The notes under the pieces: generated by a model | Seen by the model: only the letters and a program-made list of their open reading frames with translations | Databases searched by the model: none | What the model was told of the DNA's origin: nothing | Program-made: the position numbers and the translations under genes | Origin: Zygnema cylindricum | Lineage: Eukaryota; Streptophyta; Zygnematophyceae; Zygnematales; Zygnemataceae | Reading direction: 5' to 3' | Length of the DNA: 64,000 nt | NCBI GenBank assembly: GCA_037447655.1 | Contig: JBBHKE010001989.1 | Coordinates: 189,779-253,778, forward strand | In this document: positions 1 to 64,000 of the stretch, piece after piece | Layout: every line of letters starts with the position of its first letter | Position numbering within the stretch: position 1 is the stretch's first letter

Positions 1-256
1 GGGAGGGAGAGAGGGAAGGAGAGAGAGTTGTAAGGAGAAGAGAGAGTGGGAGGGAGAGGGAGCGAGGGAGGGAAAGAGAGAGAGAGGGTTAGACGGGAGG
101 GAGAGAAGAAAGAGGGCAGATTGGGAGAGAGAGAGAAAGGGAGGGAGCGAGGGAGAGGGAGGGTGAGAGAGAAGAGGAATGTTGAGAGAGAGGAAGGGAG
201 AGAGGGAGGGAGGGAAGACAGATTGGGAAGGTGGGAGGGCAAAGAGAGAGAGAGAG
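1..256. repeat. Purine-rich (GA/GGGA) simple repeat
   Basis: Almost uninterrupted G and A with GAGA and GGGA units and only scattered T and C. It runs off the left edge of the window and stops where recognisable LTR sequence begins, at about 257. Any reading frame through it is low-complexity Arg/Glu/Gly and is not a gene. Its complement resembles the pyrimidine tract at 61.96-62.98 kb. Confidence 0.9.
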
Positions 257-552
257 GGGTTTAGAGAGGTGTTTTAGGACTTAGCAATTTCTGAGGGTAG
301 CCGCCTCTTTGAGAGTTCTGTTATACAAATAGGCATTTTTGCCTCCTCATAACGAATCCTCTGTTTGGGCGTTTTAAGAGATTTCTTATCCAGTTGGTTC
401 AGGGGAGTCTACACTTCACAAGGGTGTAGTCATCAATATATTTTGCTTGCCAGCGTGGCAGTTATTTTTAGGCAAAGGGGTTCATTGAAATTCACTAGAG
501 GCTTCATAGTTGAAGGAGAATTCTGTGATCTAATAGGGGAGATAGAATTACA
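257..552 (+). repeat. Element A 5' LTR, R/U5 remnant
   Basis: Matches the last 300 bp of the LTR at 13097-14073, including the leader hairpin CTACAC/GTGTAG family block near 425-440 and the GAGGCTTCA block near 500. The upstream U3 is missing. The end is set by the primer-binding site that starts at 553. The ATG seen at the end of most related LTRs is ATA here. Confidence 0.8.
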
Positions 553-565
553 GGTTATGGGCCCA
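553..565 (+). promoter_or_regulatory. Primer-binding site, element A
   Basis: GGTTATGGGCCCA follows the LTR end directly. It is the complement of the anticodon stem-loop region of initiator tRNA-Met (anticodon CAU read as ATG), the internal half-tRNA primer type known from Drosophila copia. The tRNA match is from family knowledge, not from a search. Confidence 0.8.
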
Positions 566-823
566 CCCACTAGGGTGCCCATTTTCAATGGAACAGGATT
601 CATCTATTGGGAAAAGATGATGACCAGTGCATTGTGTGAGAAGCGTTATTGGGGAATAGTAACTGGACAAGTGAGGCGTCCATCCCCAAGGACTCCACCA
701 GGGTTTGGGGGAGTCAAATTTACGTGGAAATCATGTGGTCCAACCAAGGAAGCAGATGAAGGGGAAAACAGTGTTTCGCAAGAACGGAAGGAGAAAGGGA
801 AGGAGCCCCTTACTCCTATCGCT

Positions 824-1900
824 TGTTGAAAAAGGGTATTTTATAATCTACCTTCTTAGTCAGTCCATAGGCATTGTACGTTTCTCATACTTGTCGTTGT
901 CATTGAGAACTGGCAGGCTGCCCCGGGAGATGAGAAGACAGGCAGAATACATAGCTCCTGCAAAAGATGGGCTGCAAGACACAGGTTTTGATCTTGTGAC
1001 CACTAAAGCCGTACGGAATAGCTATCCACCTTATCTGGTATGTCTTGATGAAACGATGCTTGTAAATATTTTATAAGTACTTGAGAAGGGACGTGGCGAC
1101 ACATTAAGCGCCTTACGAAACGAAATGAAACATTGAAACGTATAGTATCGCACGAAAGACTGTACCGCACGAAATGAAGAAACGAAATCAAATGTCGTTT
1201 AGTGATCAACGGTTCGCAAAGAAAGACGAAACTTCAATGGACAAACGGGATGACGATCATAGAAATTCAACGGTTAACACGGAACGATGACCGTTAAATT
1301 TCAACGGTCAACATTATTCGGCGCGCCATCAGATCGAACGATCGACATTGATCCTTGAATTAGGAACGGAGGGTACGCGTGAGTGCAGGCATGACAGAAA
1401 GGTTTTTTTGGGAGCACACCGCCAAAGTGGAGGAAAATGACACGTGGCACCATCATATAGGATTTCGGAGAAGAAAAGGACAGAAATGGAGACGACTTAT
1501 TTGCCACGTGGCAACCCGAGAGTGGTGCCGAATATTTCCGTACATATAGTACAGCGACGACCTTACTTTGTATGTACATTATTTAGCGTACGATGTTTTG
1601 ATTAGTCTAGAGGAGTTATGAGTAGGTTCCTAGGACTTAAACAATTTTTTGAAAGCCCTCTCTCCCAGAGGCCATCTGTATAAATATGGTGTCTTTGAAT
1701 AGCCATAACTTAATGGTTAGGTGAGCAAATTCAGTTATTCTTTTTGTTGCGGACTCAAGGGTGTCAAGGCTACACATGGGTGTAGTCGGTCAGAGTTTTT
1801 GCGTGCACTTATTCATTGCCAAAGTCAAAAGTGCAAATATTGTCCTAGAGGCTTATATAAGTTGGACAATCTCTGTACTAATGGAGGTCACACAATTTCA
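824..1900 (+). mobile_element. Solo copia LTR inside element A gag
   Basis: A 1077-bp LTR starting TGTTGAAAAA and ending ATTTCA, flanked on both sides by TCGCT (819-823 and 1901-1905). Removing it restores the gag context, so it is a complete insertion reduced to one LTR by LTR-LTR recombination. It has the usual U3 layout, a TATA-like region near 1678-1686, the leader block (GACTCAAGGG near 1755) and the terminal ATGGAGGTC block at 1881. It is diverged from the other LTRs here and forms its own subfamily. Confidence 0.9.
962..1048 (-). other. tRNA-like unit in solo LTR (antisense)
   Basis: On the minus strand an A-box-like segment (near 1030-1045) is followed by a B-box/T-arm-like segment containing GATCAAAACC (about 981-996) and then a TTTT run (complement of 962-965). 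The T-stem is imperfect here. No acceptor stem is seen. Confidence 0.5.
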
Positions 1901-2748
1901 TCGCTCCTGCGATAGAGTCATCGGTTTTGAAGACTGAGGAGAATGATACTCTCACATGGGATTACACCAACATGGCAGGAAGTCACTTCATCTAGAGGCA
2001 TCTCATTCAGGGTTTGGCAACATCTCATCTTCGCATAGTTGCATTTGCTGATCTATGGGCAGCCCTGGTAGATATTTATAAGAGTGGGACTATTCCGGAT
2101 CAACAACTGGCTGAGCACAAACTGAATGCATACTTTTACAATAGAGGAAAGATGCTAAACGACTATAATGATCTAGGCTGTTTGTATATGTAGTTAGAAA
2201 GTGTCGGTTGGATGGGAACCATGAAAGCCAAGGTCAACACCATGATTATGAAACTGCCCGATGACTATGAGAATGTGGTCAACCAAGTGCAGTATCTTGA
2301 CGACAGTTCTAGATTTGGAACTCGGTCATCAGAATGATCCTTGTCCGCGAAAACACTATTGAGATCTGGAGAGGAGGGAAGAGTGTCCACGCTTTGGCTT
2401 TCGGGACAGATCGATAGAGCAAGGACTCTAAGAAACCTTATGGAAGTTTTGGTAGAGGGGGAAATCAGTTCGGAGGACCGAGGACCCCAAAAGGACTGTC
2501 ATTTTTGCAAGAAACCTGGTCACTACATGGCGGAGTGTCCCAAGCTCACGGAGCTGTGGCTTAAGGAGAGCCAAACTGGTGGATTTTTATAAGGTAAGAA
2601 AAAGGCAGTTATAACAACAAAAGTGAAAAAGGAGTTAGAAAAAAAAGAGGCTTTGGATGAGGAGGATAGAGAACTTATTCTAAATAAGAAATTAGAGGAG
2701 AAGGAGATCCCACGAAGACAAAAGTGTGCGATCAGAGCTGTCTGAGAA

Positions 2749-4276
2749 GATTTGGAGGAAAGATGGATCATTGACTCGGGTGCCTCAATGCATATGTGCC
2801 GTGAGAAACAATTGTTTACTAAGCTGAGAAAGGTTCCCACTGTAGAGATAGAGTATGGGGATGGGAAAGTGGTAACTACTGATCTAATGGGATCGGTAGA
2901 TCTAAAGGTACTAGTAGAGGGTCAGACATCCATAGTGACTTTCTCTGATGTCCTCTACATACCTTAGTTAAGTACGAATCTTATCTCTACCTATATCTTA
3001 GATTATAAAGATTTTGAGACTTATACTAGGAAGGGAACTTTCACAGCAAAGTATGGTGATGAGATCTATTTCACTGCAAAAAAATGTAGCCAACGAATGT
3101 TAAGGCTTAACTTGAGTAATGAAAAGAAGAATGCTTATTATGTTGGTGTTTCGAGATTATGATATAGCATAAGCGGTTTGGACATGTGCATTTGGAAAGA
3201 TTGAGGGAAATGAAAAAATTGGGTGTACTGGAAAGGATTCACTTTGGGGACAGTGAAGTGATGGATGATTGTAGTGGCTATGCACAAGGTAACCCTCACA
3301 GATCGCCCTTTCCAAAATATGCCACATATAAAGGGTAAAAGTTGCTAGATTTGGTATACGCTGATATCTAGGAACCTCCCATAGTACCTTCGGTTGGGGG
3401 GAAAATATATATGCTAACCATAACTAATGACTGGTCTAGATATTCTAGAGTTTACTTTCTCAAAAATAAGTCTGATGCACCAATTTATTTTAAAGAATAT
3501 AAAACATGGAGTGAAAAGTTGGATGGAACCCCCATTAAGAAAATTAGAAGTGATAATGGGGGAGAGTATACATCGAACCAATTTGATGACTTTTTGAGAG
3601 ATGGGGGAGTTCAACACCAAAAGACTATTCCCGGTAATTCAGAACAAAATGGTGTAGCCGAAAGACTTAATAAAACTCTAGGTGATAGCGCCCGAAGCAT
3701 GCTAACAGATAAAAAGATAGGAAAACGCTTCTAGGCCAAAGCTATGAACTCTGCTAACTACATCAAAAATAGAGTTGTTACTACACCTTTAAAAGGAGAA
3801 ACACCGTATGAGAGATGGGTAGGAAGAAAACTAGATGTATCTCATCTTAAAGTCTTTGGAAGTCAAGTGTAAAGGCTGAATTGTGACCGAAAGAGTTGGA
3901 AACTAGATGCTAAGGGAAAGCCAACATACCTAGTGGGATATGATGAAGATGTCAAGGGATATCGAGTCTATGACCTTAGAAGGAAGGATATAATAATGGT
4001 TAAGCATCTAGTTGTCATGGATGAAGGGAAATCAATAGATCCCTTCAAATACTTTAAGAACATCAGAATCAGATTTGAGTCAGAGAGTGAGGAAGATTCA
4101 AATTTTCCGGAAAGCAATATCAGTGATCAGATTGTTGCTGATCCACGAGAAACTCAGACCAAAGAGAGATCACCAGTGAATGTGCAATCTCCAATACAGA
4201 TTGAAAACATAGAGGAAGATGAGCCAGCTCCCATGGATAGGGGAACAGATAAAACAGTTTCAAGGAACCCGAGATA
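2749..4276 (+). pseudogene. Element A protease-integrase (broken)
   Basis: The protease begins at WIIDSGASMHMC (about 2758-2793), with the DSG catalytic triad intact. Integrase follows: remnants of the HHCC finger (GHVHL near 3180, then DCSG near 3270 with the next Cys changed to Tyr), and the core with ITNDWSRYSRVYFL, SDNGGEYTSNQF and EQNGVAERLN (about 3405-3680). Stops occur near 2967, 3160, 3338, 3371, 3732 and 3870, several where a conserved Trp codon is expected. The C-terminal acidic spacer ends at a TAA near 4275. Confidence 0.8.
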
Positions 4277-4429
4277 ACCCACCATTCCAGCTTCTGAATT
4301 TGAAGGAGGACGAAGGAGCAGCAAAAGGTTGCTAAAAAGACAAGCAACTCACAAGGTAACAAAGTTGTCACATCATGATGAGCCTCACATTTAATTAGAG
4401 GCAGTGAACAGTCCAAAAGAATAACAGAT

Positions 4430-5607
4430 GGATTAGGACTGTGAATGATGAGATGGCTTCCATTATGGAAGCCAATACATAAGATTTAGTTGACTTCCCT
4501 CCAAACAAAAAACCGATTGGGTGTAAATGGGAGTTTAAGCTAAAACTGAACCCACATAATACCATTGAGAGGTAGAAATCTAGATTGGTAGCAAAGGGTT
4601 TTACCCAAAAAGAGGGAATTGATTATGAAAAAATCTTTGCACAAGTTGTATGTTTCCCTTTAGTAAGGATTCTCCTCAATCTAGCGGCAGCGGAAGACAT
4701 GGAGATTCATCAGATGGACATTAAAACGACCTTCCTCAATGGCGAATTAGAGGAAAACAAATTTATCAGACAGCCGGAAGAATTTGTGGAGGAAGAAGAG
4801 GAAAGTAAAGTCCGCAGACTTATTAAGTCTTTGAATGTACTCAAGCACGCTCCCAGGCAATGGAACAAAAAACTAGATGATTTTCTAACCAATCTAGGAT
4901 ATGTCAGAATTAGTTTTGACCACCCTATTTACATGTTTGAGGATGACGATAAGATTATCTATATTGCAATCGATGTAGATGATCTGCTGGTACTAAGTAA
5001 GTCGATGGAAAAGATTAATAAGATAAAAAAAAATTAAAGAAGCAGATTGACATGAAGGACTTCAGGGAGGCTAGGTATATTCTAGGAATTGAAATGGAAA
5101 GAGAAAGAGAGTAAAGAGTAATCATATTAAATCCGAAAGAGGCCATTGGAAACATGTTGGAAAAATTCTAAATGGATAAAGCAAACAGCTGTACCACTCC
5201 CATGGACTTGAAGAAAGTAAGTGAGGGGAGTGTACAAGGAGGAGTGATTATTTTTAATGAAGTAATGAGCGCAGAAGAGAGACAATTTATGAACTCAATA
5301 CCGTACAGACAAGTCGTACAAAGTTTGATATATTTCATGAAATGTAGCGGACTGGACATAGGTGCAACATTTTGAGTCCTCAGCAGAAGTCTGAATGATC
5401 CTAGAAAGAAGGTTTGAAGGCATCCAAAAGGGTGGTGAGATATTTGATAGGGACCAAAGATCTTTGGTTGCATCTCGGAGGGGAAAACATTAACATCACT
5501 ACTTGGAGTGATGCAAGTTATGGGGATGCTTTTATAAGGAGTTGTACTTCTGATGTGTTTTGTATATTGGGAATGGTGTTTGCTGTTGGAACAATAAGCA
5601 ACAAAAG
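4430..5607 (+). pseudogene. Element A reverse transcriptase-RNase H, proximal part (broken)
   Basis: The RT blocks GCKW, LNPHNTIER, RLVAKGFTQKEGIDYEK and HQMDIKTTFLNGELEE are visible between 4510 and 4760. The polymerase box reads IDVDDLLVL near 4970 instead of the usual YVDDLLVL. Several stops and shifts follow (about 4486, 4575, 5036, 5115, 5170, 5373). RNase H begins near 5400 and is cut at 5607 by element B; it continues at 12729. Confidence 0.8.
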
Positions 5608-5821
5608 TGTAGATATTGATGGTTCTTTTATTATTTTCTAGATCTAAAATGGAATACAGAAAGAAGCCGAGGCAGTTTGCCTCTAACTTCTCTCTCCAAC
5701 TCCCACACTTATTGCAGTCATTGAGAAGTTGGAGAGGAAGCTAGAGCCATGGCTACCTAGGCTATCTAGAGGTTTACGGGAAATATATTAGTTGATTAAC
5801 GGATAGGTTGGTTTATTTGCT

Positions 5822-5914
5822 AAAAGGAGTATGTCTGAACTAGGATTTGATCCTGGTACCTGCCAACCGTCAAAGCGTCGGTAGCCGGTAGACTTATCCG
5901 TTAAGTCTAGACAG
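5822..5914 (-). other. tRNA-like unit in B 5' LTR (antisense)
   Basis: Minus strand: A-box-like ACTTAACGGATAAG (near 5890-5905), a T-arm with 5-bp stem around loop ATCAAAT (5842-5858) and a TTTT run (complement of 5822-5825). TGTCT and AGACA at the two ends could form a partial acceptor stem. A mature tRNA is not implied. Confidence 0.6.
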
Positions 5915-6489
5915 AAAGGTACATACTAGAGGGTTTGATATTTATTTAAATGTTGCCACGTAGGAAAATTCATTTAACGACGGATGTTTACGGATACATA
6001 GATCTAGTTATGTAAAAGTATGTATTTCGGTATGGATAAGAAACGAGTACCGCGCATTTTGTTTCTTTCACGAAATAAATACCGCACAAGCATTTATGAC
6101 GGCTACGATTAAATTTGCATTCAATCGGGCGGCGGAAAAGAAAGTTGAGATCGCGAAAGAGATTCTAGGCGGTTTGTGGTCATCGCCATATCGGATGACA
6201 CGTGGCACGATAACATTGGATCGCGGCATCTCCGGGGATTACGGGACAGAATCCGGATATAACATGTGTCGACATTTAGGCTATGTCGTACAGTATCCGT
6301 ACATAAAGTACACCGACAGCTGTACTTTTGTGTTCGGCAGTGTAATATGATTGGTGCCGTACACCTGTAGATAGATTTTTAGAGAGAGATAGGACTTAGA
6401 AAAAATTGGTTGATAGGACCCTTTCTCCCAGAGAGCTTCTGTACAAAAGGTCAACTTTGACCCTCCATAACTTACTGCTTTGGGGAGCA

Positions 6490-6812
6490 AATTCAGAGAT
6501 TCTTTTTGCTATCGACTCAGGGGAGTCTTGCCTTCACAAGGGTGAAGGTGATCAGAGTTTTTGTTTGCTAGGGTGGCAGTAATTCGTGCTGAAAGAAAAA
6601 GGGGTCAGGGTTATCCTAGAGGCTTCGTGTGAGCTGCTTACTTTGAGGTCAATTTCACAGATTCTTTTTGCTATCGACTCAGGGGAGTCTTGCCTTCACA
6701 AGGGTGAAGGTGGTCAAAGTTTTTGTTTGCTAAGGTGGCAGTTATTCGTGCTGAAAGACAAAGGGGTTAGGGTTATCCTAGAGGCTTCGTGTGAGCTGCT
6801 TACTCTGAGGTA
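6490..6812 (+). repeat. Tandem duplication of U5 leader (about 161 bp x 2)
   Basis: 6490-6650 and 6651-6812 are near-identical direct repeats, each holding the GACTC-AGGG-GAGTC and CTTCAC-AAGG-GTGAAG hairpins. The 3' LTR of the same element has a single copy, so the duplication arose during or after the insertion that made this copy. Confidence 0.9.
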
Positions 6813-6814
6813 CT

Positions 6815-7960
6815 ATGGAGGTCTTAGAGTTGCAGGTTATGGGCCCACCATCTAGGGTGCCCATATTCAATGGGGCTGGCTTCATATACTGGGAAAGTAT
6901 GATGACAGGAGCTCTATGTGAGAAACCGTTTTGGGGAATAGTGAGTGGACGGGTGAGGCCTCCATCCAGTCTTTGGATACCTCCAGGGTTTACTGGAGGC
7001 TGATTAACTAGAGATGCAGATCCATCTTCAACGCAGGAGAAAAATGAAGGAGAGATGGTAGACAAAGGAAAGGAGAAGGAGACAGCCACACCAATAGCAA
7101 CTGGTTCAGCATTCATGTCACCTTTTTCGAGGAACGAGGAGAATGATACTGATACCTGGGACTTCAACAATATGTTGGCAAAGCACTTCATCCTCCGCCA
7201 TCTTACTCAAGGACTTGCATGTCCTCATTTGCAGGTAGAAAGGGCATCCGATTTTTGGATGGCTCTCATAGAGATGTACCGAAGTGGTACGATTCAGCAA
7301 CAACAGTTGGCAGATCAGAAAGTTAAGGAGTATGTATACAAAGGGGGGAAGACGTTGGATTTTTGCAATGAGCTTGTTACACTTTTCATGGAGCTAGAGA
7401 GTGCGGAAAAAGATTTTAGTGAAAAAGAAAAGGTTAACTGTCTACTGATGAAGTTACCCGATGAGTTGGAGAACATAGTCAACCATGTGCAGGACTTGCC
7501 GAATTCAAGGTGGATATAGAACTCAGTGGTAGGAATGATTCTCGTTCGGGAGAATACAATTGAGATCCGAAGGGGAGGAAAGAGTGGGCAAGCCTTGGCA
7601 GCTAGGACCGACTGGAGGAACAAGGATTCTTGGAGACCGGTCAAAAATTACGGAGGGGGGGAGCAAAAAAATCAGACCGACGAGTTCAGACCAAAGGCTC
7701 CTAAGGGTTTATGTCATTTCTGTAAGAAACCAGGGCACTATATGGCGGAGTGCACTAAGCTAACCTAGCTTCGGTCAAAGGAGGGACAGACAGGTGGAAC
7801 CTCAAGAGGAAAGAAAAAGGCCCTTGTGACACAAGTACATGAGGTGGAATTCGAAGACGAGGACGATGAGCTCCTATTGGATGAGGAGTTGGAAGCGACA
7901 AACTAGGTAGATATTCCACGAAAGCAGAAATGTGCTTTCAGTGGATTGAAAGGTGAAGCA
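6815..7960 (+). pseudogene. Element B gag (stops only)
   Basis: The frame opens at ATG 6815 in the LTR terminus and reads MEVLELQVMGPPSRVP through the primer site. It keeps one frame over its whole length with stops at about 7001 (TGA), 7517 (TAG), 7766 (TAG) and 7904 (TAG). The CCHC knuckle CHFCKKPGHYMAEC is intact at 7712-7753. It is the best-preserved gag of the left half. The stops sit at positions where related copies have a sense codon. Confidence 0.85.
6835..6847 (+). promoter_or_regulatory. Primer-binding site, element B
   Basis: GGTTATGGGCCCA directly after LTR end TTGCA. The ATG inside it is in frame with the ATG at 6815 and with gag, so the primer site is itself translated. Confidence 0.85.
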
Positions 7961-9930
7961 GGCTAGATTGTAGATTCAGGTGCCTCAATGCACAGGTGTT
8001 AGGATAAACACCTGATCACTAAGATAAGAAAGATTCCCACCGTAGAGATAGAGTACGGGGATGGGATGATAGTCACTACTGCTCTTATAGGATCGGTAGA
8101 TCTGAAAAAGTTAGTAGAAGGAAATACATCCATAGTTACATTCTCCGATGTATTGTTTATTCCGAAGCTGAACAAAAACCTCATCTCTACGTTTGTATTA
8201 GATGATAAGGGTTTTGATACTAGCACTAGGAAAGAAGTCTTTACTGCTAGTTTTGAGGAGGAAGTTTATTTCATTGCTGAAAAAGGTAGCCAAAGGATGT
8301 TAAGGCTGATTTTAAACAATGAAAATAAAAAAATTTATTATCCTGGTCTTCATGATATAATGATGTGGCATAACAGGCTTGGGCATGTGAATCTAGATAA
8401 GCTAATAGAGATGAAAAAGATGGGAGTGGTGGAAGGAATTCAGTTCAGTGAGAGTGAGAATCTAAGTGATTGTAGTGGATGTGCCCAAGGTAAAGCACAC
8501 AGATTGCCCTTTCCCAAAACAACAACCTATAGGGGAGAAAAAATTATAGATTTAGTACACACAGATATTTGGGGACCGGCCAAAGTGCCCTCACCGAGGG
8601 GGAAGAGATTTATGATGACTATCATTGATGATTGGTCTCGGTATTCCAGGGTGTATTTTTTGAAAAACAAGTCAAAAGCTCAGGATTGTTTTAGAAAATA
8701 TAAAGCATGGAGCGAAAAACTCCATGAAACTCTAATCAAGAGAGTAAGGAGTGACAATGCTGGAGAGTATTATTCTAACGAGTTTGAGGATTTTATGAGG
8801 GAAGATGGAGTTCAACACCAAAAGACAGTTCGAAAAAAACCCGGAACAGAATGGGGTAGCAGAACGATTAAGTAGGACACTAAGTGATAGTGCTAGAAGT
8901 TTGTTGTCGGATAGGAAGATAGGAAAAAGGTTTTGGGCATGTCATGCCGCATCGTGTCGATTGCTCGTGCGCACGATATCATGTTGGCACGCGCGATATT
9001 ATGAATGCACGCGCAATATTTCTCATGCACGCGCGGTATTTCTCACGCTCGCGCAGTATTTCTCACGCACGCGCGGTATTTTGCACGCATCGATCCTCGG
9101 ATCCGGATTTGCGCTCAAGCTTGGTCTGACAGCAGACAAGCTTCAGGCGACCACTACCCGTCTTCTTACTTCGGCTGGAGTATCGACGCGGCGCGATTTC
9201 CGGGAATATTTCGGGGGATATGTTTCATTTTGTGCGACATGTTTTGTTTCGTGCGTATGCACACAATTTTGGGAGTATCGACGTGCGGTATTGTTTTTCG
9301 CCGAATCGCGATTTTCGGTAGTATCGGCGACGTTTCGATACCATTTATTTTTTTAAGTCGCGAACCCATGTATGTTCGTGCATACATGTAATTAGGGAGG
9401 GTTTTTACCCTACAGGCAGAAGCAATGAACTGTGTTAATTACCTCAAAAATAGAGTTCTTACCTCAGCTATAAAAGATCAAACACCTTATGAGAGATGGA
9501 CCAGCCGAAAACCAGACATATCTCACTTAAAGGTTTTCAACAGTCAAGTATTCAGTCTAGATATAGATCGGTCTGATTAGAAGTTAGATCCTTAAGGAAA
9601 ACCGGGATACTTATTAGGATATGATGAGGATGTTAAACGATATAGAGTTTACGATCTAAAAAGGGAAGATATAATCTTAGTAAAGCATCTAGTAGTTATG
9701 GATGAAGGAAAGTCTGTGGATCCCTTCAAGTATACAAAGTCAGTAAAAATCAGATTTGAGTCAGAAAATTCCGATGACTTTGAGCTTCCTAACTATCCAA
9801 GTTTTAGAGAAGATGACATTCTTGCAGGTACAAATCAGACCAAAAAGGACTCGGCTGCGGAAACTCCAGTGACAACTCTACCTGAAGCGGAAAACGTGGT
9901 GGAAATTGATTCAGAAACCATGGGATAGGG
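7961..9930 (+). pseudogene. Element B protease-integrase (broken, interrupted)
   Basis: Protease: DSGASMH at about 7973-7993, with TAG stops just before and after it. Integrase: the HHCC finger WHNRLGH ... CSGCAQGK (about 8366-8490), HTDIWGP (about 8560, first Asp), DDWSRYSRVYFLKN and SDNAGEYYSNEF (second Asp). The EQNG glutamate lies past a frameshift near 8830. The core is cut at 8940-9414 by a foreign insertion and resumes with the NCVNYLKNRVL block near 9427. The C-terminal region ends in an acidic spacer. Confidence 0.8.
8940..9414. mobile_element. 475-bp GC-rich insertion in B integrase
   Basis: Starts TGTCATGCCG, ends ACCCTACA and is flanked by GGCA (8936-8939 and 9415-9418). Removing it restores the integrase sequence. 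The TG...CA ends suggest a short solo LTR of an unrelated family. Near 8990-9090 it carries about five 20-bp units with CACGCGCG cores. It is rich in CpG, unlike the surrounding copia DNA. No coding potential is believable in it. Confidence 0.7.
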
Positions 9931-10016
9931 GAGAAGCCGAGATTGTTTGAAAGAACCCACGAGAACCATCTATTCCTGCCAAATATTTTGAAGGGGGAAG
10001 GAGAAGTAGCAAAAGA

Positions 10017-11655
10017 TTGCAAGAAAAACAGGTTAATAACAAGGTTACAAAATTATTTCATCAAGATGAACCTGAAACTTATGGAGAGGCGATGACTTTT
10101 CCAGAAAGGAACCGGTGGAAGACAGCCATCAATGAGGAGATGGCCTCAATTATGGGAGCCGATACTTGGGAGCTAGTGGATTGTCCACCTAACCAAAAAC
10201 GAATCGATTGTAAGTGGGTTTTCAAATTAAAACTGAACCCGGATAACACCATTGAGCGTTACAAAGCCCGATTAGTGGCAAAAGGATTTACACAGAAAGA
10301 AGGAATCGATTACGAGAAAACCTTTGCCCTGGTCGTCAAAATTCCCTCCGTCCGCATACTTCTCAGTCGAGCAACAACGGAAGACATGGAGGTGCACCAG
10401 ATGGACATTAAGACAGCCTTTTTGCATGGAGAATTGGAAGAGGAGATCTTCATGCGACAACCCGAAGGATTTGTGGAGGAAGGAGAGGAGAGTAAGGTAT
10501 GTCGGCTGATTAAATCTCTTTACGGTTTGAAACATGCGCTGCTTCGACAATGGAATAAGAAACTTGATGAGTTTCTTAACGATCAGGGATATATCCGGAT
10601 CAGCTCAGATCACTCAATCTATGTTTTTGAAGATGAGGAAGGTGTTATATTTATTGCAATTTATGTTGATGATTTGCTTGTTTTAAGTAAATCAATGAAA
10701 AAAAAAAAAACTGAAAACCAATCTTAAGGGGAGATTGGAAATGAAGGATATGGGGGAAGCAAAATATATTTTTGGAATTCAAGTAGAAAGAGACTGAGAA
10801 AGAAAGATTATAAGATTGACTCAAAAGGAAGCAATAGGGAACATGTTGGAAAAATTTCAGATGGATAAAGCTAATAGTTGCAAAACTCCAATGGAGTTAA
10901 AAAGGGGATGTGAGGGGAGTGAGGATGAAGGAGTCATAGTCTTAGACAAGGAATTAAGTCCTGAAGAACAAAAGTTCATGCAGACTATTCCTTACACGCA
11001 AGTAGTGGTAACCCTAATCTAGTTTATGATCTCTTCCTGGCCAGATTTAGCTGCGGCTGTAGGAGTGCTAAGTAGAAGTCTAAATGCTCCCACTAAGAAA
11101 GATAAAGAGGCAGCTAAGAGAGTCTTTAGATATTTGATAGGAACTAGGGATATATGGTTGTATTTGGATGGGGAAAATACTGACATCACTACTTGGAATG
11201 ATGTCAGTTATGGTGATGCTCCGATGAGGAAATGTACTTCAGGATATGTATTATATGTGGGTGATGGGGCTTGCTGTTGGAGTAGCAAACAACAAAAGGT
11301 TATTGCTCAGTCCACCATGGAGGCTGAGTATATGGCCTCTTGCTCTGCTGTAAAATAATTGATGTGGGTCAAGTCTTTGCTTGGTGAGCTTGGTCTCCTT
11401 AAGAGTGGTGTGCAGATTTTTTTTTGTGACAATCAGGTAGCAATCGCTATTTCTGCCAATCTTAAACATCATTTTAAAGCTAAACACATGGACATTAGAC
11501 TTAGCTTTGTTAGAGAGAAAGTAGAGAACAAAATAATCAGTTTAGAGTACTGACAAGATAGCGAGATGGTAGCAGATATGATGACCAAACTTGTGCCTTC
11601 CCTTAAGCTAATTTTTTGCAAGGAGAAGTGTGGTCTGAAATTAAAGATTGACTAG
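10017..11655 (+). pseudogene. Element B reverse transcriptase-RNase H (nearly intact)
   Basis: The RT frame is open from 10017 to about 10700 with GCKW-like DCKW, KLNPDNTIERYKARLVAKGFT, HQMDIKTAFLHGELEE and the YVDDLL polymerase box (10662-10679). A run of A near 10700 causes a frameshift. RNase H follows with stops near 10797, 11022 and 11356; it keeps TMEAEYMASC and FCDNQVAI. The product would copy element RNA into cDNA inside the particle. The last codon is at 11655, just before the polypurine tract. Confidence 0.85.
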
Positions 11656-11668
11656 AAAATAAGGGGAG
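11656..11668 (+). promoter_or_regulatory. Polypurine tract, element B
   Basis: AAAATAAGGGGAG directly precedes the 3' LTR. The same motif precedes most 3' LTRs in the window and is where plus-strand cDNA synthesis would be primed. Confidence 0.85.
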
Positions 11669-12728
11669 TGTATAAATCGATGGTTCTTTTATTATTTTCT
11701 AGGTCTAAATTGGAATACAGAAAGAAGCCGAGGCAGTCTGCCTCTTACTTCTCTCTCCAACTCCCACACTTGTTGCAGTCACTGAGAAGTTGGAGAGGAA
11801 GCTAGAGCCATGGCTACATAGGCTATCCAGAGGTTTACGGGAAATAGATTAGTTGATTTACGGATAGGTAGGTTTATTTGCTAAAATGAGTATGTCGGAA
11901 CCAGGATCTGATACTGGTACGTGCCGACCGTCAGACCGCCGAAAGCCGGTAGGCTTATCCGTTAAGTCTACACAGACATACTAGAAGGTTTGATATTTAT
12001 TTAAATGTTGCCACGTAGGAAAATTCATTTAACGGCGGATGTTTACGGATACATAGATCCAGTTATATAAAAGTACGGATTACGGTATAGATAAGAAACG
12101 AGTACCGCGCATTTTGTTTCTTTTACGAAACAAATACCGCACAAGCATTTATGACGGCTACGATTGAAATCTGCATTCAATCGGACGGCCGAAAAGAAAG
12201 CCGAGATCGCGGAAGAGATTCTCGGCGGTTTGTGGTCATCGCCACATCGGATGACACGTGGCACGATAACGTTGGATCCCAGCATCTCCGAGGATTACGG
12301 GACCGAATCCGAATATGACATGTGTCAACAATTAGGCCATGTCGTACAATATCCGTACATAAAGTACACCGGCAGCTGTACTTTTGTGTACTGCAATGTA
12401 ATATGATTGGTGGCGTACATCAGTAGATAGAGTTTTAGAGAGGGATAGGAGTTAGAAAAAATTGGTAGATAGGACCATCTCTCCCAGAGAGCTTCTATAC
12501 AAAAGGTAAACTTTGACCCTCTATAACTTACTGCTCAGGGGAGCAAATTCAGAGATTCTTTTTGCTATCGACTCAGGGGAGTCTTGCCTTCACAGGGGTG
12601 AAGGTGGTCAGAGTTTTTGTTTGCCAAGGTGGCAGTTATTCGTGCTGAAAGACAAAGGGGTCCAGGGTTATCCTAGAGGCTTCGTGTGAGCTGCTTACTC
12701 TGAGGTCCTATGGAGGTCTCAGAGTTTA
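11669..12728 (+). repeat. Element B 3' LTR
   Basis: A 1060-bp partner of 5608-6834 without the U5 duplication. Starts TGTATAAATCG; its terminus reads GAGTTTA against GAGTTGCA in the 5' copy. It has three clear leader hairpins: TGCTC-AGGG-GAGCA (near 12532), GACTC-AGGG-GAGTC (near 12571) and CTTCAC-AGGG-GTGAAG (near 12588). Confidence 0.9.
11883..11975 (-). other. tRNA-like unit in B 3' LTR (antisense)
   Basis: Minus strand: A-box-like CTTAACGGATAAG, T-arm-like segment with loop ATCAGAT and a four-pair stem, then a TTTT run (complement near 11883). It has diverged from the 5' LTR copy but keeps the elements. Confidence 0.55.
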
Positions 12729-13075
12729 AAAAGGTGGTTGCTCGGTCCATTATGGAGGCTAATTACATCGCCTCTTGTTCTACTGTCAAAGAATTGATGT
12801 GGGTGAATTCTCTACTGCAAGAACTTCAGTTTATGAAGGTTGGTGTGCAAAAAGTGTTTTGCAATAATCAGGCTGCAATTGTAATTGGAGCCAACCCAAA
12901 ACACCACTTTAAAGCAAAACATATGGACATAAGATTAAGTTTTGTGAGGTTGAAAACAAAATTGTTGGCTTGGAGTATAAAGCATATGGAGAGATGGTGG
13001 TAGATATGATGAAAAAGCCAGTCCCATCTCCCAAACTTAAACTTTGCAGAGAACACAGTAGATTGAAAACAAAAG
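12729..13075 (+). pseudogene. Element A RNase H, distal part
   Basis: Continues the RNase H interrupted at 5607. It reads KKVVARSIMEANYIASCSTVKELMWV in pieces, then FCNNQAAIVIGANPKHHFKAKHMDIRLSF. A frameshift follows near 12950. It ends just before a polypurine tract (about 13084-13096) and the element A 3' LTR. Confidence 0.85.
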
Positions 13076-13096
13076 GTGACTATAAAATAAGGGGAG

Positions 13097-14073
13097 TGTT
13101 GAAATAGGTGTTTTTCTATTTGTATTTTCTAGGTCAATTTTAAAGGAACAAAATAAAAGATGTTAGCTAGGATCTAACCCTTCTCTTTCTAGTCTCCATA
13201 TTTGTTGTATTTAGTGATGACCGGAGAGAGAGAGAGAGTGAGAGATTGATCGATGGCTACCTAAGTAGCTAAAGAGGATAGACGATAGTCTGAGAAGACC
13301 GTACCAAAAAGACAAGAACGAACTAGGCATTGATCCTAGTCCCTATGGTTTGTCGGAAAAGCTGGCAACGTTGTCATATAGTCTAAGACATGTGCTGAGA
13401 TACATAGGGTTAGATAACAACTTAAAGATGAATGTGCAAAATAAATAAATTAACTAGGTTTACACGGAATCTCACATAGAATCGGAGGAAATTTCTTATG
13501 CACGCGTGTACCGCATTAAACAAATTGATCGAACATTAATTTGAACGGCGGACATCAAATGTCAATATGGATCAGACGGCTTACATGGAAACCGATATCA
13601 TGGAATGGCCATTTTGGCGTTTTATGGACGTTATGTCACAAGGTGAAACTTGGCGCGGCATCATTGGAAAGCACAATGTGTGGAAGCATTAGGACAAGTC
13701 TAAGTGTGATAGACGTCTTCACCATGGCTATAACGTACTTTCACCGTATAGAAGGTACCACGGGACCTGTACCTTCTTGTACGGTACAGTACGGTGATAA
13801 GTGCTCTACAAAAGTAAATTGGGGTTTAGAGATTGGTTTTGGGACTTAGGAATTTCTTAGGGTTGCCACCTCTCTCTTAAAGTTCTCTTGTATAAATAGG
13901 CATTTTTGCCTCCTCATAACGAATCGCCTGTTTGGGCGTTTTAAGAGATTTCTTCTCTAATGGGTTCAAGGGAGTCCAGACTACACAAGGGTGTAGTCAT
14001 CAACATATTTTGCCTACCAGGGTGGCAGTTATTTTAAGGCAAAGGGGTTCATTGAAATTCACTAGAGGCTTCA
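13097..14073 (+). repeat. Element A 3' LTR (end cut off)
   Basis: Starts TGTTGAAATAGG. It carries a perfect TATA box TATAAATA (13891-13898), a GTACGGTACAGTACGGTG block (about 13778-13796) and the hairpin GACTACAC-AAGG-GTGTAGTC (about 13979-13998), the longest version of that stem in the window. The sequence stops at GAGGCTTCA; the last 60 or so bases of the LTR are absent and antisense LTR-like DNA follows. Confidence 0.85.
13305..13390 (-). other. tRNA-like unit in A 3' LTR (antisense)
   Basis: Minus strand: A-box-like segment near 13375-13388, then a perfect five-pair T-arm CTAGG/CCTAG around a seven-base loop (13323-13339), then a TTTTT run (complement of 13306-13310). Confidence 0.6.
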
Positions 14074-15449
14074 TGTTGTACTTGGCCTATTTTAGCTATG
14101 GATGACTCACGGAAAACACCAACAGACTACCCTAAAACAACTGTGTTTCAGAAAACACTGATTACTCCACAATATACAAAAGTACCTCAAACTGCTACAG
14201 TATGCAGTATGTACTAGACACTATAACCTCCCAAAGTTACAGCTTGATCCACAAATGAATCCAAAAGATATGAGCTCCAGAGTTTCCCAAAAACAGTTGA
14301 CAACTTATCAAACTAACCAATTAAATCTCTCATTGAATTCTACAGAAATAGCAGAACATAATGAAACTATACGACCATATAATTTCTATATCATAGAACA
14401 TACACACAAAGTTTTATATCAAGATATCAATCAGAGTGATCACACTGACAGGTCACAGATGCAGAAAAACAGTCTGCCATTACTTTGATAAACTCAGCTG
14501 ATAATGAAAATAAACTAAGTCCTACAATTTATACTCACATAGCTATCTACTAAGCCCTACACTAATTAAATAACTACACGTGTATCTAGGTAATGTACTC
14601 GAAGAAATTCATTGTACGTTAGCGGTACGTCTACTGTACCGGAAGTACGTCTAAACCCTAATTATAACATCTATCCTATTTCACTATTGTAACACTAAAA
14701 ATTAATTCACTATATACAAATTAAAGTTGCTTCAGATATTTAAAAATAAGTGCCGTACATATATAGTGCCACTTGCTTTGTCAGCAATTGGCGAATCTGT
14801 CCAAAAGACCGTACACGCAAAACCGACATCTCTTGATAGCAAGTCGGTTCCGCAAAACGACGCAACCTGCTTTTCAATTGTCGTCCTGTCCGGTTTTCTC
14901 CGCCGTTGATGTACGCGTGATCGGACGATTATATTAGCGTCTCGTAGCATTGTCCGAATGTGGTCCCACTTCGAATCGAGTCCGTCCACTCGATTCGTAT
15001 CCACTGTTCATTCTTGTCTTTTGTTTTAGCATAGGTCACATGAGTCCAATCGACTGTGGTAATGCGGTACGAAGCACCTGAGTGCATAAGGCGAGCTTCA
15101 TCACTTGTGGTCCCGCACGAATCACGTCCGTTGACACGATCTGAATCAAGGTTCCATATTGAACCCGTACAGTAAATTTACCGGATGTCCGGTCCAACCA
15201 ATATCCGTTCAATTCTGCGAATCTGCTCGCTCGATGTTAGACGCGTGTATGTGACTGTCGGCGCCATTCAAAAATACCTGCAAAATCCTCATTTGCTGAC
15301 GCGTGTCCCTGTAGAAGTAGTGTACACTCTTTTGTCCTTATACTACTGTAATATTATTAGGGGTTAGTACTAAAGTGTGTATACCAAAAAAAAATCTAAG
15401 TACTAAACCCTCTCTCACTGACCTATATACTGAGTAATAAAGTTTTCAA
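14074..15449 (-). repeat. Antisense LTR-like segment (unplaced family)
   Basis: Read on the minus strand it ends AGTACAACA at 14074, like the solo LTRs at 22376-23231 and 42896-43827. It has a TATA-like GAGTATAAATTG followed by AGGACTTAG (about 14520-14540) and an AATTAGGGTTT block shared with 22376-23231. The right boundary is uncertain; 15449 is a guess from a possible TGTGAT start. No target duplication was found and no protein is recognisable. Confidence 0.5.
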
Positions 15450-15521
15450 ATCACAACGACTTTACCAATCAGTACGACTTTTAGTAAACAACGACATTTT
15501 TTCCCTAATGGAACCTCACCC
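15450..15521. repeat. Right end of a Tourist-like MITE
   Basis: Ends TGGAACCTCACCC followed by TTA, matching the terminus of the 707-bp MITEs at 15564 and 52000. Only the right end is seen; the left part is not recognised. Confidence 0.5.
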
Positions 15522-15563
15522 TTAAACTTCAAAAATCGAAAATTGGTATTTGTACCAGACTTA

Positions 15564-16270
15564 GGGTGGACTTCTATTTCGCGTCTCAGTAATTATACGA
15601 AAAATTTAACTGAAGAGCGTGCCTTCCATTAGGTCACGTTTGTAAACCACTTTTTGTTTACGTGGCTCATTCTGGATGATAACACGTAGGTTAATATTAT
15701 ATTCTTAAAATGTTGAAACAATCTTAAAATGCAAAGTCTGAACGCAATATCTGTACGAGTGAAGGTAATATCTGTACTCGCGAGAGAAAATATCTACACC
15801 ACCCAATGTAATTAATGACTCGTACAGAGGGTATTAATTATACTGCACAAAATTTCAAAATGCAACCACAAAAAGGTGACGACAAACTTTGATGGTGGGA
15901 ACGTGACCGGACAATTTACACGGATTCGCAGCCACCTTGGCGGAAGGCACTTGGCCTTTGTGACGTGCACGCACATAACCGCGCAGTCATCGTGGACTAT
16001 TTTTCACTTTTCCACGCGACCCATTTTCATTCGTTTTGTTTTCGAGAACTGTCCTCCTGGTGCATGTTCTTAATAAACGGTAAGGTTAGTGACGTGGCGT
16101 CTCGGATAAAATGTGTAATAGCATCCGATGGTCTGAATTTACGCGTACAACCTTGGAAATTTTTCTGTAATGATGTTTTCTTTGGAAAAATAAAAATTGT
16201 GTATGAACCTGTACAAAACGGTACGGTCGTCAGTAAAATACCCCATTTTTTCGCTAATGGAAGTCCACCC
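15564..16270. mobile_element. Tourist-like MITE, 707 bp
   Basis: The left terminus GGGTGGACTTCTATT pairs with the right terminus AATGGAAGTCCACCC. It is flanked by TTA (15561-15563) and TTT (16271-16273). TTA-type duplications and G-rich termini fit PIF/Harbinger-derived MITEs. No transposase frame is present. It has the same length as the MITE at 52000-52706 and similar termini but diverged internal sequence. Confidence 0.7.
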
Positions 16271-16345
16271 TTTGAGTAACCTTCAATCAAGCGTTCCCAG
16301 TAATCATACGGTCACGTTTACTGACAATAATATTTGTAACACCTT

Positions 16346-17347
16346 TGTTGAAATTTATAGATTTCTAGAGTATTTTCTAGGTTTAAATATGTTTTTATAA
16401 AAGGAAAAAGAAAAGGACGGACAACCTGCCTCCACCTCCGCTCTCTAGCCCCCATACTTGCTGTAGTCACTGAGCTAGAGCCATGGCTGCCTAAGCTTCC
16501 AAGAGAGACAAACAGTTGACCTTTGGTAGATTTACCAAAAGGATTGACGGACGCAGGTTTTGATCTTGGAACCTGGCGTCTGTCAAAGTAGATGTTAGCT
16601 TTGTCTATATCTAGGACCAGTGCTAAAATATATAGGGTACGATAACTACTTAAACACAAACAAGTTGGCAGGTTCATTTAACACAATGAATAGATTCGTA
16701 GAACATAGAATTAGTTATGTATTTTACTGATTAAAGTACCGGGCGAAATAAATATATTACTCATTTGTTTCGACGCACAAAGTTAAAAGCCAATTCAAAT
16801 CGGACGACCAAGATAGAAGCCGATATCACGGAATGGACTTTTTGGCAGTTTTCAGTCGCCACCACACCAAGGGACACGTGGAGACATATCATTTGCCTGC
16901 GCCATCTCCGAAGAATTTTAGAGCGAGTCAAGATGTGGCAGGCGTCACCTCTTTGGCCATGCCGTAAAATGGTCGTACAGAAACTACTTCGGCATCGGTA
17001 CCTTTCTATACGACGAACTATTTTGATTGGTGCCGTACACTAGTAGAGGGATTAGAGAAGGAATTTAGACTTAGTAAAATCTAAGGGAGGCAGCCTCTCT
17101 CCCAGAATGCATCTGTACAAATAGGTCATCTTTGACCCTTTATAGTTTACTCTTTAGGGAGCAAATTTAGAGGTTCTTTTTGCTATCAAATCATGCTAGT
17201 CTTCTCCTCACAGGGGTTAAGGTGGTTAGAGTTTTTGTCTTCCAAGGTGGCAACTTTTTTCTTTTGAAACACAAAGGGGTCAGGGTTATCCTATAGGCTT
17301 CGTGTGAGTTGCTTACTCTGAGGACCAATAAAGGTCTTAGAGTTGCA
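16346..17347 (+). repeat. Element C 5' LTR
   Basis: Starts TGTTGAAATTTATAG, ends GAGTTGCA. It has the CT block, the CCATGGC core (near 16481), the antisense tRNA-like unit, a GACACGTGG G-box-like site (near 16874) and GTAC motifs (near 16975-17040). Its first leader hairpin is degraded. The terminal ATG is changed to ATA. Confidence 0.85.
16537..16620 (-). other. tRNA-like unit in C 5' LTR (antisense)
   Basis: Minus strand: AGACAAAGCTAAC D-arm-like region, T-arm-like segment around GATCAAAACC with an imperfect stem, then TTTT (complement of 16537-16540). Confidence 0.5.
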
Positions 17348-17360
17348 GGTTATCGGCCCA
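17348..17360 (+). promoter_or_regulatory. Primer-binding site, element C (one mismatch)
   Basis: GGTTATCGGCCCA follows the LTR end; it differs from the consensus by one base in the ATG (ATC). Confidence 0.75.
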
Positions 17361-18470
17361 CCCTCTCGGGTCCCCATCTTTAATTGAACTGGCTTCATAT
17401 ACTAGGAAAGTATGATGATAGGAGCCCTATGTGAGAAATGGTTTTGGGGGCTAGTGAGTGGACGAGTGAGGTGTCTATCCAGCCTAGGTATTCTTCCACG
17501 GTTGCAGGGACCAAGTTTACCAAAAGGGTAGACCCAGCCCCACCTGAGGAGATTGAGGATGGGGAGAGCATTATGCTGGACAAAGGGAAAGAAAATGAGA
17601 CAATCACACCAATCGCAACACTTACAGCAACTGAATCAACTTTCATGTCACTTGTTCCGAGGAACGAGGAGAGTGATGTTGATACATGGGATTACAATAA
17701 CATGGCGGCAAAACACTTTATACTTCGTCATCTTACTCAAGGACTTGAATCTCCTTATTCGCATGTCGAAAGAGCAACCGATCCATGGGTGGCTCTCATA
17801 GAGATGTACCTAAGTGGTACAATTTAGCAATAACAGTTGGCTCATCAAAAAATAGATGCATATGTATACAAGGGGGGGAAGAAGTTGGATTTTTGTAATG
17901 AGCTTGCAACACTTTTCATGGAGCTAGATAGTGCAGGAAAAGAATAAACTGAAAAGGAAAAGGTTAACTACTTGCTGATAAAGTTACCCAATGAATATGA
18001 GAACTAAGTCAACCATGTGCAGGATTTGTTGACTCCTGGTGGATTTGGAATTCTGTGGTAGGGATGAATCTTATTCAAAATAATATGATGGAGATCTGGA
18101 GGGGAGGAAAGAATGTACAAGCTTTGGCATCCCGGATCGATTAGAGGAACAAGGATCCCACAAAGTAGGTTGGAAACTATTGAGGAGAAGGACAAAATAC
18201 CAGTCCGATAAATTGCGACCGAGGGCTCTCTAGGAGCTGTGTCATTTCTTTAAGAAACCAAGGTAGTATACGGCTGAGTGCACTAAGCTAACCAAACTTC
18301 AGTTTAAGGAGGGGCAGATAAGTGGATCTCCAAGAGGAAAGAAAAAGGCCCTTATGAGGAAAGTACTTAAAGAGATATCCAAGGACGAGGACGATGAGCT
18401 CTTGTTCGATAAGGAGTTGGAGAACAAAACGGAGGCCGAAATTTCACGTAAGCAAAAATGTGCCTTTGGT
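17348..18470 (+). pseudogene. Element C gag (broken)
   Basis: The GPPSRVPIFN start block is followed by stops near 17386 and 17401. The best stretch (17438-17827) contains TWDYNNMAAKHFILRHLTQGL. The zinc knuckle near 18238-18280 reads CHFFKKPR, then a stop, then YTAEC, so the second Cys and the His are lost. Multiple stops and shifts separate the blocks. It cannot make a working Gag. Confidence 0.8.
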
Positions 18471-20000
18471 GGATTGAAAGGTGAAACAGGTTGGATTGTG
18501 GACTCAGGTGCCTCTATGCACATGTGCAAGGACAAACACATGTTTACAAAAAAGAGAAAGTTCCCACCGTAGAGATACAGTACGGGGATAAGTGGATAGT
18601 CACTACTACTTTTGTAGGGTTGGTATATCCAAAAGTGTTAGTGGAAGGAAAGACTCCGTTGTTACATTCTCATATGTGTTTTTTATTCTGGAGTTAAACA
18701 AAAACCTCATCTCTTCTTATGTGTTAGATTATAAAGGTTTTGACACTAACACTAGGTTAGGAGTTTTTACTACTAGTTTTGAAAAACAAGTTTATTTCAC
18801 TGCTGAAAAAGATAGCCAAGGGATGTTTAGGCTGATTTTAAGCAATGTAAAGAAATTCTTTACTATGCTGGTGTTCATGATATAATGTTGTGGCATAAGA
18901 GGCTTGGGCATGTGAATCTAGATAAGTTAAAAGAGATGAAAAAGATGGGGGTAGTGGAAGTGATTCATTTTGGTTAGAATGAGAATCTAAGTGATTGTGG
19001 TGGATTTGCTTAAGGAAAAGCACACTGATTACCTTTTCCACAAACCGCCACTTATAAAGGAGAAAAGGTTTTACATTTGGTACATATGGATATCTAGGGA
19101 TCGGCTAAAGTGCCTTCACCTGGGGGGAAAATATTTATAATGACCATCATCGATGATTGGTCTCAGTACTCCAGGGTGTATTTTTTGAAAAACAAATCAG
19201 AGGCTCCAGAATATTTTAAGTAACATAAGGCATGGAGTGAAAAACTCCTTGAAACCTCAATCAACAAAGTCTGGAGTGACAATGGTGGAGAGTATACCAC
19301 CACTAGTTTGAGATTTTTCTGAGGGAAGATGGAGTACAACACCAAAAGATAGTTTTAGAAAATCTGGAACAGAATAGTGTAGCTGAAAGGTTAAACAGAA
19401 CACTAAGTGATAGCGCTTAAAGTATGGTATCGGATAAAAAGACAGGAAAAAGGTTTTCGGCCAAAGAAAGTAACTGTGCAATTACCTGAAAAATAGAGTT
19501 TTTACTTCGGCGGTAAAAGGCCAAACTCTTTATGAGAGATGGTCCAGTCGAAAACCAGAAATATCTCACCTAAAAGTTCTTCGTAGCCAAGTGTTTAATT
19601 TAGTTACAGATTGGTCAAATTGGAAATTAGATCTTAAAGAAAAACACGGATACTTGTTAGGATATCATAAGGATGTAAAATGATGTAGAGTTTATGATCT
19701 CAAAAGAGAAGATATAATTCTAGTAAAGCATCTAGTAGTTATAGATGAAGGAAAATCTAGGGATCCCTTGAAGTATACAAAGTCAGTAAAAATCACATTT
19801 GAATCAGAAAATTTCGACTAATTTAAGCTTCCTAAGTATACATGTTGTAGAGAAGATAATATCCTTGCATGTACAAATCAGACCAAGAAGGAATCGGCCG
19901 TGGAAAAAGCAGTGACAACTCTACCCGAAGCGGTTTCATGGTGGAAATAGACCCAAAACCGATGGACAGGGGAGAAGCCAAGATTGTTCGAAAGAATCTA
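18471..20000 (+). pseudogene. Element C protease-integrase (broken)
   Basis: Protease: GWIVDSGASMHMC at about 18490-18530, with a frameshift soon after. Integrase: LWHKRLGHVNLDKL at about 18888-18930, an altered finger (DCGGFA with a stop), then pieces of the core with an SDNGGEYTT-like block near 19275. Stops are frequent (about 18979, 19014, 19097, 19224). The C-terminal acidic spacer is partly open at 19869-20000. Confidence 0.75.
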
Positions 20001-21690
20001 AGGGAACCATCTATTCCGGCAGCACATTTTGAGGGAGTAAGGAGAAGTTATAAAAGATTGCAAGAGAAACAAGTTAATAATAAGGAAATCAAACTATCTC
20101 ATGTGGATGAACCTCAGACTTATGGAGAGGCGATGAAGTGTCCGGAGAGAAACCAGTGGAAAACAACCACCAATGAGGTGATGGCCTCAATCATGGCAGC
20201 GGATACTTAGGAGCTCGTGGAGTGTCCACCTAACTGAAAACCAATTAGTTGTAAGTGGGCGTTCAAACTTAAACTAAACCCGGATAACACTATCGAGCGT
20301 TATAAGGCCCAGTCAGTGGCCAAATGATTTACCCAAAAAGAGGGAATTGACTACGAGGAAACCTTTGCCCCGGTCGTTATATTTCCCTCCGTCCAAATAC
20401 TTCTCAATCTGGCAGCAAGGGAAGACATGAAGGTGCACCAGATGGACATCAAGACAACCTTCCTTCATGGAGAACTAGAAGAGGAGATTTTCATGCGACA
20501 GCTAGAAGGATTTGTGGAACAAGGAGAGGAGAGTAAGGTATGCCGGCTGATCAAATCCCTTTATGGTTTGAAACAGACGCCTTGGCAGCGGAACAAAAAG
20601 CTAGACAAGTTTCTTACCAGTTTAGGATATATCCGAATTAGTTCAGATCACTCAATCTATGTATTTGAGGATGAGGAATGTGTTATTCTTATCGCAATTT
20701 ATTTTGATGATTTGCTTTTTTTAAATAAACTAAGGGATAAAATTAACAAACTAAAAACGGATCTAAAAGAAAGGTTTGAGATGAAAAATATGTGAGAAGC
20801 AAAATATATTTTGGGAATTTAAGTAGAGAGAGATAGAGAAAAAAAAATAGATTAACCTACAAGGAGGGAAATTGGGAACATGTTGGAAAAGTTTTAGATG
20901 GATAAGGCTGATAGTTGTACAACTCCAATGGAGTTAAAGAAAGGAAGTGAAGGAAGTGTGGAAGAATGTGTCATAATCTTAGATGATAAAGTAGGTCTTG
21001 AAGAATAAAAGTTCATGCTGACGATTCCTTACAGACTAGTAGTAGGCAACCTAATCTATTTTATGAACTTTACCTGGCCAGATTTAGTTACAGTTGTACG
21101 AGTGCTGAGTAGAAGTATAAATGCTCCCACTAAGAGTGTTGGGGTGGCAGCTAAGAGTGTCATTAGATATCTGATATGGACTAAGGAGCTATGTCTGCAA
21201 TTCGTTGGGGAAAATACTAACATCACTACTTGGAGCGATGCCAGTTATGGGGATGTTTCAATGAGGAGATGTACTTCTGGATATGTATTATATGTGGGTG
21301 ATGAGGCTTGCTGCTAGATCAACAAACATCAAAAGGTTATTGCTCAGTCCACCATGGAGGCTGGGTATATGACCTCTTGCTTTGCTATAAAAAAATTGAT
21401 GTGGGTGAAATCTTTGCTAGATGAACTTGGTCATCTTAAGAGTGGTGTGCAAAATTTTTTTTGTGACAATCACGCAACCATTACCATTTTTGCCAATCCT
21501 AAACACCATTTTAAGGCTAAACATATGGATATCAAACTTAGCATTTTTTGGGAAAAAGTAGAAAACAAGATGATCAGTTTAGAGTAAAGACCAAATAGTG
21601 AAATGGTTGCAGATATGATGACCAAACTTGTACCTTCCCCTAAAATAATTTTATGCAGGGAGAAGTGTGGTCTTAAATTTAAAAGTGACT
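20001..21690 (+). pseudogene. Element C reverse transcriptase-RNase H (broken)
   Basis: RT blocks: EMASIM-like at 20180, a CKW remnant near 20250, YEETFAPVV near 20355 and HQMDIKTTFLHGELEEEIFM at 20436-20500. The polymerase box reads YFDDLLF (near 20700) in place of YVDDLL. RNase H at 21015-21590 keeps TTWSDASYGD and a DNHATITI block. Stops are scattered through it. The upstream polypurine motif of the 3' LTR is mutated (AATGGGAG near 21700). Confidence 0.8.
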
Positions 21691-21909
21691 AGAAAATAAT
21701 GGGAGAGTATAAATTAATGTTTTCTTTTAGTAATTTCTAGGTTAAAAACTTGTAAAATAAAGACACAAAAATAGGAGAGGTAGTGTGCCTTTGACTCCTC
21801 TCTCAAGCCCCCACACTTGCTATAGTCACTGAAGGCTAAAGAGGGAGCTAAAGCCATGGCTCCCTAAGCTTCCTAGAGAGACAGACACCCGACCCTTGGT
21901 AGATTTACG

Positions 21910-21995
21910 AAAAGGATTGTCTGACCCAAGATTTGATCTTGGTACCTAACGTCTGTCAAAGTAGCCGTTAGCTTTGTCTTATAGTCTAGAACCAG
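21910..21995 (-). other. tRNA-like unit in C 3' LTR (antisense)
   Basis: Minus strand: perfect five-pair T-arm CCAAG/CTTGG around loop ATCAAAT (21928-21944), D-arm-like AGACAAAGC upstream and a TTTT run (complement of 21910-21913). The stem differs from CCGGG/CCCGG in element E by paired changes. Confidence 0.65.
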
Positions 21996-22375
21996 TGCTA
22001 AGATATATAGGGTACAATAACTACTAAAACACAAATAAGTTATGAATTTCATTTAACAGAATGAAGTGATTCGTAGAACATAGAATTGGTTATGTATAGT
22101 ACAGATTACAGTATTGCACGAAACAAATATATCGCACATTTGTTTCGACAGACAAAGTAAAAAGCCAATTCTAATCAGACGGCCACGATAGGAGCCGATA
22201 TCATGGAATGGACATTTTTGGCGGTTTTTGGTCGCCACCACACCAAGGGACATGTGGCGACATCTCATTTGCTTGCGCCATCTCCGGAGAATTTTAGTGC
22301 GAGATAGGATATGGCAAGCGTCACCTCTTTGGCCATGCCGTACAATGGTCGTACAGAAAGTAATTCGGCACCAAT

Positions 22376-23231
22376 TGTTTGTTTATAAAAGCTTTAGTCC
22401 TCTCTATATTTTGTGAGAGGAAAATATAAGACTTAGAAACATTTTCAGAGTTTTTCAAAGTGCTTATCAAAATTAGTGTAAACTGAGAATCTGGACTGTA
22501 CAAAACTAAGGAGATCACATCTGATTGTTCCTAGGCAATAAAAAGATTGCGAAATGGTGCGCATTACTTAATTACGACATACCGTGCGATAGACAAGATA
22601 GGACCTACAAAAATTTATCAAAATCTGAAAGTGGACCACAATCACGTGGCGGATCTCGTCACGTATAAGGTTTTTATGTCGGTAATAACTTTGTGGAAAC
22701 GCGAGTTTTACGTCACACATATTTTTTATTAGTATATACGATTACTAAAAGACTTTTGTAGACAATTAGGGTTTGTCTACTTGTACGAAACAGTGGGCGT
22801 ACGGTTGATGAATTTAACATATATCAGGTATCCAGATAGATTACATTAGAGTACGGTTAAAGAGTACCGTACCATTTTCTACGGTGCTTTGATTGGCTAG
22901 TTACGTAGAAGTAGATTTTTTTTGTATAAATTCTAAGACTCAGCGATTTCTATCAATTCTTTTCATGAGGATTCAAGGAGCACATATGTGCATTTTAAGG
23001 GATATTCTATCGGTTATATCTCTTTGTATATTTTAGCGTTTTGTTTGAAAATTTTTGAGTTGTCAACACACAAAGTAAACTCTTCTCTCATACAGTTTGG
23101 GGCCAATTTGCCATATTGACTGCTTTGTGCAGTAGGTCAAAGTTAGTATCTTGAGTGCTTATTATCTTTCGTTCTGTGATGGCTACTACTTCAGCAACAG
23201 CTGGTGCTGCACCAGCTGTCATACAACAACA
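22376..23231 (+). mobile_element. Solo LTR of a different family (in C 3' LTR)
   Basis: 856 bp, starts TGTTTGTTTATAAAAG, ends ACAACAACA, flanked by CCAAT (22371-22375 and 23232-23236). It has an internal TATA (near 22933) and GTAC-rich U3. Near its 3' end an ATG (23179) opens MATTSATAGAAPAVIQQ, running to the LTR end, which suggests that gag starts inside the LTR in this family too. No tRNA-like unit was seen in it. Related to 42896-43827. Confidence 0.85.
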
Positions 23232-23393
23232 CCAATAACTTTTTGTACGACATAGTGTTTTGATTAGTACCGTACACTAGTAGTAGAGGGATAAGAGAGG
23301 GGTTTTAAACATAGTAAAATCTAAGGTAGGAATCCTCTCTCCCAAAATGCATCTGTACAAACAGGTCATCTTTGACCTTTTAAAATTTACTAC

Positions 23394-24284
23394 TGTTGAA
23401 AAGAGGTAATTAATAATTAACTTCTTTCTATTTTCGTTATACTTTAAAAAGAGAGAGTGAGTATCAAAGGCACGCCATGGCTGCCGCCATATTTAAAAAG
23501 TGGCAGATTTTTGAAGTAGAGGATATTTTATTAAAATGTTGCCTACATCCAGATTTGAACATGAGTGTGTGGTTCACTATATAGTTGTTAGCCTTATCCA
23601 CTAAAGAGTCACCGAAACGATACACATGACGAATTTCAAAGATATATAAACATTAACGCGACGGCTAATTAACACCAAACTAACGAAGAGGAACAATTCA
23701 TGCACGTACGCGAATCTGAACCGTGTAAAATATGTTTTGATCAGACATCCAACATTATAGCCCCCACCCAAAGTGATCTTTTTGCGGCATTCGGAGATTG
23801 CGTCACGCGGTGCCACGTGGTGCCACATTATTTGATACCGAAGAAGATGGGAGGAGGAACCATGGCTCCCGATTTGAGAGGTGTCACCTTGTAAACCATG
23901 TTGTACAATGGACGTACAATAAGTACATCGCCCATTGTACCTTCTGGTACTATATAGTGTTCCTATTAGACTAGGGTTTAGTAGTAGGTATTCGTGAGTA
24001 GGCAGACCAAGACTTAGTGATATTTAGGTACTTCTTCAAAATAGAGCTTGTAACTATAAAGGTCATCTTTGACCGGCCATAACTTACTGCTCAATGGAGC
24101 AAATTCAGTGATTCTTTTTGCGTTTAACACAAAGAAGTCTTGTCCTCACAAGGGTGAGGGTGGTCAGAATATTTTTGTGCCTAAGCGGCACTTATTTAGT
24201 CGGAAAGTGGAAGGGGCAAATATAATCCTAGTGGCTTTACATTGGCTGCTTATTCTTTGGGTTAATAAAGACCACAAAATTTCA
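23394..24284 (+). repeat. Element D 5' LTR
   Basis: Ends AAATTTCA before the primer site. It has the CCATGGC core near 23476, a CCACGTGG G-box near 23814 and the hairpin CCTCAC-AAGG-GTGAGG (near 24142-24157). The terminal ATG is ATA here but ATG in the 3' LTR. Confidence 0.9.
23533..23614 (-). other. tRNA-like unit in D 5' LTR (antisense)
   Basis: Minus strand: A-box-like TTTAGTGGATAAGGC (near 23590-23608), B-box-like GTTCAAATC (near 23553) and a TTTT run (complement of 23533-23536). The T-stem is weak. Confidence 0.5.
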
Positions 24285-25478
24285 GGTTATGGGCCCACCC
24301 TCTTGGGTGCCCATATTTGATGGATCAAACTTTTTATATTGGGAAATGATGATGGAGGCAGAACTATTTGAGAAGCATCTATGGGGCATAGTGTCTGGAC
24401 AAATTTGATGCCCACCTCCACCTAGGTTTGGAGGGACAGGTTTATCTAGCACCTTCGCCACTATAGTAGCTAGAACAACAGCCACCATCACCGAGAATGA
24501 AGATGAGGAAGGAGAGGAGATTCTCATGGAAGGAGAAAATGGAGGAGTTGCAACTCAAGTGACACTATTGCCGAAGGCGTTACTGGCAGCAGCACCACCA
24601 ACAGTGGTGACAAGGGTTCAGACCGACAAATCAGAGTATGAAAAGTGGAATTACAAAGACAAGGTTGCTAAGCTATTAATTCTTAAAAGTGTAGCAAAAG
24701 GCATTGTCATTCCCGTTATGCATATCAAATCTTCATCTCAGATTTGGATATCAATAGTTAACAAATATAAGAGTGGATCATTGCAGCAACAACAGTTGGC
24801 AAAAAATAAGATTGCAACTTGTACTTATAAGGGAGGAAGCATGAATAATTATTGCAATAATTTAGGAGAGCATTGTTTAGAGAGCTAGAGAGTGCAGGTA
24901 ACTCATGGTATGAGAGACAAAGAGTGGACACATTAATGATGAAACTACCTGAAGAGTATGAGAATATCATTAACCGATTGCAGGACATATGAGATAGCAA
25001 TTGGAATTATGATGACACAGTGGGAATGATTTTAGTGAAAGAAAGCACCATAGAGCTTAGGAGAGGGAGTCCAAGTGTTCAAGCATTGTCTGGAGGAGCT
25101 GATTGGAGGAAGTGTGATGAGGAGAAAGGGAAATATCCCTATCGAAACTTTGGTGGAAGAGGACAATGATGTGGCAGATTTGATAGACAAGGGAGAGGAA
25201 CTTGTCGAGGAGGATTATGTCACTTCTTCAAGAAACCGAGACACTATATGGCTGAGTGTGTCAAACTTGCAGATCTTCGACTGAAAGATGGGGAAGGAAC
25301 CTAAAAGGATGGAGGAAAAAAAATGCTTTCTTGACTCAAGTTCATGATGAGGAAGAGCACAAAGAAATCGAATCAGAAGAGAAGCCTGAGGATCTTCTTT
25401 TTCATCCAAAAAACAGTGTAAAGCATGTCGACATTCCACGGAGACAGAAGTGTGCTTTCCGAGGTAAGAGGGATCCAC
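24285..25478 (+). pseudogene. Element D gag with primer-binding site (broken)
   Basis: GGTTATGGGCCCA (24285-24297) begins the internal region. Gag starts GPPSWVPIFDG; a TGA near 24408 interrupts it. An open stretch at 24526-24888 holds the QQQQLAKNKI block. The zinc knuckle near 25219-25260 reads CHFFKKPRHYMAEC, with the second Cys replaced by Phe. Several shifts follow. This gag is clearly diverged from the A/B/E types. Confidence 0.8.
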
Positions 25479-26246
25479 TCGAGGATGGGTGGATCATAGA
25501 CTCAAGGGTCTCAATGCATATGTGCAAAGATAGAAGTAGGTTCACTAAAAAGAGAAAGATCAAAACAATTGAGATAGAGTACGGAGATGGTAGAGTAGAA
25601 ACCACAAGTCTAGTTAAAACTGTTGACTTCAAGGTTCTAGTTGATGGAAAAGCCTGAATTGTAACACTCTCGTTCTTTATATTTCACAGCTTAGCAAAAA
25701 CCTCGTCTCAATAGCTGTCCTAGATGAAAAGGAGTTTGAAACAGGAACTAGAAAAGGAATCTTCACAGTATGCTTTGATAATAAGGTTTATTTCATAGCC
25801 GAGAAGAGCATTCAAAAAAATTTCACAATTGTTCTTTGCAATGAAAAGAGTGTTCTCTACTCGTGTGCAAGTGAGATGATGCTTTGGCACAAAAGGTTGG
25901 GGCACGTGCACCTAAATAGATTAAAGAAAATGAAGAAAAATGGAATAGTGAAGGGTATTACTTTTGAGGATGATGAGACTTTCGCTGATTGTAGTGGATG
26001 TGCCCAAGGGAAGGTTTATAGACTTCCATTTCCAAAAGCAACCACACTTAGGAGAGAGAAAGTATTGGATCTAATTCACATTGATATTTGAGGACGTGCT
26101 AGGTATGCTTCACATGGGGGGAAGAGATGGATGTTAACCATCACAGATGATTGGTCTAGATACACGAAGGTATACTATATTAGACATAAGTTAGAGGTAT
26201 TGAAATGTTTCAAATAGTATAAACTATGGAGTGAAAAACTACATCA
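25479..26246 (+). pseudogene. Element D protease and integrase N-terminal half
   Basis: The protease active site reads DSRVSMHMC (about 25498-25525), so DSG is lost. Integrase starts MMLWHKRLGHVHLNRLKKMKK (spanning 25876-25938) with an intact finger, CSGCAQGK near 25990. The first catalytic region reads IHIDI then TGA near 26089. It stops at 26246, where element E inserted into the KLH codons, and resumes at 32431. Confidence 0.8.
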
Positions 26247-27286
26247 TGTTGAAATTGAAAATTTTTTATAGTATTTTCTAGGTTTAAATATGTTAGTATA
26301 AAAGAAAAGAAAAGGACAAGCAACCTGCCTCCACCTCCTCTCTCTATCCCCAATACTTGTTGTAGTCTCAAAAGGATAGATAGGGTAGTTGATCCATAGC
26401 TGCCTTAGTTCAACAGGCAGTTATTTTTAGTAGGTTACTAGAAATATTACCTGACGGACCCGGGATTTGATCCCGGTACCTGTGGTTCGTCAACTTGGCC
26501 GATAGCGGTCAGCTTTATCCTATTAGACTAAGACCAATGCTAAATGCTAAAGTATGTGATAGATATATATTTATTTAGGGAGGAACAAACCCATTTAACT
26601 AAAATTATATACGGCATGCATAGATACAGTTTTATGAAAGTATAAAGTACGATTCTATTTCAAAACGGATACAACGCATTTTGTTTCGGCAACGAAACAA
26701 ATGTCGCGCAAGTATTTATAACGGCTGTGATTGCGTCTCGCTGCAAATCCAACGGCGCACATCATCCCCGAAATTCCGGAGTGGTCACTTTGGCGTTTTG
26801 TGACGTTGCATGACCTGGAGCCACATGGAGAGATGACATTCGGTCATAGGAATTCTGAGTAATGTACGGACGAGTGAAAAACAGACACACGTCCGCTTAA
26901 TAGCCTTGTCGTACATAGGCCGTACAAAAGGTACACCGGCAGTAGTACTTTTTGGTACGATACAGTAATCTGATTGGTCCGTACTGCAATAGGTAGAAGT
27001 TATTAGAGGGAATCAGGACTTAGAAAATTTTGGTAGGTAGTCACCTCTCTTCCTTTGAGAGTTTGTATGAATTGGCATTTTTACTGCCTCATAACTTATC
27101 GGCTTGTTGGCCGTTTTCAGTGATTCTTTTTGCTACAGACTCAGGGGAGTCCAGGCTGCATAGGGGTGCAGTCAAACTGTCATTTTGCCTTCCTGGACAG
27201 CAATGGTTGTGGCTTGAAGTGGGTTAGTTAAATACTAGATAGAGGCTTCCTATATTCTGTGGTCCAATGGACGACACAGAATTGCA
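26247..27286 (+). repeat. Element E 5' LTR
   Basis: 1040 bp, starts TGTTGAAATTG, ends GAATTGCA. It contains the CT block, the antisense tRNA-like unit, the GTACAAAAGGTAC / GTACTTTTTGGTAC inverted pair (about 26932-26968), a CCAAT-type ATTGG (near 26972) and the hairpin GACTC-AGGG-GAGTC (near 27137). The ATG at 27267 in the terminus opens gag. Confidence 0.9.
26455..26540 (-). other. tRNA-like unit in E 5' LTR (antisense)
   Basis: Minus strand: A-box-like TTAGTCTAATAGGATAAAGC (near 26512-26531) and a perfect five-pair T-arm CCGGG/CCCGG with loop ATCAAAT (26460-26476). No close T-run terminator is seen in this family, unlike the others. Confidence 0.6.
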
Positions 27287-28370
27287 CATTATGGGCCCAC
27301 CCTCTAGGGTGCCCACCTTCAATGGATCTGGGTTCATCTATTGGGAAGCCATGATGATGGGAGCTTTGTGGGAAAAACGATATTGGAGTATCGTCAGTGG
27401 AGAAGAAAAACGTCCACGTTCGGGAACTCCACCAAGATTTGGAGGAGTAAGGTTTCCTGCTACAACGGATGCCTCAGCGGAGGAGGCAGATGATGGGGAC
27501 AGCAGTGTGTCCGAAAAGGGGAAAGGGAAGGAGACCTCCCTTACTCCTATTGCCACAGTACCGGGAGCGGCGACTGTGAAGACCGCGGAGAACAATACTC
27601 AAATGTGGGAGGATGTAAACATGGCTGCCAAGAACTTTATTTTGAGGCACCTCACTCAAGCTCTAGCCACCCCTCATCTTCACATTTACAAGGCCGAGGA
27701 GTTGTGGGTGAGTTTGGTGGAGACTTATAGAGCTAGAACTATTCAGGAGCTCCAGTTGGCTGAGCAAAAGCTTGTGAGTTACACTTACAAAGGAGGAAAG
27801 ATGTTAGATTACTGTAATGATCTTTCTTGTTTGTATATGGAGATGGAAAGTGCCGGGTGGACAGGTACAATGAAAATGAAAGTTAACACCCTTATAAAGA
27901 AGTTACCAGATGTGTTCGAGAACATAGTGTACCGAGTACAAGAAATGCCTGATAGTTCATGGAAATGGAACACAGTGGTCAGGATGATACTTGTGCACAA
28001 AAACACGGTGGAGATTAGGAGAGGAAGAAAGAGCATTCAAGCCCTAGCAGAAGGAGGGGACAGATGGGGGAAGGACCCGAAGAAACCATACAAAGGGGAT
28101 AGAGATCAGTCTGGAGGACCTAGGCCCCCAAAGGGTCTTTGTCATTTTTGCAAAAAACTGAGACACTTCATCGCAGATTGTGTCAAGCTGTCTGATCTGA
28201 GGCTCCAAGAGAACCGTGGAGGGAGTTCTTCCGGAGGGAAGAAAAAGGCACTTGCGGTTACAAAAATGACAGGAGAAATCGAGGATGAGTCCCCTGAGGA
28301 GGATGGGGAGCTTCTTTTTGACAAAAGTCTGGAGGAGAAGGAGATCCCTCAGAGACACAAGTGTGTTTTG
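27267..28370 (+). pseudogene. Element E gag (nearly open)
   Basis: Opens at ATG 27267 in the LTR and is uninterrupted for about 370 codons. It has the GPPSRVPTFNGSGFIYW capsid start, the MWEDVNMAAKNFILRHLTQAL block and a zinc knuckle at about 28139-28180 reading CHFCKKLRHFIADC (CCHC residues present, Gly before His changed to Arg). A single-base shift near 28370 puts protease out of frame. It is the most complete gag in the window. Confidence 0.85.
27287..27299 (+). promoter_or_regulatory. Primer-binding site, element E
   Basis: CATTATGGGCCCA; the first two bases differ from the GGTTATGGGCCCA consensus while the ATG core is kept. It lies in the gag frame. Confidence 0.75.
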
Positions 28371-29960
28371 AAGCAATTCGGGAAGCTCCACAGGAAGGAT
28401 GGATTATCGACTCAGGTGCATCCATGCATATGTGTCGTGATAAAGAACTCTTCATTAAGCTAAGGAAAATCCCTACTGTAGAGATAGAGTATGGGGATGG
28501 GAGAGTGGTTACTACACATCTAGTGGGATCAGTAGATCTGAAAGTCTTAGTGGAGGGTAATACTTCTATACTTACATTCACAGATGTACTCTACATTCCT
28601 CAGCTGAGTAAAAATCTTGTTTCTACGTCTGTGTTAGATGACAAAGAGTTTGATACCTTCACTAGAAAGGGAGTCTTTACAGCTAAGTATAGGGATGAAG
28701 TTTACTTCACGTCAGATAAGGGAAGCCAAGGAATGTTTAGGCTTAACCTGAGTAATGAAAAAAAGAATGCTTACTATGTTGGTGTTCCTAAGTTGATGAT
28801 TTGGCATAAACGATTGGGGCAATGTGCATTTTGATAGGTTGAGGGAAATGAAAAAGCTTGGGGTAGTAGATGGCATTAAGTTTGGGGATAATAAAATGAT
28901 GAATGATTGTCGAGGTTGTGCTCAAAGTAAGGCTCATAGACTTCCCTTTCCCAAATCCGCCACATATAGAGGTGAGAAGGTACTAGATCTAGTCCACACA
29001 GATATCTGGGGACCTGCAAAAGTGCCTTCGGTTGGAGGAAAGAGGTTTATGTTGACAATAACCGAAGACTGGTCTAGATACTCTATAGTCTACTTCCTAA
29101 AAACAAAGTCTAAAACATCAACTTACTTCAAAGAATATAAAGCTGTGAGTGAGAAGTTGCATGGAACCCCCATTAAGAAGATAAGGAGTGATAATGGGGG
29201 GGAATATACCTCTAACCAATTTGAGGAATACTTGAGAGATGAGGGATGTCAACACAAGAAATCCGTACCGTATAACACGGAACAAAATGGGGTAGATGAG
29301 AGGTTCAACCAAACACAAAGAGATAGTGCATGTAGTATGTTGGCCGACAAGAAAATAAGAAAGAGATTTTGGGGAGAGGCCATGAACTGTGCCAACTACA
29401 TTAAGAATAGAGTCCTTACCTTAGCTGTAAAAGGAAAGACACCTTATGAGAGATGGGTGGGAAGGAAACCAAATATCTCTCACCTTAGAATATTTGGTAG
29501 CCAAGTTTACAGTCTTGACACGGATAAGAAAAACTGGAAACTATATGCTAAGCGAAAAACCCAGATACTTTATAAAGTCTATGACTTAGCAAAGAAAGAT
29601 ATCATTCTGGTCAAACACCTTGTTGTCATGGATGAAGGGAAATCATTTGACCCTTTTAAATATACCAAAAAGATAAGAATCAGATTTGAGTCTGAATATG
29701 AGGAGGACTCCATCCTTCCCGAAAGGTACATGAGTGAAACAAGGATTGCAGATTTAGGGGAGATCCAAGACACAGGCAATCCACCGGAAACGTCACATAT
29801 TCCTATGGACTTCGAAGAGATAGAAGAGGAGGGATCAGAACCGGTTTCCATAGAAAGGGGAGCCGATGAGACAGTAAGGAGAAATCCAAGACTTCCCTCC
29901 ATCCCAGCCTCGGAGTTTGAGGGGGGGAGAAGGAGCAGTAAAAGGATTCAAGAAAAATAG
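28371..29960 (+). pseudogene. Element E protease-integrase
   Basis: Protease: GWIIDSGASMHMCRDKELF near 28398-28454, DSG intact. A one-base insertion near 28821 splits the integrase finger (WHKRLG ... CRGCAQSK). The integrase core is open from 28824 with HTDIWGPAKVPS (first Asp), SDNGGEYTSNQF (second Asp) and TEQNGV (Glu), so the DDE residues are all present. About 30 bp is missing near 29570, where related copies read VGYDEDVKGY. A TAG at 29958-29960 ends the frame just before RT. Confidence 0.85.
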
Positions 29961-31587
29961 GCGGCTTTGGTAACTAAGCTATCTCACCCAGATGAGCCTC
30001 AGCCATACTCGGAGGCAGTAAACAGCCCGGAGAAAGACAGATGGATTAGAGCCATAAACGATGAGATGGCCTCTATCATGGAAGCAAATACTTGGGAACT
30101 AGCGGGCTCTCCTCCTAACATAAAAACCTATCGGCTGTAAATGGGTGTTTAATCTAAAAATAAACCCAGATAATACTATTGAGAGATATAAGGCTCGTTT
30201 TGTAGCAAAGGGTTTAACCCAAAAAGAGGGGATTGACTATGAGAACACTTTTGCTCCAGTTGCTCGGTTCCCATCAGTAAGGATTCTCCTCAGTCTAAGT
30301 TCAGCAAAAGACATGGAAATTCATCAGATGGACATTAAGACCGCATTTCTCATTGGTGAGTTAGAGGAAGAAATCTTCATGCGGCAAACAGAGGGATTCG
30401 TGGAGAATGGGGAAGAGAGCAAAGTCTGCAGGCTCATAAAGTCCTTGTATGGATTTAAGCAAGCTCCCCGACAATGGAAAAAGAAACTAGATGAGTTTCT
30501 CACTGGTATGGGATATATTCGGATCAGCTCTGACCATTCTATCTATATGTTTGAAGATGAGAATGGTGTCATTTTTATTGCAATTTATGTGGATGTTCTA
30601 CTTGTGTTGAGTAAATCTTTGGAAAAGGTTAATAGGCTAAAGAAAGATCTTAGCAACAGATTTGATATGAAGGATTTAGGTGAGGCAAGATACATTTTGG
30701 GAATTCAATTGGAAAAAGATAGGGGGAAAAGAATCATAAGACTCACTCACAAAGAAGCAATAGGAAATATGCTTGATAACTTTCAAATGGAGAAATCTAA
30801 CAGTTGTACCACTCCCATGGACTTAAAGACAGTAAGTGATAGGAGTGTAGAAGGAGGAGTGATAATCTTAGACGATCACGTGAGTCCAGAGGAGAGAGAG
30901 TTTATGAAGTCTATTCCTTACAAACAGGTCGTAGGAAGTTTGATCTACTTTATGAACTGTAGAAGGCCGGACCTGGCGGCAGAAGTAGGAGTCCTCAGTA
31001 GGAGTCTTTAATGATCCTAAGAAGAGAGACTGGGAGGCAGCCAAGAAAGTCATGAGATATCATGCTGAAACAAGAGAATTATGGTTGCATTTGGGAGGGG
31101 AGCACACTGATATCACCACTTGAGTGATGCCAGTTTTGAGAATGCACCTATGAGAAGATGCACTTCTCGATATGTTTTGTATGTGGGAGAAGGTGCTTGC
31201 TCTAGGAGCAGTAAGCAACAAAAGGTGGTTGCTCAGTCTACTATGGAGGTTGAGTATATGGCGTTTTGTTCTACTGTAAAGGATCTAATGTGGGTGAAGT
31301 CATTGTTGCAAGAACTGGGATATATGAAGGAGGGAGTGCATGAAATATTTTGCGATAATCAAGCTACAATCACAATTGCAGCCAATCCAAAACACCATTT
31401 CAAAGCAAAACATATGTACATAAGATTAAGCTTCGTAAGAGAAAAAGTTGAAAATAAAATTTTAAATCTTGTGTATAGACTTGATAAAGAAATGGTGGCT
31501 GACATGATGACCAAACCCGTGCCCTCTCCTAAATTAAAATATTGTCGGGACAAATGCGGGTTGAAAGAAAAATTAAAATTAGACTAG
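29961..31587 (+). pseudogene. Element E reverse transcriptase-RNase H
   Basis: RT begins with the EMASIMEANTWEL block near 30064; a frameshift near 30125 precedes GCKWVF. The frame is open from 30145 to 31011 with ERYKARFVAKGLTQKEG and HQMDIKTAFLIGELEE. The polymerase box reads YVDVLLVL, with the second catalytic Asp replaced by Val. One-base shifts occur near 31008 and 31122. RNase H then runs to the stop at 31585-31587 with TMEVEYMAFC and FCDNQATI. Confidence 0.85.
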
Positions 31588-31600
31588 AAAATAAGGGGAG
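31588..31600 (+). promoter_or_regulatory. Polypurine tract, element E
   Basis: AAAATAAGGGGAG immediately before the 3' LTR, identical to that of element B. Confidence 0.85.
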
Positions 31601-32430
31601 TGTTGAAATAAATAGATTTCTATAGTATTTTCTAGGTTTAAATATGTTAGTATAAAAGAAAGGAAAAGGACAGGCAACCTGCCTCCCCCTCCTCTCTCTA
31701 TCCCCCATACTTGTTGTAGTCACTGAAGGATAGAGAGGGTGGTTGATCCATGGCTGCCTTAGTTCAACAGGCAGTTATTTTTAGCAGGTTACTAAAAATA
31801 TTACCAGACGGACTTGGGATTTGATCCCGGTACCTACGGTTTGTCAAGTTGGCCGATAGCGGTCAGCTTTATCCTATTAGACTATGACCAATGCTAAATG
31901 CTATAGTATGTGATAGATATATATTTATTTAGAGAGGAACAAATCCATTTAACTAAAATTGTATACGGCATGCATAGATACAATTTTATGAAAGTACAAA
32001 GTACGATTCTATTTCAAAACGGATACAACGCATTTTGTTTCGACATGGAAACAAATGTCGCGCAAGTATTTATAACGGCTATGATTGCGTCTCGCTGCAA
32101 ATCTAGCGGCGCACATCATCGCCAAAATTCCGGAGTGGTCACTTTGGCATTTTGTGACGTGGCATGACCTAGAGCCACGTGGAGAGATGACATTCGGTCA
32201 TAGGAATTTTGAGGAATGACATTTTTACTGCCTCATAACATATCGGCTTGTTGGCCGTTTTCAGTGATTCTTTTTGCTACGGACTCATGGGAGTCCAGGC
32301 TGCACAGAGGTGCAGCCAAACTATCATTTTGCCTTCCTGGATAGCAATGGTTGTGGCTTGAAGTGGGTTAGTTAAATACTATATAGAGGCTTCCTATATT
32401 CTATGGTCCAATGGAGGACACAGAATTATT
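31601..32430 (+). repeat. Element E 3' LTR with internal deletion
   Basis: Starts TGTTGAAATAAATAG. It matches the 5' LTR up to about 32218 and again from about 32219 (CATTTTTACTGCC). The 5' LTR segment from about 26862 to 27066 is missing; that segment held the GTAC pairs, CCAAT-type box and TATA-like region. The terminus reads GAATTATT against GAATTGCA in the 5' LTR. Confidence 0.85.
31807..31890 (-). other. tRNA-like unit in E 3' LTR (antisense)
   Basis: Minus strand copy of the 26455-26540 unit, with the T-arm CCGGG ATCAAAT CCCAA slightly altered (wobble pairs) and the A-box-like segment kept. Confidence 0.55.
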
Positions 32431-33050
32431 CATCAAACCTCAATAAAAAGATGAATGATAATGGGAAAGGTACACCTCGGGAATTTGAAGAATATCTTAA
32501 ATAAGAAAGAATTCGTCATGAGAAAATGGAGTAGCACAAAGAGTGAATAGAACTTTAGGAGATATGTCTAGAAGTATGTTAACTAATAAGAGGATGGGGT
32601 TGCAGTTTTGGGGCGAGTGTATGAACTATGCTAATTTAATCAAAAATAGTGTCCTAACTTCAACAAATAAGAAGGAAACTTCGTATGAGAGGTGGACAGG
32701 AAAAAAGCCTGATTTGTCTAGTTTGAGGGTGTTCGGAAGTCAACTGTACACTTTCGATTCCGGTAAGACTAAATGGAAGTTAGAAGGTAGAGGGAAACTA
32801 GGATATCTTGTTGGATATGATGAGAGCAGAAAAGGATACCGACTGTATGACTTGAAAAAGATAAATATAATTTTGGTAAAACACATATTGGTGATGAATG
32901 AAAAGAAGTCCATTGATCCATTCAAATATAATAAGGAAGTCAAAATTAGATTTGAAACAAATCAGTTATTTGACTTTGACTTTTAAAATGAAGAGAATGA
33001 AAATGAAGAAAAAGAAAAAATTGCAAATCTACCAAAGGAGAACGAGGAAA
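32431..33050 (+). pseudogene. Element D integrase C-terminal half
   Basis: Continues integrase after the E insertion: HQTSIKR, a short degraded stretch with stops around the second catalytic Asp region, then an open run from 32543 with MNRTLGDMSRSML, YERWTGKKPDLSSLRVFGSQLYTF in pieces and ILVKHILVMNEKKSIDPFKYN. A TAA near 32984 follows, then a Glu/Lys-rich acidic spacer. Confidence 0.8.
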
Positions 33051-34834
33051 GGACAACATCCGAGGTAATGCCACAACACGAAGTGGAAACCGATGAGGAA
33101 CTTGATGAGACACCGGAAATGGAAGATAGGGGAGCTGAAAATCTTCCTAAACGAAACCCAAGGATGCCTTCCATACCGGCTTCCGATTTTGAAGGGGGAA
33201 GAAGAAGTAGTAAACGACTTCAAGAAAGACAAGTAAATAACCAACTCACGAATATGTCTAACCCAGATGAACCTCGGACATACTTAGAGGCTATAACCAC
33301 ACCAAAAAGTAGCCGGTGGATCACTGCAATAAATAAAGAAATGGCCTCCATCATGGAAGCCAATACATGGGAGTTGGTAGATTGCCCACCGAACCTATAA
33401 TCGATCGGATGTAAGTCGGTTTTTAAACTTAAATTAAACCCAAACAATACCATTGAGATGTACAAAGCTAGGTTGGTTGCAAAAGATTATACTCAAAAGG
33501 AGGGGATAGACTATGAAGAAACCTTTTCACCAGTAGTCAGATTTCCTTCTGTTAGAATTCTCTTAAGTTTAGCTGCAGCAGAGGATATGAAAATACACCA
33601 GATGGATATTAAAACGGCCTTTTTGCACGGAGATTCGAAAGAAAAAATTTACATGATGGAACCGGAAGGATTCGTGGAAAGTGGGGAAGAAAGCAAGGTA
33701 TGCAAACTAATAAAATCACTTTATGGGCTTAAACAAGCCCTACGACAATTGAATATAAAGCTAGACAATTTTTTGACCGTTTTGGGGTATATGAGAATTA
33801 GTTCAGATCACTCCATATATTTATTTAATGATGAGAATGGAGTGATATTTATTGCTATTTATGTGGATGATTTGTTGGTCTTAAGCAAGTCGTTAGATAA
33901 GATTAACAAACTAAAACGGGATCTTAAAAGCCGTTTTCATATAAAAGATCTCGGCAAAGCAAAATACATTTTGGGAATTCAGATGGAGAGAGATAGAGGG
34001 AATAGGATTATAAGACACACTCAAAAAAAAGCAATCGGAGATACGCTAGAAAAATTTCAGATAGAAAAAACAAACGAATGTACTACTCTCATGGATCTGA
34101 AAAAAGTGTTTGAAGGGAGTGAAGAGAGAGGAATATTGATCATTAATGATGAGATGGATGAGAAAGAAAGAAAATTTATGGAAAATTTCCCTTATCGACA
34201 GATTGTAGGAAGTTTAATCTATTTTAAAGACTGTTCCCATCCGGATATAGCAGCACCTGTAGGGGTCCTTAGTAGAAGTCTAAATGAACCAAAAAAGAGA
34301 GACTGGGAGGCTACCAAAAGGGTGATGAGGTATCTGGTGGGGACAAGGGAATTGTGGTTGCATTTGGGAGGGGAGCACACTCACATCACCACCTGGAGTG
34401 ATGCCAGTTATGGAGATGTGCCTTTAAGGCGGTGTACGACTAGATATGTGTTGCAAACTGGATGTGGTGCATGTTGTTGGAGTAGCAAGCAACAAAAAGT
34501 AGTTTTTCAGTCCACTATAAAGGCTGAATACATGGCTTCTTGTGCTGCCACCAAAGAATTAATGTGGGTTAAATCTCTTCTTGAAGAACTTAGGTTTATG
34601 AAGTCTGGAACTCAAAATGTATTTTGTGATAATCAAGCTGCTATCTCTATTGCAGCTAATCCGAAACATCACTTCAAAGTTAAACATATAGATATTAGAC
34701 TAAGCTTTCTCAAAGAGAAGGTTGAAAATAAAATCATTAAACTGGTTTATACAACTGATAGAGAAATGATTGCAGACATAATGACAAAACCAGTGTCTTC
34801 CCCTAAGTTGATTTATTGCAGAGAAAACTATTGA
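33051..34834 (+). pseudogene. Element D reverse transcriptase-RNase H (458-codon open frame)
   Basis: After one TAA near 33398, the frame 33458-34834 is open without a break. RT: RLVAKDYTQKEGIDYEE, HQMDIKTAFLHGD, SLYGLKQALRQL and YVDDLLVLSKS (intact polymerase box near 33860). RNase H: TTWSDASYGD (active-site Asp), TIKAEYMASC with the expected Glu, and FCDNQAAISIAANPKHHF. It is the best-preserved pol domain here. Isolated from a working gag and protease it would still be non-autonomous, so the open frame more likely reflects chance or limited age than use. Confidence 0.85.
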
Positions 34835-34868
34835 TTAAAATTGAAAAGTGACTAAGAATTAAGGGGAG

Positions 34869-35758
34869 TGTTGAAAAGAGGTAATTAATAGTTCACTTCT
34901 TTCTATTTTAGTTATACTTTAAAATGAGAGAGTGAGGATCAAAGGCACGCCATGGCTGCCGCCATATTTAGAAAGTGGCATATTTTGAAGTAGATGATAT
35001 TTTATTAAAATGTTCCATACATCTGGATTTAAACTTGGGTGTTTCGTTCATTGTATAGTCGTTTGCCATATCCACTAAGGCGTCACCGAAACGATACACA
35101 TGACGGATTTCAAAGATATATAAACATTATCGTGACGGCTAATTAACATCAAACGAACGAAGAGGAACAATTCATGCACGTACGCGAATCTGAACCATGT
35201 AAAATATGTTTTGATCAGACGCCAAGCATTATAGCCGCCACCCAAAGTGAGATTTTGGCGGCATTCAGAGATTCTGTCACGCGGTGCCACGCGGTGCCTG
35301 ATTATTTGATACCAAAGAAGATGGGAGGAGAAACCATGGCTCCCGATTTGAGAGGTGTCACCTTGTAGACCATGTTGTACAATAGACGTACAATAAGTAC
35401 ATCGCCCATTGTACCTTCTGGTACTATATAGTGTTCCTATTGGACTACGGTTTAGTAGTAGGTAGTCGTGAGTAGGCAGACCAAGACTTAGTGATATTTA
35501 GGTACCTCTCTCTAAGAGAGCTTGTAACTATAAAAGTCATCTTTGACCAGCCATAACTTACTGCTCAAAAGAGCAAATTCAGCGATTCTTTTTGCGTTTG
35601 ACTGAAGGGTGTCTGTTCCTCACAGGGGTGAGGGTGGTCATAATATTTGTGTGCCTGTGTGGCACTTATTCACTGGGAAAGTGGAAGGCTCAAATATTAT
35701 CCTAGAGCCTTTACATTGGTTGCTTATTCTATGGGTTAATGGAGACCACCAAATTTTA
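34869..35758 (+). repeat. Element D 3' LTR
   Basis: 890 bp, preceded by AATTAAGGGGAG. It ends AAATTTTA where the 5' LTR has AAATTTCA. The terminal ATG (ATGGAGACC, near 35739) is intact. Leader hairpins are CCTCAC-AGGG-GTGAGG (near 35616-35631) and GTGCC-TGTGT-GGCAC (near 35650-35664). Confidence 0.9.
35007..35095 (-). other. tRNA-like unit in D 3' LTR (antisense)
   Basis: Minus strand: A-box-like CTTAGTGGATATGGC, B-box-like GTTTAAATCC and TTTT (complement of 35007-35010). The T-stem is weak. Confidence 0.45.
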
Positions 35759-35763
35759 ACTAC

Positions 35764-35957
35764 TCAGGGGAGCAAATCCAGAGATTTTTTTTGCTATCAA
35801 CTCACGCGAGTCTTGTATTCATAAGGGTGAACGTTGTTAGAGTTTTTTTCTGCCATGGTGGCAGTTATTTTTTTTTAAACACAAAGGGGTCAAAGTTATC
35901 TTAGGAGATTTGTGTGAGCTGCCTACTTAGAGGACCAATGGAGGTCTCAGAGTTGCA
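35764..35957 (+). repeat. Element C 3' LTR, final part
   Basis: The U5 tail of the C LTR resumes after D, ending ATGGAGGTCTCAGAGTTGCA. The next base begins minus-strand RNase H sequence of element G, so the LTR terminus is joined to an unrelated inverted element. Confidence 0.8.
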
Positions 35958-37500
35958 CTGGTTTATACTCTAAACTGATTATTTTTTCTTCTATATTCTC
36001 TCTAACAAAGATAAGTCTATTGTCCATATGTTTGGCTTTAAAGTGGTGTTTAAGATTGGCAAAAATAGCTATGGCTGCCTGATTATCACAAAACACTTTC
36101 AAGAAACCACTCTTAAATGACCAAGCTCTCCTAGCAAGGTTTTCACCCTCATTAATTCTTTTACAGGAGAGCAAGAGGCTATGTACTGAGCCTCCATGGT
36201 GGACTGAGCAATGACCTTTTGCTTCTTTCTGCTCCAGCAGCAAGCTCTATCACCCACATTCAATATATACCTAGACAAGCATCTCTTTATATAAGCATCC
36301 CCATAACTGGTATCACTCTAAGTGGTGATGTTAGTATTGTTCCCACCCAAATGCAACCATAAATCTCTAGTCCCTATGAGATATCTAAGGACTCTTTTAG
36401 ATGCCTCCCTATCTTTCTTAGTGGGAGCATTCATAATCTTACTTAGACTTCGTACAGCTGCAGCTATGTCTGGTCGGGAATAATTGATAAAATATATCAA
36501 ACTGCCCACTACTTGTCTATAAGGAATTGTCTACATAAATCTTTTCTCTTCATGGCCTAACTCGTCATTGAAGATTATAACTCTCTTTTCCACACTCCCC
36601 TCACATCCCTTCTTTAGTTATATTGGAGTGGTACAATTATTAAACTTGTTCATTTGGAATCTTTCTAACATGTTTCCAATGCCCTCTTTCTGAGTTTATC
36701 TAATTATCTTTTTATCTCTGTCTCTCTCTACCTGAATTCTTAAAATAAACCATGTTTTGCCCATATCTTTCATCTGAAATTTACCTTTAAGATCCGTTTT
36801 CAACTTCTTAATCTTATCCATAGATTTACTTAAAAGAAGCAAACCATTAACATAAGTTGCAATAAATGTAATTGTTTCCTCATCTTTAAACAAATAAATT
36901 GAGTGATCTGAGCTGATCCGAATGTATCCCAAACCTGTAAGAAACTCATCGAGCTTTTTATTCCATTGTCGGGCGCCTGTTTGAGCCCATACAAATTTTT
37001 TGATCGATCGGCAAACCTTGCTCTCCTCCCCTTGCTCCACAAATCCTTCAGGCTGTTGCATAAAGATCTCCTCTTCCAACTCTCCATGTTGGAAGGTTGT
37101 CTTGATATTTATTCAATGTACTTTCATTTCTCATGCTGCTGAGAGACAGAGAATTATCCGAACGCATGGAAATCTGACGATCGGGGCAAATGTCTCCTCG
37201 TATTCAATTCTCTTTTTTTGGTAAATCCATTCCCCACTAACCGTGCCTTGTAGCCCTCAATGGTGTTATTCAGGTTAAGTTTCAATTTAAATACCCACTT
37301 ACACCGGATTCGCTTCCTGTTAGGAGGAGAGTCCACCAATTCCTATGTATCCGCTGCCATAATCGAAGGTATCTCCTCATTAATGGCTGTCTTCCACCGG
37401 TTCTTTACAGGACAGTTCATCGCCTCACCATAAGTTTAGGGTTCATCTGGGTGAGAGAGTTTGGTTACGTTGTTGTTAACTTATTTTTTTTGCATTCTTT
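35958..37500 (-). pseudogene. Element G reverse transcriptase-RNase H (broken, truncated)
   Basis: RNase H: the conserved MEAQYIAS-like block near 36200, CFCDNQAAIAIFANLKHHFKA-type block near 36060-36100 and TTWSDTSYG remnants near 36310. RT: YFINYSRPDIAAAV near 36460, the box reading YVNGLLLL near 36850 (both catalytic Asp positions altered) and the LEEEIFMQQPEGFVEQGEE block near 37050. Stops and shifts separate the pieces. Confidence 0.8.
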
Positions 37501-39100
37501 TGTTGCTTCTCTTTCCACCCTCAAACTTTGATGTCGGAATAGATGGCTCTCGTGGATTATTTTGAACAATTTCGACGTCTCCTCTATCTCTTAATTCCAG
37601 ATCTATTTCCACCATGTCTTCCGTATCAGTTGGAGTTGGTACTAGGGGTTCCACGGCCGAATCCTCCTCAATGTGATTTGTACGTGCAAGATCATTATCT
37701 CATTGGAAAATTTGATAGTTTGGAATCTCAAAGTCATCAGAATTTTCTAACTCAAATATGATTTTGAGTGTCTTTGTATGCTTAAAAGGATCTATAGATT
37801 TCCATTCATCCATAACCAATATATGCTTGACTAGGATTATATCTTCTCTTTTGGGATCATAGACTATATATCGTTTTACATCTTCATCATATCCTAGCAA
37901 ATATCCTTGTTTTCCTCTCGGATCTAACTTCCAATTTTATTGATTTATGTCTAGACTAAACAATTGACTACCAAAAATCTTAAAGTGTGAAACATTTGGT
38001 TTCTGGCCGGTCCATCTCTCATAAAGAGTTTAGCTTTTTACTACCAAAATAAAAATTATAATCTTGTGATAGTTTGCACAGTTCATTGTTTCCGCCCAGA
38101 ATCTCTTTCGTATCTTCTTATCTGATAACATACTCCTGGCACTATTACTTAATGTCCAATTTAACCTCTCGGCTACTCCATTGTGCTCAGGATTTTTAGG
38201 GACTGTCTTTCGATGTTGCACTCCATCTTCTCTAAGAAAATCCTTAAACTAATTCGAAGTATGCTCTCCCCCATTATCACCCCTTACTCTCTTAATGGCG
38301 GTTTCATGGAGTTTCTCACTTTAGGCTATATATTTCATAAAAATCTGTGGGACCTGTGATTTATTTTTCAAAAAAAACACTCTAGAATACCAAGACCAAC
38401 GGTCAGTGATTTTCATCATAAACCTCTTACCCCAGGGTGAAGGCACTTTGGCCGGTCCCCAAATATCACTGTGTACCAAGTCTAAAACTTTTTCTCCTTT
38501 ATAAGTGGCTTCCTTTGGGAAGGGTAACCAATGTGCCTTACCTTGATCACAACCACTACAGTCACTTAGGTTTCATTTTCTCCAAACTGAATTCCTTCCA
38601 CTCTTCCCATCTTTTTCATTTTTTTTAACTTATCTAAATGCACTTGTCCAAGCCCCTTATGCAACAACATTATATCATGAAATCCAACATAATAAATTTT
38701 CTTCTTTTCATTGCTTAAAATCAGCCTAAACATCCATTGGCTACCATTTTCAACAGTGAAATAAACTTCCTCCTCAAAACACTTCCTATTCAAATCTAGC
38801 TGTATAAGTTCCCTAGCTACTGCAAGTCTCAAAACCCTTACCCTTATCATCTAACATAGACGTTGAGATGAGGTTTTTTTTTAGCTCTAGAATAAACAAC
38901 ACATCAGAGAATATCACTATAAATGTCTTCCCCACCACTAAAACTTTCAGATCTACCAATCCTACCAAAGTGGAAGTGACTACCCTCCCATCTTTACACT
39001 GTATCTATACGGTGGGAATATTTCTCATCTTAGTGAACAAGTGTTTGTCTTTACACATATACATGGAGACACCCGAATCCAGATCTTACATCGTTCACGT
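37501..39100 (-). pseudogene. Element G integrase-protease (broken)
   Basis: Integrase C-terminal block YDEDVKRYIVYDPKREDIILVK (spanning about 37830-37900), the core with EHNGVAERLNWTLS near 38170 and SDNGGEHTS-like sequence near 38265, and the finger region near 38560-38660. Protease: DLDSGVSMYMCKDKHL near 39035-39085, DSG intact. At least eight in-frame stops are present. Confidence 0.75.
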
Positions 39101-40234
39101 TTTAGTCCTCCAAAAGTACATTTATGTTTTCGAGGAATTTCGACCTCGGTCTTTGCCTCCAACTCCTCATCCAACAAGAGCTCATTGTCCTCGTCATCGA
39201 AATCCTCCTCATGTACCTATGTCACAAGAGCCTTTATTTTTCCTCTTAAAGTTCCACAGATATGCCTATATTTTAAACGAAGTTCAAATAGCTAGGTGTA
39301 TTCCACCATATAGTGCTCTCGTTTTTTACAAAAATTACACAAACCCTCGGGAGCCCTCAGTCCGAACTCATCGGTCTAATTTTTCTGCCCCCCCCCCCCC
39401 CTCGATAATTTTCGATTGGTTTTCTGGAATCCTTGTTCCTCGAATCGGTTGTGGCTGCCAAGGCTTGCCCACTCTTTCCTCCCCTTCGGATCTCAATCAT
39501 ATTCTCCCGAATGAGAATCATCCCTACCACATAATTTCATATCCACCTTCCATATCCACCTTGAGTCTGGCAAGTCCAGCACACGATTGACTATATTCTT
39601 GAAATCATATGGTAACTTCATGAGCAAGCAGTTAACCTTTTTCTTTTCAGTTTCTACTTTTCCACCACTCTCTAGCTCCATGAAAAGTGTTGCGAGCTCA
39701 TTAAAAAAATTCAACATCTTCCCCCCTTTGTATACACATGCATTGATTTTCTGATTAGCTAACTCTTATTGCTTAATCCTACCACTTCCGTACATCTCTA
39801 TGAGAGCCACCCAAAGATCGGATGCCCTCTCTACCTGCAAATGACGAGATGCAAGCCCTTGAGTAAGATAACAGAGGATGAAGTGCTTTGCCACCATATT
39901 GTTATAGTCCCAGGTATCAGTATCATTCTCCTTGTTCCTCGAAATAGGTGACATGAATGCTGAACCGGTTGCTATCAGTGTGATCGTCTCTTTCTCCTTT
40001 CCTTTATCCACCACATCCTCTTCTTTTGTCTATTCTGTTGGAGATATTTGTGCATATTTGGTGAATCTTCTTCCTCTAGACCCTTGAGGGATGCGAAGAT
40101 CGGATAGACGCCCACACGTCAGCTCACTATTCCCCAAAACCTTTTCTCACATAGAGTTTCTGTCATCATACTCTCCGAGTATATGAAGCAGGTTCCATTA
40201 AAGATAGGCACCCTAAGTGGGTTGGCCCATAACC
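39101..40234 (-). pseudogene. Element G gag with primer-binding site (broken)
   Basis: The zinc knuckle near 39310-39350 is decayed: CNFCKKREHYMVEY, with the last Cys lost. A 14-base G run (minus strand) at 39388-39401 shifts the frame. The open pieces 39493-39717 and 39766-40014 hold the ELATLFMELES and TDTWDYNNMVAKHFIL blocks. The primer site (complement of 40222-40234) reads GGTTATGGGCCAA, one mismatch to the consensus. Confidence 0.8.
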
Positions 40235-41260
40235 TGCAATTCTAAGACCTCCATAAGTCCTCAGAATAGGCATATCACACGAAGCCTCTAAGATAACCCT
40301 GCCCCTTTGTGTTTCGACAAAAATAACTTTCACCATAGCATACAATAATTCTGACCACCTTCATTTCTGTGAAGATAAGACTCCTTTGAGTCGATTGCAA
40401 AAAGAATCTATAAATTTTCTCCCCTGAGCAGTAAGTTATGAAGGGTCAAAGTTGACATTTTGTACAGAAGCGCTTTGGGAGAAAAAGGACTACCTACCAA
40501 ATTTTCTAAGTCCTAAATCCTGCTATAAACCCTCTACTACTAGAGTACGGCACCAATCAAAATAATGTGTGGTACAGAAAGGTACAGGTGGCGAAGTACT
40601 TTCTGTACGATCATCGTACAGCATCGCCAAAAAGATGACGCTTACCATCTTCGGATTTGTTACCATATTCTGCGGAGATATGGCAAGTTCATAAGGGCGT
40701 GCCACGTGTCACTTAAGGTGGCGGTGACCTAAAATTGCCAAAACGCCTATTCCGCCATCTCGCCACCTATAGTGGACGTTTAATCAAATCGGATTCCAAT
40801 TCTAGCCGTCGAAAACAAATGCGCGGTATTTTTTTCGCGAATTATATTAAATCGTATTATACTAAATTGTATATATGTGTTAAGAATCTATTCGCGCCAT
40901 TTAATGAATTCGTCTACGTGTACACATTTATATATTTATCGAACCCTACATACTTCAACACTGATCCTAGACTAATAAGATAAATCTAACAACTACTAAC
41001 AACTTTGACGGACGGCAGGTACTAGGATCAAATCCTAGGTCTGTCAAGTTCCTTTTTGGTAAACCTACCAAACTACTACTTGTCCCTCTTTGGTCAGCAT
41101 AGGCAACCATGGCTCTAACTTCCTCTCCAACCTTTGGTGACTACGACTAGTGTGGGAGTTAAACAGAGGAGTTAGAGGTAGACCGCCCCCGCTTCTTTTC
41201 TGCATTTTAACTTTACAAGTTTTAACCTAGAAAATACTAAAATAACCTTTAATTTCTACA
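40235..41260 (-). repeat. Element G 5' LTR
   Basis: Read on the minus strand it starts TGTAGAAATTAAAGG at 41260 and ends AGAATTGCA at 40235. Leader hairpin GACTC-AAAG-GAGTC near 40382. The U3 has GTACAGAAAG / CTTTCTGTAC, a perfect 10-bp inverted pair (about 40571-40604), plus CACGTGTC G-box-like sequence near 40703. Confidence 0.85.
40960..41057 (+). other. tRNA-like unit in G LTR (antisense to LTR)
   Basis: Plus strand: A-box-like TAGACTAATAAGATAAATC (near 40969), perfect T-arm CTAGG ATCAAAT CCTAG (41022-41038) and a TTTTT terminator-like run at 41053-41057, 15 bases after the T-arm. One of the cleanest examples. Confidence 0.65.
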
Positions 41261-41424
41261 TTATCGACTCATGGGAGTCTTGTCTTTACAAGGGTGAAGT
41301 TGGTCATGGTTTTTGTCTGTTAGGGTGGCAGTTATATTTGTTAAAACACCAAGGGGTCAAGGTTTTTCTAAGGGCTTCGTGTGAGCTGCCCAATCTGAAG
41401 ACCAATGGAGGTCTCACAGTTGCA
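41261..41424 (+). repeat. Orphan plus-strand U5 fragment
   Basis: TATCGACTCATGGGAGTC leader hairpin, a CAAGGGTGAAG remnant and the terminal ATGGAGGTCTCACAGTTGCA. It belongs to the B/C-type LTRs. Its upstream part is absent because element G abuts it, and its end is joined to minus-strand gag of element I. Confidence 0.75.
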
Positions 41425-41627
41425 GCGGCCACTATATGAAGATGAGAAGTTAACAAAACTTGAGTGAGAGGCCCTATGATAAAGTGTCTCACTGCCATGT
41501 TGTTGTACTCCCACGTGAGAGTATCATTCTCCTCAATCTTTGGAACCGATGTCTCTATCGTAGTGGCAATGGGAGTAAGGGGCTCCTTCCCTTTCTTCTT
41601 TCCTCCCTTCAACACACTGCTCTCCCC
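41425..41627 (-). pseudogene. Element I gag, distal fragment
   Basis: Encodes KGKEPLTPIATTIE and ENDTLTWEYNNMAVRHFII-type sequence, the same block as element A gag at 805-2000. It ends abruptly at 41425 against the plus-strand U5 fragment. Confidence 0.75.
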
Positions 41628-42624
41628 TGCAATTATGTGTCCTCCATTGGACCATAGAATATAGGAAGCCTCTAGATAGTATTTAACTAACCCACTTCAA
41701 GCCACAACCATTGTTGTCCAAAAAGGCAAACAGACCGTTTGAATGCATCCCTGTGCAGCTTGGACTCCCCTGAGTCTGTAGCAAAAAGAACCACTGAAAA
41801 CGGCCAACCAGCCGATTAGTTATGAGGCAGTAAAAATTCCAATTTGTACAAACTCTCAAAGGGAGAGGTGACTACCTACCAAAATTTTCTAAGTCCTGAT
41901 TACCTCTAATAACTTCTATCTATTGAAGTACGGACCAATCAGATTACTGTACCGTACCAAAAAGTACTACTGCCGGTGTACCTTTTGTACAGCCTATGTA
42001 CGACAAGGCTATTAAGCGGACGCGTGTCTCTTTTTCACTCGTCCGTACGTTCCTCGGAATTCTCATGACCGAATGTCATCTCTCCACATGGCTCCAGGTC
42101 ATGCCACGTTACAAAACGCCATAGTGACCTTTCCGGGATCTCGGCGAAGACGTAAGACGTTGGATAAGAACCGGCATTAAATATTGTCCGTCGAAACCAA
42201 TGTCAGGTTTATTTGTTTCGTGCGCGATCCAGTCCGCACTGAATTTAACCTGATCTATGATGTTACATTTACATTTTTGTTAATCGGTTAAGGGGACGTA
42301 ATAAACTTTAAATATCAATCACACCCTATATACTCTAGCGAACATCTACAACAGACTGGTTAGAGCAGACGGCTACCCCACGCTCTACCGGTCGGGGGTT
42401 CGAGTCCTACTGAACTCAACCTTTTTGTGGAGAGTGACTTAAGGTCACTCTCTAACCCTGTCTATGGAGCTGAGGCAACCATGGCTCCATCACTTTCTCT
42501 CTCCTTCAGTGACTACAACAAGTATGGGGGTAAGAGAGAAGAGATGAAGACAAACTGCCTGCATGTTTCTTTTCCGCTAATATATTAAGACCTAGAAAAT
42601 AACAAAAAGCTAATTATTTCAACA
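41628..42624 (-). repeat. Element H 3' LTR
   Basis: 997 bp; minus strand start TGTTGAAATAATTAGC at 42624, terminus ATGGAGGACACATAATTGCA ending at 41628. It contains the GTACC...GGTAC pair (about 41962-41995), ATTGG CCAAT-type box and leader hairpins CGGC/GCCG and GACTC-AGGG-GAGTC in antisense. Confidence 0.9.
42345..42426 (+). other. tRNA-like unit in H 3' LTR (antisense to LTR)
   Basis: Plus strand: A-box-like TGGTTAGAGC (42358-42367), exact B-box consensus GGTTCGAGTCC (42397-42407) about 30 bases later, and TTTTT at 42422-42426. D-loop-like and T-loop sequences are tRNA-typical. The 3' half of the T-stem is imperfect and no acceptor stem forms. Confidence 0.65.
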
Positions 42625-42640
42625 CTCCCCTTTTTTTCTA
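42625..42640 (-). promoter_or_regulatory. Polypurine tract, element H
   Basis: Minus strand AGAAAAAAAGGGGAG abuts the 3' LTR start; the A run is longer than in elements B and E. Confidence 0.75.
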
Positions 42641-42895
42641 GTCTAATTTTAATTTTTCTTTCAACCCGCATTTGTCGCGACAATATTTTAATTTAGGAGA
42701 GGGCACAGGTTTGGTCATCATGTCAGCTACCATTTCTTCATCAAGTCTATACACAAGATTTAAATTTTATTTTCAACTTTTTCTCTCACGAAGCTTAATC
42801 TTATGTACATATGTTTTTCTTTCAAATGGTGTTTTGGATTGGCTGCAATTGCAATTGCAACTTGATTATCACAAAAGACTTCATGCACTCCCTCC

Positions 42896-43827
42896 TGTTG
42901 TCTTTTTGGAAAGCTTTCAGTCTCAGAGTAGCGCAGCTGTTTTACAGACAAAGCAGCACAGCAGCTATACAGACAGAGCAGCGCAGCTGCTATACAACAA
43001 AGCAACGCAGCTGCTATACAACAAAGCAGCTGCTATAGAGCAAAGCAGCTGCTATACAGCAGAGCAGCTGCTATACAGTAGAGCAGCGAAGCAGCAAAGC
43101 AGCTCAGGAGACAGGACAAGGCAACCACGATTATATTTGATATGGTCCGTACGGACAACGCAACGTCTAATATTCTTAATGTGATTCTGTACAGGATAGA
43201 GCAACTGCAATAGATACGATTCTAGTTAGCTTAGTGATAGCGACGAAATTCATAGGGGGGCCACAAATGACTAAGCTGGCTGGTGTTTTTACATAAGCCG
43301 AATGGACGCATCCGGATAGTGATGACTCAGCAAGCGGCGAATATTTGTACAACTACTATTTGAATATATCTTCGTAATGTTGGTAGACTAGTTTTTAGTG
43401 TGATAGAAGCATATTTAGGTTTTGGTTTATTTAGTTTTTAGACGTACCTCGTAGCTACACTTGTGTTGTAGGTACAATACTACTATTTTAGGTTTCATTA
43501 TGATATAGGACAAGATACTCACTAAGAGTATAAGACTTAGGACTTAGAATATTTTTGTATCCAGACTTCCAAATAGTAAAATTGTAGACAATTTTTGGGA
43601 GAATTCTGAGTATTATATTTTGAGTTTGTTGGGTCAATTGTGTTGTCAACATTTGTGATACTCTATATTGTGATAGAGTTTTGTGGAGTTGTGATTTGTG
43701 TATCAGATTTTGTGAGCATCTGAAAACAGTTGTTTGGTAAGATTCTTGTTAGCTTCTAAGAGTGTATCATGTCTACATCTACTACTACTGCTGCTCCTCC
43801 ACCTGCACCGGTGGTTGTAGAACAACA
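42896..43827 (+). mobile_element. Solo LTR of a different family (in H RNase H)
   Basis: 932 bp, starts TGTTGTCTTTTTGG, ends GAACAACA, flanked by CCTCC (42891-42895 and 43828-43832). A TATA-like GAGTATAAGACTTAG lies near 43529. Near the 3' end an ATG (43769) opens MSTSTTTAAPPPAPVVVEQ to the LTR end, parallel to the 22376-23231 solo LTR. The left part holds a CAG/CTG-rich minisatellite. No tRNA-like unit was seen. Confidence 0.85.
42943..43108. repeat. Minisatellite with CAGCTGCTATACA units
   Basis: Repeated 16-22 bp units built on GCAGCTGCTATACA and AACAAAGCAG, imperfect, inside the U3 side of the solo LTR. The CAGCTG palindrome is an E-box-type sequence. Confidence 0.8.
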
Positions 43828-44033
43828 CCTCCTTCATATATCCCAGTTCTTGCAACAATGACTTCACCCACATTAGTTCTTTTACAGCAGAACAAGATGC
43901 CATATACTCAGCCTCCATCGTAGACTGAGCGACCACCTTTTTTTGCTTACAGCTCCAACAGCAAGCACCTTCCCCCAAATACAAAACATATCCAGAAGTG
44001 CATCTTGTTATAGGTGCATCCCCATAACAGGCA

Positions 44034-45160
44034 TCACTCCCCTCCCAAATGCAGCCATAAGTCTCTGGTTCCAACCAGATATCTCATGACTCTCTTGGCT
44101 GCCTCCCAATCTCTCTTTCTATGATCGTTAAGACTCCTACAAAGGACTCCTACTGTTGCCGCTATGTCTGACCTTGTACAGTTCATAAAGTAGATTAAAC
44201 TTCCAACGACCTGTTTGTAAAGAATAGACTTCATAAACTCTCTCTCCTCTGAACTCATCTGATCATCTAAGATTATCACTCCTCCTTGTACACTCCCATC
44301 ACTTACTTTCTTCAAGTCCATGGGAGTGGTACAACTGTTAGCTTTCTCCATTTGAAATTTCTTAAGCATATTTCCTATTGCTTCTTTTTGAGTGAGTCTT
44401 ATGATCCTCTTCCCCCTATCTCTTTCCATTTGAATTCCCAAAATATATCTTGCCTCCCCAAAATCTTTTATGTCAAATTTGCTTCTAAGATCGTTCTTCA
44501 ACTTATTGATCTTTTCCAAAGACTTACTTAACACCACTAGATCATCCACATAAAATGCAATAAAGAACACACCATCCTCATCTTCAAACATATAGATAGA
44601 ATGGTCAAAACTGATCCTGATATATCTTAGACCAGTAAGAAACTCATCTAGTTTCTTATTCCACTCTCGAGGAGCCTGCTTAAGTCCATATAAGGACTTT
44701 ATGAGCTTGCAGACTTTGCTCTCTTCTCCTTCTTCTACGAACCCCTCGGGTTGCCTCATGAAAATTTCTTCCTCTAACTCACCATTAAGAAAAGCAGTCT
44801 TAATGTCCATCTGGTGTATTTGCATGTCTTCCGTTGCTGCCAGACTGAGGAGAATCCTTGCTGATGTGAACCGAACAACTGGAGCAAAGGTCTCCTCATA
44901 GTCAATCCCCTCTTTTTGGGTGAACCCCTTTACTACCAATCGAGCCTTATATCTCTCAATGGTATTATCTGGGTTCAGTTTTAGTTTAAATACCCATTTA
45001 CACCCAATAGGTTTTCTGTCTGGAGGAGAATCCGCTAGCTCCCAAGTATTTTCTTCCATGATAGAAGCCATCTCATCATTTATGGCTCTAATCCATTCTT
45101 TCTTTCTCTGGACTATTCATTGCCTCCGAGTAAGACTGAGGCTCATCTGGGTCAGATAGC
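44034..45160 (-). pseudogene. Element H reverse transcriptase (345-codon open frame)
   Basis: Open from 45071 down to 44034. It begins MASIMEENTWELADSPPD and carries GCKWVFKLKLNPDNTIERY, RLVVKGFTQKEGIDYEETFA and HQMDIKTAFLNGELEEEIFM. The polymerase box reads YVDDLVVL (near 44555), with both catalytic Asp residues present. The thumb region AIGNMLKKFQMEKANSCTT follows. It enters RNase H and shifts frame at the small deletion near 44040. Upstream a shift near 45090 separates it from the integrase spacer. Confidence 0.85.
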
Positions 45161-46914
45161 TTAGTTACCTTATGAGCGACCTGTTTTTCTTGTATCTTTT
45201 TGTCGCTCCTCGTTCCTCCCTCAAACTCTGAGGCTGGAATGGATGGAAGTTTTGGGTTTCTTCTCACTGTCTCATCGGCTCTCCTGTCCATGGAAGCCGG
45301 TTCTGGTCCCGCTTCTTCTATGTCCTCAAAATCCATAGGAGTATGTGAGGTTTCCGGTGAGTCTTCTGTATCTCAGATCTCCCTTGAATCTGCATTCACG
45401 GTTTCACTCATGTCCCTTTCAAGAACTACCGAGTTCTCCTCAATTTCGGACTCGAATCTGATTTTTATCTTCTTTGTATATTTGAATGGATCAAATGACT
45501 TTCCTTCATCTATGACAACTAGGTGTTTGACCAGAATGATATCCTTCTTTGCTAAGTCATAGACTCTATACCCCTTAACATCCTCATCATATCCCACAAA
45601 GTATCGAGGTTCTCCCTTAACATCTAGTTTCCAGTTTTTCCTATCCGTGTCAAAACTATAAACTTGGCTACCGAACAATTTAAGGTGTGAGATATTTGGT
45701 TTCCTTCCAACCCATCTCTCATAAGGTGTCACTCCCTTTACTGCTGAGGTAAGGACTCTATTTTTAATGAAGTTCGTACAATTCATTGCCTCTGCCCAAA
45801 ATCTCTTTCCTAATTTTTGTCGGCCGACATACTGCATGCACTATCTCCTAGTGTTCGATTCAACCTCTCAGCTACCCCATTTTGTTCCGCGTTATATGGT
45901 ACAATTTTCTGGTGGTGCACTCCCTCATCTCTTAGATATTCCTCAAACTGGTTAGAGGTATATCCCCCCCCCATTATCACTTCATATTCTCTTAATGGGG
46001 GTTTCATGTAACTTCTCACTCCATGCTTTATGTTCTTTGAAATACGTTGACGTTTCATACTTTGTTATTAAAAAATACACTCTACAGTATGTAGACCAGT
46101 CATCGGTTATTGTCAACATAAACCTCTTTCCTCCAACCGAAGGTACTTTTGCAAGTCCCCAAATATATGTGTGGACCAAATCTAATACTTTTTCACCTCT
46201 ATATGTGGCGGCTTTAGGAAAGAGAAGTCTGTGAGCCTTACCTTGAGCACACCCACTATAATCATCCATCATTTCATTATCCTCAAACTGAATGCCTTCT
46301 ACTACCCCTAGCTTTTTCATTTCCCTCAACCTATCAAAATGCACATGCCCCAATCGTTTATGCCAAATCATCAACTTTCGAACACCAACATAATAAGCAT
46401 TCTTCTTTTCCTTACTCAGGTTAAGCCTAAACATTCCTAGGCTACCCTTATCTACCGTGAAGTTAACTTCATCCCCATACTTAGCTGTAAAGACTCCCTT
46501 TCTAGTGAAGGTATCAAACTCTTTGTCATCTAACACAGACGTAAAGACAAAATTTTTACTCAGCTGAGGAAAGTAGAGTACATCTGAGAATGTGAGTATA
46601 GAAGTCTTATCCTCCACTAAGACTTTCACATCTACCAACCCCACTAGATTTGTAGTAACCACTCTCCCATCCCCATACTCAATTTCTACAGTAGGGATCT
46701 TTCTTAGCTTAGTGAAGAGTTCCCTATCACGACACATATGCATGGATGCACCTGAGTCGATGATCCATCCTTCTTGTGGAGCTTCCCGAATTGCTCCAAG
46801 GGCACACTTCTGTCTCCGAGGGATCTCCTTCTCCTCCAGACTCTCGTCAAGGAGAAGCTCCCCATCCTCCTCAAAAAACTCATCCTCAGTTTCTCCTGTC
46901 ACTTTTGTGACCAA
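45161..46914 (-). pseudogene. Element H protease-integrase
   Basis: The 46914-45982 frame is open for 310 codons: the acidic EDEFFEEDGELL region, protease WIIDSGASMHMCRDRELF (DSG intact), then the integrase finger WHKRLGHVHFDRL ... YSGCAQGK (first Cys-side residue changed) and HTYIWGLAKVPS, where the first catalytic Asp is replaced by Tyr. Frameshifts near 45985 and 45825 follow. The rest encodes EEYLRDEGVHHQKIVPYNAE, NGVAERLNRTLG and the C-terminal VGYDEDVKGYRVYDLAKKD block. Confidence 0.85.
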
Positions 46915-47880
46915 AAGTGCCTTTTTCTTCCCTTCGGAAGAACCCCCTCCACAGTTCTCTTGGAGCCTCAGCTCCGACTCCTTGACACAATCTGCGATAA
47001 AGTGTCCCGGCTTTTTGCAAAAATGACTAAGGCCTTTTGGGGGCCTTGGTCCTCCAAATTGATCTCTTTCCCCTTTTTACGGTTTCTTCGGGTCTTTCCC
47101 CCATCGATCCTCTCTTGCTGCTAGAGCTTGAACACTCTTCCCTCCTCTCCTAATCTCCATGGTATTTTCTTGCACAAGTATCATCCGGACCACTATATTC
47201 CACTTCCATGCACTATGGGTCATTTCCTGTACTCGGTACACTATGTTCTCATACTCGTCTAGTAACTTCATTATGAGAGTGTTAACTTTCATTTTCATTG
47301 GACCAGTCCATCCGGCACTTTCCATCTCCATATACAAACAAGAAAGATCATTACAATAATCTAACATCTTTCCTCATTTGTAAGTGTAACTCGCTAGCTT
47401 TTGCTCGGCCAACTAGAGCTCCTAAATAGTTCCAGCTCAATAAATCTCCACCAAACTCTCCCACAGCTCCTCGGCCTTGTAAATGTGAAGATGAGGGGTG
47501 GCCAAACCTTGAGTGAGGTGTCTTAGAATGAAGTTCTTGGCAGCCATGTTTACGTATTCCCACATTTGAGTATCGTTCTCCATGGTCTTCACGGTCGTCG
47601 CTCTCGGTGCCATAGCAATAGGGGTGAGGGGTGTTTCCTTCCCTTTCCCCTTTTCGGACACATTGCTGTCCCCATCATTTGCCTCCTTCGCAGAAGCAGT
47701 CGTTACTGCAGAAAACCTAACTCCTCCAAATCTTGGCGGAATTCCCGAAGGTTGACGTTTCACTTGTCCACTTCGATACCCCATTATCGTTTTTCACACA
47801 AAGCTCTCATCATCATGGCTCCCCAATAGATGAACCCAGATCCATTGAAGGTGGGCACCCTAAAGGGTGGGCCCATAACC
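46915..47880 (-). pseudogene. Element H gag
   Basis: Follows the primer site at 47868-47880. The start block GPPFRVPTFNG is present with a shift near 47790; 47784-47437 is open with FGGVRFSAVTTASAKEAND and FILRHLTQGLATPHL; 47367-47077 is open with MLDYCNDLSCLYMEMESAG. The zinc knuckle near 47000-47040 reads SHFCKKPGHFIADC, so its first Cys is Ser. Two stops occur near 47427-47437. Confidence 0.8.
47868..47880 (-). promoter_or_regulatory. Primer-binding site, element H
   Basis: Minus strand GGTTATGGGCCCA, perfect consensus, directly after LTR end AAATTGCA. Confidence 0.85.
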
Positions 47881-48877
47881 TGCAATTTTGTGCCCTCCAT
47901 TGGACCACAGAATATAGAAAGCCTCTAGATAGTATTTAACTAACCCACTTCAAGCCACAACCACTGGTGTCCAAAAAGGCAAACTAACAGTTTGAATGCA
48001 CCCTTGTGCAGCCGAGACTCCCATGAGTTCGTAGCAAAAAGAATCACTGAAAACGGCCAACCAACCGATTAGTTATGAGGCAGTAAAAATGCCAATTTGT
48101 ATAAACTCTCAAAAGGAGATGTGACTACCTACCAAAATTTTCTAAGTCTTGATTACCTCTAATACCTTCTACCTATTGCAGTACGGACCAATCAGATTAC
48201 TGTACCGTACCAAAAAGTACTACTGCCGGTGTACCTTTTGTACGGCCTATGTACGACAAGGCTATTAAACAGACGCGTGTCTGCTTTTCACTCGTCCGTA
48301 CGTTCCTCGGAATTCTCATGACCGAATGTCATCTCTCCACGTGGCTCCAGGTCATGCCACGTCACAAAACGCCAAAGTGACCTTTCCGGGATCTCGGCGA
48401 AGACGTAAGCCGTTGGATAAGAACCGGCATTAAATATCGGCCGTCGAAACAAATGTCAGATTTATTTGTTTCATGCGAGATCCAGTCCGCACTGAATTTA
48501 ACATGATCTATGATGTTACATTTACATTTCCGTTAATCGGTTTAGGGGACGTAATATACTTTAAATATCAATCACACCCTATATACTCTAGCGAACATCT
48601 ACAACAGATTGGTTAGATCGGACGGCTACGCCACGCTCTACCGGTCGAGGGTTCAAATCCTGCTGGACTCAACCTTTTTGTAGGGAGTGACTTAAGGTCA
48701 CCCTCTAACCCTGTCTATGGAGCTGAGGCATCCATGGCTCCATCACTTTCTCGCACCTTTAGTGACTACAACAAGTATGAGGGTAAGAGAGATGAGATGA
48801 TGACAAGTTGCCTGCATGTTTCTTTTGCGCTAATATATTAAGACCTAGAAAATAACAAAAAGCTATTTATTTCAACA
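47881..48877 (-). repeat. Element H 5' LTR
   Basis: 997 bp, nearly collinear with 41628-42624. The terminus ATGGAGGGCACAAAATTGCA supplies the first in-frame ATG of gag (near 47900). GTACC/GGTAC pair near 48207-48242. Confidence 0.9.
48597..48679 (+). other. tRNA-like unit in H 5' LTR (antisense to LTR)
   Basis: Plus strand: A-box-like TTGGTTAGATC, B-box GGTTCAAATCC (exact consensus, near 48650-48660) and TTTTT at 48674-48678. Confidence 0.65.
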
Positions 48878-49090
48878 TTCCCTTCATTAGCTTCTTTCGT
48901 TGGACCAAATGATGTCCCAAAATATTTGACTTCCCCAAACCCTGGTGGAGTTGTTGGGAATGGACGCCTCACTTGTCCACTCACTATTCCCCAATACCGC
49001 TTTTCCAACAATGCTCTTGTCATTATCGTTTCCTAATAGATGAATCTTGTTCCATTGAAAAAGGGTTCGCTAGAGGGTGGGCCCATAACT
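48878..49090 (-). pseudogene. Element I gag, N-terminal fragment
   Basis: Starts behind the primer site (complement of 49078-49090, AGTTATGGGCCCA). It encodes GPPSSEPFFNG, then a stop near 49036, then ALLEKRYWGIVSGQVRRP and PPGFGEVKYFG. It ends at the H insertion. Confidence 0.75.
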
Positions 49091-49612
49091 TATAATTCTG
49101 TATCCCCCATTGGATTGCAGTATTCCCTTTATAAAATAAAGCCTCTAGTTAATTTTCAATGGCTCCCTTGCTCCCATAACTAATACCACCCTAGTAGGCA
49201 AAGTTTAAGGATAACTATACCACTGAGTAGTTTAGACTCCCCCAAGTCCACAAAAAAAGAAATCTATTAAAACACCTAGCCAGACGATTAATTATTAAGA
49301 GTCAAAGATGCTTATTTGTACAGAAGCTCCCTGGGAGAGAGGCGGCTACTTACCAAATTGACTAAGTCCTAAATCCCCCTCTAAACCCCTCTATATTGCT
49401 CTACAGCACCAATCACAAGAGTTTACCATACAATAAGGTACTGTTCTAGTGGTACCTTTTCTACAGTCAAGGTACAACATAGCCATGGTGAGGACTTTTG
49501 TCACTTTAAGAATCGTCCTGATGCTCTCTGGTGATTCCGCATTTGTATTAATATGCGAAATGTGTCATCTGGTGACGTAATGTCCATAAACAGCCAATAA
49601 GGTGTTCAAATT
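49091..49612 (-). repeat. Element I 5' LTR remnant
   Basis: Has the R/U5 leader, GTACC/GGTAC motifs near 49435-49455 and the CCAAT-type box near 49413. The outer U3, including the tRNA-like region, is missing because plus-strand element J begins at 49613. Confidence 0.75.
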
Positions 49613-49780
49613 AATAGATTTCTATAGTATTTTCTAGGTGTAAATATATCAGTATATAAAGGAAAAGAAAAGGGCGGACAACCTGCCTCCACCTCCTCTC
49701 TCTAGCCACCATACTTGATATAGTCACTGAATAATACAGAGGGTGGTTGAACCATGGTTGCCTTAGTTCAACAGGCATAA

Positions 49781-50355
49781 CTAATAAGAAGAGAGACTGG
49801 GAGGCAGCCAAGAGAGTCATGAGATATCTGGTGGGAACCAAAGAGTTATGGTTTCATTTGGGAGGGGAACCCACCGATATCACTACTTAGAGTGATGCTA
49901 GTTATGGGGATGCACCTATGAGAAGATGCACTTCTGGGTATGTGTTGTATGTGGGGAAAGGTGTTTGTTGTTGGAGCAGCAAGCAACAAAAGGTGGTTGC
50001 TCAGTCTACTATGGAAGCTGAGTATATGGTCACTTCTTCTGCTGTGAAAGAGTTGATGTGGGTTAAGTCATTGTTGCAAGAACTAGGGTATATCAAAGAG
50101 GGAGTGCATGAAGTCTTTTGTGATAATCAGGCTGCTATTGCAATTGAAGCCAATCCAAAACATCATTTCAAAACTAAGCATATAGATATAAGATTGAGCT
50201 TCGTGAGGGAAAAAGCTGAAAATATAATTGTGAATCTTGTGTATAGGTTTGATGAAGAATTGGTGGTTGACATGATGACCAAACCTGTGCCCTCTCCCAA
50301 GTTAAAATGTTGTAGGGAAAAATGTGGATTGAAAGAGAAGTTAAAGTTAGACTAG
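49781..50355 (+). pseudogene. Element J RNase H
   Basis: The frame from 49784 has one TAG near 49890 (in TTWSD, Trp position) and is then open to the stop at 50353. It contains SDASYGDAPMRRCTSGYVLY, TMEAEYMVTSSAVKELMWV, FCDNQAAIAIEANPKHHFK and the tail DMMTKPVPSPKLKCC. Closest to element E and H RNase H. Confidence 0.85.
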
Positions 50356-50368
50356 AAAATAAGGGGAG

Positions 50369-51367
50369 TGTTGAAATCACTAGATTTATAGAGTATTTTC
50401 TAGGTCTGAATAGTATAATAAATAAAGAAAATAAAAGCGCATGCAGTTTGCCTCCACCTTTTTCCTCTATCCCCCTTACTTGTTGTAGTCACTGAAAGAG
50501 AGAGTGGTGGAGCCATGGGTGCCTCAGCTCCATAGGCAAGACTAAAGAGTGACGTAAGTCATTCTCAACAAAAAGGTTGAGTCCGACAGGACTTGAACCT
50601 CCGACCGGCAGAGCGCGGCGTAGCCGTCAACTCTAACTAGTCTGTCGTAGGAGTTCATTAAAGTACATAGGGTGTGATAATAACTTAAACTATATTATGA
50701 TCTTTCATCCAATTAACGGGCATATGAATGAAGGGACAAAGAACAAGTTAATATTTAGTGCGAACGTGATCCCGCACGAAACAAATGAATCAGACATTTG
50801 TTTCAACGGCTAACATTTAATGTCGGTTTTTATCCAACGGCACATATCGCCGTCGAGATCCCAGAATGGTCACTTTGGCGTTTTTGGACGTGGCATGACC
50901 TGGCGCCAAGTGGAGAGATAATATTTGATCGTGAGAATTCTGGAGAACATACCGACGAGTACCATGTGGACAAGCTTCCATTCAATGGCCTTGTCGTACA
51001 CAGGCTGTACAGAAAAGACATCGGCCATAGTACTTTTCTGTACTTTACAATTATTTGATTGGATTGTACTGTACTAGATAGGGGTTGTGAGAGGGAAGTA
51101 GGACTTAGCTTTTTTTAGACAGTCACCTCTCTCTTTTGAGAGTTTGTATAAATAGGCATCTTTGCCACCTCATAACTTATCGCCTGGCTGGCCGTTTTCA
51201 GTGATTTTTTTTGCTACAGACTTAGGGGAGTCCAGACTACACAGGGATACAGTCAAATTGTCAATTTGTTTGCTTTGGCAGCAGCGGTTGTGGCTGAAAG
51301 TGGGTTAGTTAAAAACTTCATAGAGGCTTCTTGAATTCTGTAGCACAATGGAGGTCACAGAATTGCA
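50369..51367 (+). repeat. Element J 3' LTR
   Basis: 999 bp, starts TGTTGAAATCAC after AAAATAAGGGGAG, ends ATGGAGGTCACAGAATTGCA. TATA box TATAAATA at 51147-51154. In U3 a stretch reading EIPEWSLWRF is shared with other families. Confidence 0.9.
50570..50655 (-). other. tRNA-like unit in J 3' LTR (antisense)
   Basis: Minus strand: A-box-like CTAGTTAGAG, B-box GGTTCAAGTCC (complement near 50588-50598) and TTTTT (complement of 50571-50575). Confidence 0.65.
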
Positions 51368-51996
51368 AATAGTACCACGTAAGATAAGATCGTATCTTGA
51401 AAATCGTCAAATGTTTTTCTCACCGACCAACTTCAACTTCAAATCTTTATTTGCGTACTATGTACATGTGGACCAGGTTAGCGTCCGACATCATTTTTGT
51501 ACTCTTTCTAGACCCATTATCAGATACCAACTCAAGTTTTTTTAGGGTTTTTTACTTTTATGTTTTTTCGCGTGACCAATGAGCGCTGCCACAAATAGTG
51601 TGACAAATGGGCGCTAACAAAAATAGCGTGACGAAAGTTTTTTACGTGATTACTTTTGTGATTTCAATTAGGATTTTTGAATGGATGTATCATGTGCGAA
51701 ATTATTCGATTTCCGTTGGTTACCATCTTGACACGTATGTTCATTATCCAACGTGTCGCGGTTTATTTTTTTTATGTAAATGGTGATGTACATCACCATT
51801 TACATAAACTTTCGAAGCGAATGCTTCGAGAAAACAAATTGAACAGTCATTATTACCTCCCAGACCGTTGGAGAATTTTGGCAAGATTCTTTTTAATGTT
51901 GTTCGCGTATAAAAATAAAATAAGCCGTATGGACTGGTACGGATAAGCGCCGATTTCTGTAAACTACCCCACTTTTCGTCTGATTCAACGCCACCC
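51368..51996. mobile_element. Tourist-like MITE, first of a tandem pair (left end missing)
   Basis: Aligns along its length with 52111-52706 of the next copy (GTACCAC-GTAAG block, ATAGCGTGA block, central palindrome, right terminus CCACCC). About the first 110 bp is cut off by element J. Separated from the second copy by a single shared TTA (51997-51999). Confidence 0.75.
51771..51808. repeat. Perfect 38-bp palindrome in MITE
   Basis: TTTATGTAAATGGTGATGT followed at once by its exact reverse complement, no spacer. The second MITE copy has a longer 50-bp imperfect version (52470-52519) with an extra CCTCGCGAGG core. Confidence 0.95.
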
Positions 51997-51999
51997 TTA

Positions 52000-52706
52000 G
52001 GGTGAAGTTCCAAATTATGACTTTTTGTAATTGTACGGCCAACATTACAAAATGCTACATTTTTAACAATGTTTTATCGAGTTTGTAATCCACGTGGTCA
52101 AAATTTAATGGTACCACATAAGTTAAGGTCGTATATTGAAAATTGTCAATGATATTCACATTGACAAAAAAAAATCATTTGCGTACTATGTCATCATACA
52201 ATACAACGTTTGTACTATTTGCATACGTCTTTTCAAATACCACCTCATTTTTTTAGGGTTCTTGGTTTTTGCGTGACGAATGAGCGTTGCCATAAATAGT
52301 GTGTAGAATGGGCGCCAACAAAAATAGCGTGAAAAAGTGAGTTACGAGATTTTTTTTATTGTTTTCAGTTTTATTTTTGTATGTATGTATTATGTGCGAA
52401 TTTTTTTGATTTCCGTTGGTTGCCCTCTTGACACGTATGACCGTTATCCAACGTGGCGCAACTCTAATTTTTATGTAAATAATGATGTACCTCGCGAGGT
52501 ATATCACCATTTACATAAACTTTTGAAGCGAATGCTCCGCGAAAAAATATCCAACGGTCATTTTTAACTCCCATACCTTTGGATAATATTGGAGGGTTTC
52601 TTGCAATGTAGTTTCCGGGTAAAAACAACATAAGAGGTACGATGTAGAACGGAGAAGTCTGAATTTCTGTCAAAAACCTCATTTTTCGTCTAATGGAACT
52701 TCACCC
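52000..52706. mobile_element. Tourist-like MITE, second of a tandem pair, 707 bp
   Basis: Termini GGGTGAAGTTCCA and TGGAACTTCACCC, flanked by TTA on both sides (51997-51999, 52707-52709). No protein-coding potential. Same length and related termini as 15564-16270. Confidence 0.8.
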
Positions 52707-52709
52707 TTA

Positions 52710-53689
52710 TCCAACAAATTCAAGGTAAATCATGAAAAATAAAAATAAAACAAAACAGCTACATTTTTTAAAAAATATACGTTGCAGACAAAAAAAAACA
52801 GACGATAAATTCCTAAAATAATAAGAAAAAGGAAAATCTACAAAATCAAAATGTATTGTAATTTTCTAGCGTAAGCGATTAATAACAAAAATCAAAAAAT
52901 TAACTTATAAAATGATGGGAAAAAAAAACAAATAACGTAAAACACAAGAAAAAAAATCGTGTTTGGCGTTAGGTTTTTTAAGTGCAAATATGTTTGTAAT
53001 TCGTGCATTTTTTTTATTTGATAAATAACAACAAATAAAAATCGTTAGCTTTTCTTTTTGAAACTTTCAACGACCATCAAACAAAACAAAACGTAGTCTT
53101 TCTTGTCTACGTTTTTTATATTAAACCCAAAACATACATCGTGACTTTCCTAAACAAAGCATATATCAAATTCCAAATCACATAGAATGAACCCCACCCT
53201 CCCAAAATATGTTATTTATTTTTGTGGCTTTTATCATCATACTATCTAACCTAAAAGAGCTTGCTTCCTCCGTACCATGTAAAGCATAAGCCACCTAACC
53301 CTTTCATGCATTTAATCGTTTACGTAGTCAAGTAGGAAAATGCCCTTACACCAATTATTTTCTCATTTTGCGACTATTGTATTTATATCTCTATGTAGAT
53401 TCTTATGAATAGTAAACTTTCATAAAGATCAATGGGTTAAAACACACGTGCTCTATAAAACCTATCGATTAACCAATCATATAACTTATATATTCTTTCC
53501 ATTATGTTTCTCGCCTAACCTAAATGGAAAGTATTTTTTTTTTAATTTTAGGGGTGTCGTCATATTCAATCTTTAATTTTTTGTTTATTATAAAAGACTT
53601 TGTGTTTCTAAGTATTTGTTTATTTTAGCTGCCATTGAGAAAACCAAACCAATCCATTTTAATAAACTTAGATTGATCTTGAAAAATGT
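52710..53689. other. AT-rich intergenic DNA, no gene seen
   Basis: A/T-rich with many A and T runs; no LTR, MITE terminus or coding block was recognised. Confidence 0.6.
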
Positions 53690-53817
53690 TGTGGTTGATC
53701 CTTCCCTCCTTCCCTCTTTCCCTCCTCCGCGCCTTCCCTCCTTCCCTCTCTCCCTTCCTTACCTCCCTCCTTCCCTCCCTCCCTCCCTCCCTCCCTCCCT
53801 CGTTCCTTGCAATTATG
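53690..53817. repeat. CCCT/CCTT pyrimidine repeat
   Basis: CTCCCTTC units ending at the insertion point of solo LTR K. Pyrimidine-rich sequence resumes on the far side of the LTR (54819-54890). Confidence 0.85.
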
Positions 53818-54818
53818 TGTCCTCCATTGGACCACAGAATACAGAAAGCCTCTAGATAGTATTTAACTAACCCACTTCAAGCCACAACCACTGGTGTCCA
53901 GGAAGGCAAAATGACAGTTTGATTGCACCCTTGTGCAGCCTGGACTCCCCTGAGCCCGTAGCAAAAAGAATCACTGAAAACGGCCAAGAAGCCGATAGGT
54001 TATGAGCCGGCAAAAAAATGCCAATTTATACAAAGCTCTCTTACAGAGAGAGGTGACTACCTACCAAAATTTCCTTAGTCCTAAACCTCTCTCACAGCCC
54101 CTATCTACTGAAGTACGAACCAATCATATAACGGTAAAGTACAGAAATGGTACTACGGCTGATGTTCTTTTTGTACGGCAGGTGTACGATAAGGCTACTT
54201 AGTGGACGCGTGTCACTTTTCCACTCGTTCATATATTCTCCGGAATTCCGCAACCGAATGTCATCCTTCCACGCGGTGCTAGGTCATGCCACGTCCATAA
54301 AAGCCAAAGTGACCATTCCGGGATCTCGACGATGACGTGTGCCATTGGATTAAATCCGACATCAATTATCGACCGTTGAAACGAATGTCCGATTCATTTG
54401 TTTTGTGCGAAATGAGGTTCGCACTAAACCTTAACAAGTTCTATGTTCGTTCGTCCATATTTTAGTTAAATGGTTTTAGTATTATACAATAGGTTAAATA
54501 CTTATCAAACCCTATATCTCTTAACGGACTTCTACGACAGACTGGTTAGAGCTTAAGGTTACGCCGCACTCTGCCGGTAGGGGGTTCGAGTCCTGCCGGA
54601 CTCAATCTTTTGTTGAGAGTGACTTAAGTCACTCTTTAGTCCTTCCTATGGAGCTGAGGCAGCCATGGCTCCATCGCTCTCTCTCTCTCCTTCAGTGACT
54701 ACAACAAGTATGGGGGCAAGAGAGAAGAGATGGAGGCAAGCTGCCTGCATTTTCTTTATCTGTTTCCGCTAATTATTTTAGACCTAGAAAATGCCAAAAA
54801 AAACTACTTATTTGAACA
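53818..54818 (-). mobile_element. Solo copia LTR K (minus strand)
   Basis: 1001 bp of the H/J LTR family: minus strand start TGTTCAAATAAGTAG, end ATGGAGGACACATAATTGCA. Flanks TTCCT (53813-53817) and TTCCC (54819-54823) form a target duplication with one mismatch. All family marks are present: CCATGGC core, antisense tRNA-like unit, GTAC motifs, TATA-like region and hairpins. Confidence 0.85.
54527..54612 (+). other. tRNA-like unit in solo LTR K (antisense to LTR)
   Basis: Plus strand: A-box-like ACTGGTTAGAGC (54541-54552), exact B-box GGTTCGAGTCC and a TTTT run at 54608-54611. Confidence 0.65.
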
Positions 54819-56403
54819 TTCCCCTCCTTTCATCATACCATCCTCTACTTGCATTCGCCCTTCCCTCTTCCCTTCCCCTCCCCCAAAACCCTATCAACTT
54901 TGCTTATATTAGAGTATCGATATTTCATTTGTACATCGATTTAACATTGATACATTGGTGTCGCGCCGTATCGCATCATGTCGGCACAATGGTTTAGGCC
55001 CATCGGTTAAAAAGAAATACATTGATTTTTCTGTATGAATTTGTTTAAAAAGTTGCATAGTCACATCGGATATCAGATACTTGTCTATGTGACGTAATAA
55101 ACATCTATTCCCCATTCGAAAACGAGTTTTTTTATGTAGGTTGTTAACAAATTGCATTGTCACATTAGAGATTAATTCGATACACATCGCCATCCCATGC
55201 TGTAACCTTCTGTTTCTTAACGCTAACGAAATATCGAATCAGGATGGTACAACGCGAATCCCTATTAGTGTTAATCACGCTAATTCGGCGCCCCTAAATT
55301 TTACCCAAATTCTTAAATATAGTGATTAAAAAAATCCTAAAAACTAAATTAGAGTGACTGATTTCCTTGAAATCCCCAAATTCCCAATTAGCGTTTCTTA
55401 CACCAATTGTTCTTTAACACTAAATACTTGTTCACGCTAATAGCGATTCGCGGTGTATGCGTGCTGTCATTTTTTCACGCTTGTATTATTCTGTCCGAAT
55501 TTTGCTGGATTTATTTTCTTGCCGTCTGAATGGAAAGTACATGGAAAAATGTTAATGACAAATGCAAAATATTGTATGGACCACTCCGTACGGTATCGTA
55601 TCTTCGGATTCAAACAGGAAACACCACCCGACAACGTAATTTAATGAGAAATTTCCAAAAGTCGATATAAACACACCTCTAGGTAGTGTTGGGTATCGAG
55701 GACCCATTGCCGATATTCGATATATATCGAATTTCATGTACCCGATATTCGATATATCGCTTCGATATATCGAATTTCAAATTATCGCGATATATCGCCG
55801 ATATATCGTAACAGTAAACATTTTTCTTACAAGACCGGAACACATTTTTGGTAGGGTTTCATGTCGCGACCAAGAGTCTTGCAAGTCTCAAGCTTTAAGG
55901 TCCATTTTAAACATAGTTCAAGAGTAGGTGAAAGTAGGCCCATACAATATGCCTATTGTATGCAAAACATACAATATGACCTTAAGACCCATATTGTATT
56001 CGAACCTATTCGGACCAATTAAAACATTCAGACCAAAAATTGGACCAATTAAAACATTCGGACCAAAAAATCTTATTTACACCGTCAGATTCCGACGATC
56101 GGACGGCCTCTGATCAAAGAAGCGATCTAAGAAGATCACATGAAAAGCCCATAACACAACTTATGATAAAGGCGCCGACCAAAGGCCTACTATAAAAGCG
56201 CCTACTTTTGAACTATGATTTTAAACGACTTGCAAAATATGATATTATACGTTTGAAAACTGGAATATCGTGCGGTAAAACTGTAGAAAATGTTACTGTC
56301 CCTAGTGGGACATTCTTAATGATTTTTTGACATTTATCATTATCTTTTTGTCGCGTAGTGCTACCAAGTCAAACTTAACCAAAGATTCTGGCGCGTCGAT
56401 ACA
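54819..56403. other. Intergenic region without recognised gene
   Basis: AT-rich with pyrimidine tracts at the left. It holds a diverged direct repeat (TTGCATAGTCACATCGGA near 55053 and TTGCATTGTCACATTAGA near 55153), a cluster of CGATATATCG palindromes and a 30-bp tandem duplication (56012-56041 and 56042-56071). No coding block is convincing. Confidence 0.6.
55711..55809. repeat. Cluster of CGATATATCG palindromes
   Basis: Five or more copies of CGATAT(AT)CGA-type palindromes in 100 bp, with TCGAATTTCA twice. Confidence 0.85.
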
Positions 56404-56404
56404 C

Positions 56405-56433
56405 TACAGTACTGTACAGTACAGTACAGTACT
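56405..56433. promoter_or_regulatory. GTAC array upstream of the glycosyltransferase gene
   Basis: TACAGTAC repeated head to tail, giving five GTAC cores, 420 bp upstream of the start codon. GTAC is the core recognised by SBP-box factors in green algae and plants. A regulatory role is inference. Confidence 0.45.
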
Positions 56434-56856
56434 CACAAAAGAAATATTAAAAAATATAAAATACGAACAAATGAAGCATGAGAAAGTGAGTTAAGCAATA
56501 CGATTGAACCATAATAATAAATAAATAAATAACGGCAACGGAAGAATTGTACAGAGAAACGAAGAAAATCGACGCGACAGTTTCACCAGTTGGTGTACTT
56601 CCGTACGGTACTGTCGTTCTAGGAAAGGAGACAAAGTACGGAAAGCGAGCAGGCATCGAGGGGAAAGGAAAACCATGCGAAAGTCCATCGAAGAAAGATA
56701 GGAAGAAAGGAGGAGGGACTCGGGAGAGGAAGGATGGAGGGATGGGTTGTCTGGCGATAGACTAACATCCAAATTGAAAGTATCCCTCCCTCCCACCAAC
56801 AGATCTACCTCTCCTCTTCTCTAATTCCCTCTCAACCTTCCTGCATTACCCTCGCC

Positions 56857-63732
<6,876 letters not shown>

Positions 63733-64000
63733 AAAGAAATTAGAAAAAGTAAATTTGTATTTGAAGCAATTTGAAAAATCTTTTGTTCTTTTATTCGTAT
63801 CATTGTGACAGCTTCATACTTTTAATGTAGAAAGAGTGAGGAATTGCGGAATATGATTTTTATTGCTGTGGCAAAAGCTTTCCACGGAAAAAGTTGTTAA
63901 CCTTAGTGCGTAATTTAAACGTATTTTTTTTTCTTGAAATTTTTTGTTGTGGAGGATGATTTTGATTTCTTTTTGGGTCCCTCTTCTTCTGTTATTTTTC
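63733..64000 (+). other. 3' flank of the glycosyltransferase gene
   Basis: AT-rich, likely 3' UTR and downstream DNA. No clear AATAAA was picked out and no further gene is seen before the window ends. Confidence 0.5.

Follow-up and report, generated by a model that had tools for sequence, protein, structure and literature searches.

An antisense tRNA-like block in U3 of coding copia LTRs of Zygnema cylindricum as a putative Pol III unit

What is the tRNA-like block at 42345..42426, inside the LTR of a copia retrotransposon of Zygnema cylindricum, and could it be a Pol III unit that reads against the element carrying it? All positions refer to the window, the whole 64,000-nucleotide stretch of DNA analysed here. 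The window holds many copia-type pieces, with the Pfam domains rve, RVT_2 and gag_pre-integrs in 5 of the 8 ORFs scanned, and its copia LTRs are about 1 kb long and followed by a primer binding site (PBS), GGTTATGGGCCCACC, which we take to be complementary to tRNA-iMet, of the half-tRNA type of initiator-Met primer. The PBS, in part the window ORFs, and the domain order of a copy elsewhere in the genome (stretch L033, group G3; gag_2, rve and RVT_2 in order over three ORFs) identify the elements as copia LTR retrotransposons.

The preliminary description listed 15 blocks, and all 15 were found in place. They were aligned with 19 LTR copies from elsewhere in the 352.8 Mb assembly, and the resulting 34 copies fall into 24 main, 5 H/J/K, 4 G3 and 1 G4. 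Throughout this alignment the block sits antisense in U3, and a conserved sense TATA-like element follows it in the sense direction. Features were placed from the alignment unless another basis is given:
42345..42426, plus strand: antisense tRNA-like putative Pol III unit, H/J/K, in the 3′ LTR of a minus-strand copia element (from sequence, 27 family copies and column constraint)
42347..42366, plus strand: A-box or D-arm-like part, with G19 at 42359 and A21 at 42362 (from the alignment and the group's D-arm similarity to tRNA 5′ halves)
42397..42407, plus strand: exact B box, GGTTCGAGTCC (from sequence)
42422..42426, plus strand: TTTTT, putative Pol III terminator, 14 nt past the B box (from sequence)
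42305..42320, minus strand: TATA-like element in sense orientation, A/T-rich, which follows the block in the sense direction (alignment columns 32–43, conserved in all groups)
42324..42332, minus strand: sense TATATAGGG motif, present in many main and H/J/K copies
48597..48679, plus strand: putative unit in the 5′ LTR of the minus-strand element that holds the 42345 block, exact B box (from the alignment and a PBS at 47880, minus strand)
50570..50655, minus strand: putative unit, H/J/K family, exact B box
54527..54612, plus strand: putative unit, the solo K of the preliminary description, exact B box
962..1048, minus strand: putative unit in a divergent LTR (group G4), the weakest match of the set
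5822..5914, minus strand: putative unit, main group (from the alignment, with 20 further family copies)
11883..11975, minus strand: putative unit, main group, partner LTR of 5822; one change breaks the core
13305..13390, minus strand: putative unit, main group, loose core
16537..16620, minus strand: putative unit, main group, loose core
21910..21995, minus strand: putative unit, main group
23533..23614, minus strand: putative unit, group G3; other parts of the genome hold a young family of which this copy is an old relative
26455..26540, minus strand: putative unit in a chimeric LTR, with a block of main type and a T run of just three bases (TTT)
31807..31890, minus strand: putative unit, partner LTR of 26455
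35007..35095, minus strand: putative unit, group G3, partner LTR of 23533; one change breaks the core
40960..41057, plus strand: putative unit, main group, in a minus-strand element

The antisense orientation was likewise confirmed. Eight PBS matches were found in eight sources. Seven of them correspond in position to an opposite-strand block, and no block LTR precedes the eighth (553) inside the window; the orientation of the remaining blocks was set by LTR alignment. The description had also placed the block across divergent families; it is indeed common to all groups, but as one inherited trait and not as 14 events. The LTR at 26247–27290 is chimeric: its block stretch matches main-group 40960 at 42/60 and 39/60 positions and H/J/K 42345 at 29/58 and 28/52, and from about 26787 onward it is 82–97% like an H/J/K LTR (breakpoint positions are approximate). 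Parts of U3, including the putative Pol III block, seem to have been exchanged between LTR groups.

The exact B box GGTTCRANTCC is present in 4 of the 15 window copies (42345, 48597, 50570 and 54527). Among all 34 copies it is exact in six and GTTCRA occurs in ten, with T54 being an A in 23, and positions G53, T55, C56, A58 and C61 are each kept in 32–34. The A-box claim stood in part: G19 and A21 are invariant, but the box is degenerate overall. Compared with the A-box consensus, TRGYNNARNNGG, an A at the 14/15 place is found in 31/34 copies and G18 in 26/34, and the other positions are variable. A T run of at least four bases, no farther than 35 nt from the B box, occurs in 14 of the 15 window copies (26455 has TTT). 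In the full set, T4+ lies just downstream of the B box, as in a type-2 Pol III unit, in 33/34 copies, compared with 23% of antisense stretches of 35 nt from LTRs of the window, and its distance past C62 is 14–18 nt in 32 copies and 24 nt in one.

A relaxed A-B-T pattern, drawn up after the blocks had been seen, gave seven matches in the window (six sites), all inside blocks, where 0.37 were expected; a SINE-type pattern was barely enriched (four matches, one of them outside the blocks, versus 1.7 expected). A B-box template scored highest at the block's place in antisense (6.63), with the next antisense score at 4.03 and the best sense score at 4.74. By eye, only 8 of 17 nuclear-type tRNA genes of this genome (L049–L064 and L066) have T4 within 30 nt downstream; Pol III may terminate laxly here, or farther downstream.

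LTRs were also retrieved through their flanks alone. None of the 33 LTRs retrieved has an empty place. Among the 18 outside the window, the strict B-box core is present in 16, four of the flank queries having been taken from outside copies themselves; the 15 window LTRs comprise ten with a strict, three with a loose and two with a broken core. A main-group family fetched through R/U5 keeps the strict core in 13 of 20 copies. By eye, one of these copies (L088) has other sequence at the block and two (L080 and L069) are truncated or deleted; such losses are expected, because the copies match the query at 90–94%.

The columns that are fixed across the four groups are mostly tRNA invariants: A14/R15 (31/34), G19 and A21 (34/34 each), G53 (33/34), T55 (34/34), C56 (32/34), A58 (33/34) and C61 (33/34), and the T-run columns are equally fixed (33, 34 and 34 of 34). 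Seven of the eight columns with a between-group identity of at least 0.9 are on a strict tRNA list that takes in 11 of 65 columns (Fisher p 3.6e-6), and a broader list gave p 0.0003; the six p-values from three cut-offs and two lists range from 3.6e-6 to 0.0021. Because the tRNA register was placed by eye, p-values are optimistic throughout. On a tree built from the flanks, the listed columns undergo fewer changes (p 4.9e-5), mostly 0–2 against a median of 5 elsewhere; one copy, L033:3862, groups with G3 in this tree, probably owing to a nested G3 insertion in its downstream flank. T54 (four changes), G18 (six) and Y60 (five) depart from the tRNA rule, R57 varies between A and G only, and N59 varies among three bases. 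Four equally fixed columns are off the tRNA list: the T adjoining A21 and the CTA of a GGCTA motif that follows the D-arm. In this triplet (alignment columns 100–102), which the tRNA list does not explain, C is found in 31, T in 33 and A in 28 of the 34 copies.

The statement that the block is conserved within a diverged U3 is true of the main group and fails when main is compared with H/J/K. Among five main-group representatives, block identity is 0.59–0.77 and that of the neighbours 0.44–0.53. Between eight main and four H/J/K copies, the block falls to 0.39–0.50, its direct neighbours are at 0.36–0.53, and many other LTR parts reach 0.55–0.79, which places the block among the least similar parts of the LTR. 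Whole-block conservation was therefore rejected as evidence. Within H/J/K, identity is 0.963 in the block versus 0.938 outside it, CpG sites excluded, and 12% of windows score higher; this profile comprises 27 copies and leaves out L005_1, L022_1, w50570 and w54527, as well as L015 and L025, whose matches were too short for inclusion.

A family that apparently moved very recently, to judge from its near-identical copies, offers a closer view. With an R/U5 query from L033, the best 40 of 3627 candidate places are all 99–100% identical, and by eye 26 of these 40 form 13 pairs about 5320 bp apart. The G3 copy at L033:3989–10000 (G000:C1496, about 84–90 kb) lies in or beside a main-group LTR. We examined 22 young G3 blocks (20 places and two L033 copies), of which 21 match RVTGG..GTTCRA..TTTT, and assigned them by eye to subfamilies a, b and c. 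When one representative per subfamily is compared, the block differs at 8/95 (a–b), 9/95 (a–c) and 13/95 (b–c) positions, and the rest of the LTR at 9, 11 and 12 of 768, the latter counts being inflated by a badly aligned first 50 bp. The excess in the block is 7.2-fold (p 1.7e-4), 6.6-fold (p 9.9e-5) and 8.8-fold (p 2.7e-7), respectively, and 60-bp steps on either side of it show 0–2 differences.

These changes mostly spare the putative promoter boxes. None of the 16 variable columns falls in 26 core columns (p 8e-4), which were chosen after the alignment was seen; a repeat using complete consensus boxes (12 bases for A, 11 for B) together with the T run placed 2 of the 16 in 27 columns (p 0.04). 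One of the two, a C-to-T change at position 60, brings the sequence closer to the consensus. In a set of 21 young copies (omitting L094, which lacks 6 nt around the A box), a single core column is variable, and it varies in both LTRs of seemingly one element. The changed block could have been brought in by recombination with another lineage. No fast-changing block body was found in the 27-copy H/J/K profile.

Similarity to tRNAs was assessed against 16 of 20 fetched tRNAs, six of the 16 being Arg; L065–L068 were dropped as organelle-like or, for L066, as a near-copy of L064. The D-arm 40-mers of main, H/J/K and G3 beat 100/100 shuffles as group means, and those of G4 show no similarity to these tRNAs (55/100 shuffles); one of eight flank controls (two segments in each of four groups) came near, at 1/40 in main. 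The best D-arm match is tRNA-Arg in 18/24 main and 4/4 G3 copies, and tRNA-Phe, Asn or Lys in H/J/K. As a whole block, two of the four G3 copies score 40 and 44 against tRNA-Arg(TCG), where shuffles reach about 22 (0/100); only 10/34 copies are similar to a tRNA at 1/100 shuffles or better, and in 7/34 the sense strand outscores the antisense strand. Over positions 48–67, tRNA entropy and LTR change correlate with rho 0.56, other offsets reaching up to 0.67 antisense and 0.68 sense (L065, L067 and L068 dropped). ARAGORN found no tRNA genes in the window or in 20 stretches, and RF00005 was absent at E ≤10 from the window, from 42320–42440 and from L033:4100–4220. A tRNA gene was thus rejected; with no cloverleaf, the block is therefore seen as what is left of a promoter, comparable to the situation in SINEs.

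Column constraint, tRNA similarity and the young family together support a putative tRNA-type promoter and terminator. Mostly kept box positions and a kept stop signal, in a block whose remainder changes, suggest that a short antisense RNA is made, and an antisense Pol III unit is the simplest account of the retained A-box positions, B-box positions and terminator. Our preferred reading, to which we give slightly better than even credence, is that the block is a tRNA-derived type-2 Pol III unit, antisense in coding copia elements, which yields a short RNA against U3. An ancestral copia element would have taken up a tRNA-Arg-like sequence, antisense, in U3 just upstream of the Pol II TATA. This would have been kept as a type-2 unit, with the A box in the D-arm part, the B box in the T-arm part and a T4–5 terminator mostly 14–18 nt beyond the B box. 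The unit would be transcribed in the direction leading away from the sense start, into an RNA of roughly 90–105 nt. This RNA would be complementary to U3, which the genomic RNA of the element also contains in its 3′ part. TFIIIC binding, transcription by Pol III and a regulatory role of the RNA are what we infer from this arrangement. The preliminary description was largely right in what it observed, confirmed in part, and its interpretation is partly supported.

The main rival, which we consider unlikely, is a TFIIIC-binding element without a useful transcript that opens or insulates U3 for the sense Pol II promoter; extra-TFIIIC sites and SINE-derived boundaries are known to keep chromatin open or to insulate it. 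A block placed immediately ahead of the sense TATA-like element, as it is in all groups, would suit such a role, B-box positions are better kept than A-box positions in the 34 copies, and a freely changing body is expected. However, the T run, which TFIIIC binding does not need, is kept in 33/34 copies at near-fixed spacing, and a free body explains the fast change in the young family only if nearly all of the remaining LTR, with its 0–2 differences per 60 bp, is constrained. The T run and the fast body weigh against this rival while leaving it some probability. If the antisense Pol III unit is the correct reading, its RNA might also serve as a trans-acting identity tag that holds down elements of its own type through pairing with U3, an extension that we regard as rather doubtful and that draws on the antisense RNAs that set plasmid incompatibility. 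New subfamilies that change the RNA body and keep promoter and terminator would escape control, which would explain near-identical young subfamilies that differ mainly in the block.

The paired T-stem changes noted in the description have modest support in the main group, but no RNA-strand-specific pairing was found. In main only, the named helices are paired in 76.2% of cells (slid controls ≤45.1%, shuffled 71.4%, 0/500), with 23 double-change cells versus 14.0 shuffled (1/500) and a covariation score of 0.188 versus 0.137 (0/500); support was weak from pairs changed in both partners (35/500) and from additional pair types (306/500). Mispairs are evenly G-U (35) and A-C (33; p 0.90), and RNAalifold chose other helices than those named, so a structured RNA under strand-specific selection is unsupported, and structure plays no part in the argument for the preferred reading. 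In H/J/K, two adjacent hairpins precede the T run, and the same stretch has a fold z of −7.0 antisense and −5.6 sense. Three consecutive inverted repeats occupy U3 at 42345–42456, two in the block and one beside it at about 42430–42456.

In a second alternative, the T-arm-like motif is a palindrome bound by a Pol II factor that acts as a dimer, and the sense promoter uses the nested inverted repeats as paired cis-elements. The T-arm palindrome with outer-arm inverted repeats in main, the three tandem inverted repeats in H/J/K and pairing that shows no preference for an RNA strand would all agree with it. Three of the four B-box dyad pairs change evenly on both sides (53/61, one and one; 54/60, four and five; 52/62, eight and nine), and because of these pairs the dyad counts alone leave the palindrome standing, although T55 has no changes and its partner A59 has four. 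However, G19, A21 and the T run lie outside the palindrome and are equally invariant, the outer arms change sequence while pairing, and the tRNA similarity of the D-arm is left unexplained; we consider this alternative improbable. A functionless fossil tRNA or SINE insertion, passively carried since an LTR ancestor, would fit the weak tRNA likeness of many main-group copies and the seemingly free decay of immobile ones (strict core in 13/20 family copies), but is very improbable given that listed columns with mostly 0–2 changes stand beside others with a median of 5 on one tree, and that the chosen box cores are unchanged in young, fast-changing blocks.

Among LTR elements, the Pol III promoters known to us belong to short elements that lack coding regions (Cassandra, Helenus) or produce miRNAs in some animal retroviruses, and we know of no tRNA origin or antisense orientation of the foamy virus Pol III cassette. 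tRNA-derived plant SINEs, for which RVTGG/GTTCRA serves as a search motif, share with the block their A/B box spacing, a degenerate A box and the lack of a cloverleaf; unlike SINEs, the block has a fixed place in LTRs, and it is the copia element that copies it. For Ty1, an antisense RNA from the element is proposed to control copy number. An element-derived antisense RNA may have a similar limiting role here, but the Ty1 RNA is longer and is made by Pol II from the coding region.

Cassandra, named earlier as a known analogue, is not the closest one: the LTRs of Helenus TRIMs carry tRNA-like sequences (PMC10886601). As described there, these have an A and a B box, mostly without a functional tRNA; several families occur per genome, and many fungal ones use primers from the tRNA anticodon region. 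They are non-autonomous, of 311–1263 bp, with Selaginella the sole plant case in that account, and their length is tied there to Pol III processivity, such that autonomous partners must use Pol II and coding partners are unlikely to share long LTR stretches with the TRIMs (PMC10886601). The Helenus unit is presumably sense-oriented, given its promoter role. The copia LTRs resemble Helenus in having a tRNA-like sequence, here in 3/4 group means and 10/34 single copies, and differ from the elements of that account in that they belong to coding copia elements, are about 1 kb long, keep a TATA-like element and hold the unit in antisense (PMC10886601). Where Helenus is non-coding and at most about 1.3 kb, the window elements encode integrase and RT, and the L033 copy gag, integrase and RT. 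In the Cassandra TRIMs, which are described as non-coding, a 5S rRNA promoter in the LTR takes over from Pol II and drives transcription of the element itself (PMC10853983). Both cases place a Pol III promoter of small-RNA-gene type, a putative one here, inside an LTR, but the block is not 5S-derived, unlike that account's promoter (PMC10853983): no 5S rRNA was found in the window at E ≤10, and no Rfam family reached its gathering score. Bovine and simian foamy viruses carry a Pol III pri-miRNA cassette whose miRNA products are reported from experiment (PMC7693620); like the putative unit here, it is a short Pol III unit with one or two hairpins, which in the bovine virus lies in U3 of a coding retroelement, but these are animal retroviruses (PMC7693620).

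Helenus TRIMs are thus the closest kin of the block; what is new is its antisense placement in elements that code for proteins. An incomplete literature search turned up no title naming an antisense tRNA-like unit in coding LTR elements, which is not to claim its absence from print. If the reading is correct, a retrotransposon of the plant lineage would have a compact, built-in antisense control whose body varies by subfamily, and the locus would be a testable case for self-regulation or escape from silencing. Annotators should also be aware that such LTRs can seed SINE-like calls.

Two further features of the window were observed. At 51368–52709, a sequence of about 640 bp is repeated in tandem beside an H/J/K LTR, the two copies being imperfect and 72% identical. 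An ORF at 61903–63732 has a glycosyltransferase domain (PF03407) and starts with about 1 kb of 8–10 bp tandem repeats, over which three forward frames are open throughout; the best named relatives of its host-like protein are from zygnematophyte algae, Closterium (62% identity) and, according to 'Mesen1' labels, Mesotaenium.
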